NCBI GenBank assembly: GCA_903872155.1
Contig: CAIQJP010000003.1
Span: 1 to 64,000 of the forward strand
DNA: 64,000 bases
Direction: 5' to 3'
Source of the DNA: an uncultured Actinomycetes bacterium
Lineage (GTDB): Bacteria > Actinomycetota > Acidimicrobiia > Acidimicrobiales > Ilumatobacteraceae
Under the pieces are notes generated by a model that was given only the letters and a program-made list of their open reading frames with translations, was not told the DNA's origin and searched no databases. The number at the start of each line of letters is the position of its first letter. Within the stretch, counting starts at the first letter, position 1. Of the stretch, positions 1-64,000 are shown piece after piece. Made by a program: the position numbers and the translations under genes.

Positions 1-141
1 GAAATGGTGATGCCTGGTGACAACGTGACCATGACTGTGGAACTCGGTAAGCCGATTGCTATGGACGAGGGTTTGCGTTTCGCGATCCGTGAAGGTGGCC
101 GTACTGTTGGTGCTGGCCGCGTCGTCAAGATCATTAAGTGA
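1..141 (+). CDS. tuf: Elongation factor Tu, C-terminal fragment
   Basis: The first 46 codons of the window read as the last part of EF-Tu domain 3, including [10 protein letters not shown], a stretch around [21 protein letters not shown] and the terminal RVVKIIK, ending at TGA 139-141. EF-Tu is the GTPase that delivers aminoacyl-tRNA to the ribosome; this domain contacts tRNA. The gene is cut by the window edge, so the GTPase domain is not visible. It lies 13 bases upstream of rpsJ, the normal actinobacterial order. Confidence 0.97.
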
Positions 142-154
142 GTCGCTGAACAAC

Positions 155-469
155 ATGGCTCAAATTATTCGTATCCGTCTCAAGGCATTTGATCACGAGA
201 TCATCGATCAATCGACACGCAAGATCGTCGAGACCGTTGCTCGTACCAATGCCACCATCCGTGGGCCGATTCCTTTGCCCACAGACAAGCATCGTTACAC
301 GGTCATCCGTGGACCGCACATTGACAAGGACTCACGTGAGCACTTCGAGATGCGCATCCATAAGCGTTTGATCGACATCATTGATCCCAAGCAGCAGACC
401 ATTGACAGCCTCCAGCGCATCGACCTTCCGGCCGGTGTTGAGGTTGAGATCAAGGTTCAGAACGCCTGA
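155..469 (+). CDS. rpsJ: 30S ribosomal protein S10
   Basis: The 104-residue product starts [18 protein letters not shown] and contains [19 protein letters not shown] and the conserved [11 protein letters not shown] segment, matching S10 over its whole length. S10 sits in the head of the 30S subunit and also takes part in transcription antitermination with NusB. The frame stays open upstream to position 56, but the ATG at 155 gives the family start and follows tuf closely. Unusually, the gene is followed by a strong terminator and not by rplC, which lies 5.2 kb away. Confidence 0.97.
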
Positions 470-502
470 GTTCGTTGCTTTGCATCATGCGAAACGAAAT
501 TG

Positions 503-533
503 AAAAGCCCCGCTGGAAACAGCGGGGCTTTTT
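503..533 (+). terminator. Intrinsic terminator after rpsJ
   Basis: A perfect 13-bp stem (503-515 with 520-532) encloses a GAAA tetraloop and ends in a run of T. The stem core is GCCCCGCTG/CAGCGGGGC. It separates tuf-rpsJ from the rest of the S10 operon. Confidence 0.93.
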
Positions 534-605
534 CGTTTGTTCTCTTACTCAATTCTCACCAAACCTGACCACACAACTCATTCGTAGATAGGTAAAAATT
601 GCATC

Positions 606-1838
606 GTGACTGATCATTTCCCTCCTCCCACTCCACCGATGAGTTCGCCAGCCTCAACCGAGCCAGCGAAACCAAAATCTCGCCGCGGTTTGGTAATTAC
701 GTTCCTCGTGGTTCTTTCGATGGTGATCGGTGGATTTGTCGGTGCACAAATCGCCCAGTCCGGTGATGATTCAGCAACTTCAGATTCAACTGAAGTGGCA
801 ACAACTGTGGCCGACAATGAAATGGACACCAGTAGTTCTGGTGTGACGACAGCTCCGACTGGTGATGCACCGGGAAGTTCGAATGAACCCGTTGCCACTG
901 CACCGTCATCAAATGGTGCTGAACCAGCACTCAACGTTGCTGATGTGTTGAAGAAGATTGAACCAAGCGTCGTCACAATTACTTCGATCACTGAAGGTGG
1001 CACCAGCCCGGGTCGCGCAACTGGTACTGGCATTGTCATCACTTCAGATGGTGACATCTTGACGAACGATCACGTTGTTGACGGCGCCGACAAGGTAAGT
1101 GTTTTGTTTGCTGGTGATACTGAGCCGACGGCAGCAACTGTCTTGGCAGTTGATGTCGGAAATGACTTGGCATTAATCCACGTTGACAAGAGTGGATTGA
1201 CTCCGGCAGTTTTTGCTGATCCCAGTTCTATTGACATTGGTGATGAAGTAGTCGCCGTTGGTTTCGCCCTAGATCTTGATGGTGGACCAACTGTTACCCG
1301 CGGAATCGTTTCGGCGCTCAATCGCACGATCGTGAGTGGTGATGGCGCACTTGATGGACTCATTCAAACTGACACTGCGATTTCATCGGGCAACTCTGGT
1401 GGGCCGTTGGTGAATACGCGTGGTCAAGTGATTGGTATCAATACAGCGGTGTTTCAAAGCTCAAGTGAAGTTGCAGCGAACAATGTGGGTTTCTCTATTT
1501 CGGTTGCTGAAGCGCTTCCCGTGATTGAAGAATTACGGGCTCAAGCCAACGGACAAGCACGAACCGAGGGTTACCTTGGCGTGAGTGTTCTTGATCGTCA
1601 AGACGGTGGACTTGGTGCAGTGATTGCTGAAGTCTCGCCTGGTTCACCAGCCGATCTCGCAGGGATGAAAGTTGATGATGTTGTCATTGAAGCTGATGGT
1701 TCACCAGTTGATGGTCAGCCTGCGCTTGTGGCGGCGATTCGTGACAAGTCACCTGGTGACACCATCAAGATCGATGTACTGCGCGCTGGTGAAAGAATCA
1801 CCTTGACGGCAACACTCATCGAACGCCCCACCGAATAA
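606..1838 (+). CDS. HtrA/DegP-like membrane-anchored serine protease with PDZ domain
   Basis: The 410-residue protein has a short cytoplasmic, proline-rich N-terminus, one membrane segment (about residues 28-50, LVITFLVVLSMVIGGFVGA), a Ser/Thr-rich linker to about 105, and a trypsin-like S1C protease domain. The catalytic triad is visible: His156 in TNDHVV, Asp187 in GNDLAL and Ser264 in GNSGGPL. One PDZ domain follows (YLGVSVLD through GSPADLAGMKVDDVV). HtrA proteases degrade or process damaged envelope proteins. The start is GTG at 606; no clear Shine-Dalgarno precedes it, only the AT-rich GGTAAAAATT. It lies between rpsJ and rplC, near an ECF sigma/anti-sigma pair, which fits envelope stress, but a link is inference. 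Confidence 0.93.
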   Translation: MTDHFPPPTPPMSSPASTEPAKPKSRRGLVITFLVVLSMVIGGFVGAQIAQSGDDSATSDSTEVATTVADNEMDTSSSGVTTAPTGDAPGSSNEPVATAPSSNGAEPALNVADVLKKIEPSVVTITSITEGGTSPGRATGTGIVITSDGDILTNDHVVDGADKVSVLFAGDTEPTAATVLAVDVGNDLALIHVDKSGLTPAVFADPSSIDIGDEVVAVGFALDLDGGPTVTRGIVSALNRTIVSGDGALDGLIQTDTAISSGNSGGPLVNTRGQVIGINTAVFQSSSEVAANNVGFSISVAEALPVIEELRAQANGQARTEGYLGVSVLDRQDGGLGAVIAEVSPGSPADLAGMKVDDVVIEADGSPVDGQPALVAAIRDKSPGDTIKIDVLRAGERITLTATLIERPTE

Positions 1839-1910
1839 CAGAATCCGCCTGGGATTCTGGTGAGGATTTTTACTCAAAATAGGTAATTTTCCTCACCAGA
1901 ATCACACGGG
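1839..1910. repeat. Hairpin repeat, copy A (family shared with 62617-62671)
   Basis: Arms of 14 bp (GATTCTGGTGAGGA 1853-1866 and TCCTCACCAGAATC 1890-1903) flank a 23-nt AT-rich loop. A nested 8-bp repeat, CAGAATCC 1839-1846 / GGATTCTG 1852-1859, begins immediately after the htrA stop. The right arm is followed by ACACGGGGAA. The same GATTCTGGTGnGGATTT arms and CACGGGGAA flank recur after the giant gene at 62617. There is no T-run after the stem, so simple rho-independent termination is not the obvious explanation. Confidence 0.75.
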
Positions 1911-1922
1911 GAATTGGTGTTG

Positions 1923-1928
1923 TACTGT
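1923..1928 (+). promoter_or_regulatory. Candidate -10 box of a leaderless promoter
   Basis: TACTGT lies exactly six bases before the ATG at 1935, with no Shine-Dalgarno between. This is the same TAnnnT-N6-start spacing as several other genes in the window. No convincing -35 box is visible. Confidence 0.4.
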
Positions 1929-1934
1929 GCGTTC

Positions 1935-3128
1935 ATGCTTGATGTACATGTCGGTGGTGCGCGTCCGTTCGGTCTGAACTATTGGCCAATGCCTGAAGAC
2001 GATCCGGGTGTTGAGATTCCGCGTGAATCAATTCGTTTGGTAAGTCCCGATGGCGCACTTGTGCGTGGAGTGTTGTGGACTCCGCCGAACGGTAAGAAGT
2101 GGAAGACCGCGGTCATCTTGTCGCATCCACGCGGTGACTTCAGCGTGCACTATGCCGCGCCGTTGCTCGCAGCGGCTGGGTATGCAGTTCTAGGTTTTGG
2201 TACGCGCTACATGAACAACGACACCGACTGCTTGCACGAAGCGTGCACGATCGATGTTGAAACGGTGTACAACGAAATGAAACGGCGCGGCGCCGAAGCT
2301 GTGGTGTTGTTGGGTAACTCTGGTGGCGGCTCATTAATGGCGCTTGCTCACGCCGAGCGTGGTATTGGCGATGGTTGGGTGGGTATGGCTGCACACCCGG
2401 GTGAAGGTGTTTTCATGTTGCAGGTCATCGACCCGAGTGTGGCTGATGAAAGCGATCCGTTTTCGACGGTGCCCGAACTTGATATGTACAACCCCGATAA
2501 TGGCTGGCGTCCGTGGCCCGAACCTTGTGTCTACGACAAAGAGTGGCTGAAGCGTTATCGCGCCGCACAAGTTGAACGGGTCGCCCGTATTGATGCAATT
2601 GCCAAGGCCAGCATTGCCGAATCTATTGATGCCGGTTCACGACTGCGGGGAATTGACAATCAAACGCAGACGGTGCAGTGGCGCGAATTACGTCGACGTG
2701 CGGTGTTTACCAAGTACATGGTGATCTATCGCACCCTTGCCGACCCGGCTTATCTTGACTTATCTATTGATCCCGATGAACGGCCCATGGGAAGTCTGTT
2801 TGCCTTTCCCGATCCGTTTGACGCCAACTATGGCCGCGGTGGACTTGGACGTTCGATGACGGCGCGCGGCTGGTTGTCAACGTGGAGCGGGTTATCAAGT
2901 CATGCGAAGTTGGCTGACACGATGCCCAAGGTCAAGGTCCCAACCCTGCTCATCCATCCGACTGCCGACACCGAGATTCGTATCTGGCAGGCCAAAGAGA
3001 TTGTTGACAACAGTGGTGCAGCAGACAAGACGTACATCGAGATGAAAGGTGCACCGCATTATCTTGAGGGTCATCGTCGTGAAGCTCTTGCTCACGTTGC
3101 CGATTGGTTAGCGAAACGATTCCCGTAA
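1935..3128 (+). CDS. Alpha/beta-hydrolase family protein
   Basis: This is a 397-residue protein if it starts at the ATG 1935 (the frame is open to TTG 1914). It has the alpha/beta-hydrolase landmarks: an oxyanion-region AVILSHPRGD, the nucleophile elbow GNSGGGS (Ser about 129), an acid in HPTADTEI, and a late catalytic His in GAPHYLEGH. A long insertion of about 150 residues between the nucleophile and the acid, rich in Trp and Pro (GWRPWPEP), probably forms a lid. There is no signal peptide, so it is probably cytoplasmic. The substrate cannot be deduced; esterase or peptidase activity is possible. It is monocistronic, between the hairpin repeat and a convergent operon. Confidence 0.8.
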   Translation: MLDVHVGGARPFGLNYWPMPEDDPGVEIPRESIRLVSPDGALVRGVLWTPPNGKKWKTAVILSHPRGDFSVHYAAPLLAAAGYAVLGFGTRYMNNDTDCLHEACTIDVETVYNEMKRRGAEAVVLLGNSGGGSLMALAHAERGIGDGWVGMAAHPGEGVFMLQVIDPSVADESDPFSTVPELDMYNPDNGWRPWPEPCVYDKEWLKRYRAAQVERVARIDAIAKASIAESIDAGSRLRGIDNQTQTVQWRELRRRAVFTKYMVIYRTLADPAYLDLSIDPDERPMGSLFAFPDPFDANYGRGGLGRSMTARGWLSTWSGLSSHAKLADTMPKVKVPTLLIHPTADTEIRIWQAKEIVDNSGAADKTYIEMKGAPHYLEGHRREALAHVADWLAKRFP

Positions 3129-3142
3129 ACGAAGTCAGTTCA

Positions 3143-3661
3143 CTAATTGATGTAAATACTGCTCACGCGGTTGTCCCAACCGGTCAGCATCGATGCGGCA
3201 GAACTGTTGGCATTCGTTGAACCGGGATACGTGGGTGAAACATTGTTGGCGTAGTCATAAAAAAGCGCGCTACATGAACCAATGACGTAACTACTTGTCA
3301 GATTGTCAAAACCGTAGGCAGACAAATTGATTGGAACAGTGCGTGTGACGAGGCTCATTACTGATCCGCCGTAAGAAGTATTGCTGTATAGCTTGACTGA
3401 TGTCGCGCATGTTGCGACTGCTGCCTTCAATGTGAATCTTTGATCGATTTGTGAATCCATTTGGCTTTCGGTTCGGAAACATTCGGTTGTACGACCGTCA
3501 GACCAACATGCTTTGGCTTCGCCCCAATCTTTGCTGAGGTCAATGAATGATCCCTCAAAATCAGCGAGTTGGGAGTTGACATCGGCAGCTTGAGTCAAGT
3601 GTGGAGTTGCTAAAAAAATTGCCGTAAATACTGTGATAAATCCAAAAACTTTGCTCTTCAT
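3143..3661 (-). CDS. Secreted beta/gamma-crystallin-like (inhibitor I36-like) small protein
   Basis: The product is about 172 residues from ATG 3661, which has a well-placed GGAGA; the frame extends to 3697. It begins with a signal peptide (MKSKVFGFITVFTAIFLATP then an AXA-type TQAAD). The C-terminal half carries a crystallin-like pattern: VKLYSNTSYGGSV, an aromatic-rich middle, and the typical closing WDNRVSSIYI. Such domains occur in secreted calcium-binding proteins and protease inhibitors; a calcium site is not proven here. Its start overlaps the stop of the anti-sigma-like gene by ATGA, so it is the third gene of a sigma/anti-sigma operon and a plausible output or partner. The function is inferred only. 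Confidence 0.68.
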   Translation of the reverse strand: MKSKVFGFITVFTAIFLATPHLTQAADVNSQLADFEGSFIDLSKDWGEAKACWSDGRTTECFRTESQMDSQIDQRFTLKAAVATCATSVKLYSNTSYGGSVMSLVTRTVPINLSAYGFDNLTSSYVIGSCSALFYDYANNVSPTYPGSTNANSSAASMLTGWDNRVSSIYIN

Positions 3662-4656
3662 TGTGGGATCTCCTCTTGAGGTACTGAAAAGAGCCAAGCC
3701 TCCTTTTTCATTTCAAAGAACAAGACTCTTGTGCATCGATTCGGAAGACTTGGGCTGTCGGATTTCAATATTTTCAACGGGGTGAGAGAGAGATCGTCTG
3801 TGACCAGATTGATCAAACGTTCTGTGATCTCAAAACTCCAACAATTCAAATAAGTGCTTGACCCGACGCGTTGCATGAGTAAATTAAAAGTCCAAGAATT
3901 GACTGAAATGATTCCCAGTTCGTTTTTTGCTGCGTTAATGATGAACCGCGAGCAAGGACCAACAGGATCACGACTGAATAAGAACGAATGAATTTCCTGA
4001 AGTTTCAGCCGCTCGACTTCGGATTGAGCAATCTTGAGAGCTGAATCTTGATCAATACAAACGACATTGATTTTCTCAATGAGCGACTCTTGTAGTTCCG
4101 CGAGTTTTCTCGTTCGCGTTGATTGTTCTTTGGCGGGATACGCGAGACCAAGTCGCGAACACACATCTTCGGTGTTGGCGAATACTTGAGTAAGGCCCGT
4201 CTTGGTGATGCACGCGGTCAATGTCACTTCGCTTGCGGGCACTCCATCAAAGTCGGTGATACCAAGCAAGACGTATGCCTCGCGACAGGCTGCAACCGGA
4301 TCTGCGCTTGGTGGGTACACAAGATTGCCAAAACCCGAATCTTCGGGTGTTGAGCAAATCATTCCCGAAAGTGGTTGAGCGGGTTCGGTACGCCAGAGAT
4401 CGGCTGCGGCGAATCCACCGCCAACGACTGCACCGCTCACGAGCAATGCAGCGATGAATGTATGTAGTCGCGACCAACGACGACGACGTGTCGGCGAGAC
4501 GAGACGGGTGATCGTGCGATCAATCAAGGTCTGATCGGGCGCATCTGCGAATTCGGTCCACAGTTGAGGTGTGGTGACAATGACTTGGCGAGCCAACTCA
4601 TCAAAAGCGGTGAAATCTGGGTAGTTCATGCCTGGGTAGTCCACGTTGTCGTTCAT
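3658..4656 (-). CDS. Membrane protein in anti-sigma-factor position
   Basis: The 332-residue protein has a cytoplasmic N-terminus of about 60 residues, a basic RRRRW stop signal, one membrane helix (about 64-86, HTFIAALLVSGAVVGGGF) and a large outer domain with about eight cysteines. The gene follows the ECF sigma gene with an ATGA overlap, the standard arrangement for a transmembrane anti-sigma factor. No zinc-type HxxxCxxC anti-sigma motif is visible, and the outer domain resembles nothing I recognise. The even cysteine number suggests disulfides outside the membrane. The assignment rests on topology and position. Confidence 0.65.
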   Translation of the reverse strand: MNDNVDYPGMNYPDFTAFDELARQVIVTTPQLWTEFADAPDQTLIDRTITRLVSPTRRRRWSRLHTFIAALLVSGAVVGGGFAAADLWRTEPAQPLSGMICSTPEDSGFGNLVYPPSADPVAACREAYVLLGITDFDGVPASEVTLTACITKTGLTQVFANTEDVCSRLGLAYPAKEQSTRTRKLAELQESLIEKINVVCIDQDSALKIAQSEVERLKLQEIHSFLFSRDPVGPCSRFIINAAKNELGIISVNSWTFNLLMQRVGSSTYLNCWSFEITERLINLVTDDLSLTPLKILKSDSPSLPNRCTRVLFFEMKKEAWLFSVPQEEIPQ

Positions 4657-5270
4657 GCGTCACCTCCCTCGGGGTCACGAAGGGTGTCTGTGGGTGCGTC
4701 GCCCTGGGGCAGGCGACGAGCGACCTCGGCTTTGAGGGCCTCACGGGCTACAGCTAGCCGAGAACGGACCGTGCTGGCATTGAGGTCAAGTTTTTGACCG
4801 ATCACCGAACTGTTCTCGCCGAGCGCGTCCCAGGCCAACAGTTGGCGCTGGCCTGGGGTCAGCGCTTGGAGGGCCTCGTTGAACACCACTCGAAGTTCGG
4901 CATCGTTGAGTGAATTGATGCTGGTCAGGCCGGCATCTTCGACAAAAGGCCTGGTCAAGATGGGGTCGGCAGAAAACTTGGCGATGGTGCGTCGGCGGGT
5001 GATCGACCGTCGCGAATGGTTGGCGACCACGTATTTCGCGGTCTGGACCAGCCAGCCCTGCTGCCCCTCGGGGGAAGCCGCCATGAGCTTCTTGTGATGG
5101 CGAAAGGCCAGGTCAAAGACTTCAGCCCAAAGATCTTCGGCATCTTGCCGGTTGATTTCACGGGAAGAAATCACGGCAAAGACGATTTTTCCGTGGGTCT
5201 CAATGAGACCGCGGATGAAATCCTCGAGCTTTTTCTTCGACGCGATGGTCGTCACGGTAGTTCTTGGCAC
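4653..5270 (-). CDS. ECF-type RNA polymerase sigma factor
   Basis: The 205-residue protein has a sigma region 2 (about 15-85, with INRQDAEDLWAEVFDLAF and the DNA-melting-type WLVQTAKYVVANHSRR) and a region 4 helix-turn-helix (about 125-185, ALTPGQRQLLAWDALGE then LDLNASTVRSRLAVAREAL). No region 3 or extra C-terminal domain is present. ECF sigmas direct RNA polymerase to stress or envelope genes and are held by a co-encoded membrane anti-sigma, here the next gene (ATGA overlap). The start at GTG 5270 lacks a good ribosome site; another GTG lies five codons in. It is divergent from the rplC operon, sharing a 360-nt intergenic region. Confidence 0.88.
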   Translation of the reverse strand: MPRTTVTTIASKKKLEDFIRGLIETHGKIVFAVISSREINRQDAEDLWAEVFDLAFRHHKKLMAASPEGQQGWLVQTAKYVVANHSRRSITRRRTIAKFSADPILTRPFVEDAGLTSINSLNDAELRVVFNEALQALTPGQRQLLAWDALGENSSVIGQKLDLNASTVRSRLAVAREALKAEVARRLPQGDAPTDTLRDPEGGDA

Positions 5271-5630
5271 AACAGAGGTGAAGTGTCACGAGAACAATCA
5301 GTGTCCAACCTTGTCGACGAGGTGCTCTAACAGTGAAATTGTCTTACTATATGAGACAAAAGATCCATAGAAATTGCTGGTCGACGCGTGTGGGTTCGCG
5401 TCCAATGTGGCGGTAGCGTTCCCACCTCGTGCGAAACGGACTTCTGTCCGTCCGCTGCAATCGATGTCTATGAAAGCCCGGCTCGCTGGGGACTACATGG
5501 CAACAACCGAAAAAAATGCTCCGTTGATCATCCGATCCACGGAGCGTTTGCATGAACGGCGGTTTACCAAAGTTCATGCACAGTCAACTCGAAAGCGCCA
5601 GAAAAACTGGCTGGATGAAGAGGCTGCCTT
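5271..5630. promoter_or_regulatory. Divergent intergenic region and structured leader of the rplC operon
   Basis: No gene is supported in these 360 bases. An inverted repeat TTGTCT-N9-AGACAA (5339-5344, 5354-5359) flanks a -10-like TACTAT at 5345-5350, which also reads as TATAGT on the other strand. It may serve the rplC operon, the sigma gene or both. Downstream are two consecutive hairpins with 14-nt loops: GCTCCGT/ACGGAGC (5518-5524, 5539-5545) and TGCATGAAC/GTTCATGCA (5549-5557, 5572-5580). A smaller CGGAC-TTCT-GTCCG hairpin lies upstream. These are candidates for r-protein autoregulation. Confidence 0.5.
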
Positions 5631-6269
5631 ATGGCAAAGAAAGCGATCGTCGGCGAAAAGGTCGGCATGACACAAGTGTGGGCAGACGATAATTCAATCG
5701 TTCCCGTCACTGTGCTTCGTGTTGAACCAGCTCGCATTGTTCAAGTCAAGACTTCCGAGCGCGACGGTTACGCCGCGCTTCAAGTCACGTATGGGCACAA
5801 GGACGCCAAGAAATTGTCCAAGCCCAAGGCTGGTCACTTCGCGAAAGCGGATGTCGAATCTGGTCGTCGTCTCGTCGAGCTTCGTCTCGAGAGCGTTGAC
5901 GGATTCGAAGTTGGCGGAGAGATCACTGTTGATCAATTCGTCAAGGGCCAAAAAGTCGACGTGACTGCAGTGAGCCGCGGTAAGGGCTTCGCTGGTGGAA
6001 TGAAGCGTCACAACTTCAGTGGTCAAGGCGCAAGTCACGGTAACCACAAGCACCACCGTGCTCCTGGTTCCATTGGTTCGGCTTCATACCCGGGCCGCGT
6101 TTTGAAGGGTCTCAAGATGGCCGGACACATGGGTCATGCCCAAGTCACCACCTTGAACCTCGAAGTTGTTGAGGCTGATGCTGAACGTGGTTTGTTGTTG
6201 GTCCGTGGTTCAGTACCCGGCCCCAATGGTGGCGTTGTCATCGTGCGCAACGCGGTGAAGGGAAAGTGA
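5631..6269 (+). CDS. rplC: 50S ribosomal protein L3
   Basis: The 212-residue product starts [17 protein letters not shown] and carries the characteristic [15 protein letters not shown] and [15 protein letters not shown] segments. L3 nucleates 50S assembly; its extended loop reaches the peptidyl-transferase centre. The gene opens the S10-spc-alpha cluster here, about 280 nt after the likely promoter. rplD follows after 4 bases. Confidence 0.97.
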
Positions 6270-6273
6270 CCTG

Positions 6274-6897
6274 ATGCCTTCGTTAAAGATCAAGAATCAA
6301 GCTGGTAAAGAAGTCGGAACCGTCACTTTGAGCGATGCCGATTTCGGTCGTCAGCCCAACGTTCCTGTGATGCACCAAGTCGTGACGGCGCAACTTGCGC
6401 ACCGACGTGCTGGTACACAGAGCACCAAGACTCGTGCCGAAGTTTCTGGTGGTGGCAAGAAGCCGCTCAAGCAAAAGGGAACTGGTAGCGCTCGTCAGGG
6501 TTCAACCAACTCACCGCATTTCTCTGGTGGTGGTGTGGCCCTCGGACCGAAGCCGCGTAAGTACACGCAGAAGACTCCAAAAAAGATGATCAAGATTGCC
6601 TTGCAGTCTGCATTGTCCGATCGTGCCAACGAAGGAAAAGTCGTTGTCATCGATTCTTGGAACTTTGAAACACCCAAGACCTCTGCCGCGATTGAAGCGT
6701 TGAACGCACTCAATCTTGAAGGTCGTACGTTGATCGTGGTTCGTCGTGACGAACTCAATGCGATCCGTTCGTTCCGCAATCTTCCCGAAGTACAGCTCAT
6801 CGAAATTGGCGAACTCAATGCCTACGACGTCTTGTGCAACGACACCATCGTTTTCTCGCAGGCATCTTTGCCTGGAGCAAGTAAGGACGGTCAGTGA
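6274..6897 (+). CDS. rplD: 50S ribosomal protein L4
   Basis: The 207-residue protein shows L4 hallmarks: [23 protein letters not shown], the loop [19 protein letters not shown] that lines the exit tunnel, and a C-terminal fold with [19 protein letters not shown]. In several bacteria L4 represses its own operon by binding the leader RNA, which is relevant to the structured leader at 5518-5580. The stop overlaps the next start as TGATG. Confidence 0.97.
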
Positions 6898-7190
6898 TGA
6901 AAGATCCCCGCGACATCATCATCGCTCCCATCGTGTCCGAAAAGAGCTACGCGCTCATCGAGACCGGTGTGTACACATTCAACGTTCACGTTGACGCATC
7001 AAAGCCCGAGATCCACGACGCAGTCGAGGCCATCTGGGGTGTCAAGGTCGTCAAGGTCAACACACTCAACCGTGCGGGCAAGGTCCAGCGCACCCGAGGC
7101 ACTAATCGCCCCGGTCGTCGCCCTGGTACCAAGCGCGCCATCGTCACTTTGGCTGCTGGGAATGAAATCCCACTGTTCGAGAACAACTGA
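6897..7190 (+). CDS. rplW: 50S ribosomal protein L23
   Basis: The 97-residue product starts [22 protein letters not shown]. The ATG at 6897 shares its A with the rplD stop; a GTG at 6894 is in frame but less likely. The [16 protein letters not shown] loop and the short length match L23, which forms part of the tunnel exit that docks SRP and trigger factor. It is 11 bases upstream of rplB. Confidence 0.96.
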
Positions 7191-7201
7191 GGCATCGCGT
7201 C

Positions 7202-8038
7202 ATGGGAATTCGTAAGCGTAAACCAACATCTGCCGGTCGTCGTTTCCAGACTTCGTCAGACTTCTCCGAGATCACATCAACGACCCCTGAGAAGTCATTG
7301 CTCACGAGCAAGCCGAAGACGGGTGGACGTAACGCGTATGGTCGCAAGACCTCACGTCACCGCGGTGGCGGACACAAACAGCAGTACCGCATGATCGACT
7401 TCAAGCGCAACAAAGATGGCATCACTGCCAAAGTTGCGACAATTGAATACGACCCCAACCGCACCTGCCGTATTGCTTTGTTGCACTACGCAGACGGCGA
7501 GAAGGCATACATCCTTGCTCCTAAGGGCATGAATGTTGGCGATCACGTGTCAAATGGTCCCAAGGCCGACATCAAGCCCGGCAATGCGTTGCCGTTGCGC
7601 TACATGCCGGTCGGTACCGTTGTTCACAACGTCGAATTGCGCCCTGGTCAGGGTGGCAAGATGGCTCGCTCGGCCGGTGTCGGCGTGCAGCTCGTCGCAA
7701 AAGATGGCGACTACGCAACATTGCGTTTGCCGTCAACCGAAATGCGTCGCGTGCTCATCGATTGTCGTGCCACTGTTGGCGAAGTCGGTAACTCCGAACA
7801 CGAACTCATCAAGATTGGTAAGGCTGGTCGTAACCGCTGGAAGGGTGTACGTCCGCAAACTCGCGGTGTCGCCATGAACCCGGTCGATCACCCTCTCGGT
7901 GGTGGTGAAGGTAAGACCTCTGGTGGTCGTCCTCCCGTATCTCCGTGGGGCAAGCCAGAAAGCCGTACTCGTGATGGCAATAAGGCATCACAGAAGTTGA
8001 TAGTTCGTCGTCGTCGTTCCGGCAAGGGCCGCCGGTAA
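7202..8038 (+). CDS. rplB: 50S ribosomal protein L2
   Basis: The 278-residue protein begins [17 protein letters not shown] and contains [33 protein letters not shown] and the C-terminal [22 protein letters not shown] with the His near the peptidyl-transferase centre. This is full length for L2, one of the most conserved 50S proteins. rpsS follows after 16 bases. Confidence 0.98.
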
Positions 8039-8054
8039 AGGATAGGTGCATTAG

Positions 8055-8339
8055 ATGTCTCGTAGCTTGAAAAAAGGGCCGTTCGTTGACGACCACCTCG
8101 TCAAAAAGGTGGACGCGTTAAACGCAGCCAATGAAAAGAAGGTCATCAAGACCTGGAGTCGCCGTTCGACAATCATCCCCGACATGGTGGGTCACACCAT
8201 CGCGGTGCATGACGGTCGTAAGCATGTTCCGGTGTATGTCACCGAATCAATGGTTGGTCACAAGCTCGGTGAATTCTCACCGACTCGTACCTTCAAATAT
8301 CACGCAGGTCAAGAGAAGAACGTGAAGGGTCGCAAGTAA
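8055..8339 (+). CDS. rpsS: 30S ribosomal protein S19
   Basis: The 94-residue protein starts [18 protein letters not shown] and contains [20 protein letters not shown] and [16 protein letters not shown], the classic S19 pattern. S19 pairs with S13 in the 30S head. Its TAA stop overlaps the rplV ATG by one base (TAATG), implying coupled translation. Confidence 0.98.
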
Positions 8340-8974
8340 TGACTGGTCCCAAGCTCAATGAGCGTTCATTCGTTGCTGGAGAGCGCACCGGAACAAAAGC
8401 AAGTGTTCGCGGTTCACGCATGTCAGCATCGAAAGCACGCGTTGTCCTCAATCTCATTCGTGGTCGCGATGTTGTGATGGCCGATCAGGTCTTGCAGTTC
8501 ACCGAGCGTGAAGCTGCTCGCGTGATTCGCAAAGTGTTGGCATCTGCTGTTGCTAACGCCGTGAACAACGATGGCCTCGAAGCCGAAACTTTGTACGTCA
8601 AGGCTTGCTACGCCGACGAAGGTCCGACCTTGCGTCGCTTCAAGCCCCGTGCCAAGGGCCGTGCAACTCGTATCAACAAGCGCACCTGCCACATCACCAT
8701 TGTGCTCGGCGTGATTGATGCTGAACTCTTGACAGTTGTCCAGGCTCGTCGTGAGCGTGCAGTCAGTGGTCGCCGTGCAACTCGCGGTGGCGGTGTTGCT
8801 GATCGACGTGCTCGCGTTCAGGCCAGCCGCACCAAGCGCACCGATGGTGGCGATGATGCAGTTGAGTCAGTAACTGTTGAAGAAGTAACACTCGAAGATA
8901 CGACGATCGAAGCAACAGCAGTTGAAACTACTTCGGTAGAAAATACAGCGCCTGAGGCTGAGGAGACCAACTGA
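8339..8974 (+). CDS. rplV: 50S ribosomal protein L22 with long acidic C-terminal extension
   Basis: Residues 20-130 match L22 ([46 protein letters not shown]). The family is normally about 110-130 residues; here it reaches 211. The extra part starts basic ([16 protein letters not shown]) and ends in about 50 Glu/Thr/Val-rich residues ([19 protein letters not shown]). L22 lines the exit tunnel, and its C-terminus lies at the subunit surface, so the tail could be solvent-exposed. The stop overlaps the rpsC start by one base. Confidence 0.95.
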
Positions 8975-9858
8975 TGGGCCAAAAGATCAATCCTTACGGC
9001 TTCCGTCTCGGAATTACCACCGACTGGAAGAGCCGCTGGTTCAGCGAGCGCAACTACAAGGAATACCTCACCGAAGACTGGAAGATTCGCGCTTACATCA
9101 TGGAATCACTTCCCGATGCTGCGATCTCACGTATCGAAGTTGAGCGCAAGCGTGGCGAGACCTTGAAGGTCGACATCCACACTGCACGTCCCGGAATTGT
9201 TATTGGTCGTAAAGGTGCCAAGGCCGACGAACTTCGTTCAGGTCTCACCAAGCTCACCGGCAACTTGAAGGTGCAGTTAAACATTGTTGAAATCAAGTCA
9301 CCAGAACTTGATGCAGCATTGATCGCTCAAGGCGTCGCCGATCAACTCGTTGGTCGTATTGCTTTCCGTCGTGCCATGAAGCGTGCTGTGCAGAACGCAC
9401 AAAAGGCTGGCGCACTTGGTATTCGTGTTCAGTGTTCGGGCCGTCTCGGTGGTGCCGAAATGAGCCGTACCGAGTGGTACCGCGAAGGTCGCGTTCCGTT
9501 GCACACCTTGCGTGCCGACATTGACTACGGCTTCCGTGAAGCTCGTACCGCAAGTGGTCGCGTTGGTGTGAAGGTATGGATTTACCGTGGCGACATTTTG
9601 CCGTACAAGCCCGTCACCGATGACAAGATCGTTCGCGAAGCAGCCATGGCTGTTGGCGAAACTTCAGGTGCACCCGGTGCGCGCAAAGTTGTGTCATCAA
9701 GCGGACGCCGCAAGGCCGAAGAAGCTGCCGAATTGGCCGCAACACCGCTCATCAAAGAAGCCGATCCCGAACTCGAGAAGTTGCTCGACGAGGAAGAAGA
9801 AATTGCCCGCCGCACCCACGATGGGCACGAGACCCCGCACTTCCGTGCACAGGACTGA
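8974..9858 (+). CDS. rpsC: 30S ribosomal protein S3
   Basis: The 294-residue protein starts [20 protein letters not shown]. It has the KH RNA-binding domain with [11 protein letters not shown] and the C-terminal S3 domain ([32 protein letters not shown]). S3 forms part of the mRNA entry channel and helicase site. The C-terminus is extended by about 60 residues that are charged and glutamate-rich ([18 protein letters not shown]), a common actinobacterial variation. rplP follows after 6 bases. Confidence 0.97.
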
Positions 9859-9864
9859 TTCATT

Positions 9865-10281
9865 ATGTTGATGCCTCGCAAAGTTGCCCATCGTAAGCAC
9901 CATCGTGGTCGTACCGGCGGTATGGCCAAGGGTGGAAGCGAACTGGCTTTTGGTCAGTACGGAATTCAAGCTCTTGAACCGTGCTGGTTAACCGCTCGTC
10001 AGATCGAAGCTGCACGTATTGCCATGACCCGTCACATCAAGCGTGGTGGCAAGGTCTGGATCAACGTGTTCCCCGATAAGCCCGTCACCAAGAAGCCTGC
10101 TGAAACCCGCATGGGTTCCGGTAAGGGCAACCCCGAATTCTGGGTAGCCGTGGTCAAGCCTGGTCGCGTGTTGTTCGAATTGTCATTCCCAGTTCGCGAG
10201 CAGGCATTTGAGGCCCTGAACAAGGCCATTCAGAAATTGCCAATTAAGGCTCGCATTATCACCCGCGAGGAGACGATCTGA
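9865..10281 (+). CDS. rplP: 50S ribosomal protein L16
   Basis: The 138-residue protein starts [16 protein letters not shown] and contains [32 protein letters not shown] and [18 protein letters not shown], covering the full L16 family. L16 organises the A-site region of 23S rRNA. An ATG at 9871 is an alternative start, but the MLMPR start is the usual one. rpmC starts 3 bases downstream. Confidence 0.97.
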
Positions 10282-10283
10282 TC

Positions 10284-10511
10284 ATGGCAACTCAAGCCAG
10301 CAAAGACCGCGCTGAACTCAGCGAACTCGACCTCACGTCATTGGTCGAGCAGCTGCGTGCTACGAAGCAAGAGGCATTGAACCTCCGCTTCCGTAGCGCA
10401 ACTGGTCAGCTCGACACCCATAGCGAATTGCGTCGTGTTCGTCGTCGCATCGCACGAATCAACACCCTTATCCGTCAGCGTGAAATCGCTGCCGCTGAGG
10501 CCGGAGAGTGA
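10284..10511 (+). CDS. rpmC: 50S ribosomal protein L29
   Basis: The 75-residue protein contains [20 protein letters not shown] and [19 protein letters not shown], the two-helix hairpin of L29, which sits at the tunnel exit beside L23. The acidic AAAEAGE tail is slightly longer than usual. The GGAG inside its last codons serves as ribosome site for rpsQ. Confidence 0.95.
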
Positions 10512-10516
10512 ACCAG

Positions 10517-10792
10517 ATGTCTGAAACAGTCGAAACAACAGAACGCGCACCGCGCAAAATACGTGAGGGCATCGTGTCCTCGTCGAAGATGGACCGCACC
10601 TTGGTCGTCGAAGTCGTCGAGCGCGTACGTCACCCGAAGTACAACAAGTTCGTCATGCGAACCAAGAAGTTGTATGCCCACGATGAGGCCAACGACGCCA
10701 ACATTGGCGATCGCGTGCGTGTCATGGAAACCCGTCCATTGTCGAAGACGAAGCGCTGGCGCCTCGTCGAGATTCTCGAGCGGGCCAAGTGA
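10517..10792 (+). CDS. rpsQ: 30S ribosomal protein S17
   Basis: The 91-residue product runs [20 protein letters not shown] then [21 protein letters not shown] and [20 protein letters not shown], the S17 OB-fold pattern. A GTG at 10508 is in frame and overlaps the rpmC stop, but GGAG at 10503-10506 is correctly spaced only for the ATG at 10517. S17 binds 16S rRNA early in 30S assembly. Confidence 0.95.
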
Positions 10793-10817
10793 GCCTGGGA
10801 ACGACGGAGAAGAACAC

Positions 10818-11186
10818 ATGATTCAGCAAGAAAGTCGTCTACGGGTTGCCGACAACAGTGGCGCCAAAGAAGTTCTGTGCATCAAGGTGCTCGGTGGTAC
10901 TCGCCGCCGTTACGCCTCGATCGGAGACATTTTTGTGGCTGCGGTGAAGGATGCAATTCCCGGTGCAGGTGTCAAAAAAGGTGATGTCGTCAAGTGCGTC
11001 GTCGTTCGCGTCAAGAAGGAAAAGCGCCGTCCCGATGGCAGCTACATCCGTTTCGACGAAAACGCAGCCGTGATCATTAAGGATGACCTCACTCCACGAG
11101 GAACTCGTATTTTCGGACCAGTTGGTCGCGAATTGCGTGACAAGAAGTTCATGCGCATTGTTTCGTTAGCGCCGGAGGTGTTGTGA
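10818..11186 (+). CDS. rplN: 50S ribosomal protein L14
   Basis: The 122-residue protein starts [19 protein letters not shown] and contains [39 protein letters not shown] and [15 protein letters not shown], diagnostic of L14. The frame is open far upstream, but ATG 10818 is preceded by GGAGAAG and is the family start. L14 faces the 30S at bridge B8. This begins the spc section of the cluster. Confidence 0.97.
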
Positions 11187-11187
11187 A

Positions 11188-11493
11188 ATGAAGATCAAAA
11201 AAGGTGACACCGTTGTGGTGATCTCAGGTAAGGACAAGGGCAAAGAAGGCACCGTTTCGCGTGTGATGCCCTCGACCAACCAGATCATCGTTGACGGAAT
11301 CAATGTTGTTAAGAAGCACCAGAAGCCAAGCGGTACCAACCAGCAAGGTGGAATCATCGACCGTGACATGCCGCTCGACGCATCGAATGTGATGCTCTTG
11401 CATAAGGGCAAGCCCACGCGCGTTGGTTACAAGGTTTTGGCCGATGGCAAGAAAGTGCGCATCGCTCGCAAGACAGGTGAGGAAATTTCATGA
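11188..11493 (+). CDS. rplX: 50S ribosomal protein L24
   Basis: The 101-residue protein starts [21 protein letters not shown], the KOW motif of L24, and continues with [21 protein letters not shown]24 is an assembly initiator of the 50S. It starts 1 base after the rplN stop and overlaps rplE by ATGA. Confidence 0.97.
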
Positions 11494-12116
11494 GCACCAC
11501 TACGTTGCCCCGTTTGAAGGCTCGCTATCAAAGCGAAATTCGTGACAGCCTCAAGGCTTCTCTCGAATTGCCCAACATCATGCAGGTTCCACGTCTCGAA
11601 AAGATTGTGGTCAACATGGGTGTTGGTCGTGCCACTCAGCAGCCGTCATTGCTCGAAGGAGCTGTCGCTGACATGACTCGCATCACGGGCCAAAAGCCCA
11701 AGGTGACCAAGTCGCGTGACTCCATCGCCAACTTCAAACTTCGCGAGAATCAAGCCATTGGTTGCATGGTCACACTTCGTGGTGACCGCATGTGGGAATT
11801 CCTCGATCGTTTGATCGCAGTTGCGATTCCTCGTATCCGTGACTTCCGCGGTTTGCCGGCCTACTCATGGGACGGTCGTGGAAACTATTCGTTCGGTCTT
11901 GTTGACCAGACAGTGTTCCCCGAAATTGAATACGACAAGATCGATGCCCCTCGCGGCATGGACATCACCATCGTGACCACCGCTGTTGACAATGCCCAAG
12001 GTCGGGCACTCCTCGATGCGTTTGGCTTCCCTTTCAAGCGTGGCGCTGAAGCTGCCATTGCTCCGAAGAAGCAAAACACTCGTGGACCGCAGTACGCAGC
12101 CAAGAAGAAGAAGTGA
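11490..12116 (+). CDS. rplE: 50S ribosomal protein L5
   Basis: The 208-residue protein contains [45 protein letters not shown] and [20 protein letters not shown], all typical of L5, which binds 5S rRNA in the central protuberance. The C-terminus ends in a basic AAKKKK tail, somewhat longer than the usual 180-residue form. Confidence 0.97.
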
Positions 12117-12133
12117 GCGAGAGGTACTGACTC

Positions 12134-12319
12134 ATGGCAAAGAAATCTTTAATTAACCGGGCCAATGCAACACCGAAATTCAAGGTGCGTGGTTACACAC
12201 GTTGCCGCAAGTGTGGTCGTGCTCGTTCTGTTTACCGCAAGTTCGGACTCTGCCGTGTGTGCCTTCGTCAGATGGCACACGCTGGAGAAATCCCCGGCCT
12301 AACGAAGTCGAGTTGGTGA
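12134..12319 (+). CDS. rpsN: 30S ribosomal protein S14, zinc-binding type
   Basis: The 61-residue protein has two CxxC pairs, CRKCGR and CRVC, in the zinc-ribbon form of S14, followed by the conserved [12 protein letters not shown]-terminus. This is the short zinc-dependent version normally encoded in the spc operon of actinobacteria; zinc-free paralogues are usually elsewhere. It lies between rplE and rpsH as expected. Confidence 0.97.
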
Positions 12320-12325
12320 GGCGTT

Positions 12326-12727
12326 ATGTTGACTGATCCTATTGCCGACATGCTGACCCGCATCCGCAACGCCAACACGGCGATGCACGATGAGGTCAAG
12401 ATGCCGTCGTCCAAGCAAAAAGTTGCTCTGGCCAAGATTTTGGAACAAGAGGGTTATATCTCTGGTTTCACTGTCGCTCCCAATACCAAGGGACCAGGCG
12501 AGATCTTGAACATCGGAATGAAGTACTCGGCCGAACGCCGTCGAACCATTGCCGGTATCAAGCGCATTTCAACACCAGGACTTCGCGTGTATCGCAAGTC
12601 CGACACTGTGCCTCGCGTGCTCGGTGGACTTGGTGTTGCCGTTCTATCCACCAGTCAGGGACTCATGACCGACCGTGAAGCGCGCAAGCGCAAAGTCGGC
12701 GGCGAAGTTCTCTGCTACGTGTGGTGA
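12326..12727 (+). CDS. rpsH: 30S ribosomal protein S8
   Basis: The 133-residue protein starts [21 protein letters not shown] and ends with [22 protein letters not shown]; both ends are diagnostic of S8. S8 binds the central 16S domain and, in E. coli, represses the spc operon. It is 6 bases after rpsN. Confidence 0.97.
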
Positions 12728-12739
12728 TCAGGAGACAAC

Positions 12740-13282
12740 ATGTCACGTATCGGTAAAGCACTTATCCCCGTCCCGGCGGGTGTTGATGTTTCCATCAGTG
12801 GAAGCTCAGTGACGGTCAAAGGTCCGAAGGGATCTTTGAGTCGCGATCTTGTTGGTGGAATCACGGTTCGTCAAGACGAAGGCAACTTGGTTGTCGAGCG
12901 TCCGAACGACGAGCGTGAATCACGTAGCTTGCACGGCCTCAGCCGCGCACTCGTGAACAACATGGTCGTTGGAGTCACCACTGGTTTCGCTAAAGAACTC
13001 GACATCGTCGGCGTTGGTTACCGCGCCGAGTTGAAGGGCCCAAGCTCCATTCGTCTCAACCTTGGCTTTTCACATCCCGTTGATGTGGAAGCTCCCGCAG
13101 GTGTCACTTTTGAAGTGCCCGTGCAGACCAAGATCATCGTGAAAGGTATCGACAAAGAAGCTGTCGGCCAAGTAGCTGCCAACATTCGTTCCATTCGTAA
13201 GCCTGAGCCCTACAAGGGCAAGGGTGTGCGTTACCAGGGCGAGAAGATTCTGCGCAAGGCCGGCAAAGCCGGCAAGAAGTAA
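12740..13282 (+). CDS. rplF: 50S ribosomal protein L6
   Basis: The 180-residue protein starts [17 protein letters not shown] and contains the tandem L6 folds with [19 protein letters not shown] and the C-terminal [16 protein letters not shown]6 lies near the factor-binding site of the 50S. An AGGAGA ribosome site precedes it. Confidence 0.97.
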
Positions 13283-13313
13283 TGCCGAGAAAAGATTCCG
13301 GTAGGGAGATCCA

Positions 13314-13679
13314 ATGAGCAAGATCAGTAAAGAGCGTCGTGAAAGTCGCCTTGTACGTCACAACCGAGTTCGTAAGAAGATCCACGGCACCGCCGAGCGT
13401 CCCCGCTTGTCGTTGTACCGTTCGAACAAGCACATCATGTTGCAGGTCATCAATGATGATCTCGGCGTGACAATCACATCGGTGTCCTCGAACGAGCCGG
13501 CATTGCGTGCCGCTGGTGGAAGCACTGTTGAAGTTGCCAAGTCACTTGGTGCAACGGTTGCTCAGCGCGCTCAAGCTGCTGGAATCAAGAAAGTTGTTTT
13601 CGATCGTGGCGGTTACTTGTACCACGGTCGTGTCGCTGCGGTTGCTGAAGCCGCTCGTGAAGCAGGTCTGGAGTTCTGA
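13314..13679 (+). CDS. rplR: 50S ribosomal protein L18
   Basis: The 121-residue protein begins with a basic [19 protein letters not shown], then [18 protein letters not shown] and [20 protein letters not shown] near the C-terminus, matching L18, which binds 5S rRNA with L5. Its TGA overlaps the rpsE start (TGATG). Confidence 0.96.
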
Positions 13680-14326
13680 TGACGAATACACCAAACAACC
13701 CCAATCCCAATCCGCGTTCAGGTGGACCCGGCGGCGGCAACCCGCGCCAGGGTGACCGTCCGCCCCCAGGTATGGGCAACACCCCCGAAGGTGGCCGCGA
13801 GTCACGCGTGATTCACATCAACCGCGTCGCCAAGGTCGTCAAGGGTGGTCGTCGTTTCTCATTCACCGCACTCGTTGTGGTTGGTGACGGCAACGGTCGC
13901 GTTGGTCTCGGTTACGGAAAGGCCAAGGAAGTTCCGTTGGCTATCCAAAAGGGAACCGAAGATGCCAAGCGCAACATGTTCTCGGTTGCCCTCGCCGGCA
14001 GCACCATCATGCACCCCGTCATCGGCATCTTGGGTGCTGGTCGCGTGATGCTCAAGCCTGCTGCTCCTGGTACCGGTGTTATTGCCGGCGGTGCTGCGCG
14101 CATCATCCTTGAAGAAGCCGGCATTCACGATGTGTTGGCCAAGTCACTTGGTTCATCCAACGCCATCAACGTGGCTCGCGCCACCATCAACGGTCTGCAG
14201 TCATTGCAGCGTCCCGATGAAGTCGCGGCTCGTCGTGGCATTCCCGCCGATAGTTTCGTACCGAAGGGCTTGCTCAAGGCCTACAACGAAACCAAGCGCG
14301 CCGTTGCTGCAGGAGAAAGTCACTGA
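13679..14326 (+). CDS. rpsE: 30S ribosomal protein S5 with disordered N-terminal extension
   Basis: Residues from about 40 onward match S5: [39 protein letters not shown] and the C-terminal [11 protein letters not shown]. The N-terminus carries about 40 additional residues rich in Pro, Gly and Asn ([17 protein letters not shown]), predicted disordered. S5 contributes to decoding fidelity and the mRNA entry site. The product is 215 residues against about 165-200 usual. Confidence 0.96.
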
Positions 14327-14328
14327 TT

Positions 14329-14556
14329 ATGGCTACCTACCAAACAGTCGTTCACACTGGTCCCACCATCACGGTGACCCAGATCAAGTCGAGTACCCAT
14401 GCCAAGCCCAAGAGCCGCGGAACATTGCGCGCGCTCGGCCTTGGTCGTATTGGCAAGTCCAATACGTTGCCCGACCGTCCCGAAATTCGCGGCATGATTG
14501 CCCGAGTGCCCCACCTCATCGAAGTTTCATCTTCGACTGATTCGAAGGAGAGCTGA
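14329..14556 (+). CDS. rpmD: 50S ribosomal protein L30
   Basis: The 75-residue protein contains ITVTQIKSSTHAKPKSRGTL then RALGLGRIGKSNTLPDRPEI and RGMIARVPHLIEV, the L30 pattern. It is longer than the 60-residue norm by a short charged tail. It lies 2 bases after rpsE. Confidence 0.94.
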   Translation: MATYQTVVHTGPTITVTQIKSSTHAKPKSRGTLRALGLGRIGKSNTLPDRPEIRGMIARVPHLIEVSSSTDSKES

Positions 14557-14559
14557 CCA

Positions 14560-15051
14560 ATGCGCGTTGACGAATTAGCACCAGCACCTGGTTCAACCCA
14601 TCCAAAAAAGCGACTTGGTCGCGGTATCGGTGGCAAAGGCGGAAAGACTGCCGGTCGCGGTACCAAGGGTCAGCACTCACGTGGTCGCGGCAAGGTTGCT
14701 CGCGGCTTCGAAGGTGGACAGATGCCCCTCAAGCAGCGTGTTCCGAAGTTGAAGGGTTTCAATAACCCATTCCGCATCGAATACCAGGGTGTCAACCTTG
14801 ACACCATCAACGAACTTGAAGATGCACTTGTGAACCCCGAGGTCTTAACGGCCGCTGGTGTTTTGCACAAGAACGTTTTCGTCAAAGTTCTCGGTCGTGG
14901 ACAGATCACCCGCAAGGTTGATGTTCATGTTCACGGTGCATCGAAGGCTGCTCAAGCTGCCATCGAAGCTGCCGGTGGATCAGTCACCATCATCCCGTTG
15001 CCGTACAAGGTTCGCCCTGCTGCCAACGGCAACCAGTTCACCAACCGCTGA
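14560..15051 (+). CDS. rplO: 50S ribosomal protein L15
   Basis: The 163-residue protein has the glycine/arginine-rich L15 N-terminus (RLGRGIGGKGGKTAGRGTKG, GFEGGQMPLKQRVPKLKGF) and a C-terminal globular domain. It directly precedes secY, as in most bacteria. A short TCGGG-CTT-CCCGA-TTTT hairpin at 15054-15070 follows the stop and could partly attenuate into secY. Confidence 0.96.
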   Translation: MRVDELAPAPGSTHPKKRLGRGIGGKGGKTAGRGTKGQHSRGRGKVARGFEGGQMPLKQRVPKLKGFNNPFRIEYQGVNLDTINELEDALVNPEVLTAAGVLHKNVFVKVLGRGQITRKVDVHVHGASKAAQAAIEAAGGSVTIIPLPYKVRPAANGNQFTNR

Positions 15052-15053
15052 TT

Positions 15054-15070
15054 TCGGGCTTCCCGATTTT
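15054..15070 (+). terminator. Weak hairpin with T-run between rplO and secY
   Basis: Five base pairs (TCGGG/CCCGA) with a 3-nt loop followed by TTTT. It is too short for efficient termination but could tune secY relative to the r-protein genes. Confidence 0.25.
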
Positions 15071-15099
15071 CATCAGCAGATAGAACCCGAGGAGACCAC

Positions 15100-16422
15100 G
15101 TGCTGTCGAACTTGAAGAACATCTTCAAGGTCCCCGACCTACGGAACAAGATTTTGTTCACGGTCATGATGGTGTTGTTGTATCGCTTGGGCGCGCATAT
15201 TCGCGTTCCGGGCATCGACGACCAAGCTGTTCGCCAATTGCGCGAATCAGCACGTCAACAGGGTGCGCTTGGTTTCTTGAACTTGTTCTCGGGTGGAGCG
15301 TTCTCGTCGTTCGCGATCTTCGCCTTGGGCATCATGCCGTACATCACCTCAAGCATCATCATGCAGGTGTTGACGGTTGTGATTCCGAAACTCGAAGAAT
15401 GGCAACAAGAAGGCGCAACTGGTCAGCGCAAGATCACGCAGTGGACGCGTTACGTTGCGATCGCCATTGCAACTTTGCAGGCCGCTGGTTTGACCTTCAT
15501 TTTTGGTCAAGGTAAAGGTTCGGCGTTCTTCACCGCATCACGTAACGCACCAGACATTGTGTTGTTGCCCGATGGCATGTGGCCGCGTGGTTTGCTCGTG
15601 ATCATTTCACTTGTTGCAGGTACCGCATTGTTGATGTGGATGGGTGAACTCATCAGTCAGCGTGGCATCGGCAACGGTATGAGTATTTTGATCTTCGCAT
15701 CAGTCGTGAGCTCATTGCCCTTTAGTTACTATTCAATCTTGCAGAGCAAGAAGTGGGTCGTCTTCGCAATCCTCGTCTCAATCTCTATCGGCATCTTGAT
15801 TGCAGTCGTACGAGTTGAACTTGGTCAGCGCCGTATTCCGGTGCAGTTCGCGAAGCGTGTTGTCGGGCGTCGTATGTATGGCGGCCAGAGCACTTACATT
15901 CCGCTCAAGGTCAACCAGGCCGGCGTTGTTCCGATCATCTTCGCGAGTTCGGTGATGTTGTTGCCAGTGCTTGTGACCAACGTGATTGGTGGTGCCGATG
16001 GTTGGCGTCGCACGATCACCGAATGGGTCGACCGTAACTTGGTGTCGTCACAAGGAATGCTGTACATCGTGTCGTTCGCGTTGTTGATCATTGCGTTCGC
16101 TTACTTCTACAACTCGATTGCCTTCGACCCGATTCGTCAGGCCGATCAAATCCGTCGTCAAGGTGGATTCATTCCTGGTATTCGTCCCGGACCGCAGACC
16201 GAGCGTTATCTCGCGAAGACCGTCAACCGTATTACGTTGCCTGGTGCTTTGTTCGTGGCATTCATTGCCATCTTGCCGTACATCGTGCTGTGGATCGGAG
16301 ACGTCAAGTCGTTCCCGTTCGCTGGTACGACCGTGTTGATCGCCGTTGGTGTTGCTCTTGAATTGATGCGCCAAGTAGACAGCCAGCTCATGCTGCGCAA
16401 CTACGAGGGATTCCTGAAGTGA
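15100..16422 (+). CDS. secY: Preprotein translocase subunit SecY
   Basis: The 440-residue polytopic protein has about ten membrane segments and SecY signatures: YRLGAHIRVPGID, the plug-region GGAFSSFAIFALGIMPYI with SSIIMQ, QRGIGNGMSILIFA, and the cytosolic loop RRIPVQFAKR with the following SYIPLKVNQAGVVPIIF-like segment. SecY forms the protein-conducting channel with SecE and SecG. The start is GTG 15100, preceded by GAGGAG. It is the normal spc operon member. Confidence 0.97.
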   Translation: MLSNLKNIFKVPDLRNKILFTVMMVLLYRLGAHIRVPGIDDQAVRQLRESARQQGALGFLNLFSGGAFSSFAIFALGIMPYITSSIIMQVLTVVIPKLEEWQQEGATGQRKITQWTRYVAIAIATLQAAGLTFIFGQGKGSAFFTASRNAPDIVLLPDGMWPRGLLVIISLVAGTALLMWMGELISQRGIGNGMSILIFASVVSSLPFSYYSILQSKKWVVFAILVSISIGILIAVVRVELGQRRIPVQFAKRVVGRRMYGGQSTYIPLKVNQAGVVPIIFASSVMLLPVLVTNVIGGADGWRRTITEWVDRNLVSSQGMLYIVSFALLIIAFAYFYNSIAFDPIRQADQIRRQGGFIPGIRPGPQTERYLAKTVNRITLPGALFVAFIAILPYIVLWIGDVKSFPFAGTTVLIAVGVALELMRQVDSQLMLRNYEGFLK

Positions 16423-16460
16423 TGCTCGCGCAGCATCGGTGGCTGCGTCAGGACTAACTC

Positions 16461-17126
16461 ATGACCGCGGGCGTACGTCTGATCATCATGGGTCGTCAAG
16501 GCGCTGGCAAAGGTACTCAATGTCAACGCATTTCACGGCACTACGTGGTTCCCCATATTTCAACGGGGGATATCTTGCGCGCTGCCGTGCGTGAAGGAAC
16601 TGAACTCGGCAAGATGGCCGGACAGGTCATCAAAGCTGGTCGCTTGGTGGGCGACGACATCATGATCGAAATTATCCGCGAACGCTTAGAGCAAGATGAC
16701 GCCCGTACGCGTGGCTACATTCTTGACGGCTTTCCGCGGACCGTGGCTCAGGCCATTGCCCTCGACGGAATTGCGGCCGAGCGTCCCATTCATGTGGTGC
16801 TCGATCTTGACGTTCCACGCGAATTAGTGATTCAGCGCATTTCAGCTAGGCGGGTCTGCCGTGACTGTGGCACCAACTATGTCGCCACGGCCCAAAAGCG
16901 CGATCCCTGGATTTGTGACTCGTGTGGTGGCGACGTGGTTCAGCGCAATGACGACACCCCCGAGAGCATCAGTCAGCGACTTGACTTGTACGAGTCCCAG
17001 ACCTCACCCTTGCTCGAGTTCTATGGCCAAGATGGCCGCCTGGTGGAAATCGATGGATCGGTCTCGCCCAACGAGGTTTTCGGCAAATTGACCGCCGCGA
17101 TTGACAATGCCCGGAAGAACGGCTGA
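16461..17126 (+). CDS. adk: Adenylate kinase, zinc-LID type
   Basis: The 221-residue enzyme interconverts ATP + AMP and 2 ADP. It has the P-loop GRQGAGKGT (residues 11-19), the AMP-binding STGDILR, DGFPRT, and a long LID containing two Cys pairs (CRDCG and CDSCGG) that would bind zinc. It follows secY as usual. The map gene that commonly lies between adk and infA is absent; a 228-nt non-coding gap follows instead. Confidence 0.96.
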   Translation: MTAGVRLIIMGRQGAGKGTQCQRISRHYVVPHISTGDILRAAVREGTELGKMAGQVIKAGRLVGDDIMIEIIRERLEQDDARTRGYILDGFPRTVAQAIALDGIAAERPIHVVLDLDVPRELVIQRISARRVCRDCGTNYVATAQKRDPWICDSCGGDVVQRNDDTPESISQRLDLYESQTSPLLEFYGQDGRLVEIDGSVSPNEVFGKLTAAIDNARKNG

Positions 17127-17354
17127 GCGTACCTGTGGATAACTTTTCTTCAGATATTGCCACGAGCGGCCGCACGACCTGGGCTATGGTTTCGCTCCGA
17201 AAAGACTCCCAAGTTTCCCGTGAAGTTTCTCGCTCGGGGCACTTGGTTCACTTGAGTCTCGGCGGTAGCATTGCCCCTCGGCCCAATGGCCGACCCTGCA
17301 CGCGTCCTCGTGGCGCGACGCAGTGTGCAATATCCGCCCTGTTAGGAGTCAGTT
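17127..17354 (+). promoter_or_regulatory. Non-coding gap before infA, possible promoter
   Basis: This gap contains no supported gene. A weak promoter-like pair TTGGTT (17243-17248), 17-bp spacer, TAGCAT (17266-17271) could start an infA-rpmJ-rpsM-rpoA transcript. The AGGAG at 17344-17348 is the ribosome site that fixes the infA start. Confidence 0.3.
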
Positions 17355-17579
17355 CTGTCCAAGCCCAAAGACGACGCCATTTTGCTCGAAGGAACGATCC
17401 TCGAGTCCTTGCCGAACGCAATGTTTCGGGTGGAACTCGAGAACGGCCACAAAGTTTTGGCGCATATCTCCGGAAAGATGCGAATGAACTACATCCGTAT
17501 TCTTCCTGGCGACAAGGTGCAAGTAGAGCTCACGCCATATGACCTCACCCGAGGTCGCATTACGTACCGCTACAAATAG
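17355..17579 (+). CDS. infA: Translation initiation factor IF-1, probable CTG start
   Basis: The S1-like OB-fold protein contains [37 protein letters not shown] and the closing GRITYRYK, matching IF-1 (72-74 residues). IF-1 blocks the A site during initiation. The ATG/GTG/TTG-based frame begins only at TTG 17382, which would lose about nine N-terminal residues and has no ribosome site. The codon six bases after AGGAG 17344-17348 is CTG 17355, giving (M)[13 protein letters not shown], 74 residues, the expected length. A stop lies at 17343-17345, so no ATG/GTG is available upstream. The CTG start is inferred. Confidence 0.85.
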
Positions 17580-17651
17580 TCACAAGTTCTTAATAGTCAA
17601 TAAAACCAGTCTCTATTCATACAAATTTTAACAACAAGAAGTGAGATGACC

Positions 17652-17765
17652 ATGAAGGTCAAACCAAGCGTTAAGAAAATCTGCGAGAAGTGCAAAGTGA
17701 TCCGCCGTCACGGCAGCGTCATGGTTATTTGCGAGAACCCGCGTCACAAGCAGCGTCAAGGCTGA
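17652..17765 (+). CDS. rpmJ: 50S ribosomal protein L36
   Basis: The 37-residue protein begins [15 protein letters not shown] and ends NPRHKQRQG. Cys11, Cys14, Cys27 and His32 form the zinc ribbon of the C+ type L36. The 72-base gap upstream of it is strikingly AT-rich. An AAGTGAG ribosome site precedes the ATG. rpsM follows 20 bases later. Confidence 0.97.
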
Positions 17766-17785
17766 GAAGAGAATAAGGAAACAGC

Positions 17786-18163
17786 ATGGCCCGTATTTCT
17801 GGAGTTGACATTCCCCGCGAGAAGCGGTTGGAGATTTCGCTCACCTACATCTTTGGCATCGGCAAGCCGACTGCACAACGCATGTGCGCCGATCTCGACA
17901 TCAGTCCGAACACGCGTGTTCGCGACTTGACCGACGAAGAAGTCAACAAACTTCGTGGTTGGGTTGACAAGAACATCACCGTCGAAGGTGACCTTCGCCG
18001 CGAAGTTCAGACCGACATCAAGCGCAAGATCGAAATCGGTTGCCTCCAAGGCGTCCGTCACCGTAAGGGCCTGCCCGTTCGTGGCCAGCGCACTCACACC
18101 AATGCTCGTACCCGTAAGGGACCGAAGAAGACCGTTGCAAACAAGAAAAAGGCAGTGAGGTAG
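17786..18163 (+). CDS. rpsM: 30S ribosomal protein S13
   Basis: The 125-residue protein starts [20 protein letters not shown] and contains [14 protein letters not shown] and [20 protein letters not shown], diagnostic of S13. S13 bridges the 30S head to L5 and contacts P-site tRNA. It opens the alpha-operon section. Confidence 0.98.
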
Positions 18164-18169
18164 TACATC

Positions 18170-18568
18170 ATGGCTAAGCCGAAGCCGGGCGGACGACGCC
18201 CCCGTAAGCGCGAGCGCAAAAACGTCAGCGTTGGTGTGTGTCACATCAAGTGCTCGTTCAACAACACCATCGTCAGCATCTCTGATACCGAAGGCAATGT
18301 TTTGTCATGGGCTTCAGGTGGTGGAGTTGGATTCAAGGGTTCGCGTAAGAGCACACCTTTCGCCGCACAGATGGCAGCCGAGAAAGCAGCTAAGGCCGCT
18401 TTCGAACAAGGTATGCGTCGCGTTGAAGTTCACGCCAAGGGCCCCGGCTCTGGTCGTGACACCGCAATTCGTTCGTTGCAGAACACTGGCATCGAAGTGA
18501 CTGGCATCAAGGATGTCACTCCCGTGCCCCACAACGGCTGCAAGTTGCCCAAGCGGAAGAGGAACTAA
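18170..18568 (+). CDS. rpsK: 30S ribosomal protein S11
   Basis: The 132-residue protein contains [39 protein letters not shown] and the C-terminal [18 protein letters not shown], the complete S11 pattern. S11 forms part of the 30S platform. It is 6 bases after rpsM and 3 before rpsD. Confidence 0.98.
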
Positions 18569-18571
18569 GTC

Positions 18572-19189
18572 ATGGCCCGTTACACCGGACCCAAGGTGCG
18601 TTTGTCGCGCCGCCTGAACACCAACTTGTTCGAAAATGAGAAGGGCCGCAAGGCTCTTGAGCGTCGCCCATTCCCACCGGGTCAGCACGGCCGTACGCGT
18701 CGTCGCTCAGCCGGTAGTGAATACCTCGCTCAGCTCCAGGAAAAGCAGAAGGCTAAGTACATCTACGGTGTACTCGAGCGTCAGTTCCGCAAGACCTACG
18801 AAGAGGCCAACCGCCTACAAGGACCGACTGGTGAAAACCTGTTGCGTTTGCTCGAGCTTCGTCTCGACAACGTGGTCTACCGCGCTGGTTTCGGCAGCAC
18901 CCGCCCACAGGCGCGTCAGTTCGTCAGCCACGGTTTGATTTTGGTCAACGGCAAGCGCCTCAACATTCCGAGCGCACGTGTCAAAAAAGGTGATGTCATT
19001 ACCTTGGCCGTGAAGGCTCGCGACATGATCGTGATTCAGCACAACATCGACACCTTGGACCGTTCATTGGTCGGTTGGCTCGAAGGCGCAGACGGCGGCA
19101 AGCAAGTCACCGTTCGCAACGAACCAGCTCGCGAGCACATTGATGTGCCCGTACGTGAACAGCTCATTGTCGAGCTTTACTCGAAGTAA
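18572..19189 (+). CDS. rpsD: 30S ribosomal protein S4
   Basis: The 205-residue protein starts MARYTGPKVRLSRRLNTNLF, contains PPGQHGRTRRRSAGSEYLAQ and the S4 RNA-binding domain (RLDNVVYRAGFGSTRPQARQ, VSHGLILVNGKRLNIPS). S4 nucleates 30S assembly and often represses the alpha operon. The Cys-free N-terminus marks the zinc-less form. Confidence 0.97.
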   Translation: MARYTGPKVRLSRRLNTNLFENEKGRKALERRPFPPGQHGRTRRRSAGSEYLAQLQEKQKAKYIYGVLERQFRKTYEEANRLQGPTGENLLRLLELRLDNVVYRAGFGSTRPQARQFVSHGLILVNGKRLNIPSARVKKGDVITLAVKARDMIVIQHNIDTLDRSLVGWLEGADGGKQVTVRNEPAREHIDVPVREQLIVELYSK

Positions 19190-19253
19190 TCCAGCAATTC
19201 AATCTGCATCTAATACTGCCTAAGTACAAACCCTCGACGAACGGAAGAGACAA

Positions 19254-20192
19254 ATGCTCGTCATCCAGCGCCCCAGTGTCGAAGCAATCGGCGAACAGAA
19301 CGGTAACCGTCAGAGTTTCTCTGTCGGACCTCTTGAGCCCGGCTTCGGTCATACCATCGGTAACTCGCTTCGTCGCGTGTTGCTTTCCTCCATCCCCGGT
19401 TCCGCCATCACGACGGTTCGCTTCGATGAGGCTTTGCACGAGTTCGACACCATTCCTGGTGTCACCGAGGACGTCACCGACATCATCCTCAACCTCAAAG
19501 ACATCGTGCTGATCTCGCAGTCAGACGAAGCAGTCATCATTCGTGTTGACGTTCGCGGCGAAGCAGGAACAGTCGTCACCGCTGGCGACATTCAGTGCCC
19601 AGCCGATGTTGAAATCCTCAACAAGGATCTCGTCATCGCCCACGTCAACGGCAAGGGCCGTCTTGCATTCGACCTCACCGTCGAGCAGGGTCGTGGTTAT
19701 AACTCAAGCGATCGCGATTCGGGTTCACGCACCATCGGTGTTATTCCGATCGACGCCATCTTCTCGCCAGTGCGTCGCGTGATGTTTGATGTGCAGCCAA
19801 CTCGCGTTGAGCAGTCAACCAACTACGACAAGCTCATCATTGACATCGAAACCGATGGCACCACCACACCGCGTGATGCACTTGCATCAGCCGGCGCAAC
19901 CTTGCGTTCGCTTGTTGATCTCGTCGCCAACTTGTCAGAAGAGCCCAAGGGTCTTGAACTTGGCGAAGTGATTCAAGCCGGATCATCAAGCCCCGATCTT
20001 GACATTGCAATCGAAGACCTCGATCTCTCCGAGCGTCCCCGTAACTGTTTGAAGCGCGCCCAGGTCAACACCATTGGCGAGCTTCTGAGCAAGAACGAAG
20101 ATGACTTGTTGAATATCACCAACTTTGGCCAGAAGAGCCTCGACGAAGTCAAGCAGAAGCTTGATGAGCGCGGCCTGACACTTCGCGGCTGA
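19254..20192 (+). CDS. rpoA: DNA-directed RNA polymerase subunit alpha
   Basis: The 312-residue protein has the assembly domain (EPGFGHTIGNSLRRVLLSSI, FDEALHEFDTIPGV) and, after a linker, the C-terminal domain with NCLKRAQVNTIGELLSKNED and the NFGQKSLDEVKQKL helix-hairpin-helix that contacts UP elements and activators. It has a 64-nt upstream gap with GGAAGAG ribosome site. rplQ follows after 32 nt. Confidence 0.98.
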   Translation: MLVIQRPSVEAIGEQNGNRQSFSVGPLEPGFGHTIGNSLRRVLLSSIPGSAITTVRFDEALHEFDTIPGVTEDVTDIILNLKDIVLISQSDEAVIIRVDVRGEAGTVVTAGDIQCPADVEILNKDLVIAHVNGKGRLAFDLTVEQGRGYNSSDRDSGSRTIGVIPIDAIFSPVRRVMFDVQPTRVEQSTNYDKLIIDIETDGTTTPRDALASAGATLRSLVDLVANLSEEPKGLELGEVIQAGSSSPDLDIAIEDLDLSERPRNCLKRAQVNTIGELLSKNEDDLLNITNFGQKSLDEVKQKLDERGLTLRG

Positions 20193-20224
20193 GCCGACGA
20201 ACGTTTTAACGAAGGAAACACACC

Positions 20225-20596
20225 ATGCCCGCAACACCACGCCGTGCCAGAAACTTTGGCGGTAGCTCACAGCACCAGAAGTTGATGATGGCCAACCTCA
20301 CAGCATCTTTGATTGCTGCTGAAGCCATTGAAACAACTGAAGCGAAGGCCAAGGCACTTCGCCCCATCGCCGAAAAGCTCATCACCAAGGCCAAAAAGGC
20401 TCAAGACGGAAACGCCATGAGCGTGCACCGTATTCGTCAGATCCAGGGTTACCTCGGTGACAAGGAAATGACGCACAAGCTGGTCGCTGAAGTTGCTCCT
20501 CGTTACCTCGAACGTAACGGTGGCTACTTGCGCATCTTGAAGCTTGGTCCGCGTCAGGGCGATAACGCCCCGATGGCGCGTATCGAACTCGTCTGA
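20225..20596 (+). CDS. rplQ: 50S ribosomal protein L17
   Basis: The 123-residue protein contains LMMANLTASLIAAEAIETTE, AKALRPIAEKLITKAKK and the closing DNAPMARIELV, typical of L17. The N-terminus MPATPRRARNFGGSSQHQKL replaces the more common MPTPTKGPRLGGSPAHQR. It ends the alpha operon. Confidence 0.96.
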   Translation: MPATPRRARNFGGSSQHQKLMMANLTASLIAAEAIETTEAKAKALRPIAEKLITKAKKAQDGNAMSVHRIRQIQGYLGDKEMTHKLVAEVAPRYLERNGGYLRILKLGPRQGDNAPMARIELV

Positions 20597-20622
20597 CATT
20601 TATTTGTCGCGGGTTACAACTG

Positions 20623-21447
20623 ATGAATACTTCCGAGCCCGCCACTAGGCGGGCTCGTTTGTTAGTCGCCTACGAAGGTTCACACTTCAGCGGCTTTGCA
20701 ATCAACGAAGGTGTGCGTTCGGTTGCTGGAGTGATCGGTGATGCACTGTCGCTCATCTCGCGGTTTCCAGTACACATCACTGGCGCGGGTCGTACCGATG
20801 CCGGGGTACACGGTTGGGGACAGGTCATCACGTGTGATTTGCCACTTGATATTGATCTTGAAAACCTGCCACGGCGTCTCACCAAAATGTGTGCACCCGG
20901 CGTCGTGGTGCGCGCCGCTGAATGGGCCGCACCAGATTTTCATGCGCGATTTTCGGCCTATTGGCGCCACTATCGCTACACCGTGCTCAACGATCCCGTC
21001 GCCGATCCATTCTTAGCCGCGACCGCTTGGCACGTGCCCCAAGAACTTGATCTACCGCTCATGTATTTGGCCTGTGATCCACTCATCGGCGAACACGATT
21101 TTTCGGCCTTCTGCCGTAAACCAAAGCCGGTTGAGGGTGAAAAAGAACCGAGTATGTTCCGCGAAGTGACCCAGGCGCGATGGTCTGAACACACCAGTGA
21201 ACGAGGCGCTCGAGTTCTGCGTTTTGAGATTCGGGCCAACGCTTTTTGCCACCAAATGGTTCGCTCCATTGTCGGCACTTTGGTCGATGTGGGCCTGCGC
21301 AAGCTGACCCCAGGCGCAATGTCGGGCATTTTGCGTTCGGGCGCCCGTACCGAGGCGGGCCAGGTCGCCCCAGCCCACGGACTGTGTTTGTGGGAAGTCG
21401 GCTACGACCAAGACGTTTTCATTCGCCCACGAGAGATATTCGGGTGA
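20623..21447 (+). CDS. truA: tRNA pseudouridine(38-40) synthase TruA
   Basis: The 274-residue enzyme isomerises uridines 38-40 in the anticodon arm. The catalytic Asp59 lies in [31 protein letters not shown] and [17 protein letters not shown] are further family motifs. Its first codons are covered by a perfect terminator-like hairpin (20634-20657), so either readthrough is regulated or translation starts later, for example at TTG 20658 giving the more usual short N-terminus. Confidence 0.93.
20634..20663 (+). terminator. Terminator-like hairpin overlapping the truA 5' end
   Basis: A perfect 10-bp GC-rich stem, CGAGCCCGCC (20634-20643) with GGCGGGCTCG (20648-20657), has an ACTA loop and is followed by TTTGTT. 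It lies 38 bases after the rplQ stop, where termination of the alpha operon would be expected, but inside the annotated truA frame. Confidence 0.6.
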
Positions 21448-21538
21448 CCACCCTGTCGTTTTTACCCATAATGCCCGTATCATTTCTCAGTCCCTGTGGG
21501 CTGCGTTGTCCCGGGCACCTTTTCTGAAAGAAGTATCT

Positions 21539-21985
21539 ATGAGCACCTATACGCCAAAGGCCAGCGAGATCGTTCGTGAGTGGCATGTCGTCGACGCTGA
21601 GGGCATGATCCTTGGTCGTCTTTGCACCGAAGTCGCACGTTTGTTGCGCGGTAAGCACAAGCCAACATTTGCACCTCACATGGACTCAGGCGATCACGTC
21701 GTCATCATCAACGCTGACAAGATCGTGTTGACTGCAGATAAGGCCAACACGCGTTTGATTCACAACTACTCGGGTTACCCCGGTGGTTTGAAGAGCGAAA
21801 CTTTCTCCAACTTGTTGAACCGTCGTCCCGACGAAGCAATTCGTGGTTCAGTGCGCGGCATGTTGCCCAAGGGACCTCTTGGACGTCAGATGATTAAGAA
21901 GCTCAAGGTGTACACCGGAGCAGAACATCCTCACGGCGCGCAGAACCCGACCGTCCGCAAAATCGACCACGCCAAAGCTCGCTGA
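21539..21985 (+). CDS. rplM: 50S ribosomal protein L13
   Basis: The 148-residue protein starts [20 protein letters not shown] and has [30 protein letters not shown] and [19 protein letters not shown]. The frame is open to 21506, but ATG 21539 with GAAAGAAG upstream is the family start. L13 is an early 50S assembly protein, here paired with rpsI as in most bacteria. Confidence 0.97.
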
Positions 21986-22008
21986 GCAAAGAATTCAAGG
22001 ATCACAAA

Positions 22009-22401
22009 ATGACGAAGCCTCTTACTCAGACAACCGGTCGCCGCAAGGAAGCAGTCGCACGTGTGCGCGTTCGCCCCGGCACTGGCAAGCACACCGTGAA
22101 TGGCAAGCCGATCGATGTGTACTTCTGTACCGCGACTCAGCAGAACGCCGCAGTTGAAGCATTGCGCGTTACGAACACGACCGAACAGTACGACGTCGAT
22201 GCAACCATTCATGGTGGCGGCGTGACCGGACAGTCTGGCGCAATGCGCATGGGCTTGGCACGTTCACTCGTTGAACTCGATCCCGATTCACGTGCCGCAC
22301 TGAAGAAGGCCGGCTTGTTGACCCGCGACTCACGTCGTAAGGAAAGCAAGAAGTACGGTCTGCGCAAGGCCCGTAAGGCCGGACAGTACACGAAGCGCTG
22401 A
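22009..22401 (+). CDS. rpsI: 30S ribosomal protein S9
   Basis: The 130-residue protein contains [40 protein letters not shown] and the C-terminal [20 protein letters not shown] ending in TKR, whose basic tail touches P-site tRNA. It is 23 bases after rplM and 11 bases before glmM. Confidence 0.98.
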
Positions 22402-22412
22402 TCGCGACTTCC

Positions 22413-23801
22413 ATGTCGGGCGCAAGCGATTCGCCCCAGTCAAATATGTCTATTGTTCCGTCATTTGGCACCGATGGTGTTCGTGGCGTCGCGATTAGCG
22501 AAATCACCCCTGAATATGCGCTTGCTCTTGGTCGCGCCGTTGGCACGGTTCTTGGTTCACCGCGTTTGGTGATTGCGCGTGATCCGCGAGTATCTGGGCC
22601 CATTCTTGAGGCAGCATTTTCTGCTGGTGCGGCTGCAGTTGGTGTGCGTGTTGAACAACTTGGTGTCGTACCGACGCCGGCAGTTGCACTGATTGCGCAA
22701 CGTGAAAATGTTCCTGGTGTGATGATCACCGCGTCGCACAACAAGTTTTCCGACAACGGTGTCAAAGTGTTTGCCGCAGGTGGACGCAAGTTAACCGATG
22801 CCGATCAAGAACTCATCGAATCTGAAGTGCACAAAGTTTTGAGTGGCGTGACACCAACACCATCAGATGTTGGCATCATCGTTCGTCGTAGTGATGCGGT
22901 GACTTTGTATGTCGATCATCTCGTTGAACTTTTTGGTGAAGGATCGCTTGCTGGTTTGCGGGTTGTTATTGATTCGGCCAACGGAGCTATGAGCCAAGTT
23001 GCACCACTGGTGTTGCAACGACTCGGCGCTGATGTGATTTCGATGAACGACGCACCAAACGGTCGCAATATCAATGACGCGTGCGGTGCAACTTCACCAC
23101 AAACATTGTGTGATTTTGTCAGCGGTACAGGCACTGGAGTTTCTGTCGACATTGGTTTTGCTTTTGATGGTGACGGAGATCGATTGATCGCTGTCGACGA
23201 AAACGGACGCGTGGTTGATGGTGATCGACTGATTGCATTGTCAGTCATCGACCGGAGCGAACACAACACCTTGGCGAATAACACCGTTGTAGTGACGGTG
23301 ATGTCGAATTTGGGTTTTCATCAGGCCATGAAACAACTCGGCGTGAATGTTGTGACAACGACTGTCGGCGATCGTTATGTGCTTGATGCCATGGAGCTTG
23401 GCGAGTTTGTGATTGGTGGCGAACAAAGTGGCCACATCATTCATCGCGATCTTGCAACGACGGGTGACGGACTTTTAGCCTCGATTGTCCTGGCTCAATT
23501 GGTCCGGCGCCGGAACGAAAAAGATGGCGTGAAATTCTCACAACTTGCGACTTCGGTGATGCACACCTTCCCGCAGGTTTTGAAGAATGTCAAAGTTGCC
23601 GTGCGACCACATGATGTCGCCAGACTGTTGGCGCATGAAATCGCCGCTGAAGAAGCACTTCTTGGCGAAAATGGTCGTGTTCTAGTGCGAGCAAGTGGCA
23701 CTGAGCCCCTCATTCGGGTGATGGTTGAGGCTCCTACTGCACAAATGGCTGATGAAGTTGCTGATCGACTAGTTGCCATTGCCGTCAACAAGTGCGTGTG
23801 A
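22413..23801 (+). CDS. glmM: Phosphoglucosamine mutase
   Basis: The 462-residue enzyme converts glucosamine-6-phosphate to glucosamine-1-phosphate for UDP-GlcNAc and peptidoglycan. Motifs are in order: SFGTDGVRGVA, the phosphoserine loop ITASHNKFSDNG (Ser108), the Mg loop DGDGDRL, the sugar loop GGEQSGH and the phosphate site RASGTEPLIRVMVEA. An ATG at 22446 is an alternative start closer to the homologous length. It directly precedes the GlmS-like gene, supplying the previous step of the same pathway. Confidence 0.96.
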   Translation: MSGASDSPQSNMSIVPSFGTDGVRGVAISEITPEYALALGRAVGTVLGSPRLVIARDPRVSGPILEAAFSAGAAAVGVRVEQLGVVPTPAVALIAQRENVPGVMITASHNKFSDNGVKVFAAGGRKLTDADQELIESEVHKVLSGVTPTPSDVGIIVRRSDAVTLYVDHLVELFGEGSLAGLRVVIDSANGAMSQVAPLVLQRLGADVISMNDAPNGRNINDACGATSPQTLCDFVSGTGTGVSVDIGFAFDGDGDRLIAVDENGRVVDGDRLIALSVIDRSEHNTLANNTVVVTVMSNLGFHQAMKQLGVNVVTTTVGDRYVLDAMELGEFVIGGEQSGHIIHRDLATTGDGLLASIVLAQLVRRRNEKDGVKFSQLATSVMHTFPQVLKNVKVAVRPHDVARLLAHEIAAEEALLGENGRVLVRASGTEPLIRVMVEAPTAQMADEVADRLVAIAVNKCV

Positions 23802-23825
23802 GCCTGTCACCGCGTCGTTGTTCGG

Positions 23826-23831
23826 TAACCT
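23826..23831 (+). promoter_or_regulatory. Candidate -10 box, leaderless GlmS-like gene
   Basis: TAACCT lies seven bases before ATG 23839, with a CTGTCA resembling a -35 element 16 bases upstream (23804-23809). No Shine-Dalgarno is present. Confidence 0.4.
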
Positions 23832-23838
23832 AATTGTC

Positions 23839-26800
23839 ATGTGTGGCATCATCGCTTTGGTCGGTCGACCCGCTCGACGGAGTGCCCCCACTGTGGCCGA
23901 AATCGTGCAACATCTTGACGCGGCTATTGCCAGTGGTCGCAATATGGTCGAAGCCACCACTCATCTATCGACGGTCAACGAACTCCTCAAGGGAGTCCCC
24001 GGTGCTGTGGCACTTATTGACAATCACGAATTAGTGAATGCGATGACAAGTCGTCTCGACCAAATAGGCGCGACGATCACAGCCATTGATGAAGGTCTTG
24101 AAAACAGCGTGGCTGATGCCGACGAACTTGAACGCAATGCCGCGGAACTCATTGCGCTGCGTGACGTCACCTGGTCAATTGGAAAAGATCGCTTACGCAC
24201 AGCGCGCCTCGTGCGCGATTTGGCCGGACGCGATGCTGGTATCGCCGCGGTTGCGGGTTATCTGACCATTCAGCAAGCTTTCTCGTCACTTGATCGGCTT
24301 GAAGTTCGCGGTCGAGACTCAGCAGGAATTCATGTCTTTGTCTGGGGCCATGGCTTGTCGGCCGACGATCCATCCGTGATTGCTGCTTTAAGTGCGCGAG
24401 CACATGACGCACTCTTCCAAAATCGATCGGTTCGGCTCATTGATGGCACTTTGTCTTTTGTCTACAAAGCAGCTGCCGAAATCGGTGAGCTCGGAGACAA
24501 CACCAAGGCGTTACGTGCGGCGGTACAAGAAGATGACTTGTTGCGTTTGGCGCTATCAAATCCGAATGCGCGGTTGTCGTTGGTTGGACACACGCGGTGG
24601 GCGAGTGTGGGAATCATCAGCGAACCAAATGCGCACCCCGTGAATAGCGAGCGCGAGCTTGGTGATCTTGAGACCACGCATCCTTATGTTGTCGCTGCGC
24701 TGAATGGCGATGTTGACAATCATGGTGACTTACGGATCGCTCATGGCCTGTCATTCCCTGGGCAAATCACTACTGATGCCAAAGTGATTCCGGCATTAGT
24801 GAATATGCATGCTCGGGCCTGCGGGGACACTGTTGAAGCTTTCCGTCGTAGCGTCGCGTCATTTGAAGGTTCAGTTGCCATTGGGGCTGCCGCGACCGAT
24901 CAACCTGATCGATTGATGTTCGCTTTGCGCGGAAGTGGCCAAGGATTGTTTGTTGGCTTGGCGGAAGATTTGTTTATCGTGGCGAGCGAACCGTACGGAG
25001 TCGTTGAAGAAACTTCAACGTACTTCCGTCTCGATGGTGAGGGCACCAGCACTACGTCACTTACTGACAGCAAAGGTCAAATCGTTGTTCTTGACGGTGG
25101 GCTTGCCGGAGATCTTTCGGGCGTGACCCGCCTTGCGTATGACGGAACTGTGTTGCCCATTTCGTCAAACGAACTCGTGACTGCCGAAGTCACAACGCGC
25201 GATATTGATCGTGGGGATGCACCGCACTTCTTGTTGAAAGAAATCGGCGAAGCACCAGAATCATTCCGCAAGACTCTTCGCGGCAAGATTGTTGAGCGTG
25301 ATGGTGTTTTGCATGCGTCGCTGGGAGTCAAGACACTTCCTACATCAATTATTGAACGCTTGTCGTCTGGTGCCATTCGCAAAGTACGAGTGATTGGTCA
25401 AGGTACTGCTGCCATAGCCGGACGTAGTTGTGCCACGGTGCTCGATGAACTGTGCGCGGGTGGCCTTGATGTCGATCCGATTACCGCAACCGAACTCAGT
25501 GGTTTCCATTTGCAACTTGATATGAGCGACACGCTGATCATTGCGGTCAGTCAAAGTGGAACGACAACGGACACCAACCGCACTGTCGACTTGGCCCGTT
25601 CGCGTGGTGCTTCGGTGCTGGCAATCGTTAATCGTCGTGGTAGCGATTTGTGCGACAAAGCCGACGGCGTTTTATTTACGAGTGATGGTCGCGACGTAGA
25701 AATGAGTGTCGCGTCAACGAAAGCTTTTTATGCGCAAGTTGCCGCGGGTGTTTTGTTAGCTTGCGCAGTGAGTGTTGCTGCTGGGCTGGGTACCGATTCA
25801 CGCCGGCACGATTTGTTGCGTACGTTACGTGAACTGCCAACTGCAATGCGCACCGTTATTGACGCGCGAGCAAAGGTTGCTGAAGTTGCTCACAAATATG
25901 CACCGTCAAAGCGATATTGGGCAGTCGTCGGTAACGGTCCTAATGCCATTGCGGCAAATGAAGTTCGTATTAAGTTGAGCGAACTTTGCTACAAGAGCAT
26001 TTCGTGCGACATCACTGAAGACAAGAAGCATATTGACTTGTCGTGCGAGCCATTGATCTTGGTATGTGCAGCTGGCCTCGCCGGCAGTACTGCTGACGAC
26101 GTTGCCAAAGAAATCGCGATCTATCGCGCACATAAGGCGACACCCATCGTGATTGCGAGTGCATCTGAGTCACGTTTCTCAAGTGCAGTTGCGGTCATTG
26201 ATGTCCCAGATGTTGACCCGACACTTGCTTTCGTTTTGAGCGCAGTCGTTGGTCACCTTTTTGGTTACGAAGCGGCTCGGGCGATTGATGAGTTGGCGCG
26301 GGCATTGCGTGAAGCACGAGAAGTTGTCGAGTTTGCGGTATTGCATAACCCCGACGGCGAATCGGTTTTGAAAGTGGTGCGCTCTGGATTAGTGATTGCC
26401 GCTGAACGATTTAATGAGACTCTGCGCGCCGGCACTTATGACGGACATCTTGAAGCCAGTACTGCAGTGCGCTTGGCATCAATGCTTCGTGTCGTTCTTG
26501 ATACATCGCCGGTTGAGGCATACCAGAATGAAACGGGCAAAGTCGGTACACCTTCGGCGCTGATTGACGATCTCACCTTGGCTTTGACGCGAGCGATTGA
26601 AGAACTCACACGGCCCATTGACGCAATAAAGCATCAGGCCAAGACGGTGACGGTCGGAATTAGCCGGAGCGACGAAGGTGTGATGGATCGTGCTCTCGTG
26701 CAAGAAGTTCTTGCGACGGGCGCAGGGCGCGATGTCTTGGCGTATCGCACGCTCAAGGTGTTGGCCGATCTTGATCCAGCCGTTGAAGCAGTAGTTGGCT

Positions 26801-27249
26801 ACACGCGTTACAGCATCGATGGCGATCCATCGGGCACACATGCAACGATCTCAATCGTCGATCGTGGTGGATTGTCTCGTGATGTTCCAAGCCGTGTTGA
26901 TCGCAATCCATCTTTGGTCGGAACGAAGCGTCGAGTTGCGAGTGAACGCGAAGTCCTAGTTGCTCGTGGCCGAAGCGACGGTCGCACTGTGATCTTTATT
27001 CCAGAAGTCAAAGCGGGTCAGACAATCGGTATCACTTTGCTGCACGTGCGGTTCTTTGATCGGCTCAATGCATCGGTGATGCGTGGTGTGTTACAGGGTT
27101 ACGACCGTCGTTACGACCGCTTGGTCGACTGGGTTTCAGAAACCGAAGGCGAAATGCGCGACGACTTGTTGAGCGAATTGTCGGTGGCAGATTTGTTGAT
27201 CTTGCCGATCAGCGAAATGGCCGATCGCTGGCGCCGCGCTTCGTCGTGA
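23839..27249 (+). CDS. Oversized glucosamine-6-phosphate synthase-like protein
   Basis: The 1136-residue protein carries all the parts of GlmS (about 610 residues), spread out. Cys2 in MCGIIALVG is the glutaminase nucleophile; LEVRGRDSAGI is at about 154, HTRWASVG at about 251 and NGDVDNHG at about 288. Two SIS domains follow (VRVIGQGTAAIAGRS at about 516, SQSGTTTDTNRT at about 571, RYWAVVGNG at about 691). QAKTVTVGISR (about 931) matches the extreme C-terminus of normal GlmS, yet about 200 residues follow. Insertions of about 120 and 50 residues lie inside the glutaminase domain. The KHGPLAL region reads KKHIDLS. The position after glmM supports a role in amino-sugar synthesis; whether it makes GlcN6P is inference. 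Translation probably starts leaderless at ATG 23839, since Cys2 must be exposed. Confidence 0.85.
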   Translation: MCGIIALVGRPARRSAPTVAEIVQHLDAAIASGRNMVEATTHLSTVNELLKGVPGAVALIDNHELVNAMTSRLDQIGATITAIDEGLENSVADADELERNAAELIALRDVTWSIGKDRLRTARLVRDLAGRDAGIAAVAGYLTIQQAFSSLDRLEVRGRDSAGIHVFVWGHGLSADDPSVIAALSARAHDALFQNRSVRLIDGTLSFVYKAAAEIGELGDNTKALRAAVQEDDLLRLALSNPNARLSLVGHTRWASVGIISEPNAHPVNSERELGDLETTHPYVVAALNGDVDNHGDLRIAHGLSFPGQITTDAKVIPALVNMHARACGDTVEAFRRSVASFEGSVAIGAAATDQPDRLMFALRGSGQGLFVGLAEDLFIVASEPYGVVEETSTYFRLDGEGTSTTSLTDSKGQIVVLDGGLAGDLSGVTRLAYDGTVLPISSNELVTAEVTTRDIDRGDAPHFLLKEIGEAPESFRKTLRGKIVERDGVLHASLGVKTLPTSIIERLSSGAIRKVRVIGQGTAAIAGRSCATVLDELCAGGLDVDPITATELSGFHLQLDMSDTLIIAVSQSGTTTDTNRTVDLARSRGASVLAIVNRRGSDLCDKADGVLFTSDGRDVEMSVASTKAFYAQVAAGVLLACAVSVAAGLGTDSRRHDLLRTLRELPTAMRTVIDARAKVAEVAHKYAPSKRYWAVVGNGPNAIAANEVRIKLSELCYKSISCDITEDKKHIDLSCEPLILVCAAGLAGSTADDVAKEIAIYRAHKATPIVIASASESRFSSAVAVIDVPDVDPTLAFVLSAVVGHLFGYEAARAIDELARALREAREVVEFAVLHNPDGESVLKVVRSGLVIAAERFNETLRAGTYDGHLEASTAVRLASMLRVVLDTSPVEAYQNETGKVGTPSALIDDLTLALTRAIEELTRPIDAIKHQAKTVTVGISRSDEGVMDRALVQEVLATGAGRDVLAYRTLKVLADLDPAVEAVVGYTRYSIDGDPSGTHATISIVDRGGLSRDVPSRVDRNPSLVGTKRRVASEREVLVARGRSDGRTVIFIPEVKAGQTIGITLLHVRFFDRLNASVMRGVLQGYDRRYDRLVDWVSETEGEMRDDLLSELSVADLLILPISEMADRWRRASS

Positions 27250-27259
27250 GAACATCTCA

Positions 27260-27640
27260 ATGATTGTTGGTATTGGGGTAGATGCAGTTGAGATTGATCG
27301 CTTTCGTCGGTCACTTGAACGAACCCCTTCGATGAAGTCGCGACTCTTCACAAGTGAAGAACTTGAGTACGTCGAACCCCATGTTGATCCAACTGCTTCG
27401 TTGGCCGCTCGTTTCGCTGCGCGCGAAGCTGTCATGAAAGCGATGGGTGTCGGACTTGGTGCCTTCGAATTCCATGATGTGTGGGTTCAGCGGGCTGAAT
27501 CCGGTCGTCCAACACTTGCGGTGACGGGTCGGGCTCAGCAGATCGCAAACGAACTCGGTGTCACCGACTGGCATCTCTCGATCACGCATACCGACAGCAC
27601 GGCAATTGCCTATGTGATTGCTGTCCGATCACTGCCGTAG
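27260..27640 (+). CDS. acpS: Holo-[acyl-carrier-protein] synthase
   Basis: The 126-residue phosphopantetheinyl transferase has MIVGIGVDAVEIDRF (Mg-binding Asp8), FAAREAVMKAMG (Glu of the second motif) and a late SITHTDSTAIAYV. It transfers phosphopantetheine from CoA to ACP for fatty acid synthesis. It begins 10 bases after the GlmS-like gene. AcpS next to nnr and alr is a common actinobacterial arrangement. Confidence 0.95.
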   Translation: MIVGIGVDAVEIDRFRRSLERTPSMKSRLFTSEELEYVEPHVDPTASLAARFAAREAVMKAMGVGLGAFEFHDVWVQRAESGRPTLAVTGRAQQIANELGVTDWHLSITHTDSTAIAYVIAVRSLP

Positions 27641-27656
27641 ACCCGTCTGTACGGCA

Positions 27657-27662
27657 TACGAT
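27657..27662 (+). promoter_or_regulatory. Candidate -10 box, leaderless nnr
   Basis: TACGAT lies exactly six bases before ATG 27669, with no Shine-Dalgarno. The -35 region is weak. Confidence 0.4.
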
Positions 27663-27668
27663 CTAGTT

Positions 27669-29066
27669 ATGCGCCCCGTGCTCACCCCGAAACAGATGCG
27701 CGTTTTGGATACTGAGGCGATCACTGCTGGAACTCCTATTGAGATTTTGATTGGTCGTGCTGGTGCTGCTGTGGCACGCGCTGCCAAACGAATGATGGGT
27801 GGCCTATACGGACGCACCGTCGTCGTGATTACTGGTAAAGGAAATAATGGTGCTGATGGGCGCGTCACGGCTCGCTTACTTGCCGATCAAGGTGTACGCG
27901 TGCATGTCATTGATGCCGAGCACATGCCTTTACGTTTACCCGTGAGTGATCTCATTATTGATGCAGCCTTCGGTACTGGTTTTCGCGGTGACTGGAGTCC
28001 GCCTTCGACCAAAGGCGTTCCGGTTTTAGCAGTTGATATTCCGAGCGGTATTGATGGCCTGACTGGTCTCGCGGCACCCGACACCTGGCAGGCCACTCGC
28101 ACCGTCACTTTTGTGGCCTTGAAGCCGGGCTTGCTGTTAGGTGCGGGGCGAGCCTTGTGCGGTGAAGTTGAACTTGTTGATATCGGTATCAACCTCGGAA
28201 TGGGGAACGTTGATATCAATGAAGTGGAACGCGGTGATGTTTCACAATGGGTTCCACAACGGCCATTTGATTCGCACAAATGGAAAGCGGCTTTGTACGC
28301 AGTTGCCGGAAGTTCAGGAATGATGGGTGCCGCCAATTTGTGTAGTGCCTCGGCGATGCGCGCCGGCGCTGGCATCGTGCATGTTGCTTCGCCCGGCATC
28401 GTGAGCGACCGCAGCACCTCAACTGAAATTGTGCGTCGAGCGTTGCCAGCCTTGGGTTGGTCACATGAAGTACTTGATGACCTCTCACGTTTCAAGGCCA
28501 TGGTCATCGGACCAGGGCTTGGCCGGGATGAAGGAACTGTGAGCGAAGCGCGTCGCGTCATTGCTGGTGCCCATATTCCGATGGTCATCGACGGTGACGG
28601 CTTATTTGCTGTTGCTTGGGGCGGTGAAGGTGCACGTGACATCGTGCGCTCGCGTGCGGCAGGCACAGTTTTGACTCCCCACGATGGCGAGTACACAACT
28701 CTTCTCGGTTATGCGCCGTCGCATGATCGCATTACAAGTGCTCGTCGTATGGCCAGTGATACGAATTGCGTTTGCCTATTAAAGGGGACAACAACAATTG
28801 TTGCCGAACCTTCGGGAGAAGTTTTGATGGTGGCAAATGGCGATCAGCGTTTGGCAACTGCCGGAACTGGTGATGTTTTGGCCGGAATCATCGGAGCGTT
28901 GTTGGCTCAAGGGGTTGCGCCATTCCACGCAGCGGCAAGTGGAGCTTGGATCCATGGATACGCCGCATCGTTGTTTGAAGCCAATGAAGGTTTGATTGCC
29001 TCAGATTTGGTAGACCTCATTCCGTTGGCTTTGTCGCACATGCGACATGTTGGTTCTCAGGACTGA
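27669..29066 (+). CDS. nnr: Bifunctional NAD(P)H-hydrate epimerase / ADP-dependent dehydratase
   Basis: The 465-residue protein repairs hydrated NAD(P)H. The N-terminal YjeF epimerase domain shows VITGKGNNGADG (about 55) and DAAFGTGFRG; the C-terminal ribokinase-like dehydratase shows VIGPGLGRDEG, VLTPHDGEYTTLLG, LLKGTTTIV and the GTGDVLAGIIGALLAQG loop with the catalytic Asp. ATG 27669 gives the normal start; the frame is open to 27618, inside acpS. alr follows after 2 bases. Confidence 0.94.
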   Translation: MRPVLTPKQMRVLDTEAITAGTPIEILIGRAGAAVARAAKRMMGGLYGRTVVVITGKGNNGADGRVTARLLADQGVRVHVIDAEHMPLRLPVSDLIIDAAFGTGFRGDWSPPSTKGVPVLAVDIPSGIDGLTGLAAPDTWQATRTVTFVALKPGLLLGAGRALCGEVELVDIGINLGMGNVDINEVERGDVSQWVPQRPFDSHKWKAALYAVAGSSGMMGAANLCSASAMRAGAGIVHVASPGIVSDRSTSTEIVRRALPALGWSHEVLDDLSRFKAMVIGPGLGRDEGTVSEARRVIAGAHIPMVIDGDGLFAVAWGGEGARDIVRSRAAGTVLTPHDGEYTTLLGYAPSHDRITSARRMASDTNCVCLLKGTTTIVAEPSGEVLMVANGDQRLATAGTGDVLAGIIGALLAQGVAPFHAAASGAWIHGYAASLFEANEGLIASDLVDLIPLALSHMRHVGSQD

Positions 29067-29068
29067 AG

Positions 29069-30190
29069 ATGGGCGCTCGAGCAGCTTGGATTGATATTGA
29101 TCTGGATGCGGTTCGCCACAACGTCGGCTATTTGTGCTCATTGGTCGGCGATGCCAAAGTGATGGCCGTCGTAAAAGCCAATGGTTACGGCCATGGTGCT
29201 GTTCAAGTTGCCGAAGCTGCGATTGAGGCAGGAGCCCACGGATTGTGTGTTGCGTTGGTGCAGGAAGGAATTGAACTGCGTCGCGCCGGAATTGAAAGTC
29301 CGATTCTTGTTTTGTCAGAACAACCTCTCGATCAAGTGGGCGACATCGTTGCCCATGGCCTGATTGCCACGGCATATTCGGTTTCGTTTATTGATGCGCT
29401 AGAACATGAAGCGCGACTTCGCAACGTTGTGGGCCAAGAAGTACATCTGAAGATTGACACAGGCATGAATCGAGTCGGATGCAAACCGAGCGATGCTGTT
29501 GAGTTGGGTGGACGCATCATGGCGCGGTCGCCCGAACTTGTATTGGGTGGGGTTTTCACACACCTGGCGTGTGCGGATGATATTGAAAGTGATTTCACTG
29601 ATCGGCAAATTTCGAAGTTTGATGCAACTATCACTGCGTTGAAGAATGCCGGAGTTGAAACTGGCTGGATCCATATCGCTAATTCGGCTGGCACGATCGC
29701 TCATGCGCAATCGCATCGCGACATGGTGCGAGTTGGAATTGCTTTGTACGGAATTGCTCCAGACATCGCGATTGAAAACATGTGTTCCGAACTGCGCCCA
29801 GCGTTGTCGTTGAAGGCTCGTGTGACTTTTGTGAAAAAAGTTGCTGCTGGTGAGGGTATTTCTTATGGCCAACGTCACCATTTTGAAAAAGCAACGACAG
29901 TGGTAACTGTGCCGCTGGGTTATGCCGATGGAGTGCCGCGACGATTGTCGGCAGTTGGTGGAGAAGTGTTGATTGGCGGACGACGCTGTCCGATTGTCGG
30001 CGTGGTCACGATGGACCAGTTGATGGTTGATGTGGGCGATCAGGCCGTGGCGATTGGTGATGAAGTTGTACTGATCGGTACACAAGACTCTGAGTCAATC
30101 TCGGCCAATGAATGGGGAAGTCGACTGGACACGATTGGTTACGAAATCGTTTGTGGTCTCTCGAACCGTCTCCCGCGTCACTACCGTTAG
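29069..30190 (+). CDS. alr: Alanine racemase
   Basis: The 373-residue PLP enzyme makes D-alanine for peptidoglycan. The PLP lysine is Lys36 in VMAVVKANGYGHGAV; VRVGIALYGIAP, GISYGQRHHF (catalytic Tyr) and VTMDQLMVDV are further family signatures. It is full length, with a GAAG ribosome site, and forms a unit with nnr. Confidence 0.96.
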   Translation: MGARAAWIDIDLDAVRHNVGYLCSLVGDAKVMAVVKANGYGHGAVQVAEAAIEAGAHGLCVALVQEGIELRRAGIESPILVLSEQPLDQVGDIVAHGLIATAYSVSFIDALEHEARLRNVVGQEVHLKIDTGMNRVGCKPSDAVELGGRIMARSPELVLGGVFTHLACADDIESDFTDRQISKFDATITALKNAGVETGWIHIANSAGTIAHAQSHRDMVRVGIALYGIAPDIAIENMCSELRPALSLKARVTFVKKVAAGEGISYGQRHHFEKATTVVTVPLGYADGVPRRLSAVGGEVLIGGRRCPIVGVVTMDQLMVDVGDQAVAIGDEVVLIGTQDSESISANEWGSRLDTIGYEIVCGLSNRLPRHYR

Positions 30191-30193
30191 GCT
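30188..30193 (+). promoter_or_regulatory. Candidate -10 box, leaderless tsaE
   Basis: TAGGCT lies exactly six bases before the GTG at 30200 and overlaps the alr stop codon. Confidence 0.38.
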
Positions 30194-30199
30194 TTCGGG

Positions 30200-30688
30200 G
30201 TGATTTCGCTCTTGGTTCAGTCGATTGCTGACACCCATGGTGTCGCTGCGGCCATTGCCCAATTGAGTCGTACGAGTGACATCATTGTTTTGGCTGGCGA
30301 AATGGGTGCCGGTAAGACAGCTTTTGCTCAAGGGTTTGGCGAAGCTCTCGGAGTTGACGAACCCATCACGAGCCCGACCTTCACATTGGTGCACACTTAC
30401 GACACTGGTCGCGTGACAATGCACCATGCCGATCTTTATCGTCTCGACCGCTTGTCTGAAGTTTCTGATTTAGCTCTTCATGAAATGGTTGATGGAGACG
30501 GAGTCATGCTTGTCGAGTGGGGAGATGTTGCATCCGAACTTTTGGGAGATCATCTCGAAGTATTTCTGCGTCACGACACCAACCATGCCGATGACGAACG
30601 ATCAATTGTGATTCACAGTGTCGGTACGCAATGGGCATCACGTCTTGAACGTTTGAAGACAGCTTTAACGTTATGGCTTGAGGACTAA
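30200..30688 (+). CDS. tsaE: tRNA t6A biosynthesis ATPase TsaE
   Basis: The 162-residue protein has the Walker A GEMGAGKTAFAQGFGEAL, then PITSPTFTLVHTY and HHADLYRLDRLSE, and the VMLVEWGD segment of TsaE. It is the ATPase that resets the TsaBDE complex making threonylcarbamoyl-adenosine at position 37 of ANN-decoding tRNAs. It starts with GTG 30200. It heads the cluster tsaE-tsaB-rimI-tsaD. Confidence 0.94.
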   Translation: MISLLVQSIADTHGVAAAIAQLSRTSDIIVLAGEMGAGKTAFAQGFGEALGVDEPITSPTFTLVHTYDTGRVTMHHADLYRLDRLSEVSDLALHEMVDGDGVMLVEWGDVASELLGDHLEVFLRHDTNHADDERSIVIHSVGTQWASRLERLKTALTLWLED

Positions 30689-30692
30689 GGCC

Positions 30693-31400
30693 ATGCTCAC
30701 ACTCGGAATTGAAACAGCTACCGAGCGCGTCAGCGTTGCGCTTGGCGACCACGATGGGGTACTTGGCTCGATTGACATCACTCGCGGTCGCCGCCATGCC
30801 GAAACACTGACTCCAGCAATTGAATTTCTCTGTCGCCAAGCTGATGTCAAGATTGATGAAGTAGCCGTAGTGGCGGTTGATGTTGGTCCAGGATTGTTCA
30901 CGGGTATGCGGGTCGGAATCGCTGCAGCCAAGGCCATCGCACTGGCATTGCATGTTCCGATGATCGCGATGTCGAGCCTTGATCTTTTGGCGTATCCATT
31001 GCGTCGTACCGATCAACTCATTGCATCAGTCATTGATGCGCGTAAGGGTGAAGTTTTCTACGCGTTCTATCGCCAGAACGAACTTGGCATTCAACGAGTT
31101 CTTGATCCGACAGTCGGTTCGATTGATGATTTGATTTCAGACCTTTTAGGACGAGGACAAGAAACGTTGTGCGTGGGTGATGGTGCGGTGCGCTATCGCG
31201 ACGAAATTGTTGCAGGATTCGCGACTGATTTCGCTGGCTCGTCGTATTCGTTCCCAAGTGCTTCAGCCTTAGTTGAATTGGCGCATCTCAAAGCACTCAA
31301 AGAAGATTGGGTTGAACCCCACCAGATTGAAGCAATGTATTTGCGCCAGCCTGATGCCGAGATCAATTGGTCAACTCGCAATTCTGGAGCCGGACGATGA
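30693..31400 (+). CDS. tsaB: tRNA t6A biosynthesis protein TsaB
   Basis: The 235-residue protein starts MLTLGIETATERVSVALGD and has VDVGPGLFTGMRVGIAAAKA and IDARKGEVFYAFYR, typical of TsaB, an inactive ASKHA-fold partner of TsaD. ATG 30693 is the family start; a GTG-type start at 30678 overlaps tsaE. The stop overlaps rimI as ATGA. Confidence 0.94.
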   Translation: MLTLGIETATERVSVALGDHDGVLGSIDITRGRRHAETLTPAIEFLCRQADVKIDEVAVVAVDVGPGLFTGMRVGIAAAKAIALALHVPMIAMSSLDLLAYPLRRTDQLIASVIDARKGEVFYAFYRQNELGIQRVLDPTVGSIDDLISDLLGRGQETLCVGDGAVRYRDEIVAGFATDFAGSSYSFPSASALVELAHLKALKEDWVEPHQIEAMYLRQPDAEINWSTRNSGAGR

Positions 31401-31948
31401 GTATCGTGTCGCGATTTCTGAAACCTACGAGTGGCGACTCCAATGGCATCACCATTGAGCCAATGCGTCGTCGTCATGTGCGTGAAATCTTGGCAATTGA
31501 AGAACGCGTGTATCCAAAACCGTGGACATCGGGCGTCTTTTCAAGTGAGATTGATCTTGCTCGTCGTGGTGAGCGTTATTACGTGGTTGCCAAAGATGGT
31601 GAACAAGTTGTGGGTTATGCCGGTTTGATGTTCGCACTCGATGAAGCACACGTCACCAATATCGCCATTGACCCAACTCGGCATCGCCAAGGAATCGCCC
31701 GTTTGTTGATGGCGCACATTGCACAACAAGCAATTGTGCACAAGTCGGAGGCACTGACTCTTGAAGTGCGAGTCAGCAACACGGCAGCTCAAGAGTTGTA
31801 TCGGCATTTTGGTTTTGCTCCGGCCGGAGTTCGCCAGCGCTATTACGAAAATACCGAAGACGCGTTAGTGATGTGGGCGCACGATATTCAAGATGCTGCA
31901 TACCAAACTCGACTTGAAAATGTCATGCGGGGGAGTGCAGCCTCATGA
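31397..31948 (+). CDS. rimI: Ribosomal-protein-S18-alanine N-acetyltransferase-like GNAT
   Basis: The 183-residue protein contains a GNAT fold: ILAIEERVYPKPWTSGVF, VTNIAIDPTRHRQGIARLLM (acetyl-CoA loop RHRQGIA), LEVRVSNTAAQELYRHFGF and RYYENTEDALVMW, the RimI pattern. RimI acetylates the N-terminus of S18 and probably other proteins. It overlaps both neighbours by ATGA, in the conserved tsaB-rimI-tsaD order. The first 20 residues are an extra N-terminal piece. Confidence 0.92.
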   Translation: MSIVSRFLKPTSGDSNGITIEPMRRRHVREILAIEERVYPKPWTSGVFSSEIDLARRGERYYVVAKDGEQVVGYAGLMFALDEAHVTNIAIDPTRHRQGIARLLMAHIAQQAIVHKSEALTLEVRVSNTAAQELYRHFGFAPAGVRQRYYENTEDALVMWAHDIQDAAYQTRLENVMRGSAAS

Positions 31949-33000
31949 GTGCTTTCACGCCCAACAACTTCGTTGTCAATGAATCAACAGTCATCTTGGC
32001 GATTGAAACAAGTTGCGATGAAACCGCTGCCTCAATTGTGATGGGTGGTAACGACATCTTGAGCAGTGTGGTGAGCACACAAATTGATTTGCACGCTCAA
32101 TACGGCGGAGTCGTTCCCGAAATCGCGGGGCGTGCCCATCTTGATTTGTTGAACCCGGTGATTGCGCAAGCTATTTCGGAAGCGGGCATTAATGAGTCAC
32201 GAATTGATGCGGTTGCCGCAACCCATGGACCTGGACTCATTGGCGCTTTATTGATTGGCGTGTCGGCAGCTAAAGCCTTGGCGTTTACCTGGGATGTTCC
32301 CTACATCGGCGTTAATCACCTTGAGGCACACCTGTATGCGGGTTTGCTTGAAGATCCAACGTTAGAACTACCACTTGTTGTGCTCTTAGTTTCTGGTGGT
32401 CACACGATGCTGATCGAAATGCGTGGTCACGGTGAATACAAACTGCTTGGTCGCACCATTGACGATGCAGCCGGTGAAGCATTTGACAAGGTCGCACGTT
32501 TCTTAGATCTTGGTTATCCAGGCGGGCCAGCTATTGATGCGATTGCCCGCACCGGCAATGCGCAGGCCATTGATTTCCCGCGTGGAATGTTGCACGACGG
32601 ACTTGATTTCAGTTTCAGTGGGCTCAAGACATCAGTTGTGAACTATGTGCGCAAGAACCCCAATGTCAACACTGCCGATGTAGCTGCTTCATTTCAGTGG
32701 GCGGTTGTGGATGTGTTGTTGAATAAAGCTCGTAAAGCAGCTGAAGCCGTTGGCGCAAAAGGACTTGTGTTGGGCGGCGGCGTGGCAGCGAATTCGTTGT
32801 TGCGAGAAAAATTCACGGAGATGTGTGCAGCCGATGGACGACGAGGATTGTTGCCAAGTCGCGCGATGTGCACTGACAACGCCGCAATGATCGGCAGCGC
32901 CGCCTGGTATCGCTTGCGTAGTGATGGCCCAACAGCACTTGATTCTGGTGGATTTCCTAATTTGCGATTGCCACTGATTGATTCGAGCTGGTCACGATGA
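31945..33000 (+). CDS. tsaD: tRNA threonylcarbamoyltransferase TsaD
   Basis: The 351-residue ASKHA-fold enzyme shows AIETSCDETAASIV, HGPGLIGALLIGVSAAKALA, the metal-site HLEAHLYAG, LLVSGGHTML, DDAAGEAFDKVARFLDLGYP and VLGGGVAANSLLR. It transfers the threonylcarbamoyl group to A37. It overlaps rimI upstream and the dus-like gene downstream by ATGA, so all are co-translated. Confidence 0.96.
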   Translation: MSAFTPNNFVVNESTVILAIETSCDETAASIVMGGNDILSSVVSTQIDLHAQYGGVVPEIAGRAHLDLLNPVIAQAISEAGINESRIDAVAATHGPGLIGALLIGVSAAKALAFTWDVPYIGVNHLEAHLYAGLLEDPTLELPLVVLLVSGGHTMLIEMRGHGEYKLLGRTIDDAAGEAFDKVARFLDLGYPGGPAIDAIARTGNAQAIDFPRGMLHDGLDFSFSGLKTSVVNYVRKNPNVNTADVAASFQWAVVDVLLNKARKAAEAVGAKGLVLGGGVAANSLLREKFTEMCAADGRRGLLPSRAMCTDNAAMIGSAAWYRLRSDGPTALDSGGFPNLRLPLIDSSWSR

Positions 33001-34154
33001 AGCCGTTAAAGATTGGCAATATTGAATTGGCTTCGCCCATTGTGTTGGCGCCGATGGCTGGCGTTACTAATGCGCCGTTTCGAACTTTGTGTCGTGAGTT
33101 TGCTTCGGGCCTGATGTATGTGAATGAAATGGTGATGGCAACTGCGTTAGTGCACGGCAGTGCCAAAACTGAACGAATGGTGACATTTGCTCCCGATGAA
33201 TCACCGCGCAGTTTGCAGTTGTACGGAAGTGACCCGATCATGTTGGCGCGAGCGGTGACCAAACTGTGCGAGAACGACATCGTTGATCACATTGACATGA
33301 ACTTCGGTTGCCCGGTGGCCAAAGTGACTCGCAAAGGTGGTGGTGCTGCGGTACCAGCAAAACCAAACTTGTTGCGGGCGATTATGAAAGCAGCGGTGAA
33401 AGCTGCTGAGCCTTATGGCATTCCGGTGACGGCAAAGTTTCGCATCGGAGTTGATGAAGATCTCATTACGTATCTCAACACTGGTCGTATCGCTGAAGAA
33501 GAAGGTATTGCTTCAATTGCGTTGCATGCTCGAACTGCCGAACAGCATTACAGCGGTACTGCCCGCTGGGACACCATTGCCGCACTCAAAGAAGCAGTGA
33601 CCTCAATTCCGGTATTAGGTAACGGTGATATCTGGACCGCGGCTGACGCAGTGCGAATGGTAAACGAAACCGGTTGTGATGGTGTGGTGATCGGCCGTGG
33701 TTGTCTCGGCCGACCGTGGTTGTTTGAAGATTTGGCCGATGCTTTTAATGGTCGAGAAGTGAAGGCACCGCGTACGTTGGGTTTTGTTGTTGACGTGATG
33801 AAGCGTCATCTACGTACTTTGGTCGAGCATTTTGGTGATGACAGTTCGGGGACATCGCGAGGCGTCCGCGATTTTCGTAAACATGTTTCGTGGTATCTCA
33901 CTGGTTATCCAGTTGGTGGAGAAGTACGTCATCGTTTGGCAACAGCTGATTCGATCGCGGCCTTTGATGCAATTCTTGACGAGATGATCGAACGCAACGG
34001 TGCGGACATGACTGTGGTCGAAGGTGGCGAGAGTTTGCGTCGTGGCAAAACCAGTGGACCAATCAAGGTGTCACTGCCCGAAGGATTCCGTGGTTGTCTT
34101 GATGACATGACCGTCCCCGATGATGATTCGGTGATGGCTGTCTCGGGCGGTTGA
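32997..34154 (+). CDS. dus: tRNA-dihydrouridine synthase
   Basis: The 385-residue flavoprotein reduces uridine in tRNA. It shows LASPIVLAPMAGVTNAPFR, EMVMATALVHGS, the catalytic Cys in NFGCPVAKVTRKGGGAA, LHARTAEQHYSG, VLGNGDIWTAADAV and GCDGVVIGRGCLGRPWLF. A C-terminal extension of about 60 residues (DMTVVEGGESLRRGKTSG) goes beyond the usual Dus fold. It resembles the DusB branch, but the subtype is not certain. Confidence 0.94.
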   Translation: MKPLKIGNIELASPIVLAPMAGVTNAPFRTLCREFASGLMYVNEMVMATALVHGSAKTERMVTFAPDESPRSLQLYGSDPIMLARAVTKLCENDIVDHIDMNFGCPVAKVTRKGGGAAVPAKPNLLRAIMKAAVKAAEPYGIPVTAKFRIGVDEDLITYLNTGRIAEEEGIASIALHARTAEQHYSGTARWDTIAALKEAVTSIPVLGNGDIWTAADAVRMVNETGCDGVVIGRGCLGRPWLFEDLADAFNGREVKAPRTLGFVVDVMKRHLRTLVEHFGDDSSGTSRGVRDFRKHVSWYLTGYPVGGEVRHRLATADSIAAFDAILDEMIERNGADMTVVEGGESLRRGKTSGPIKVSLPEGFRGCLDDMTVPDDDSVMAVSGG

Positions 34155-34160
34155 TGAATC

Positions 34161-34763
34161 ATGTCTGTGATTCTGGGTTCGGGTTCGCCGCGCCGACTTG
34201 AATTGTTGCGCAGTGTTGGCGTTGAGCCGCGCGTGGTGTCACCCGATATTGATGAGTTAGCTCTTGAAGGTGAGATGCCTGCTGATTATGTACGACGTTT
34301 GGCATCCGCGAAATTAGATGCAGTCATGAAGACTGTGGGTGCCGTGAACATTGGGGCCATCGTGATTGCTGCCGATACAACCGTCGATGTCGATGGAGTC
34401 ATTTTTGGCAAGCCCGTCGACGATGCCGAGGCTGTGAAGATGTTGCTCGCGTTGTCGGGTCGAAGCCATCAAGTGCATACGGGCTTTGCGGTTGCGGTGG
34501 CTGGGCCAGGTTGTCGAGGAGTCGATTGGGACGGGCATGTCGAAGTGGTCTCGAGCACGGTGACCTTTCGCTCGGTCCCCATTCCAGAGATCATCGCCTA
34601 TGTCGACTCGGGTGAACCCCGTGACAAGGCAGGTGCCTATGCCATTCAGGGTGGGGCAGCCGGGTTCGTTGAGCAGGTTGACGGGTCGTTGAACGCCATT
34701 ATCGGGCTGCCGATCGAGCGCCTGACCGAGATCTGCGCTGCCCTGGGCGCGCCCTTGCGCTGA
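34161..34763 (+). CDS. maf: Maf family nucleoside triphosphate pyrophosphatase
   Basis: The 200-residue protein starts MSVILGSGSPRRLELLRSVG, then ADYVRRLASAKLDAV, VIAADTTVDVDG, GKPVDDAEAVKMLLALSG and GGAAGFVEQVDGSLNAIIGL, all Maf motifs. Maf proteins hydrolyse non-canonical or modified nucleoside triphosphates and are linked to septum inhibition. It ends the tsa-dus run, just before the groES control region. Confidence 0.94.
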   Translation: MSVILGSGSPRRLELLRSVGVEPRVVSPDIDELALEGEMPADYVRRLASAKLDAVMKTVGAVNIGAIVIAADTTVDVDGVIFGKPVDDAEAVKMLLALSGRSHQVHTGFAVAVAGPGCRGVDWDGHVEVVSSTVTFRSVPIPEIIAYVDSGEPRDKAGAYAIQGGAAGFVEQVDGSLNAIIGLPIERLTEICAALGAPLR

Positions 34764-34789
34764 ACTCGTTTGGGTGGCGCTATTTGGCG

Positions 34790-34816
34790 TTAGCACTCGC
34801 GGTTGGCGGTTGCTAA
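34790..34816. promoter_or_regulatory. CIRCE operator 1 (HrcA-binding), degenerate right arm
   Basis: TTAGCACTC (34790-34798), 9-bp spacer, GGTTGCTAA (34808-34816). The left arm matches the CIRCE consensus fully; the right arm matches 7 of 9. A promoter-like TTGCTA (34811-34816), 17 bp, TATCCT (34834-34839) runs from its right arm. Confidence 0.75.
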
Positions 34817-34839
34817 CTGGTCACTTTCACCCCTATCCT
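34811..34839 (+). promoter_or_regulatory. Candidate groESL promoter between the CIRCE elements
   Basis: A -35-like TTGCTA and a -10-like TATCCT are separated by 17 bases and lie across the two CIRCE operators, so bound HrcA would block it. Confidence 0.5.
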
Positions 34840-34865
34840 TGGCACTCGGCAGGTACGAGTGCTAA
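34839..34865. promoter_or_regulatory. CIRCE operator 2 (HrcA-binding)
   Basis: TTGGCACTC (34839-34847), 9-bp spacer, GAGTGCTAA (34857-34865), differing from consensus at one base. It lies 55 bases upstream of groES. HrcA itself is not encoded in the window. Confidence 0.92.
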
Positions 34866-34919
34866 CGCTCATATCGGCCACTTATATCCGACAACTATCT
34901 AGCCACGGAGGCTTGAATT

Positions 34920-35213
34920 ATGAACCTGAAGCCCCTCGATGACCGCATCGTGGTACGGCCCAACGCAGCCGAGGAGCGCACTGCTTCCGGTCTCGTCATT
35001 CCCGATACCGCCAAAGAAAAGCCCCAGCAGGGAACCGTCCTTGCCGTCGGACCTGGCCGCTGGAGCGACGATGCAGGTAAGCATCACGCCCTCGCGATCA
35101 AAGAAGGCGACACCGTTTTGTACTCGAAGTACGGCGGCACCGAAGTCACCATCGAAGGCGAAGATCTCTTGATCCTCACCAGCCGTGACGTTCTTGCCAT
35201 CGTCGGCAAGTGA
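34920..35213 (+). CDS. groES: Co-chaperonin GroES
   Basis: The 97-residue protein starts [19 protein letters not shown] and contains the mobile loop region [20 protein letters not shown] and [14 protein letters not shown]. It caps the GroEL folding chamber. A GGAGG ribosome site precedes it. Heat-shock control by HrcA is indicated by the two CIRCE elements upstream. Confidence 0.97.
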
Positions 35214-35218
35214 GGTAA

Positions 35219-36871
<1,653 letters not shown>

Positions 36872-36922
36872 TTTGACGGTTCGCCGTTAACACACTTTCA
36901 ACCAAGTACAACCGATTCAATG

Positions 36923-36956
36923 AAGGGGCTGGTGGAGCAATCCGCCGGCCCCTTTT
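36923..36956 (+). terminator. Intrinsic terminator of groES-groEL
   Basis: A 14-bp stem (36923-36936 with 36941-36954, two G-T pairs) closes a GCAA tetraloop and is followed by T residues. Confidence 0.92.
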
Positions 36957-37023
36957 GCTATTTCCTATTGGGCGCGAAACCGTGCCATCAATGGCACACC
37001 TAACGCCCAAGCGGACAGGCAAC

Positions 37024-37029
37024 TAGCCT
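37024..37029 (+). promoter_or_regulatory. Candidate -10 box, leaderless small membrane protein gene
   Basis: TAGCCT lies six bases before ATG 37036 and directly abuts an in-frame GTG at 37030, which argues for the ATG as start. Confidence 0.4.
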
Positions 37030-37035
37030 GTGACT

Positions 37036-37506
37036 ATGCCTGCCCCCGGAAAGCGCTCGTTTTGGCTGCACCAATTGGCTGAATACATCGTCGGTGGGGC
37101 CATGTTGGCGTCGGGTCTACAAAGTCCCAAACCACTCGTCCCCGCCATTGTCGGAACTTTGATCTTGGTCAACACCGCCATCGTTGACGCTCCTTTTGGG
37201 GCATTTCGATTAGTGGGTCGCCGCATACATCGAATCCTTGATTACATCGTCTTAGGCGTGGCGATAGTGGCATGTGCGGCCCCGGGGATGGACGTGGCGA
37301 CACGGTTAGTGCAGATACTGATTGTGATCGTTTTAGCCGTGGTGGTCTGGCGCACCGACTATTCGGCACCACAACCGAAAGTCAAACAACCGATATCTGC
37401 GACCCCCGAAGGCAAAGCCGATGAAATTGGACGTTTTGCTGGGCATACTGCGGGAACGTGGGCCAGCAAAATCCGCGATAAGAGCCGAGAGTTCAAGCAA
37501 TCATGA
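37036..37506 (+). CDS. Small membrane protein of unknown function
   Basis: This is a 156-residue protein with three to four hydrophobic segments (about 18-38 YIVGGAMLASGLQ, 40-60 VGTLILVNTAIVDAPFG, 70-90 ILDYIVLGVAIVACAA, 95-115 LVQILIVIVLAVVVW) and a charged cytoplasmic-looking tail (DEIGRFAGHTAGTWASKIRD). I do not recognise the family. The next gene overlaps by ATGA, so the two are probably co-translated. Confidence 0.7.
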   Translation: MPAPGKRSFWLHQLAEYIVGGAMLASGLQSPKPLVPAIVGTLILVNTAIVDAPFGAFRLVGRRIHRILDYIVLGVAIVACAAPGMDVATRLVQILIVIVLAVVVWRTDYSAPQPKVKQPISATPEGKADEIGRFAGHTAGTWASKIRDKSREFKQS

Positions 37507-37904
37507 ATAAGCCCCCCAAAAAATCTGCGCCAAAACCCAAGCGTTTCAAACTTCCTGATGGCACTGGTTTGGTGGTGTGGACCGATCCGATCGGGACTGG
37601 TTCATTTGCTGCGCTTGTCATTAAGGGTGGCCGCCTCGAGATTGTTGACTTTGATGGTTCGACGAGGGTGCACGACTTCGCCAATGCGTACGACGCCATT
37701 TTCCCATTGCTCGTGGCGAACACCACGATGTCGGAAGAGACCGCGTTTCACGTGTTGTTCTGCGAGAAGTACAACGAAAAACAAGCTCGAGGAGTCGTGC
37801 AACAGATCCTTCGTTTAGTGGGTCGTGAGCGTTTTGAGAAGCAGAATTTTGATGTGCGATATACGGGCGGGCGAGCCCGAGCCATCGACCTCATTGAGTC
37901 GTAA
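37503..37904 (+). CDS. Hypothetical soluble protein
   Basis: The 133-residue protein begins with a basic PPKKSAPKPKRFKL stretch, then a compact domain (GTGLVVWTDPIGTGSFAALV, FDGSTRVHDFANAYDAIFP) and ends TGGRARAIDLIES. No known motif is seen. It overlaps the membrane protein gene by ATGA, suggesting a functional pair. Confidence 0.65.
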   Translation: MNKPPKKSAPKPKRFKLPDGTGLVVWTDPIGTGSFAALVIKGGRLEIVDFDGSTRVHDFANAYDAIFPLLVANTTMSEETAFHVLFCEKYNEKQARGVVQQILRLVGRERFEKQNFDVRYTGGRARAIDLIES

Positions 37905-37947
37905 TTCAAAGCAGTATCGCAACGAGAGTCTTTGTGCCGATGAGGCG

Positions 37948-37953
37948 TAAACT
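37948..37953 (+). promoter_or_regulatory. Candidate -10 box, leaderless small ORF
   Basis: TAAACT lies exactly six bases before ATG 37960, without Shine-Dalgarno. Confidence 0.42.
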
Positions 37954-37959
37954 TTGCCC

Positions 37960-38139
37960 ATGACTTCATCATTCGAACGTCCAGCAGCCGACCTGAACAA
38001 GATCATCGCCGCGTGGGATGAATGGGAACGTGGTGAAGAAGCACCAGGCAAGACCATGACCAATATGAAAAAGGCTGGCCTCGCAGAAATTCTGAAAGAA
38101 CTCCAGTCGTCTGGCTGGAAGCCAACTGTCGTCGCCTGA
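37960..38139 (+). CDS. Small hypothetical protein, 59 residues
   Basis: The protein starts MTSSFERPAADLNKIIAAWD and is acidic then helical (EWERGEEAPGKTMTNMKKAG, LAEILKELQSSGWKPTVV). It looks like a single helical domain with no signal peptide. The regular codon use and the promoter-like box at fixed distance support a real gene. Function unknown. Confidence 0.62.
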   Translation: MTSSFERPAADLNKIIAAWDEWERGEEAPGKTMTNMKKAGLAEILKELQSSGWKPTVVA

Positions 38140-38142
38140 TTT

Positions 38143-38859
38143 GTGATGTCACCGGGTTCGCCGCGCCGCGCTGGCGGAGCCCAAAACATACCGACGCCCA
38201 CAATGCGTCGAAGTGGTGGCGATCCGATGTGGAGTGGTCAGTCGGTTGATTTCACTCTTGAAGCAATCGTCGAGAAAATCCAACAATTGTCTGTTGACGA
38301 ACGAAGTCGCACGGCACCGCGAGAATACGAGAAAATTTCGGCAGTCTTAGCGCTACTCGCACCAGGTGAATTCGGTGCAGAAATATTGCTCACTCGGCGT
38401 TCGACCAAACTTTCAAACCATCAAGGTGAAATGAGTTTTCCGGGCGGGCGCGTTGACGGCGGTGAATCAATTGTCGAAGCAGCATTGCGAGAAACCCATG
38501 AGGAAGTGGGGGTGCGCTCACATCTTGTGACGGTGCACGCTGAACTCAGTCCGCTCTCAACTTTCGTGAGTCGTAGTTATATCGTGCCCATCATTGCAAC
38601 CGTTCATGAAAAGCCCGAACTATCAATGAGTACGTATGAGGTTGAACGCGCCCTGTGGGTGCCACTTGCTGAACTCGTGAGGCCCGACACTTTCTCGTGG
38701 GAATGGTGGAACTTTGATCGAGTTGAAGTTCCAGGCGATCGACCCATGTTTTTCTTTCATTTGGATGACGAAACAATTTGGGGCGCAACGGCGCGCATTT
38801 TGCACGAATTGTTGTGCGTCATTCATGGTGTAAATCACTTTGACTTACCGAATTGGTAG
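38143..38859 (+). CDS. Nudix hydrolase, CoA-pyrophosphatase-like
   Basis: The 238-residue protein carries a complete Nudix box, GX5EX7REUXEEXGU, in GGRVDGGESIVEAALRETHE followed by EVGV (about residues 102-124), preceded by LSNHQGEMSFPGG, which is typical of the CoA diphosphatase (NudL/YeaB) branch. These enzymes cleave CoA to phosphopantetheine and ADP-ribose-type products in a Mg-dependent way; the substrate here is inferred. Start is GTG 38143 or ATG 38146. The N-terminal 30 residues are low complexity. Confidence 0.85.
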   Translation: MMSPGSPRRAGGAQNIPTPTMRRSGGDPMWSGQSVDFTLEAIVEKIQQLSVDERSRTAPREYEKISAVLALLAPGEFGAEILLTRRSTKLSNHQGEMSFPGGRVDGGESIVEAALRETHEEVGVRSHLVTVHAELSPLSTFVSRSYIVPIIATVHEKPELSMSTYEVERALWVPLAELVRPDTFSWEWWNFDRVEVPGDRPMFFFHLDDETIWGATARILHELLCVIHGVNHFDLPNW

Positions 38860-38867
38860 GTCAGACT

Positions 38868-39356
38868 ATGAGCATGTTTCAGTTGCGCCGACTCGAGTAC
38901 GACGATGTTGAGTGGATCTTTGATGCCTGTCAAGACGAAGCAATTCAACGTTGGACCATGGTTCCGCGTCCATATTCATTTGAAGATGCCGCCTGGTTTA
39001 TTGAGAATGAGCCCGAGTACATCACGATGGTGATTGAAGATACAGAATCTTCAATGCCCCTTGGGCTCGTGAGTATTCACGAGATTGATGAGGTAACTCG
39101 CGAAGCACCTATGGGATATTGGGTGGCACCGTGGGGACGCGGAATGAAAGCCGCTTCGGCAGCGGTGAAATTATTGATCGCCACAATTACACCGGATGAA
39201 AACATTCAATCAGTTGTTGCCTATGTCGCCGAGGAAAATGCGGCGTCACGGCGCACCATTGAGCGCGCTGGCTTTGTTGAAGTTGAACGTGAGTGGGGCT
39301 TGGCCAGAGAGTTTCTCAAGGAAGTGATGTCAATCAAATATCGAAAAACTCTCTGA
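38868..39356 (+). CDS. GNAT family N-acetyltransferase
   Basis: The 162-residue protein from ATG 38868 shows the RimJ/RimL-like GNAT pattern: FQLRRLEYDDVEWIFDACQD, GYWVAPWGRGMKAASAAVKL (acetyl-CoA loop) and VAYVAEENAASRRTIERAGF. The substrate is not deducible. It is convergent with the phospholipase gene. Confidence 0.85.
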   Translation: MSMFQLRRLEYDDVEWIFDACQDEAIQRWTMVPRPYSFEDAAWFIENEPEYITMVIEDTESSMPLGLVSIHEIDEVTREAPMGYWVAPWGRGMKAASAAVKLLIATITPDENIQSVVAYVAEENAASRRTIERAGFVEVEREWGLAREFLKEVMSIKYRKTL

Positions 39357-39368
39357 CCGACCCAAACG

Positions 39369-39878
39369 TTAGAGACCTCCTGCTGTGCGAACGGCTTTAT
39401 AGAAAATGGTCGCCCAAGCTTTGCAAGGTAAATAGTCAAGCATTGAGCGCGATGAGCAGTGGTTCAACATGTCGGTGCGAAAGCGCGCATCAATTCGTGA
39501 CCGAATCTTGCTATTCCACCATTTGCCCAAACTGCTTGTGCCAGGATCACATACTTGTTGAGGCAGACGTTTTGGACATGAATATCGCTGGTCCATCAGT
39601 TTGAAATTGCGATAGGCAAAGTCATGTCGCAAACAAGGTTCGGTGAAATCGAAGGTTCGACCAGAACTTCCGACGAGTGGTGCCGAACATAAATCAGTTG
39701 ACCAATCAAACCAATTGTCTGCTTCAAGGTGTTGATGCGATAGTGCGACGAAGTCGCGCAATGTTGTGGAGAAGACCAAGGTCTCTAAACGCTTCGAATC
39801 GCGAATGGGATCGGGATTCGACAATGGAGCGGTCAAAAAACTCGAGACCGCTACGAGGAGACTGAGCAAAAAGCTCAT
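39369..39878 (-). CDS. Secreted prokaryotic phospholipase A2
   Basis: The 169-residue protein has an N-terminal signal peptide (MSFLLSLLVAVSSFLTAPLS) and the catalytic HD pair of prokaryotic PLA2: PCLRHDFAYRNF (His85, Asp86). Cys residues at about 64, 82, 99, 108 and later suggest disulfides. These calcium-dependent enzymes hydrolyse the sn-2 ester of phospholipids. An AAGGAGGAGG ribosome site precedes the ATG. It is an export-type lipid hydrolase with no obvious operon partner. Confidence 0.85.
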   Translation of the reverse strand: MSFLLSLLVAVSSFLTAPLSNPDPIRDSKRLETLVFSTTLRDFVALSHQHLEADNWFDWSTDLCSAPLVGSSGRTFDFTEPCLRHDFAYRNFKLMDQRYSCPKRLPQQVCDPGTSSLGKWWNSKIRSRIDARFRTDMLNHCSSRSMLDYLPCKAWATIFYKAVRTAGGL

Positions 39879-39958
39879 GTCCTCCTCCTTTGTTATATGA
39901 GTTGCTGATGCAACGTCACGAACAATGTGGGAAAGAGTTCAATGAAACGGCGAAACGT

Positions 39959-40552
39959 TTAGATTGCCGATTCGGGCAGGTCAAGCAAATGACCCATGCG
40001 ATCGCGCTTTGTCTGGAGATAGCGCAAGTTTTCTTCAGTGGGTGCAAGGTCGAGGCGTACTCGCTCAACGACTTCAACACCTTCGGCTTCGAGGCCTTCA
40101 AACTTGGCGGGGTTATTGGTGATCAAGCGGACCTGTTTGATGCCGAAATCGCGCAAGATGCGCGCGCCAATTGAATAGTCACGATCGTCAATTGCGAAAC
40201 CAAGTTCGGTGTTTGCGTCAACGGTGTCACGGCCCTGATCTTGCAACGAATACGCACTGATCTTGTGGGCGATACCGATGCCACGTCCTTCGTGGTCGCG
40301 GAGGTAGACAACAACACCGCGTCCTTCTTGGGCAATGAGTGCCATAGACGTTTGCAATTGTGGACCACAGTCGCAGCGCCGGCTGGCAAAGACGTCACCA
40401 GTGAGGCATTCACTATGTACACGAGTCAGAACTGGTTCAGAATGTTCTAAATCGCCGACCGAAAACGCAACATGTTCGGTTTGGGTCGTTGCATCACGAA
40501 AGGCTGTACACACAAACATTCCCCACTCGGTAGGGACTTGTGCTTGTGACAC
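39959..40552 (-). CDS. ribA: GTP cyclohydrolase II
   Basis: The 197-residue stand-alone RibA catalyses the first step of riboflavin synthesis. Zinc ligands Cys49, Cys60 and Cys62 are in ECLTGDVFASRRCDCG; VVYLRDHEGRGIGIAHKISA, GFAIDDRDYSIGARILRDFG and RLITNNPAKFEGLEAEGVEV are further motifs. It starts GTG 40552. It is not fused to RibB, unlike in many actinobacteria. ribD lies upstream on the same strand. Confidence 0.95.
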   Translation of the reverse strand: MSQAQVPTEWGMFVCTAFRDATTQTEHVAFSVGDLEHSEPVLTRVHSECLTGDVFASRRCDCGPQLQTSMALIAQEGRGVVVYLRDHEGRGIGIAHKISAYSLQDQGRDTVDANTELGFAIDDRDYSIGARILRDFGIKQVRLITNNPAKFEGLEAEGVEVVERVRLDLAPTEENLRYLQTKRDRMGHLLDLPESAI

Positions 40553-40642
40553 GCGAATGACTGAATTTGCTGACGGCGACGAATTTTGACTGATATCTCA
40601 GCGTAACAGATGACCCCCGCGGGCCTTCTGACGCATCTTTGA

Positions 40643-41635
40643 CTAACGAGAGTTGTTATCGATCACGATTTCGATGTCGTCGCCAACTATGCGCGTTGAA
40701 GTGATTGAACCCCGCCACATTTCGTTAATTGAGGTAACCCCCGGCCCCGCAAATAGGGGAGAACCGTCGGTGCCCCCCATGAAGGCTGGAGCGATGTACA
40801 TCACATAACGATTGACCAAATTTTCGCGATGGAACGAAGCGGCCACGGTCGGCCCACCCTCAACCATCAGTTGCAGAACACCCTCTGCTCCGAGAGTGTC
40901 GAGTAACTCTGAAAGTGATTGATTCCATTCCAGACAAGGATTCACTTTTGCATCGGCGGCGACCTTGCCAAGAACAATTCGTCGAGGCGATGGACCATCA
41001 ACGAGGCGTGTTGTTAAAGAGGGATTGTCAATTCGAACAGTTCCGGCACCTACAACAATTGCATCACTCTCGGCGCGCAACTGATGAGCAGCAATGCGTG
41101 CATGCTCACCGGTGATCCATTGACTTGTTCCGTCAGCTGCTGCAGTTCGCCCATCAAGAGTTGTTGCCATTTTCAGAATGACAAATGGTCGACCAGTGGT
41201 GCGGTGATGCAGATATGGACGGAGTTGTTCATCAACGAGATCGGCACACACACCAGTTTCAACGTTGATGCTTGCATGACGTAGAGCTTGAAAACCTTGA
41301 CCACCAACTTGTGCATCGGGATCGGTGATGGCGCTTACGACTCGTGCAACATGCGCATTGATGAGAGCCTCGGTGCATGGGCCAGTGCGCCCCTGATGGC
41401 TGCAGGGTTCGAGCGTTGTGTAGACAGTTGCGCCTTCAAGTTGTGCCTTGGCCAAACGTGCAGTATCAAGTGCAACAATTTCAGCGTGCCGACCTCCAGG
41501 TGCTTCGGTCGCACCGGTGAAAGTTTGTCCATCTGTAGTGACGATCACGCAACCGACCCACGGGTTAGGAGATGTGCGCATACGAACAGAAGCAGCAACT
41601 TCAATCGCTTGCATCATGTAGTTCGTGTCGTTCAT
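40643..41635 (-). CDS. ribD: Riboflavin biosynthesis deaminase/reductase RibD
   Basis: The 330-residue bifunctional enzyme carries out steps two and three of riboflavin synthesis. The deaminase zinc site is H50-A-E52 with EPCSHQGRTGPC (Cys78, Cys87); the reductase half begins RPFVILKMATTLDGRTAA and includes SQWITGEHAR, ADAIVVGAGTVRIDNPSL-like and LMVEGGPTVAASF segments. No FMN riboswitch is visible upstream. It shares strand with ribA downstream. Confidence 0.93.
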   Translation of the reverse strand: MNDTNYMMQAIEVAASVRMRTSPNPWVGCVIVTTDGQTFTGATEAPGGRHAEIVALDTARLAKAQLEGATVYTTLEPCSHQGRTGPCTEALINAHVARVVSAITDPDAQVGGQGFQALRHASINVETGVCADLVDEQLRPYLHHRTTGRPFVILKMATTLDGRTAAADGTSQWITGEHARIAAHQLRAESDAIVVGAGTVRIDNPSLTTRLVDGPSPRRIVLGKVAADAKVNPCLEWNQSLSELLDTLGAEGVLQLMVEGGPTVAASFHRENLVNRYVMYIAPAFMGGTDGSPLFAGPGVTSINEMWRGSITSTRIVGDDIEIVIDNNSR

Positions 41636-41672
41636 GCTCGAGTCTGTTTCAACTTGTTGGGTTCGTGTGATC

Positions 41673-43091
41673 CTATGAGAGATCCTTGAGCAATACCCAC
41701 GCTGCCATCACGTGATGGCGCTCGGTCGTGCGACTACCGATGGAGAAGCGCAGAACACTGTGACCATTCAGCACCGTACGGGTGAAGAAGACTTCTCGAG
41801 TGGCATTGGCAGCCTCAATTAGGGCATCAGTCAATTGGTCGCCGTTTTCTGGGCTCGAACCTTTGATACGTAGGCAGAGCAGGTTCAATGTGTGAGGGGC
41901 AACGATTTCAAATCGCGAATCGGCAGCAACAAGCGCGGCTAGTTCTTGGGTAATTGCAACGTGGCGACGAATGAGTTCTTGGAATACGGCAGTGCCGTCG
42001 GTACGAATTGCGAACCACAACTTGAGTGACCGGAAGCGCCGCCCTAACGGAATTTGCCAATCGCGGTAATCAATCGCCGCACCAGATTCTGCGGCAGCCG
42101 AGCGCAGGTATTCGGGCAAAATACTGAGCGCACCAAGTAAGGAAGCGCGATCGGAAGTCCAGAAGAGGTCACAGTCGAAGTTGACGCCCATCCACTTATG
42201 CGGATTGGTGCAATAACTGTCGGCCAATTCAAGGCCATCATTGACCCAACGAAGTTCTGGTGCGAGCGCAGCAATGCCGTGCATCGCAGCATCAACGTGC
42301 AACCACACGTTGTGACGTTGCGCGATCAGACCAATCGCAGGTGTTGGGTCGAATGCCCCAGATGAAGTAGTGCCGTGAGTACTGCAAATCCAGAATGGAA
42401 TAAGTCCGGCATTTTTGTCAGCAATGATCTGTGCTTCAAGGGCCGCAGCGTTCATAGCAAATGATGAATCATGTTCAATGATGCGAATGTTTTGGGTACC
42501 GATGCCAGCAATCCGAAGACCTTTTTCGATACTGCTATGGGCTTGAGATGTGCAGTAAGCAATCAGTTTCGATGTGTCGCCGTCAAGGTTCACTTTGCCG
42601 TGAGTGATACGCCAACGGGCCGCGAGAATTGATGAAAGAGTTGCTTCGCTCGCCGAACCTTGAATGACTCCGCCACCAGTTGCGGTGGTGCTGCGATATT
42701 TCTCGGGCAATCCGAGAAGTTCTTGCATCCAATCAAGCATGAGTGTTTCAACTTCGGTGCACGCTGGCGAAGAGAGCCAACTCATTCCTTGTACTCCCAA
42801 TCCAGCGGTCAAGAGGTCGGCAAGTATTGACGGGTAGGAAGAGTTACCCGGAAAGAAAGCGTAGAAATTGGGGTGTTGCCAATGAGTAAGGCCAGGCAGA
42901 ACGATGTTGTTGACGTCGCGCAAAACTTCGTCAAATGATTCGGGTGACGTTGGGGGATGTTCGGGCAACATTGAACGAATATCCCCGGGACGTACATCGG
43001 CGGTCACTGGGCGTTGTTCAATCGTTTCAAGGTATTGAGCGATGAGTTCAATCACGGCTTGACCATTGGCGCGAAATTCGTTGGCATCCAT
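41673..43091 (-). CDS. PLP-dependent group II decarboxylase (aromatic-amino-acid type)
   Basis: The 472-residue protein matches the pyridoxal-dependent decarboxylase family (DOPA/tryptophan/tyrosine type). It shows THWQHPNFYAFFPGNSSYPS, AHSS (His185, stacking on PLP), HVDAAMHG (Asp267) and the PLP lysine Lys299 in TNPHKWMGVNFD. Such enzymes convert aromatic amino acids to amines; the exact substrate is not determinable. It ends 38 bases before ribD and may be co-transcribed. TAGCCT lies seven bases before its ATG. Confidence 0.9.
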   Translation of the reverse strand: MDANEFRANGQAVIELIAQYLETIEQRPVTADVRPGDIRSMLPEHPPTSPESFDEVLRDVNNIVLPGLTHWQHPNFYAFFPGNSSYPSILADLLTAGLGVQGMSWLSSPACTEVETLMLDWMQELLGLPEKYRSTTATGGGVIQGSASEATLSSILAARWRITHGKVNLDGDTSKLIAYCTSQAHSSIEKGLRIAGIGTQNIRIIEHDSSFAMNAAALEAQIIADKNAGLIPFWICSTHGTTSSGAFDPTPAIGLIAQRHNVWLHVDAAMHGIAALAPELRWVNDGLELADSYCTNPHKWMGVNFDCDLFWTSDRASLLGALSILPEYLRSAAAESGAAIDYRDWQIPLGRRFRSLKLWFAIRTDGTAVFQELIRRHVAITQELAALVAADSRFEIVAPHTLNLLCLRIKGSSPENGDQLTDALIEAANATREVFFTRTVLNGHSVLRFSIGSRTTERHHVMAAWVLLKDLS

Positions 43092-43098
43092 GGTCTAC

Positions 43099-43104
43099 AG
43101 GCTA
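43099..43104 (-). promoter_or_regulatory. Candidate -10 box, leaderless decarboxylase gene
   Basis: On the minus strand TAGCCT lies seven bases before the ATG ending at 43091, with no Shine-Dalgarno. Confidence 0.35.
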
Positions 43105-43148
43105 GGCGCATCTCCCCGTTGAGTACGGCGTGATTTGGTTGATGTCGG

Positions 43149-43154
43149 TACGGT
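43149..43154 (+). promoter_or_regulatory. Candidate -10 box, leaderless hydrolase gene
   Basis: TACGGT lies exactly six bases before ATG 43161. An AGGGGC follows, which could also act as a poor ribosome site, so leaderless use is not certain. Confidence 0.35.
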
Positions 43155-43160
43155 AGGGGC

Positions 43161-44090
43161 ATGAATCCCGATATTGATCCGCAACGCTTTCGACTGCACT
43201 CGTCAACATTGCGCGGGTTCAAACAGTCTTTTGTCTATGAACAATCTCCCAACGGAAATGGGATTGCATTGCTATGTGTTCATGGTTGGCCAGAAAGCAA
43301 GCGTATTTTTTGGAAGGTCATTGAGCCTCTTGTCGCGGCGGGCTTTGACGTGATTGTTCCTGACCTTCGTGGCTTTGGTGACAGTGGTCTAGCCTCTGAT
43401 GCTTTTTATGACACGCCGTCACACGCGAAGGATATGTATTCACTCGTACATGATCAACTTGGCTACGACAAAGTTGTGGTCGTTGGTGGCGATATGGGTG
43501 GCCCGGTGATTCAAGACATGGCCTTGCGGTATCCAGAATTTGTCGATCGAATGGTGTTGTTTAATTCGCCGTTGCCTTTAGACAAAGAACGAATGAAGAA
43601 CATTGATGGCACGAGAGCTCCGCGGGAAGCTGCCGATTATTTCATTCGCCAGGGAACTGATGCCGATGGATTAGCCGCTGAACTTGCAACACCCGATGCT
43701 CGGCGTCGTTACATCTCAACGTTTTATGGAAGTCGCTTTTGGGCACATCCAGGAACCTTTGACCAAGAAGCTGTTGACTTTCACACCGAACCTTTTGCTA
43801 ATGCTGAAGTATTGCGCGCATCCTTTGGTGGTTACGAAACTGTTTTCAATGCTTCAAAGAACAGCGATATGACAATGATGGGTCGCAATGAGAAGACTCC
43901 AACCTTGATTTTGTTCGGTCCGAGCGACCATGTGATTTATCCAGCGTTTGACCAAATGGCTGCTGTAGTTTTTGACAACCATGTCGGGCCGTATTTGTTG
44001 CGCGACTGCGGACATTTTGTACCTTGGGAATCACCCCATGCTTTGGTGTCCGGCACAATTGCTTTTTGTGCTGACTTGTTGAGCAAGTAG
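43161..44090 (+). CDS. Alpha/beta hydrolase, epoxide hydrolase/dehalogenase-like
   Basis: The 309-residue protein has an oxyanion HGWPESK (about 41), VIVPDLRGFGDSG, the nucleophile elbow VGGDMGGPV with Asp111 in place of Ser, and a late catalytic His in RDCGHFVPWESP. An Asp nucleophile is typical of epoxide hydrolases and haloalkane dehalogenases. No signal peptide is present. The substrate is unknown. It is divergent from the decarboxylase and converges on the sortase gene with only 11 bases between. Confidence 0.88.
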   Translation: MNPDIDPQRFRLHSSTLRGFKQSFVYEQSPNGNGIALLCVHGWPESKRIFWKVIEPLVAAGFDVIVPDLRGFGDSGLASDAFYDTPSHAKDMYSLVHDQLGYDKVVVVGGDMGGPVIQDMALRYPEFVDRMVLFNSPLPLDKERMKNIDGTRAPREAADYFIRQGTDADGLAAELATPDARRRYISTFYGSRFWAHPGTFDQEAVDFHTEPFANAEVLRASFGGYETVFNASKNSDMTMMGRNEKTPTLILFGPSDHVIYPAFDQMAAVVFDNHVGPYLLRDCGHFVPWESPHALVSGTIAFCADLLSK

Positions 44091-44101
44091 AACGCTGCGA
44101 A

Positions 44102-45394
44102 TTAGAGGTTCGGCGGCAAGAGTCGATTCACGTTTTGGAAGACGAAGTACAACACGACGAAAAATGGAATAAAGCCAACGGCTGTACCAATGATTCGGTT
44201 GCGGTATTTCTTGGCCACCTGCCAAGCAGCCATCACAATGATGAGTTCGAGTAATCCCCATAACAATGTTTGGGGAATTGCCGAGAGATCGCTGAACCAA
44301 CCGCGACTGAGAGCATCGGCACTTTCGTTGTTATTCAAATCATCGGCTACTACTGCTGGAACAGTTGAGGTTGTTGTTTCGGTTGTTATCTCGTCGACGA
44401 CTGTTGTTGCGACTTCGGTAGTCACAACTTCAGTTGAAGGAACGGTGGTTGTGTCTGGGGCATTATCTGCATAGACAGCGGCCGGTGATGTCGCAATGTC
44501 GCTTTGGGTTAGATCAAGTTCGGCAGAAACAATGAGGCGTTGTTTCGCTGAAAACTCGGGGTGGCATGTTGTCAACGTGAGAAAAGCCTTGGTGCGATCG
44601 GTGGTAGCAACAACCCACGAATCAGTGGCACCAACGACTTGTTGGTTCGTCACGAGATACGTGAATTGACGGCCAAGTAAATCGGTGATGATGATCGGAT
44701 CGCCAATGTTGAGATCATCAAGATGACGGAATGGTTCGCCGTAAGTTGTGCGGTGCCCTGCAATTGATGCATTTCCAAGTTCTCCAGGGAAAGGTGTTCC
44801 GGGGTAATGACCCGGACCTTTTTTGAGATCTGCAGTTTGAACTCCGGCCACGACATATTTACTGACCCCAATGGTGGGCATATCAATGATGGCGATGGGG
44901 TCACCTTCGTTGATCACAATCGGTCCAGGTGGAGCAAGAGTTGTGGTGACAGGAGGTTCAGCGATTGACGGTGTAACCGAAGTCGATGGGGGTGAAGTGG
45001 TTGTCACTGCGATTTCGGTGAATCGGTTTTCGAGTTTGTTCTGTGACTGTGCTTCTTCAATGCCAGTTCCCCATAGTTGGTAACCGACAAACAAAAACAT
45101 CAATAGTCCCAGAGTGATCAAACTTGACCCGAGACGACCGAGAAACCAGTACCAATCTTTTTTGGGTTTGGGCCGATCCCAAAATGGGACCTTCGTTCTC
45201 GAGACGGCATTGAATTCGTCGTCGTTATTACTGGGCGTTAAGAGTGGCTCGATAGGACCAGCCGCAGTTGGGCGGGGGATGGGCCGAGACGTCTCAAAGG
45301 GGTCGTAGTGATCAGGGGCAGAAAGATCGTCGCCAAAACCTCGCGAATTGGCTGATTCGTCGTGCTCCACTCCTTCCTTCTCCACAGGGGTCAA
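44102..45394 (-). CDS. Sortase, class E-like, with extra C-terminal membrane segments
   Basis: This is a 430-residue protein with an acidic N-terminus, a membrane helix (about 88-107, SLITLGLLMFLFVGYQLWG) and a sortase barrel with catalytic His214 (IAGHRTTYGEP), Cys277 (LTLTTCHPEF) and Arg286 (AKQRLIV). A Thr/Val-rich linker and two further C-terminal membrane helices (about 376-392 and 401-420) follow. Sortases attach surface proteins to the cell wall or polymerise pilins. The start is TTG 45394, or GTG just inside. No LPXTG-type substrate gene was found in the window. Confidence 0.88.
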   Translation of the reverse strand: MTPVEKEGVEHDESANSRGFGDDLSAPDHYDPFETSRPIPRPTAAGPIEPLLTPSNNDDEFNAVSRTKVPFWDRPKPKKDWYWFLGRLGSSLITLGLLMFLFVGYQLWGTGIEEAQSQNKLENRFTEIAVTTTSPPSTSVTPSIAEPPVTTTLAPPGPIVINEGDPIAIIDMPTIGVSKYVVAGVQTADLKKGPGHYPGTPFPGELGNASIAGHRTTYGEPFRHLDDLNIGDPIIITDLLGRQFTYLVTNQQVVGATDSWVVATTDRTKAFLTLTTCHPEFSAKQRLIVSAELDLTQSDIATSPAAVYADNAPDTTTVPSTEVVTTEVATTVVDEITTETTTSTVPAVVADDLNNNESADALSRGWFSDLSAIPQTLLWGLLELIIVMAAWQVAKKYRNRIIGTAVGFIPFFVVLYFVFQNVNRLLPPNL

Positions 45395-45459
45395 ACGCTA
45401 CCTGCGAAGGGTGCTCAGAACAGGGCACCACGAGCGGTGGCAGATAGCGTCGCTCGTGC

Positions 45460-46137
45460 ATGTCGTTTATCGCCCATGAGCCAAGTTCAGATGTGGTTAT
45501 TGACCTCATTGACGCTGTTGCTGTGCTTGGTTCGTTCCCCGCATTGGCTGGCGCAACGTTGTCGGTGAGGCGCGGTGAAATCGTGTTGTTGCAAGGACCA
45601 AATGGTGCGGGCAAGACCACTTTGCTTCGGTTGTGCGCAGGACTGATTCCGCTTGAGCGCGGACAGGGTTATGTCTTGGGTGTTGATTTGAAGAACGATC
45701 GCGAACTCGTACGTCATCGAGTGGGAGTGATCGGACACAACAATGGACTGTACGCCGATTTGACCGTGACCGAAAATGTGCGGTTTTGGGGACGTACTGT
45801 TGGGGCAACTCACGGCGAAGTTGATGCGGCGCTGCAACGTATGGGTCTCAACGGCCGCTTAGCCGATTTACCAGTGTCGCGTTTATCGGCCGGTCAAAAA
45901 CGACGCACTGCCTTGGCCGGCTTGGTAGCTCGCCGAGCCGAACTATGGTTACTTGATGAACCCCATGCAGGTCTTGATGCGGCCGGCCGAGATGAGCTCG
46001 ATCAAGTTCTCAAAATGGCTGCCTCGGCTGGCGCAACAGTGGTGGTTGCAAGCCATGAACTGGAGCGCGCCGGCCAATTAGCCACGCGTCAGGTCGAAGT
46101 CGTGGCTGGTCAAGTTCGCGAATTGGGTGCGTCATGA
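45460..46137 (+). CDS. ccmA: Cytochrome c maturation ABC transporter ATPase CcmA
   Basis: The 225-residue ATPase has Walker A LLQGPNGAGKTTLLRLCAGL, signature LSAGQKRRTALAGLV and Walker B LWLLDEPHAGLD. CcmA powers release of holo-CcmE from CcmC. It overlaps ccmB by ATGA and is first in a ccm operon. A TAGCGT box lies 9 bases before the ATG. Confidence 0.92.
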   Translation: MSFIAHEPSSDVVIDLIDAVAVLGSFPALAGATLSVRRGEIVLLQGPNGAGKTTLLRLCAGLIPLERGQGYVLGVDLKNDRELVRHRVGVIGHNNGLYADLTVTENVRFWGRTVGATHGEVDAALQRMGLNGRLADLPVSRLSAGQKRRTALAGLVARRAELWLLDEPHAGLDAAGRDELDQVLKMAASAGATVVVASHELERAGQLATRQVEVVAGQVRELGAS

Positions 46138-46841
46138 GCAGATCACTTCAAGGCTCGGCAGGGGTCATCGCGACCGCTCGTTTGATTGCTGCCAAAGACC
46201 TGCGGGTTGAACGACGAAGTCGAGTTTTACTGAATCAAGTATTGCCCTTTGCACTCATTGTGATGGTCATGTTTGCCTTTGCTCTCGATAGTGATGCAGT
46301 GCTTGAGCGAGTCGCCCCAGGACTGGTCTGGTTGGCAACCCTCTTCAGCGTGCTCGTGATGGTGTCACGGTCGTTTGCTGTCGAAACGGCCGATGGAGCA
46401 CTTGACCAATTGCGTTCGGCCGGGGTGCCGGCCACGGGAATTTTCATCGGGAAAATGTTGGCCCTGATGGCGCAACTCTTGGTCTTGGTTGCGTTGTTAG
46501 TTGGGGCAGCCGTTGTGCTGTATCGGGCGTCCTTTTCGTGGGAAGGCGGCGTGCTCTTGGTCACCACTGCGATTGCCGCTACCTGCGGTTTGGCCGCCGT
46601 AGGTACTCTGTACGGAGGTCTTGCCGCTGGTGCCAAGGGTCGCGAAACATTGCTTCCGCTGCTCTTGTTACCGGTGGTTGCACCAGTGTTGATCGGAGCA
46701 ACTCGGGCAACCGAATCTGCGTTCGGCACGAACGGAATTGCGATCAGTGAAGGTTGGCCATGGTTCGGTTTGCTGGCGGTGTTCGCAGTGTTGTTCAGTG
46801 TTGCTGGGGCAGTGGCCTTTGGGCCGTTGCTTGACGACTGA
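46134..46841 (+). CDS. ccmB: Cytochrome c maturation membrane protein CcmB
   Basis: The 235-residue protein has about six membrane segments and begins with a CcmB-like AKDLRVERRSRVLLNQVLPF, followed by LLLLPVVAPVLIGATRA. CcmB is the permease partner of CcmA. It overlaps ccmA and is followed by ccmC after about 30 bases. Confidence 0.9.
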   Translation: MSRSLQGSAGVIATARLIAAKDLRVERRSRVLLNQVLPFALIVMVMFAFALDSDAVLERVAPGLVWLATLFSVLVMVSRSFAVETADGALDQLRSAGVPATGIFIGKMLALMAQLLVLVALLVGAAVVLYRASFSWEGGVLLVTTAIAATCGLAAVGTLYGGLAAGAKGRETLLPLLLLPVVAPVLIGATRATESAFGTNGIAISEGWPWFGLLAVFAVLFSVAGAVAFGPLLDD

Positions 46842-46871
46842 ATACAAGTTGTGAAAACGGAGAGGAGAACC

Positions 46872-47636
46872 ATGAATACATCAATGTCAACTAAAGGTTC
46901 TCCTCGTGATCGAGTCACGGGCACGCCGTTTACACGTGGCCTCGGAATTCTCGTGTTAGCCGGCATGGCACTTTTGATTGTTCTTGGTCTGTTTGTGTCA
47001 CCTGCCGACGTCAATCAGGGTGAATCGGTGCGCATCATGTACGCGCATGTGCCAGGAGCTTGGCTGGCGTACCTCGCATTTATTGTCACGGCAGTTTCAT
47101 CGGCTGCCTATTTGTGGAACCGCACGCGTTCACTCACCTGGGATCGCATTGCTGGAGCATCGGCCGAAGTCGGCGTGCTGTTCATGGGTATTTCATTGAT
47201 CACTGGAAGTTTGTGGGGGCGCATTACTTGGGGCACTTACTGGACTTGGGATGCGCGACTAACAACAACAGCGTTTTTGTTCGTGACGTACATCGGTTAC
47301 TTAGCAGTTCGTGGATTAGGTGGAACTCATCAACAGCGTGCGCGTCGTAGTGCAGTGTTGGCGTTGCTAGCAGTTCTTGAAATTCCGCTTGTGCATTTTT
47401 CTGTCGAGTTATGGAACACGCTGCACCAAGAAGCAAGTGTGGCTGGCCGTGGAACCAATGTTGATATGGATGGGTTAATGCTCTTCACCTTGTTCTTGGG
47501 TGTCGTGGTCTTCACTTTGATGTATGTCTGGTTGGTCTTGCATCGTCAACGTTCACTCACTCTTGATGACATGCTCGATGATTCAGGTCTTGATAATGCT
47601 CTCACTGCTCGTCGAGCCGAAGGAATGAAGCGCTGA
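46872..47636 (+). CDS. ccmC: Heme handling protein CcmC
   Basis: The 254-residue protein has six membrane segments and the tryptophan-rich WWD motif (SLWGRITWGTYWTWDARLTT), with conserved HVPGAWLAYLAF around the heme ligand His. CcmC attaches heme to CcmE. ATG 46872 has GAGAGGAG upstream; a GTG at 46851 is less likely. The stop overlaps ccmD. Confidence 0.93.
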   Translation: MNTSMSTKGSPRDRVTGTPFTRGLGILVLAGMALLIVLGLFVSPADVNQGESVRIMYAHVPGAWLAYLAFIVTAVSSAAYLWNRTRSLTWDRIAGASAEVGVLFMGISLITGSLWGRITWGTYWTWDARLTTTAFLFVTYIGYLAVRGLGGTHQQRARRSAVLALLAVLEIPLVHFSVELWNTLHQEASVAGRGTNVDMDGLMLFTLFLGVVVFTLMYVWLVLHRQRSLTLDDMLDDSGLDNALTARRAEGMKR

Positions 47637-47770
47637 TGGATAACGCCGGATTCATCATTGCGAGTTACATCATCACTTTTGGTGCTGTCGGGGCATATGC
47701 AATTGGTGTCATTCGTCGTTCACGCAAGTCATCACGAGATATCCCGCGAGATCAGAGGCCGTGGCTATGA
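47636..47770 (+). CDS. ccmD: Small CcmD-like membrane protein
   Basis: The 44-residue protein MDNAGFIIASYIITFGAVGA continues with one membrane helix and a basic tail (VIRRSRKSSRD). Size, single helix, the FIIASY start and the location between ccmC and ccmE match CcmD, which helps release holo-CcmE. It overlaps both neighbours (TGATGG and ATGA). The sequence itself is too short to prove the family. Confidence 0.75.
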   Translation: MDNAGFIIASYIITFGAVGAYAIGVIRRSRKSSRDIPRDQRPWL

Positions 47771-48291
47771 GTCATGACCTCAATGACGACGACATTGGAA
47801 CATCTGCTGATTCGCTTGACCTCTCACCACGTGCAGTAACACCACGTCAGCAACGTAAACGTCGCCCTTGGCCCGCAATTATTGTGTTGGTTCTCGTTGT
47901 TGCAGCGGGCGGAATCGTTCTCACCAAGTTTTTGACATCGGCGATCGACTACTACTGCAATGTCAACGAGATTGGCGCGAAGTCGGGTTGCGAAGCCGGA
48001 CACCGATTACGAGTTCAAGGTGTGGTTGACAAGGGTTCTGTTGAAAACGATGGAGTTACAACCAAATTTGATATGTCATTTGGCGGAGTCACAATTCCGG
48101 TGACGTACGACGGTGAACCTGGTGGCATTTTTAAGGAATGTATCCCGGTTGTTGTGCACGGTATTTTGGCTGACGGTGTTTTCTTAGGTGATCGCGTAGA
48201 AGTGAAACATTCAAATGAATACAAAGCCGCCAACCCAAATCGGGTGAAGAACGAAGGCTCAACTTCTGAAGGAACCGCGTGCTCGCAGTAA
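47767..48291 (+). CDS. ccmE: Periplasmic-side heme chaperone CcmE
   Basis: The 174-residue protein has an N-terminal helix (about 37-55, PAIIVLVLVVAAGGIVL), then an OB-fold with LRVQGVVDKGSV, VVVHGILADGVF and the heme-binding VKHSNEY (His148-x3-Tyr152), equivalent to HDENY in E. coli. CcmE carries heme covalently to CcmF. The His variant, not the Cys variant, is present. It overlaps ccmD and ccmF. Confidence 0.93.
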   Translation: MSHDLNDDDIGTSADSLDLSPRAVTPRQQRKRRPWPAIIVLVLVVAAGGIVLTKFLTSAIDYYCNVNEIGAKSGCEAGHRLRVQGVVDKGSVENDGVTTKFDMSFGGVTIPVTYDGEPGGIFKECIPVVVHGILADGVFLGDRVEVKHSNEYKAANPNRVKNEGSTSEGTACSQ

Positions 48292-50258
48292 GCATTAATG
48301 CAGCAATCGGACGTGGTGCGATTCTGCTCGGTCTCTTGACGTGTCTGTCAGGCATCGCAATTACGGTCGCTGGAATTCGTAAACATGATCTTCGTGCGTT
48401 GAAATCGGCACCTCGATACGCATATCTGGCGTTTGGTGCTGCCCTATTGGCATTCATCATGATGGAACGCGCCTTGATCACTCGTGACTTCTCGATGAAG
48501 TACGTGCAACAAGTTGGTTCGCGAGACACCCCAGCACTTTTTAACTTCACAGCTGTATGGAGTGCGCTTGAAGGATCAATTCTGTTGTGGCTACTTGCCT
48601 TAACTGGCTTGATCGCAGCGGTTGCTCGCAAGTTTCGTGCTCGCGTTGGTGACGAACTTTTGGCATGGGCCATGGTCGTCTTATTTGTCGTTGGTCTGTT
48701 CTTCTTTTTGTTGTCGTTCGGACCAGCAAACCCCTTCGCCATGGGTGCTCTTGGTGTGAACGATGGTCCTGGACCAAACCCACTATTGCAAAATCACATT
48801 TTGGTGTTATTCCATCCACCGATTCTGTATATCGGTTATGTGGGTTTCACCGTGCCGTTTGCGTTTGCGATGGCAGCGCTCATTACGGGTCGCGTGGGCG
48901 AAGGCTGGTTACTTGAAACTCGTCGTTGGACTTTGTACGCCTGGGGCTTCTTAACTGTCGGCATCATTCTTGGTAGTTGGTGGAGCTATGAGGTTCTCGG
49001 ATGGAGCGGTGTGTGGGCGTGGGACCCTGTAGAAAATGCAAGCTTCTTACCATGGTTGACGGGTACTGCTTATTTACATTCGGTTCTGGTGCAAGAACGA
49101 CGCGGCATGCTGCGCGTTTGGAACTTGAGCTTGGTCATTGCCACATTTAGTTTGACGATCCTCGGGACATTCTTGACGAGATCAGGTGTTATCAATAGCG
49201 TGCATGCATTCAGTGCTGGCAGCGTCGGCCCATGGCTCTTGACGTTCTTCGCACTCGTTGTGGTTGTGGCAATCATTTTGATTGGTCGCCGAGGAGATGA
49301 ACTGCGTTCGCCAGGAGCAATAGATTCGCCGCTCAGTCGTGAAGGTGCTTTCTTGGCGAACAATGTGCTGTTCAGTATTTTTGCCTTTGTAGTATTGCTT
49401 GGAACGGTGTTTCCGCTCATTGTCGAAGCCTTGAATAATCGTCGCATTGTTGTCGGTGAACCATTTTTTGATCGCATGACAATGCCACTTGGATTGACCT
49501 TGTTGTTTTTGATGGCCATCGCGCCAGTGCTTCCTTGGCGTAAGGCCAGTCAAGAAGTTTTACGAGACCGTTTGTTCTGGCCAGCTTGGTGTGGAGTTGG
49601 AGCGCTTGCTTTGTCGGTGATCGTTGGAGCCGATGGCTGGGCTTCGCTTGCCGCGTTTGCACTTGGTGGTTTTGCGGCCGGCGCTGCATTGCGTCAGATT
49701 GCGTTAGCAAGCCGCCGTCAAGGTTGGCGAGGCGTTGTTGGTCGGGCCAACGGTGGCATGGTTGTGCATATTGGTGTCATCATTATTGCCGTGGCGTTTA
49801 GCGCGTCATCTTCGTATACGCGTACTCAAGAATTTGTGATGAATGTTGGCGAGACCGTCACCTTTGCCGATCACACGTTTACTTTTGAAGGGCTGTCACT
49901 CGAATCAGATGATGTGAAGACCAGCGTCAAGGCTGCGATTCGTATTGACGGCGACTCTGTGTATAGCCCGGCACGGAGTAAGTACATCAAGCAGGGAATG
50001 GATATCGGAACTCCAAGCGTGAAAACAGGTTTTGTCAACGACCTGTACATCACGCTTGAAGGAAATGTGCGAACGACCGACACTGAAGCGCGCATCAAGA
50101 TTTTTGTCAAGCCACTCATCATGTGGTTGTGGATTGGTGGGGCATTAATGGCCCTCGGTACTGTGCTTGCAGCGTTCCCTGGTAAACGTCGCCAACCGAC
50201 TGCGCCGGTATCGGCTGATTCTGTTTTGACTCAATCAACAACGGATGAACATGTCTGA
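48279..50258 (+). CDS. ccmF: Heme lyase CcmF
   Basis: The 659-residue protein has about 13-15 membrane segments. It carries the WWD domain GSWWSYEVLGWSGVWAWDPV with ENASFLPWL, RDFSMKYVQQVGSRDTP and a large outer loop near the C-terminus (VMNVGETVTFADHTFTFEG). CcmF transfers heme from CcmE to apocytochrome c. The start is GTG 48279 inside ccmE; the end overlaps the thioredoxin gene by 14 bases. Confidence 0.94.
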   Translation: MLAVSINAAIGRGAILLGLLTCLSGIAITVAGIRKHDLRALKSAPRYAYLAFGAALLAFIMMERALITRDFSMKYVQQVGSRDTPALFNFTAVWSALEGSILLWLLALTGLIAAVARKFRARVGDELLAWAMVVLFVVGLFFFLLSFGPANPFAMGALGVNDGPGPNPLLQNHILVLFHPPILYIGYVGFTVPFAFAMAALITGRVGEGWLLETRRWTLYAWGFLTVGIILGSWWSYEVLGWSGVWAWDPVENASFLPWLTGTAYLHSVLVQERRGMLRVWNLSLVIATFSLTILGTFLTRSGVINSVHAFSAGSVGPWLLTFFALVVVVAIILIGRRGDELRSPGAIDSPLSREGAFLANNVLFSIFAFVVLLGTVFPLIVEALNNRRIVVGEPFFDRMTMPLGLTLLFLMAIAPVLPWRKASQEVLRDRLFWPAWCGVGALALSVIVGADGWASLAAFALGGFAAGAALRQIALASRRQGWRGVVGRANGGMVVHIGVIIIAVAFSASSSYTRTQEFVMNVGETVTFADHTFTFEGLSLESDDVKTSVKAAIRIDGDSVYSPARSKYIKQGMDIGTPSVKTGFVNDLYITLEGNVRTTDTEARIKIFVKPLIMWLWIGGALMALGTVLAAFPGKRRQPTAPVSADSVLTQSTTDEHV

Positions 50259-50814
50259 ACAAGCACCGCGCCGAATCGCTCCGATCATTTCGGTAGCAGT
50301 TGCTGCAGTGATGGTGTTTTTCATAGTCATTTTGGCCGTTTCTTCAAATGACAAAGCCGAAACCGCTGCTACTCCGTTGATGTTGAAACCAGCTCCCGAA
50401 ATTACGAGCACAACGTACGATGGCGATGCATTTTTGCTTTCACGTCGTCGCGGTTCGTGGGTGGTCTTGAACTTCTTTAATTCCACTTGTGTTCCATGTA
50501 AACGTGAGCATCCTGAATTGGTGAAATTCTTTGAGACGCAGCAATCACTTGATGGCACTGGTGCCGAGCTGTACACCATCGTGAACGACGATGACGAACA
50601 AGCCGTACGCAATTTCTTTAATGAAAACGGTGGTGGTTGGCCAATTATCCATGATGAAGATGCCAATATTTCTGTCGATTATGGAGTCGCCAAGGTCCCT
50701 GAGACATGGTTGATTAGTCCAACCGGGGTCGTGGCACAGCGATTCACTGGCCAGGTGACTGCTGAACTCCTTGGTTCGGCTATTGCCTCAATGACGCAGG
50801 ACAGTGCCTCATGA
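50245..50814 (+). CDS. ccmG: Membrane-anchored thioredoxin CcmG/ResA-like
   Basis: The 189-residue protein has one N-terminal helix (about 11-33) and a thioredoxin fold with the active site STCVPCKREHP (Cys82, Cys85) and the cis-Pro region YGVAKVPETWLI. It reduces the CXXCH of apocytochromes before heme ligation. It overlaps ccmF and ccmH by ATGA, confirming membership of the operon. Confidence 0.92.
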   Translation: MNMSEQAPRRIAPIISVAVAAVMVFFIVILAVSSNDKAETAATPLMLKPAPEITSTTYDGDAFLLSRRRGSWVVLNFFNSTCVPCKREHPELVKFFETQQSLDGTGAELYTIVNDDDEQAVRNFFNENGGGWPIIHDEDANISVDYGVAKVPETWLISPTGVVAQRFTGQVTAELLGSAIASMTQDSAS

Positions 50815-51308
50815 CAAATCTGTTCAACAAAAAAATGAAGCGTTGGCCAGCATGGGTCGTGATGTTGTTCTGCGTCGTGGCGTTGATGCTGATCGGAACT
50901 CAACGTGATTCGGGTCCTTCTACTCCTCAAGAGCGGATTGAAAGTATTTCGCAACGATTGGCGTGTCCAACTTGCGATGGCGAAAGTGTGTACGAGTCTC
51001 GTGGTGCAGCCTCGCAGGCGATTCGCAAAGAAATCGCTCGTCAAGTCGCAGACGGGCAACTCACTGACAGCCAGATCGTGAAAGCGATTGACGACAGTTA
51101 TACGGCTGACTTGAAACTGGTTCCGGGTGGAACAGGGTTTGATGCCCTAATTTGGATTTTGCCGATTGTGTTGCTGATCGTGGCAATTGCTGGTTTGGTT
51201 GTTGTCTTTAGACGTTGGAAAGCGCAAGGTGCATTGACGGCAACAGATGCCGATCGAGAGCTAGTGGAATCTGCATTGCGGCAAGTGAGTGAAAATCGTG
51301 ACTCCTGA
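50811..51308 (+). CDS. ccmH: Cytochrome c maturation protein CcmH
   Basis: The 165-residue protein has an N-terminal membrane segment, the redox motif LACPTCDGESV (Cys52, Cys55; the LRCxxC of CcmH/NrfF) followed by a three-helix bundle (IRKEIARQVADGQLTDSQIV), and a C-terminal helix (LIWILPIVLLIVAIAGLVVV). It presents apocytochrome c for heme attachment. Confidence 0.93.
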   Translation: MTNLFNKKMKRWPAWVVMLFCVVALMLIGTQRDSGPSTPQERIESISQRLACPTCDGESVYESRGAASQAIRKEIARQVADGQLTDSQIVKAIDDSYTADLKLVPGGTGFDALIWILPIVLLIVAIAGLVVVFRRWKAQGALTATDADRELVESALRQVSENRDS

Positions 51309-52044
51309 ACGTCGCAATCAATTGCTTGAAGAACGTGAATTCCTACTGACTTCGTTGGCCGATCTTGAACGCGAATTTGTTGTCGGAGATGTTGATGCTG
51401 ATGACTATGCCTCGCTGAAAGATTCGTATACAGCGCGAGCTGCCATCATTATTCGTGAATTGTCTGATGATTCTGAACCGAAGGTTCGCAAACGTATTGG
51501 TTGGCGGCCTTTGGCATGGTCGACATTGATTTTGTTGTTGGCGATTACTGCCGGAATCGTTGTCGCTCGTAACACGGGCGAGCGTTTGCCTGGCCAAGGC
51601 ATGAACGGGCCTATTGATGATGGCAGCGTGAGCTCATTGCTTGTGCAAGCCCGGTCAATGGGAATGAGTGATATCCCGGCGGTGCTTGATTTGTATTCAC
51701 GCGTTTTAGCAATCGAACCCGACAACGTTGAGGCACTGACTTATTTCGGCTGGTTTACAGTTTTGTCATCGACTCAAGAGGCTGATGCAAGTGCAGGTGC
51801 CACTCGATTGCAAAATGGCATGGTCCTGTTGCGTCAAGCCACAATTTCCGACCCCACATACCCAGACGCACATTGTTTCTTAGGCATATCTTTCTTTCGC
51901 TTCATTGATGATGCCGCGGCAGCTCAGCCCGAGATGACAGCTTGCTTAGATGCCAATCCACCAGCAGAAGTTGCATCAATGGTGCAGGGACTAGTGACGC
52001 AAATCAACGAAGCGGTTGCTGCATCAACAACTTCAGTGCCGTGA
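51298..52044 (+). CDS. TPR-type cytochrome c biogenesis protein (CcmI-like)
   Basis: The protein is about 248 residues from GTG 51298 (an alternative GTG is at 51289). A cytosolic coiled-coil-like N-terminus (RRNQLLEEREFLLTSLADLE) is followed by a membrane helix (about 75-95, LAWSTLILLLAITAGIVVAR) and a TPR-like part (VLDLYSRVLAIEPDNVEALT, DAHCFLGISFFRFIDDAAA). CcmI-type proteins hold apocytochrome c. It overlaps ccmH and closes the operon, followed by an 18-bp perfect palindrome. Confidence 0.82.
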   Translation: MTPERRNQLLEEREFLLTSLADLEREFVVGDVDADDYASLKDSYTARAAIIIRELSDDSEPKVRKRIGWRPLAWSTLILLLAITAGIVVARNTGERLPGQGMNGPIDDGSVSSLLVQARSMGMSDIPAVLDLYSRVLAIEPDNVEALTYFGWFTVLSSTQEADASAGATRLQNGMVLLRQATISDPTYPDAHCFLGISFFRFIDDAAAAQPEMTACLDANPPAEVASMVQGLVTQINEAVAASTTSVP

Positions 52045-52048
52045 TACT

Positions 52049-52066
52049 CAACTGATTAATCAGTTG
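52049..52066. repeat. 18-bp perfect palindrome between convergent genes
   Basis: CAACTGATTAATCAGTTG is a perfect palindrome that contains the stop codon of the minus-strand phosphatase gene and lies 5 bases after the ccm operon end. It could act on both strands as a weak terminator or as a protein site. Confidence 0.6.
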
Positions 52067-52544
52067 CTGGTGGCGCCCACACTGACGCTTCAGTGACTTC
52101 GCCATCTTCGCGTGCCAAAACCCAAACCGTGCCTTTACGCCAATCAGGATCACCGATGATTTCGGCACGACGGCGTTGTAACGCGGCCATGACGTCGGGG
52201 ATCACGTCGCCGTGGCTGCACATCACGGAGCCATTGGGGAGAGTGGAAATAAGTTCAAGAGCACCTTCGCGGTCATAACCCTCAGCGAGTCGTGGGTCGG
52301 ATACGACCTGAGAATGCAGACGGGCCGCAAGGGGCTCAAGTGTCTGCATGCAACGAATGTACGGACTCGAGATGAGTTGAGCATCAGGATGAGTCGCGAT
52401 CAAATCAAAAAGTCGATCACAAATAGATACTGCTTGTCGGCGGCCCTTGCCCGAAAGGGGGCGAACGGTGTCATCGCCATCCCACGAGGATCGGTCGCCG
52501 GCTTTGGCGTGCCGAACGAGGTAGATGGTGGAAACGTCGACCAT
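52056..52544 (-). CDS. SixA-like histidine phosphatase
   Basis: The 162-residue protein begins MVDVSTIYLVRHAKAGDRSS with the catalytic RHA (His12) and carries RPLSGKGRRQAVSICDRLF, ISSPYIRCMQTLEPLA and the second histidine in VMCSHGDVIPDVM, the phosphohistidine phosphatase SixA pattern. The minus strand TAGTTT lies six bases before its ATG, with no Shine-Dalgarno. The substrate, a phosphohistidine protein or other phosphate ester, is not determinable. Confidence 0.87.
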   Translation of the reverse strand: MVDVSTIYLVRHAKAGDRSSWDGDDTVRPLSGKGRRQAVSICDRLFDLIATHPDAQLISSPYIRCMQTLEPLAARLHSQVVSDPRLAEGYDREGALELISTLPNGSVMCSHGDVIPDVMAALQRRRAEIIGDPDWRKGTVWVLAREDGEVTEASVWAPPATD

Positions 52545-52550
52545 GGCTTC

Positions 52551-52556
52551 AAACTA
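52551..52556 (-). promoter_or_regulatory. Candidate -10 box, leaderless SixA-like gene
   Basis: On the minus strand TAGTTT lies exactly six bases before the ATG ending at 52544. Confidence 0.4.
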
Positions 52557-52617
52557 CAGCCCAAAATCTCCAGACTCGGGCGGTGTTCTCATGTGAAATA
52601 TGGGTCAGAATGCAGGT

Positions 52618-53229
52618 ATGAGTTTCTTTGAGCGCAATAGGCAGGACATTTCTGCAAAAGGCCTAGACGCGAGTCGTTTGCCACCTGGCCAATATTTAAC
52701 GGATCGTTTTCCGGTGCTTCATGTGGGAGATATCCCTGATTATGAACCTGGTCAATGGAACTTAAACATTTTTGGTCTGGTTGATCGTCCCTTCACTCTG
52801 ACTCTTGATGAGTTGAAGGCTCTACCAAGTGTGTCGTTGACGTTCGACATTCACTGCGTCACCAAATGGAGCAAATTTGATACCACGTGGACCGGGGTGC
52901 GAGTACGCGATCTTTTTGAAATGGCGGGTGTTCAACCTGAAGCGACTCACGTCATGGAACATGCCGAATTCGGGTACACCACTAATGTGCCGCTGCCCGA
53001 CATTACGACTGATGAAGCACTCGTGGCCTATGCCTTTGAAGGCGAAGAGATCACTGCCGAACATGGTGGTCCGGTTCGAATTGTCATTCCGCACTTGTAT
53101 TTCTGGAAGAGCGCCAAATGGCTACGAGGGATTGAACTCATCCCGAAGGATGCCCCTGGTTTTTGGGAGCGCAACGGCTACCACATGTATGCCGATCCGT
53201 TTAAAGAACAACGTTTCTGGAACGACTGA
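52618..53229 (+). CDS. Molybdopterin-binding oxidoreductase, sulfite-oxidase-fold
   Basis: The 203-residue protein has the SUOX/YedY fold core: WNLNIFGLVDRPFTLTLDEL, Mo-coordinating Cys80 in FDIHCVTKWSKFDTTWTGV, and HGGPVRIVIPHLYFWKSAKW. No signal peptide is present, which is unlike YedY (MsrP), so it resembles the cytosolic actinobacterial variant of unknown substrate. ATG 52618 has only a CAGAAT near-box six bases upstream. No molybdenum-cofactor genes are in the window. Confidence 0.88.
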   Translation: MSFFERNRQDISAKGLDASRLPPGQYLTDRFPVLHVGDIPDYEPGQWNLNIFGLVDRPFTLTLDELKALPSVSLTFDIHCVTKWSKFDTTWTGVRVRDLFEMAGVQPEATHVMEHAEFGYTTNVPLPDITTDEALVAYAFEGEEITAEHGGPVRIVIPHLYFWKSAKWLRGIELIPKDAPGFWERNGYHMYADPFKEQRFWND

Positions 53230-53262
53230 CATTTCCTTTTTTGAGGTCACCTAAATGTCAGT
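53225..53262. repeat. Inverted repeat between oxidoreductase and giant gene
   Basis: ACTGACATTT (53225-53234) and AAATGTCAGT (53253-53262) form a perfect 10-bp inverted repeat with an 18-nt spacer containing a T6 run. It overlaps the upstream stop codon and lies 80 bases before the giant gene; it may be a terminator or operator. Confidence 0.5.
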
Positions 53263-53341
53263 GGGTCAGACGTTTTGAAGTAGTTTTTCTGTTTGACCAA
53301 TTGGGGCTTTCGGGTCTACATCAGAGAGTGGAGTTGGCGGC

Positions 53342-56300
53342 GTGTCGAAGTTTTTTGGGTGGGTTGTCAAGAATCCATTGGTGTCGGTTGTGGTGGGTGC
53401 TGTTGCTGTAGGAACGGTGACGTTAGGTGTTGTGGCGTTGGTGAGTTCGGGTGATTCTGGAACATCATCGTCAAGTACTGAAGCTCCGTCTGATTCGGTT
53501 GTTGATTCGACGTTGCCGGGTGATTCGGTTGCGCCGACGGATAGTGCTTCTGTTCCAGTTACAGGTGAGGCAGTCGTCGATATCGCGACGCCGGCTGGGA
53601 TCAAGTTGATGGGTTCAACATCGGTGACTGATGACGCGAATTGGACAACCACAATCATTGGTGGTTCGGGTTCGATTGGTGGTTTTGATTTATTAAGTGA
53701 TGATTTTTCTGGTTCTGTGACATCAGCCAACGGAGTTATCACTGGCAAGGTAACAATTGCTTTATCTGAACATCCAAAAGTAGTTCCAACGTGGACGAAT
53801 GCCGCATCGCTGGTGTTGACGTATTCGGATGCGAAGAAAGCTTTAGTGGGTGAGGTGCAGTATTCGTTGTCGCGTGGTCAGGGAAAGATTTCGATGACGG
53901 GCGCTTTGAATGAGGACGGGAGTTACGAACTGACTGCTAACGGTTCCGTTCCGTTTGCTGGTCAGACGATCGCTTTAACTGGTTCGTATGTTGCACCGAA
54001 AAATGGTGCGACTGATGTGAAGTCAATATGGCATATCGCGGGCAGTGGTGCTGCCGGTGTGATTGATAAGAACACTCCGACTGGTATCACAACTATTGAT
54101 ATGACCGATCGTGTTCCCGGGGTGACTGGAACGACGACTGTTGTTCTAGGTGACACGACTCCGGTGATTGCGAATGCGCGCGTATTGATTTTGGATGAGA
54201 AGGCGTGGCGAGTTCGTATTTTGAATTCGTCAACAAATAAGTGGGCCCCCAAGGTTTTCCCCGTCTTGACTGTCGCGACAAAAGATCTGACAGGTGTGAT
54301 TGCGAGCAAGAACAATGTGGTGACGTGGGATGTGGCCACGACTGCAGTACTGACGAGCGCGAAGTTGACGATGGATGGAACGTTCACGTACTCAGCGGCC
54401 AAAACGTGGAATGTTGCGATCAGTAATGGTGGCGGTCAAGTTCTTGGTTTAAGTCAACCAATGAGTAAGCCCAGTATTCAGGGATCGATCACGATTGATA
54501 ATGGTCGTATCGACGGCAAAGTGACAGTGACAACGAACGATCTGAAGATGATTAGCTTGCCCGAAGGTTGGGATCCGTTGACGCGTCTCACGATCAAGTT
54601 CTCGAACTCGACAGGTGCGATCGTCAAGCAAACCAATGTTGCGGCAGTGATTTCACGCAAGAACAGTCGCATTTTATTGGATGGTGACATTCAAGGTGAT
54701 GGTGCTTTCGGTTTGACTGTTGCTGGTGTGTTGCGTATGGGTAAAACGCCACTTCCGTTGATCGGTCGTTATGAGAGCGCTGGCTATGTGAAAAATGGTG
54801 TGGCGCGTACTGTGCCGTATTACAAGTTCAGTGCCTCCATTAAAGATGCTGAAGGTGGCAAAGTCCCGTTGTCAGCAGGTTTAGGTTTGGGCGGTGGATC
54901 TATCGGGATGGACAGCGAAGCAACCGTGCAAACAGCTGGTGTGCGTACTGTTCAACAAACTTCGGGCTCACGGCAACCCATGGCCGCGACAGGTGGTCTC
55001 GGTGGACCTGTCGACATGGCCTTTGATGATTTCAGTACATTCAAAAAATATGCCGATATTAAATACACCGATGAGGACAACTGGGTTGCAACTCTGACCG
55101 TTCAAGTTGGTGAAACGTGGGAAGTTCCTGGTTTCCCAGGCTTATCAATTAGCGCTGAATCAATGTCTGGAACTATTGAATCAACAGATGGTGATCTCAC
55201 GTGGAACGTGTCAATCAATAATACGACGTGGCATAACAGCACGACTGGTGTTGACATCAACGCACAATTCACTTTGGGTGATACTTGTCCGCTTGAAGAG
55301 AACTGCTCGGATGCCGAAGGTGTTTATCTCGGCATGCTCAATGGCACGATGGATCTGCCTGATGGGTTGCCTTCACTTGCGATCAACGGAGCGTTGAATA
55401 CTGATGGGTCGTGGGGGCGTATTCAAGGAGTTGCTCCTGATGCAGATTTTGAAAACTTCAGCATTACCTCGCCCACTCTGACCGTATGGAAGGGTGAACG
55501 CGAAGATTCATTTGATCCAAATATGGAAATGCCTGACCTCAGTGCGGCTAATGATGGTTTGAACTTTGAGTTTTGCGGAGATTTTACAATTCATATTCCT
55601 GGTATTCCGACGACAGGTACCGGTGGTTGTGTTGAGTGGACTCCTGATGGATTTGTCATTTCCCAAGTTGCAGTCGGTGGCGGTGTTGACGGCGGAAGTT
55701 CAAGTGGCGGTGTCGAACTAGATTCTTCGCAACTCACTGGATGGGCCTGGACCAACCTGACTTCATTACCGTCGGTAAACCTCTATGACACTGTGCTTCA
55801 ACTAAAGCCTGAATTGAACTCATTGACGGCAAATTTCAAACTGCCCGGATATTTGATGGACAAAGTTGGCCTTGATGATTCTCTATCGAATGTCAAAGCG
55901 ACGGGATGGTTTGACGACAGCGACTTCTCACTAGACGCGGAATTAGAAGTCAATATGTCAAATGGTGGATTCTCGCTCAACACAATTACCTTCCATATCG
56001 GAAAAGAAGGCAATGCATTCAGCCTCAGTATCGGCGCCGAAGCCTTGGTGAAGGTGAGTGGAAACAAATTCCCGATGGGTGTGTATATCGGCTTCTCGGC
56101 CGGTGGTGGAACCACTGAATTTGTTATTGAAATGGACGTCAGCGGCACACAATCAGCATTAGCAACGGGAGCATTTGACGCCGCTTCCTTAGTGCCGACC
56201 GGAAGTTTCGAACCAGACGACACGTCGGCGATTGATGGAAGCTTCGACAATCGTCAAGGCAAGGGCAATATTCCTCATGGTGATTTTGAAGACGCAAGCG

Positions 56301-59300
56301 CTTCTGAAAACCTGTTACCGAACCCAGATTTTGAATCTGGAACAGGAACGTCAATTCTGACGAATGGTGATTTTGAAGATGGCAACTCTGGCAACTTTTT
56401 GTCGAATGGTGACATTGAAGATCTTGACTTTACGAATAACGGTGACTTTGAGGAAGGCAACACAACTGGTTGGGGAACGTATGGCGGATACACAACTACT
56501 GTTTTGAGTAACGAAACTGCGCCGACCGAAGATGAAGGTATGACCGCAGTCAAAGTGAAGAACAACAACACTTCTGGAGGGCCATATCTCAACTCTGGTT
56601 TGTATCAAGACATCGCGTGGTCGCCTCAAGGTGGTGCCACTTACACGTTGTCTGCTTGGGTGAAATCTCCTGATACCACCACAGGTCGTATCGGCTTGTG
56701 GGTCCAGCAGGTCGGAACTGGATCGGGTTGTTCGACCCAGCCAACATTGGCGCAAAATCAAGTATTCAATGTGACAACCGATTGGCAGCAAGTGTCATTT
56801 TCGGTCACTGGCGCATTATGCCGAAATAGCTTCCGCATCATCCTTGATCCGCTTGATGCCAACGACACCGTTGAAATTGATGCAGTGACTTTCACGGCAT
56901 CGATTGCTGGCAATGGAGTGACCTCAAACTTGTTGCCTCCCGGCAACGTGGAAGACCTTGACGTTCTGGTGAACGGTGATTTTGAAACGGGCAATGCCAA
57001 CAGTTGGGCTACTAGTAGTGGCTTTACGACAACTGTTTTGGCGAACGAAGCTTCAACTGCCGAACCATTGGGCACGACTGCGGTCAAGGTGTACAACACG
57101 AAAACTTCGGGCGGACCATACAACAATGTCGGTCTCTATCAAAACCTGACATGGGCTCCAGTGTCTGGTGCTACTTACACATTGTCAGCATGGGTGAAAT
57201 CTCCCGATACAACGACTGGGCGAATTGGCCTATGGATTGACCAGAAGGGGACGGCCTCGGGCTGTTCATCGCAAACGACTGTGTCGCAATATCAAGTGTT
57301 CAACGTGACGACATCATGGACGCAAGTGTCATACACGGTTACGGGAACTTCATGTAAAACCTCATTTACTGTCACGCTTGATCCGCTCGACTACGGCGAC
57401 ACGGTTGAAATTGACTCAGTTTCGTTTACTCCGGGGACCACTTCTGCTGTTACATCCATTAATGCTTTGCCCAATGTGTTGAAGCCGACAACTCTCTCGG
57501 GTGTTGCATCGGGAAGTCCGAATGTGCGCGTATCTCCTTCGACTGCTCACAGTGGAAACGGTGTCCTCAGTGCTACCGGTTCGTCAACTAACTGGGATAT
57601 GTATTGGTCGACCGATGAGTCGCCGACTCAATTCACCACCTACACATTTAGCGCTTGGGTGAAGTGCAGTACCTGTTCAAGTGTTGCTGGCAACGTATTT
57701 ATGGATACTGCCGGTGGTACCACCGACTCGGTGAATCAGGCCATCACCATTAATCAGACATGGCAGAAATTCAGTGTGTCGTTGTATATGGCCAACTCGG
57801 GTCATACCGACACGCGGCCTGGCTTTAAAGATATAGCTACTGCCAATACCGAAATTCTCTTCGACGACATGACATTAACTGTGAACTCATTGAGCACAGT
57901 GCCCAATGTTGATAAACCCACCGTGTTGTCGGGAGTGCCGGCACCAACGGTGAGTTTTGATCCAAATGCAGCACACAGTGGTTCTGGTGTACTGCGCGCC
58001 ATGGGGACCTCAACGAATTGGGACATGTACTGGTCGACACTTGAATCACCAGCGCAGTACTCCACGTACACATTTGTTGGATGGGCAAAGTGTCGTTCGT
58101 GTTCGACAATGGCCGGAAACATTTACCTTGATTCAACGGGTGGAACAACCGACTGGGCGCAAGCACCAATCACGTTGACTCAAACGTGGCAGAAGTTCAG
58201 TGTCACTTTGTACATGGCCAATTCGGGACACACTGATATCCGTCCTGGATTCAAAGATATTGCAACAACCTATTCAGAGGTCCTGTTTGACGACATGTCG
58301 GTGCAAATGGTTCCGTGGAAACCTCTCCCAGCAACTTCAAACGTACTTGCTGAATATGTACCAACTGACGGAACAAATGTTCACGATGGTTTGGGCTCAC
58401 TCATTTATGAGGCCCGATCAAGTGGCTCATCTGTCTATTTTGATACGGCAGCACCAACTCGCTACGCGACTTATACCGGTTCCATTTGGGTTAAGGCACC
58501 AGTCAATACGAATGCAACTTTAAAGATCACTGCGAAAGGTGGAACTGAAGAAGTAGCAACGCAAACATTTACGGCAACAACTTCATGGCAGCAAATTTCA
58601 AAGAACTTGACTGTTAATAATGCGAGCCATACCTCGTTGCGAATTGAAGTTCTGATTACAAGTAACGCGACTACAAGTGCTCCGCAGACGATTTATCTTG
58701 ATGACGGTTCAATTGTGGGTGCCCCAGTGGAGATTTTCCCTGCTGCCGATTCGGCTTGGTCGGGAGTTGGTTACACCAACTTTGAATCTCCTCCACCAAT
58801 CAACAATTCGGCAGGTGTGATCTACGCAACTGACTATGGAAACACAGGTAAGTCACTTCGCACCGACGGAAATGCTGACTATTGGTATTTCAACACCGAT
58901 AGTTGGGGAAATGTCAACGGGGACTTTGACGAATCAGTAGATGTTTACGTACCAAGTGCAAATACGACTCGTGAAATTGCCAACGTCGCGTTCTGGGTTA
59001 CTGGTTCAGGGTCATCAGCTGTCGGATATGCATATCGTTTGGACACCAATGGAAGTAACGGTTTTATTACGTTCAACGGCGGTAATCGTTACTGGGTAAC
59101 TGGTAACTCAAACGGCAGCAATGTGCCACGAGGTGTGTGGATGCGAGTGCGTTTGACCGCGACAGGTGACGATGTCACTGGGTCAATAACGCGTCTCGAT
59201 ACAGGTGCAGTTTTGGCGAATCAAACATTGACGATGCCGGCTGGCAATCGATCTGGATTCTTCGGACAATCAACCGATGCTTCTGGTAACAACACTTCAA

Positions 59301-62300
59301 CTTCAGGACAACGCTGGGATAACTTCCAGTTGTACTCGGGTAGCACGGCGATGCATTTGTACGAAGATTCATCAAAGGCCCATGGTGGTTCGGGCTACAT
59401 GCAACTTCGTACTACCACTGGATCTGCGTATGCATCACGTGATACGACCGCTGTACCTTCGCAAGGTAATACCTATGTAGGAACTGCTTGGGTGAAATCG
59501 GCTGGTTCGAACATTTCTGGCAAGTTGACAGTCAGTGTCAACGGAACAACTGACACGGCTACGACATCATTTACTGCAAATGGATCTTGGCAGAAGGTCA
59601 CTGTGAACCTGCCAGTCAATGGTTCCGGCGGTACTTCGATGAAGATGCAAGTTGAAAATGCCACTGCCGGCCAAAGTTTGTGGGTCGATGATGCGTCAAT
59701 TCAACTTGTCGGTCTCACCCAACCCACGCCGTGGGGCATTGTTCCTGGTTCGGGTGGAAAAGTGACGACTGCTGCATACGCAGATTCAACGATCGCTCAT
59801 GGTGGAGACAATTACTTGCAGTTCTCAGCGACCGGCTCTGCTGGTTCGATCTCATATCCGAGCACCTTCACACCAGTTGTTGGCGACAACTACTCAGCTT
59901 CGGTCTGGGTGAAGTCGGCAACTGGCTCAAATATGAGTGGTCAACTAGGTATCAGTCTTGAAGGTGGAACCACCGAACAAAGGTGGGTGTCTTTTACTGC
60001 AAATGGCACCTGGCAGCAGGTGTGGGTCACGATTCCAGTCACTAAGACCAATAACACCACGATCAAGACACTTGTGAAGTCAAGCACTCTTGGTGCCAAC
60101 ATGTTGATCGATGATGCTGACACGCGTCAGATGAAACCTTGGTTGATTGTTGAACCAAGTGGCACTACGTCAGCTCAATTGTTGATTGACGATCGCAACT
60201 CGGCGGCTGATGGGTCGGGTTACGAGCGACTTGTGACGACCGGAACAAATGCTGGCGTTTATGCAACACAAACAACCACGGTTCAAACCGGCGTCACTTG
60301 GACATTGAAGGCAAGCGTACGATCAACTACTGGCGCCAATGTGAACGGCCGACTCTTGCTCACCGCTTCAGGTGGAAGTAGTTCATCGTCTGAAACAGTG
60401 ACTCAGAATTTCACCGCTAATGCCGATTGGCAAGTCGTCGAGTTGAATTTCAAGGCAACGAAAGCGAACACAACGATTCGCCCCGAAGTTGACTTGTCTT
60501 CTGGTGGCAAGTTGGACATTGATGCGATTACCTTGACGCAAGACACTGTGGTGCAGTCAGACCCATGGACCACGGTTGTTGGTTCAGGCGGTGCAGTGAC
60601 TCAGGTTGTAAAGGTTGACTCAACGCGAGCCCATGACAGTTATGGAGTTCTACAGTTCTCCAAGACTGGTTCAGCCGAAAGCGGAATTCAGCACAGCATT
60701 AAGACCACGCCAGCAGTTGGTGCAAACTATTCAGGAACCGTCTGGGTTCGTTCGTCCACCGGGACGGCGATTTCTGGCCGCTTTGTTTTGTCAACAGTCG
60801 GTGGGACTCTTGAAAGTGCATCAACGAACTTCACTGCAACTTCTGATTGGCAGATGGTGTCCTTACGATTGCCGATTGCCAATAGTGGTCATACCCAACT
60901 GACGACGCAAGTTTTGGTGACAACTGCGGGTACCACTCTTGATGTTGATGATGTCATTGTCCAGAATTACGACTGGGCCGTCTTTGGTGCAACTGCATCG
61001 CAAACACAGATGAACAATGCCGATCAGGCCCAGTCGGGTAGCGGGTACCTCAAGATTTCCAAAACCAGCAATGTCGACGGTGGGGTTCAAATAGACACAC
61101 CAGGAAATTTGAGCACCAATACGTCACAGACAATGACGATGTATGTACGTTCAACGACTGGATCAAATGTCGCTGGACATATGACGCTGTCTGGCGTCGG
61201 TGGATCGGCGCAAAATACTGCGTCGACTAGCTTCACGGCGAGCACCGATTGGAAGCAGGTATCAGTCACTGTTGGTATCAGTAACGCTGGTCAAACTGCG
61301 TTGCGCTCCAAAGTTTTTGTCGACGCGGTGAATGCAGGCCTCGAAATTGACTCGGTCAATGTTGCTCAAGAACCGCTCGGGCAACCAGACGGTGTGACAA
61401 CTCCGTTGCCACACCCCAATTCGGGATACGTCTATCTCTGGGATGACGCATTCGGAATTCCAGGAGCCCACTTATGGTCAATGACGGCACAGGTCGCCAT
61501 CATTAATGGACGTCCAGCCTTGGGACTTGGTGCAACTGTGTACTTTGATCCAACAAAGGCATCAGGAGTGATGACCGGTACCGATTGGTTGAAGGGCGAT
61601 CTGGTTGCCAACATCAGCACGGCAGAACCATGTTTCCAATTCGGATTTGATGCAACTGGTACGAATGCTCGAGTGGCCGTTGACGGTGGAGTGTTCTCAA
61701 CCTCACGCTTCCAGTTGAGCTTTGCGCCGCGCGGATGCACCGTAGGTGACTATGTCATTGCGCCAGGTTCAATCTTGGCATTTGATGCAACTCTTGGTGA
61801 CGCATCATTGCACTTCGATCTTGAAACAGGTCGAGATGACAACGGAATCCCGACGTTCTATACCGACATGCGAGTTCAGAATCTGAAGCTTGCAGGCACA
61901 ACGTATAACGACATGGAACTGATTATTGACATCTCAGCGGCAGGTTCTGAAGTCAGTTTCAATGGCGACTTCACACTGCCCATGGGTTCGATGGTTGGTG
62001 ACTTTGAATTAACTGTTAACAGCAACTTGCTACATATGGCTGGTTCGGTCACTTTGTCTGATTGGAAAATGGTCGGCGGATCCTTTGATATCAAGTCGTT
62101 CAATTACAACATGTCAATGGACATTCCGTTTGGAAGTGGGTCGTGTGCCACCTTCTCAGCCGGCATCAGCGGCAATATGTCAATGGGAAGCAAGTCATAC
62201 ATCTTTGATGGCAACATGACGCTTGATTGTGGTCGACTGACAGTCCTCCACATTCGTTTTGAGTACATGAAGAAGTCGGTGACCTACAACTTCTACCTTG

Positions 62301-62599
62301 ACTACAACAGCAGCAACCATGTGTTGTCTGGTGGATTGGCGTTTAAGTTTGAGCGTTCGACCTCGTGGAAGTTCTTGTCGCACCGTTATCGCCGCCATCC
62401 GAAGTTCGAGATCAAACTTGACTTCTCGATGGACTTTGATAACCCCGGAAATGGCAAGCTCTCGTTCTATGGCTTTATCTCAGTGTCGGGAGGTGAGGGA
62501 AGTTTGGGATGTACTTTGAATGCCAACGGGGATGACTCATGTTCTCTCTATGTCAAGATCAAGGTCCTCGGAACTCACGTCTACCGCGGTACCTGGTAG
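53342..62599 (+). CDS. Giant (3085-residue) cell-surface protein with tandem carbohydrate-binding-like repeats
   Basis: The protein starts GTG 53342 after GTGGAG. A membrane segment (about 10-36, LVSVVVGAVAVGTVTLGVVA) leads to a Ser/Thr-rich linker. Residues about 75-980 are beta-rich with recurrent elements (GVITGKVTIALSEHP, GRIDGKVTVTTNDL). A run of five short NGDFE-type motifs (about 980-1040) introduces about ten repeats of 130-178 residues resembling carbohydrate-binding module 4/9 jelly rolls, starting near residues 1032, 1210, 1377, 1521, 1659, 2001, 2131, 2267, 2409 and 2545; each has a YTLSAWVKSPDT-like strand, a W-Q-x-V strand and an IDxVxF end. A LamG-like domain lies at about 1797-2000, and a separate beta-rich domain at about 2685-3085. 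No catalytic domain or LPXTG is visible. Probably a sugar-binding adhesin or surface protein; function is inference. Confidence 0.85.
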   Translation: MSKFFGWVVKNPLVSVVVGAVAVGTVTLGVVALVSSGDSGTSSSSTEAPSDSVVDSTLPGDSVAPTDSASVPVTGEAVVDIATPAGIKLMGSTSVTDDANWTTTIIGGSGSIGGFDLLSDDFSGSVTSANGVITGKVTIALSEHPKVVPTWTNAASLVLTYSDAKKALVGEVQYSLSRGQGKISMTGALNEDGSYELTANGSVPFAGQTIALTGSYVAPKNGATDVKSIWHIAGSGAAGVIDKNTPTGITTIDMTDRVPGVTGTTTVVLGDTTPVIANARVLILDEKAWRVRILNSSTNKWAPKVFPVLTVATKDLTGVIASKNNVVTWDVATTAVLTSAKLTMDGTFTYSAAKTWNVAISNGGGQVLGLSQPMSKPSIQGSITIDNGRIDGKVTVTTNDLKMISLPEGWDPLTRLTIKFSNSTGAIVKQTNVAAVISRKNSRILLDGDIQGDGAFGLTVAGVLRMGKTPLPLIGRYESAGYVKNGVARTVPYYKFSASIKDAEGGKVPLSAGLGLGGGSIGMDSEATVQTAGVRTVQQTSGSRQPMAATGGLGGPVDMAFDDFSTFKKYADIKYTDEDNWVATLTVQVGETWEVPGFPGLSISAESMSGTIESTDGDLTWNVSINNTTWHNSTTGVDINAQFTLGDTCPLEENCSDAEGVYLGMLNGTMDLPDGLPSLAINGALNTDGSWGRIQGVAPDADFENFSITSPTLTVWKGEREDSFDPNMEMPDLSAANDGLNFEFCGDFTIHIPGIPTTGTGGCVEWTPDGFVISQVAVGGGVDGGSSSGGVELDSSQLTGWAWTNLTSLPSVNLYDTVLQLKPELNSLTANFKLPGYLMDKVGLDDSLSNVKATGWFDDSDFSLDAELEVNMSNGGFSLNTITFHIGKEGNAFSLSIGAEALVKVSGNKFPMGVYIGFSAGGGTTEFVIEMDVSGTQSALATGAFDAASLVPTGSFEPDDTSAIDGSFDNRQGKGNIPHGDFEDASASENLLPNPDFESGTGTSILTNGDFEDGNSGNFLSNGDIEDLDFTNNGDFEEGNTTGWGTYGGYTTTVLSNETAPTEDEGMTAVKVKNNNTSGGPYLNSGLYQDIAWSPQGGATYTLSAWVKSPDTTTGRIGLWVQQVGTGSGCSTQPTLAQNQVFNVTTDWQQVSFSVTGALCRNSFRIILDPLDANDTVEIDAVTFTASIAGNGVTSNLLPPGNVEDLDVLVNGDFETGNANSWATSSGFTTTVLANEASTAEPLGTTAVKVYNTKTSGGPYNNVGLYQNLTWAPVSGATYTLSAWVKSPDTTTGRIGLWIDQKGTASGCSSQTTVSQYQVFNVTTSWTQVSYTVTGTSCKTSFTVTLDPLDYGDTVEIDSVSFTPGTTSAVTSINALPNVLKPTTLSGVASGSPNVRVSPSTAHSGNGVLSATGSSTNWDMYWSTDESPTQFTTYTFSAWVKCSTCSSVAGNVFMDTAGGTTDSVNQAITINQTWQKFSVSLYMANSGHTDTRPGFKDIATANTEILFDDMTLTVNSLSTVPNVDKPTVLSGVPAPTVSFDPNAAHSGSGVLRAMGTSTNWDMYWSTLESPAQYSTYTFVGWAKCRSCSTMAGNIYLDSTGGTTDWAQAPITLTQTWQKFSVTLYMANSGHTDIRPGFKDIATTYSEVLFDDMSVQMVPWKPLPATSNVLAEYVPTDGTNVHDGLGSLIYEARSSGSSVYFDTAAPTRYATYTGSIWVKAPVNTNATLKITAKGGTEEVATQTFTATTSWQQISKNLTVNNASHTSLRIEVLITSNATTSAPQTIYLDDGSIVGAPVEIFPAADSAWSGVGYTNFESPPPINNSAGVIYATDYGNTGKSLRTDGNADYWYFNTDSWGNVNGDFDESVDVYVPSANTTREIANVAFWVTGSGSSAVGYAYRLDTNGSNGFITFNGGNRYWVTGNSNGSNVPRGVWMRVRLTATGDDVTGSITRLDTGAVLANQTLTMPAGNRSGFFGQSTDASGNNTSTSGQRWDNFQLYSGSTAMHLYEDSSKAHGGSGYMQLRTTTGSAYASRDTTAVPSQGNTYVGTAWVKSAGSNISGKLTVSVNGTTDTATTSFTANGSWQKVTVNLPVNGSGGTSMKMQVENATAGQSLWVDDASIQLVGLTQPTPWGIVPGSGGKVTTAAYADSTIAHGGDNYLQFSATGSAGSISYPSTFTPVVGDNYSASVWVKSATGSNMSGQLGISLEGGTTEQRWVSFTANGTWQQVWVTIPVTKTNNTTIKTLVKSSTLGANMLIDDADTRQMKPWLIVEPSGTTSAQLLIDDRNSAADGSGYERLVTTGTNAGVYATQTTTVQTGVTWTLKASVRSTTGANVNGRLLLTASGGSSSSSETVTQNFTANADWQVVELNFKATKANTTIRPEVDLSSGGKLDIDAITLTQDTVVQSDPWTTVVGSGGAVTQVVKVDSTRAHDSYGVLQFSKTGSAESGIQHSIKTTPAVGANYSGTVWVRSSTGTAISGRFVLSTVGGTLESASTNFTATSDWQMVSLRLPIANSGHTQLTTQVLVTTAGTTLDVDDVIVQNYDWAVFGATASQTQMNNADQAQSGSGYLKISKTSNVDGGVQIDTPGNLSTNTSQTMTMYVRSTTGSNVAGHMTLSGVGGSAQNTASTSFTASTDWKQVSVTVGISNAGQTALRSKVFVDAVNAGLEIDSVNVAQEPLGQPDGVTTPLPHPNSGYVYLWDDAFGIPGAHLWSMTAQVAIINGRPALGLGATVYFDPTKASGVMTGTDWLKGDLVANISTAEPCFQFGFDATGTNARVAVDGGVFSTSRFQLSFAPRGCTVGDYVIAPGSILAFDATLGDASLHFDLETGRDDNGIPTFYTDMRVQNLKLAGTTYNDMELIIDISAAGSEVSFNGDFTLPMGSMVGDFELTVNSNLLHMAGSVTLSDWKMVGGSFDIKSFNYNMSMDIPFGSGSCATFSAGISGNMSMGSKSYIFDGNMTLDCGRLTVLHIRFEYMKKSVTYNFYLDYNSSNHVLSGGLAFKFERSTSWKFLSHRYRRHPKFEIKLDFSMDFDNPGNGKLSFYGFISVSGGEGSLGCTLNANGDDSCSLYVKIKVLGTHVYRGTW

Positions 62600-62616
62600 G
62601 CGGAACCTCAATTATT

Positions 62617-62671
62617 GTGATTCTGGTGTGGATTTGTTGCGAAATACGCAACAAATCCACACCAGAATCAC
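62617..62671. repeat. Hairpin repeat, copy B: 25-bp perfect stem
   Basis: A perfect 25-bp inverted repeat (62617-62641 with 62647-62671) has a 5-nt AAATA loop, 18 bases after the giant gene stop. Its outer arm GATTCTGGTGTGGATTT and the following CACGGGGAA match copy A at 1853. No T-run follows. Confidence 0.85.
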
Positions 62672-62738
62672 GGGGAACGACTGACGTTTTGCGCGAGTTT
62701 TTCATTAGCCTGAAGTCGACCCCGTTGGAAGGCTGGAA

Positions 62739-63764
62739 ATGAACAAAAATTCGGTGTTCCGGCACCAACACAGCGGAATTCTGAGTCTGGCTGCGATTGA
62801 GGCACCCCGTGTTGTCACATCTGACTGGATTGATGAGCAACTGGCCGAAACGTACCAGCGCAACGGTTTACGTCCAGGTCTGCTTGCGGGACTTGCTGGC
62901 ATTGAAGAGCGTCGCTGGTGGGATGACGATGTGTCATTTACTGATGCCGCAGCGATGGCAGGTCGAGCCGCGATTGAACAAGCCGGAATCGATCCTTCAA
63001 AAATAGGGATCTTGATTTCGACGTCGGTCTGTAAAGAAAATCTTGAGCCTTCGGTCGCTTGCGCAGTTCATCATCAATTAGGCCTCTCCACGTCGTGCCT
63101 TAATTTTGATATCGCGAATGCCTGTCTTGGTTTCATCAATGCGATGCATTTGGCAGCCACGATGCTCGATGCAGGCACAGTTGAATATGCACTTATTGTC
63201 GACGGGGAAGGAAGCCGCTACACGCAGCAAACAACTCTTGAACGTTTACGCAACCCGAATTCAACAGCTGGCGATGTTTTTGCTGAGTTCGCATCGCTGA
63301 CACTTGGTTCAGGCGCTGCCGCAATGGTGATGGCGCGAAAGAATCGTCATGGCGATGTGCATCGCCTCATTGGCGGAGTGGGCCGTGCCGGAACCGAACA
63401 TAACGCCCTTTGTATTGGCAACCTCGATCGTATGACGACCGATACGCACGGACTATTGGTCGCTGGACTCGATCTTGCTGCCGACGCATGGGAAGCATCA
63501 AAGACCGATTTTGATTGGACTGACGGACTCGATTGGTACATCTTCCATCAAGTGAGCAAAGTTCACACCACGATGTTGTGCGACCGCTTGGCGATTGATT
63601 CTTCAAAGGTTCCATTGACTTTCCCGAAGTACGGAAATGTCGGTCCTGCGGCAGTCCCCATCACTTTGGCCAGTGTGCAAGATCAGATTCAGCCAGGCCA
63701 ACGCGTTCTGTGTATGGGAATTGGTTCTGGTTTAAACACCAGTTTCTCAGAAATTCTTTGGTGA
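62739..63764 (+). CDS. oleA: OleA-like 3-oxoacyl-ACP synthase III family protein
   Basis: The 341-residue thiolase-fold protein has the nucleophile Cys129 in NFDIANACLGFINAMHLA, a Glu103 in CKENLEPSVA (OleA-like, not the FabH pattern), His in WYIFHQVSKVHTT and Asn in FPKYGNVGPAAVP. OleA condenses two fatty acyl-CoAs head to head; FabH is the alternative. The reading as OleA is supported by the next gene, an OleB-like hydrolase starting 3 bases after the stop. A GGAAGG ribosome site precedes ATG 62739. Confidence 0.82.
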   Translation: MNKNSVFRHQHSGILSLAAIEAPRVVTSDWIDEQLAETYQRNGLRPGLLAGLAGIEERRWWDDDVSFTDAAAMAGRAAIEQAGIDPSKIGILISTSVCKENLEPSVACAVHHQLGLSTSCLNFDIANACLGFINAMHLAATMLDAGTVEYALIVDGEGSRYTQQTTLERLRNPNSTAGDVFAEFASLTLGSGAAAMVMARKNRHGDVHRLIGGVGRAGTEHNALCIGNLDRMTTDTHGLLVAGLDLAADAWEASKTDFDWTDGLDWYIFHQVSKVHTTMLCDRLAIDSSKVPLTFPKYGNVGPAAVPITLASVQDQIQPGQRVLCMGIGSGLNTSFSEILW

Positions 63765-63766
63765 CA

Positions 63767-64000
63767 ATGTCCGCTCCGTCCGCACAATTATTGGGCGAGA
63801 TCGGGCTTGATCCTTCGTGGTCGCACATAATCGATGTGCCCAGTCATGATGGGCAAATTCATCGTTGGCATTATCTAGATCGTCCAGGTTTAGATAACGA
63901 CGCACCAACAGTGTTGTGTCTTCATGGAAACCCGACGTGGTCGTATTTGTGGTCGCGTTTACTGAATGAACTCAATGAGAAATTTCGAGTCATTGCACCC
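63767..64000 (+). CDS. oleB: OleB-like alpha/beta hydrolase, partial
   Basis: The 78 visible codons encode MSAPSAQLLGEIGLDPSWSH, a strand with HDGQIHRWHYLD and the oxyanion motif LCLHGNPTWSYLWSRLL, then FRVIAP. This is the start of a haloalkane-dehalogenase-fold hydrolase, as in OleB, the beta-lactone decarboxylase; in actinobacteria it is often fused to OleC. The gene is cut by the window end, so the nucleophile and any fusion are not visible. Confidence 0.75.
   Translation, partial: MSAPSAQLLGEIGLDPSWSHIIDVPSHDGQIHRWHYLDRPGLDNDAPTVLCLHGNPTWSYLWSRLLNELNEKFRVIAP

Follow-up and report, generated by a model that had tools for sequence, protein, structure and literature searches.

ECF sigma factor switches are common, and their outside cue is rarely known. 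Several described systems share parts of the arrangement reported here. In Cupriavidus metallidurans, as presented in PMC7689651, the three genes of CnrYXH encode the ECF sigma factor CnrH, the membrane anti-sigma factor CnrY and an outside metal-binding partner, the membrane-anchored Co/Ni sensor CnrX; the system targets an efflux pump. In the Mycobacterium tuberculosis complex, the ECF sigma factor SigK is co-transcribed with a one-helix anti-sigma factor, RskA, and the secreted or surface proteins MPT70 and MPT83 belong to its regulon (PMC7509140). RskA is described as lacking HxxxCxxC, the defining motif of zinc-binding anti-sigma factors (PMC7406223). The ectodomain of RsiV, the anti-sigma factor of Bacillus subtilis SigV, serves as receptor for lysozyme, an extracellular protein that is foreign rather than operon-encoded (PMC5014341). 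In Caulobacter vibrioides, the secreted calcium-type protein CaBP, an EF-hand protein of the Gram-negative periplasm, is encoded before the gene for the ECF sigma factor SigV and raises that gene's expression in a positive loop (PMC13171946). Finally, microbial betagamma-crystallins are defined in PMC3551895 by YxxxxY/FxG together with paired N/D-N/D-x-x-S/T-S motifs.

We analyzed a window, meaning a whole stretch of 64,000 nt (GCA_903872155.1, contig CAIQJP010000003.1, positions 1-64,000) from an uncultured Actinomycetes bacterium of the Ilumatobacteraceae. It contains a trio of genes, here called SIG, ANTI and SEC, with the following features.

4653..5270, minus strand: SIG, ECF-type sigma factor (sigma-70 regions 2 and 4), 205 aa, GTG start; from sequence and profiles
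3658..4656, minus strand: ANTI, one-helix membrane protein, presumed anti-sigma factor; from sequence, model and family alignment
3658..4071, minus strand: distal ectodomain of ANTI, residues 196-332; from the model and near-relative comparison
3143..3661, minus strand: SEC, secreted betagamma-crystallin-like protein, 172 aa; from sequence motifs and profiles
5300..5327, minus strand: candidate promoter-like site upstream of SIG; matched by eye
3129..5338, no strand: stretch missing from genome G114 (locus L168); from locus comparison
5339..5359, no strand: imperfect inverted repeat bordering the trio stretch on the right; common to the window and G114
606..1838, plus strand: HtrA-type protease; from profiles, a neighbor outside the module
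1914..3128, plus strand: alpha/beta-hydrolase; from profiles, a neighbor outside the module

Read directly from the window, adjoining genes overlap by ATGA at 4656-4653 (SIG/ANTI) and 3661-3658 (ANTI/SEC). The same families lie side by side in other genomes, so the trio is more than chance reading frames, and the three-gene operon of the preliminary description holds. Although its layout recalls CnrYXH, SEC is free, secreted and crystallin-like, ANTI carries a large ectodomain of disulfide type, and neither CnrX and SEC nor CnrY and ANTI were found to be related. The likeness to SigK-RskA also has its limits, as no RskA model was among the Pfam matches listed for the 16 aligned ANTI or SEC members. 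MPT70 and MPT83 are not known to be crystallin-like. Operons that begin with SEC have an order like that of CaBP-SigV, but here the operon includes a gene for a membrane protein. SEC shares motifs and weak profile links with betagamma-crystallins and I36 proteins; unlike them, it has an extra N-terminal region with two conserved Cys and is linked to a sigma/anti-sigma pair. No earlier description of the trio was found among the papers searched.

Properties of the three proteins

Window SIG matched its families weakly: sigma-70 region 2 (E 0.0028) and region 4 (E 3.6e-5) were both under Pfam cut-offs, and TIGR02937 (sigma70-ECF; E 4.5e-9) reached 36.1 bits against a cut-off of 42.9. However, among 18 aligned relatives Sigma70_r4_2 was present in all and Sigma70_r2 in 16 at E<=0.01, and the SIG profile reached solved ECF sigma factors at E down to 9e-25, with CnrH among the two best (E 9.6e-25). 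A length of about 200 aa with no sigma-70 regions other than 2 and 4 marks SIG as an ECF sigma factor, as had been proposed.

ANTI has one hydrophobic helix separating an inner part (about residues 1-62) from an outer part (about 89-332). In the window the outer part contains eight Cys (101, 124, 149, 166, 200, 235, 272 and 308), six of which are invariant in the family, and 38 of 40 ANTI proteins have exactly six outer Cys. HxxxCxxC was absent from the inner part of all 40, which places ANTI outside the class I zinc-binding group; on these points the window sequence agrees with the preliminary description. No known anti-sigma family was matched, either by window ANTI with Pfam/TIGR-type profiles or by 16 aligned members with Pfam. 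Structure prediction modeled the inner part poorly, and the distal ectodomain as two helix-helix-three-strand units. Foldseek against PDB returned zero matches at E<=0.001, and a PDB sequence search gave four chance-like matches only (E 0.42 and up). VIA-align of the ectodomain against 988 chains placed 224 at Z>=2 and none at Z>=5 (best Z 4.4, 54 residues, rmsd 2.6). A Cys before the helix was seen in 7 of 40 ANTI, in frames read upstream of the start, some of which may be artefacts, and a second hydrophobic stretch in 4 of 40.

Window SEC has a hydrophobic N-terminal signal, one YxxxxYxG stretch and two motifs of the N/D-N/D-x-x-S/T-S type, DNLTSS and DNRVSS, and thus carries the betagamma-crystallin motifs. 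The first calcium-type motif occurs in 32 of 36 SEC proteins and the second in 27 (contig ends truncate three of the 36), and calcium binding is predicted from these motifs. Cys residues 52, 61, 85 and 130, four in all, are invariant. A clear hydrophobic N-terminus was missing in 6 of 36, partial genes included. Similarity to solved crystallins was weak (SEC profile against 3hzb, E 0.1; 2bv2, E 0.87). The predicted model was poor (mean pLDDT 59), and Foldseek with this poor query found zero matches at E<=0.001. SEC had also been likened to the inhibitor I36. This resemblance is weak and under the cut-off (PF03995: E 0.096, 13.1 bits against a gathering value of 21.1), and only 4 of 16 members gave matches at E<=0.1, the best at E 5.9e-4.

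Recurrence and neighbors of the trio

Using profiles, we found SIG and ANTI adjacent at 40 of the 42 sequences examined and SEC alongside at 35 of these 40. SEC was on the same strand at all 35, and the SIG-ANTI junction was a 4-base overlap at 26 of 40, counts in which L141 entered twice and L144 fell outside the distance filter. SEC was kept in two gene orders. In a class draw of 395 genomes, all 18 genomes with SEC were within the 22 with ANTI at E<1e-10. A family draw of 200 genomes, the window's own included, contained 16 with ANTI and SEC, four with ANTI only (G014, G038, G048, G079) and two with SEC only, G076 and G183 (weak, internal stop); larger regions around G038, G183 and G321 were left out. 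Locus L097 (G321) had ANTI without SIG or SEC in 3.3 kb, and L061 (G048) had none of the three genes by profile.

The expectation that the genes co-occur elsewhere was thus borne out. These data support a module of sigma factor, membrane anti-sigma-like protein and secreted crystallin-like protein that recurs in some uncultured actinobacteria, and the trio places a family of secreted crystallin-like proteins in a functional context. ANTI probably restrains SIG. That ANTI is no anti-sigma factor, and the sigma gene merely lies beside an unrelated membrane protein, would fit its lack of match to known families and its short, poorly modeled inner part, but the constancy and overlap of the SIG-ANTI pair make this highly improbable.

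The site itself is variable. In G114 about 10 bases separate the hydrolase stop from the inverted repeat and the trio stretch is absent, showing presence and absence of the trio at one site. Across the genus, HtrA, hydrolase and rplC occurred together without the trio at 11 of 21 hydrolase-gene loci. Conversely, HtrA, hydrolase or rplC was near the trio only in the window and its same-site orthologue L042 among the 42 sequences (3-11 kb, from which a distant HtrA would escape). Although HtrA adjoins the trio in the window, its proposed part in the circuit is not supported by these observations. Other associations also gave negative results: for a viral link, one single-protein scan of viral contigs produced no match, and none of five proteins matched a PADLOC anti-phage defence model at E<=0.01.

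Neighboring genes also bear on whether SEC could be an I36-like secreted peptidase inhibitor that shields the ectodomain from a first-cut protease, the switch firing when protease exceeds inhibitor. Apart from the weak I36 matches noted above, this would fit locus L135, where an I36 protein above the Pfam cut-off adjoins the trio and a promoter motif lies about 170 bases before its start. However, window SEC is itself under the I36 cut-off, HtrA is unlinked to the trio, and an unsystematic look at the neighbors brought up no conserved protease gene; we consider such a role very doubtful.

Promoter motif and candidate regulon

The window site consists of GAGCAC (5327-5322) and TTGGACACT (5308-5300), a degenerate form of GGAACA / GACACT, which was found in L043, L044, L046 and L064; this site falls outside the pattern used for counting. 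An ECF-like motif preceded the first gene in 8 of 15 operons headed by SEC and in 4 of 6 and 7 of 16 headed by SIG, with a shuffled mean of 0.01 each. The three main patterns together, drawn up after viewing the sequences, placed a motif in about half of the upstream regions (19/37). The textbook form GGAAC-N14-18-CGT was seen in only one of 39 upstream regions, two of which were only 2-3 bases long. SIG presumably reads this motif. The proposal of a signaling module is retained as a recurrent trio, often with a promoter motif at its head, but without HtrA.

A search for an ECF regulon, as had been suggested, was positive in the genome of the relative G022 (5 motif hits, compared with none in the reversed control), where three hits precede secreted-protein/lipoprotein operons (pairs), but not in the window genome (1 against 2) or G056 (1 against 1). 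The single window-genome hit beyond the window falls within a reading frame (L207). An earlier regulon pattern (G022, 1 against 0; window genome, 2 against 1), since superseded, was misspaced relative to the known G022 promoter. Among 56 hits, 15 were trio promoters, 34 were examined in context and 7 were left out; 28 of the 34 were inside an open frame of at least 200 codons, including two of six that had been singled out.

Divergence of the ectodomain and the proposed circuit

Near relatives with SIG 96-97% identical differ most in the distal ANTI ectodomain (residues 196-332), and sometimes SEC is divergent too. The two diverge together in two near pairs, whereas in G124/G113, one of four near pairs, the distal unit shows no special divergence. 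dS rises with dN in most divergent segments, so import of divergent sequence is a simpler reading of this mosaic pattern than positive selection on the ectodomain; only in the distal segment of G053/G018 was dN close to dS (0.75 and 0.72). Over 32 loci, the Spearman correlation of SEC distances was higher with the distal ectodomain (0.52) than with SIG (0.29); this set omits the five SEC-less loci, L137, where ANTI is in two pieces, and L055 and L133, whose SEC is partial. When the gene orders are taken separately, however, the inner part of ANTI tracks SEC almost as closely as the ectodomain does, and thus these correlations are only suggestive of an ectodomain-SEC link.

We favor, with a little better than even confidence, an autoregulated ECF sigma/transmembrane anti-sigma switch that drives small secreted proteins, SEC being its output and possibly also a partner of the ectodomain. 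The short inner part of ANTI would hold SIG at the membrane, and the state of the outer six-to-eight-cysteine ectodomain would govern its release. Freed SIG would then transcribe its own operon, SEC included, from the operon-head promoter, and in some relatives may also drive more secreted-protein/lipoprotein operons. SEC would be exported as a betagamma-crystallin-like protein and predicted calcium binder. Joint production of ANTI and SEC, along with joint replacement of the distal ectodomain and SEC in two cases, makes it likeliest that SEC is the main product of the switch and would also touch the ectodomain as feedback, the sign of which we infer. Several observations argue against this reading: SEC is absent at 5 of 40 SIG+ANTI loci; the inner part of ANTI resembles no known anti-sigma family and is poorly modeled; the promoter patterns cover only about half of the loci, the window site is degenerate, and in the window genome and G056 the motif does not exceed its control; the inner part of ANTI tracks SEC almost as closely as the ectodomain does; G124/G113 lack special divergence of the distal unit; and in G053/G018 the divergent tract extends roughly 0.9 kb beyond SEC. 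With a secreted candidate partner encoded in the same operon, a single test of protein-protein contact could identify the cue.

Those SEC-less loci would suit a possible, though not likely, alternative in which SEC is a mere output. An unrelated envelope signal (cell-wall stress, an enzyme or a competitor's product) would bind or cleave the ectodomain, and SEC and other secreted proteins would be protective, never touching ANTI. The motif before other secreted proteins and lipoproteins in G022 fits such a plain secreted-protein regulon, and RsiV offers a precedent as an anti-sigma receptor for a foreign protein (PMC5014341). However, SEC accompanies SIG and ANTI in both gene orders and co-diverges with the distal ectodomain in two near pairs.

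A CnrYXH-like role for SEC as sensor or signal carrier, in which its calcium-loaded or calcium-free form would bind the ectodomain and trigger SIG release, activating rather than restraining the switch, appears unlikely. It would accord with the closeness of SIG to CnrH, with the two calcium-type motifs of SEC and with the action of the Caulobacter calcium-binding protein on its sigma gene (PMC13171946), but the second motif is intact in only three quarters of SEC proteins (27/36), and SEC has no membrane anchor, unlike CnrX as described in PMC7689651.

In addition to the favored switch, we raise the rather unlikely idea that ectodomain and SEC form a co-diversifying receptor-ligand pair, an allelic cassette swapped between strains before a constant sigma engine, with SIG controlling small secreted proteins and lipoproteins. 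If true, a variable protein-based self-recognition or autocrine signal would be read by an ECF sigma factor; the mosaic pattern of the ectodomain is a hint of diversifying recognition among uncultured actinobacteria.

Layout, site and recurrence of the trio

In the window, which is taken from a 2.81 Mb assembly of 165 contigs, the genes for an ECF-type sigma (SIG), a presumed anti-sigma membrane protein (ANTI) and a secreted crystallin-like protein (SEC) form an operon, as the preliminary description had stated, and lie on the minus strand. An ATGA overlap can be read at both the SIG/ANTI and ANTI/SEC junctions.

The trio and its neighbours in the window
155-469, rpsJ
606-1838, plus strand, HtrA-type protease, on the SEC side of the trio
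1914-3128, plus strand, alpha/beta-hydrolase, on the SEC side of the trio
3143-3661, minus strand, SEC reading frame
3658-4656, minus strand, ANTI reading frame
4653-5270, minus strand, SIG reading frame
5631-6269, rplC, beyond SIG, identified by its sequence

Genes rpsJ and rplC commonly adjoin in the S10 ribosomal-protein operon; here the HtrA and hydrolase genes and the trio stand between them. The HtrA-hydrolase-rplC arrangement was found repeatedly in the genus, and the hydrolase gene in 20 of 24 of its genomes. The earlier proposal that HtrA takes part in the circuit was rejected: HtrA and hydrolase adjoin rplC without the trio at 11 of 21 genus loci, and in the 40 further sequences neither was found in the trio's vicinity.

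The window's site is also occupied by the trio in genomes G056 and G836. G114 (locus L168) has neither the trio nor its promoter: about 10 bases separate its hydrolase stop from an inverted repeat (window 5339-5359), and the flanks are 88% (left) and 97% (right) identical to the window. G192 also lacks the trio, with flanks 88% and 96% identical. Two further genomes, G188 and G176, have about 0.65 kb of unlike sequence (L170 about 2714-3385, L174 about 2714-3371) at the position of the window's trio, after the hydrolase gene and before the region upstream of rplC.

The predicted co-occurrence of the three genes was borne out elsewhere. In a family draw of 200 genomes, including the window's own, ANTI was detected in 20, SEC in 18 and both in 16. 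In a class draw of 395 genomes, 64 had an ANTI match at E<=0.001; matches weaker than about 1e-10 were short and centred on the membrane helix, and with a limit of 1e-10, chosen after these were seen, 22 genomes remained, SEC occurring in 18, all within those 22. A phylum draw (296 genomes, E<=1e-6) yielded ANTI in 8 and SEC in 6, including G738 and G811 (ANTI) and G674 (SEC) from outside the class. Most of the 41 loci compared with the window had been selected for matching ANTI or SEC, and therefore the informative figures are SIG given ANTI and SEC given ANTI: profiles placed SIG and ANTI together at 40 of these 42 sequences, with SEC adjoining at 35 of the 40, always on the ANTI strand (35/35). 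A pattern scan of named genomes gave 15 loci, all from records titled metagenome-assembled genomes (Acidimicrobiia, Acidimicrobiales, Ilumatobacter, Ilumatobacteraceae or unspecified actinobacteria).

Some loci were irregular. A single SEC gene is flanked by two SIG-ANTI pairs, one per strand (L141 2775-6099). Possible decay was seen where ANTI is split over two reading frames (L137 2315-2999) and where SEC is absent and SIG matches as a fragment only (L143 3029-3972). In G674, a sigma gene is followed on its own strand by a SEC-like gene at two loci, at distances of 0.9 and 2.2 kb (L190 3296-5684, L191 2718-6229), in L191 with a weak ANTI-like frame in between; given these loci, the module may reach beyond those counted.

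Protein anatomy and mosaic divergence

SIG belongs to the short sigmas, with regions 2 and 4, and its window version falls under the curated cut-offs of family models; Sigma70_r4_2 was matched by 18/18 aligned relatives and region 2 by 16/18. By profile, its best relatives of solved structure are two ECF sigmas, SigL and CnrH (E about 9e-25).

ANTI consists of about 60 inner residues, a single helix and an outer part, and no curated anti-sigma model matched it. Consistent with the preliminary description, a script count found an HxxxCxxC-type zinc motif in the inner part of 0/40 ANTI proteins and eight outer Cys in the window protein. L042, its same-site orthologue, also has eight; the other 38 of 40 have exactly six, and six are invariant in two alignments (19 and 16 rows). 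Cys 272 and 308, the two extra residues, probably originated in a duplicated distal unit, because the AlphaFold model, which averages a pLDDT of 73.5 and is weak across the first 100 residues, has a helix-helix-three-strand order twice (180-252 and 255-326). A distant relative, L188, also gave two profile matches in the distal region.

SEC carries a signal peptide, two Cys in a conserved N-terminal region, and a further region bearing crystallin signatures, two calcium-type sequence motifs among them, as defined for crystallins in PMC3551895. Profile matches lend the crystallin-like fold weak support, and the structure model is poor. The window protein falls below the Pfam cut-off for I36 peptidase inhibitors.

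Near relatives differ in a mosaic manner. Between the window and G056, identity is 96% in SIG, 92-100% by segment in ANTI residues 1-195, 35% and 19% in the distal ectodomain (residues 196-332) and 65% in SEC; dS is 0.16 in SIG, 1.54 in SEC and saturated in the distal ectodomain. G053 and G018, of another genus, are 97% identical in SIG, 19% in the distal ectodomain and 67% in SEC, the divergent tract extending roughly 0.9 kb beyond SEC. The window and G836 differ chiefly in ANTI 196-252 (65%), with SEC 94% identical. In G124 and G113 (SIG 92%, ectodomain 67% and 72%, SEC 81%), the distal unit did not stand out as divergent. The distal ectodomain is therefore divergent in three of four near pairs, SEC being divergent too in two of these.

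Over 32 loci, the distal ectodomain gives the highest Spearman correlation with SEC distances (0.52, against 0.29 for SIG and 0.30 for inner ANTI). At loci of SEC-SIG-ANTI order, where SIG adjoins SEC, the values are 0.75 for the proximal ectodomain, 0.63 for SIG, 0.66 for the distal unit and 0.65 for the inner part; at SIG-ANTI-SEC loci, the distal unit leads the inner part narrowly (0.55 vs 0.51). These correlations are compatible with contact between SEC and the ectodomain, but stop short of demonstrating it.

Promoter motif, candidate regulon and proposed switch

By profile positions, 18 of 35 complete loci are SIG-ANTI-SEC and 17 SEC-SIG-ANTI. A bipartite motif was found repeatedly upstream of the operon's first gene under either order, which points to the trio as one self-transcribed unit. 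Its forms are GCGAYR-N11-13-CGGACA upstream of SEC (8/15 regions), GGAACA-N12-16-RACAC upstream of SIG in the window's subgroup (4/6) and TGTMAY-N13-15-CGGACA upstream of SIG at other loci (7/16). The shuffled-sequence mean is 0.01 for each pattern; the patterns were set after inspecting the sequences, so that shuffles calibrate chance and not pattern choice. The window site (5327-5300) is degenerate, with GAGCAC and TTGGACACT.

A candidate regulon was seen in G022, where GGAACAN{14,15}RACACT had 5 matches vs 0 in the reversed control; this pattern was no commoner than control in the window's genome (1 vs 2) and G056 (1 vs 1). One G022 match is the trio promoter and a fifth lies about 430 bases upstream of it; each of the other three stands ahead of a two-gene operon whose first gene encodes a secreted protein or peptide and whose second, about 290 codons long, is lipoprotein-like, signal peptides and lipoboxes being assigned by eye.

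Secreted and lipoprotein-like gene pairs behind the trio-type motif in G022
L205 1066-1551 and 1548-2420
L205 6341-6490 and 6497-7381
L206 1748-2152 and 2198-3085

The two L205 pairs encode lipoproteins related to each other at 24% identity (E 6e-12), and the L206 lipoprotein has a relative at L205 4710-5480. A Pfam search of the pair proteins returned nothing but one chance-like match, and neither Pfam nor NCBIfam describes the families of the three pairs.

With the matching pattern, ten SEC-first genomes gave 43 hits vs 7 in controls and seven SIG-first genomes 13 vs 4. Away from trio promoters, 28 of 34 examined hits fall inside an open frame of at least 200 codons, and six, two of them among those 28, stand before a gene whose product has a signal-like N-terminus; one such gene, adjoining the trio in L135, encodes a protein that passes the Pfam cut-off for I36.

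We lean towards reading the trio as an autoregulated ECF switch that would control secreted proteins, feedback included. CnrYXH (PMC7689651), CaBP-SigV (PMC13171946), SigK-RskA (PMC7509140) and SigV-RsiV (PMC5014341) serve as working parallels; unlike the window trio, none had a crystallin-like partner in its operon in the available portions of these papers. Among the papers listed by searches of the open-licence PubMed Central literature, none describes the trio as judged by title or abstract start.

For a small secreted protein behind the SEC-first type of motif (L211 681-971), the match to lactococcin 972 bacteriocins was very weak, at E 0.073 and under the cut-off.
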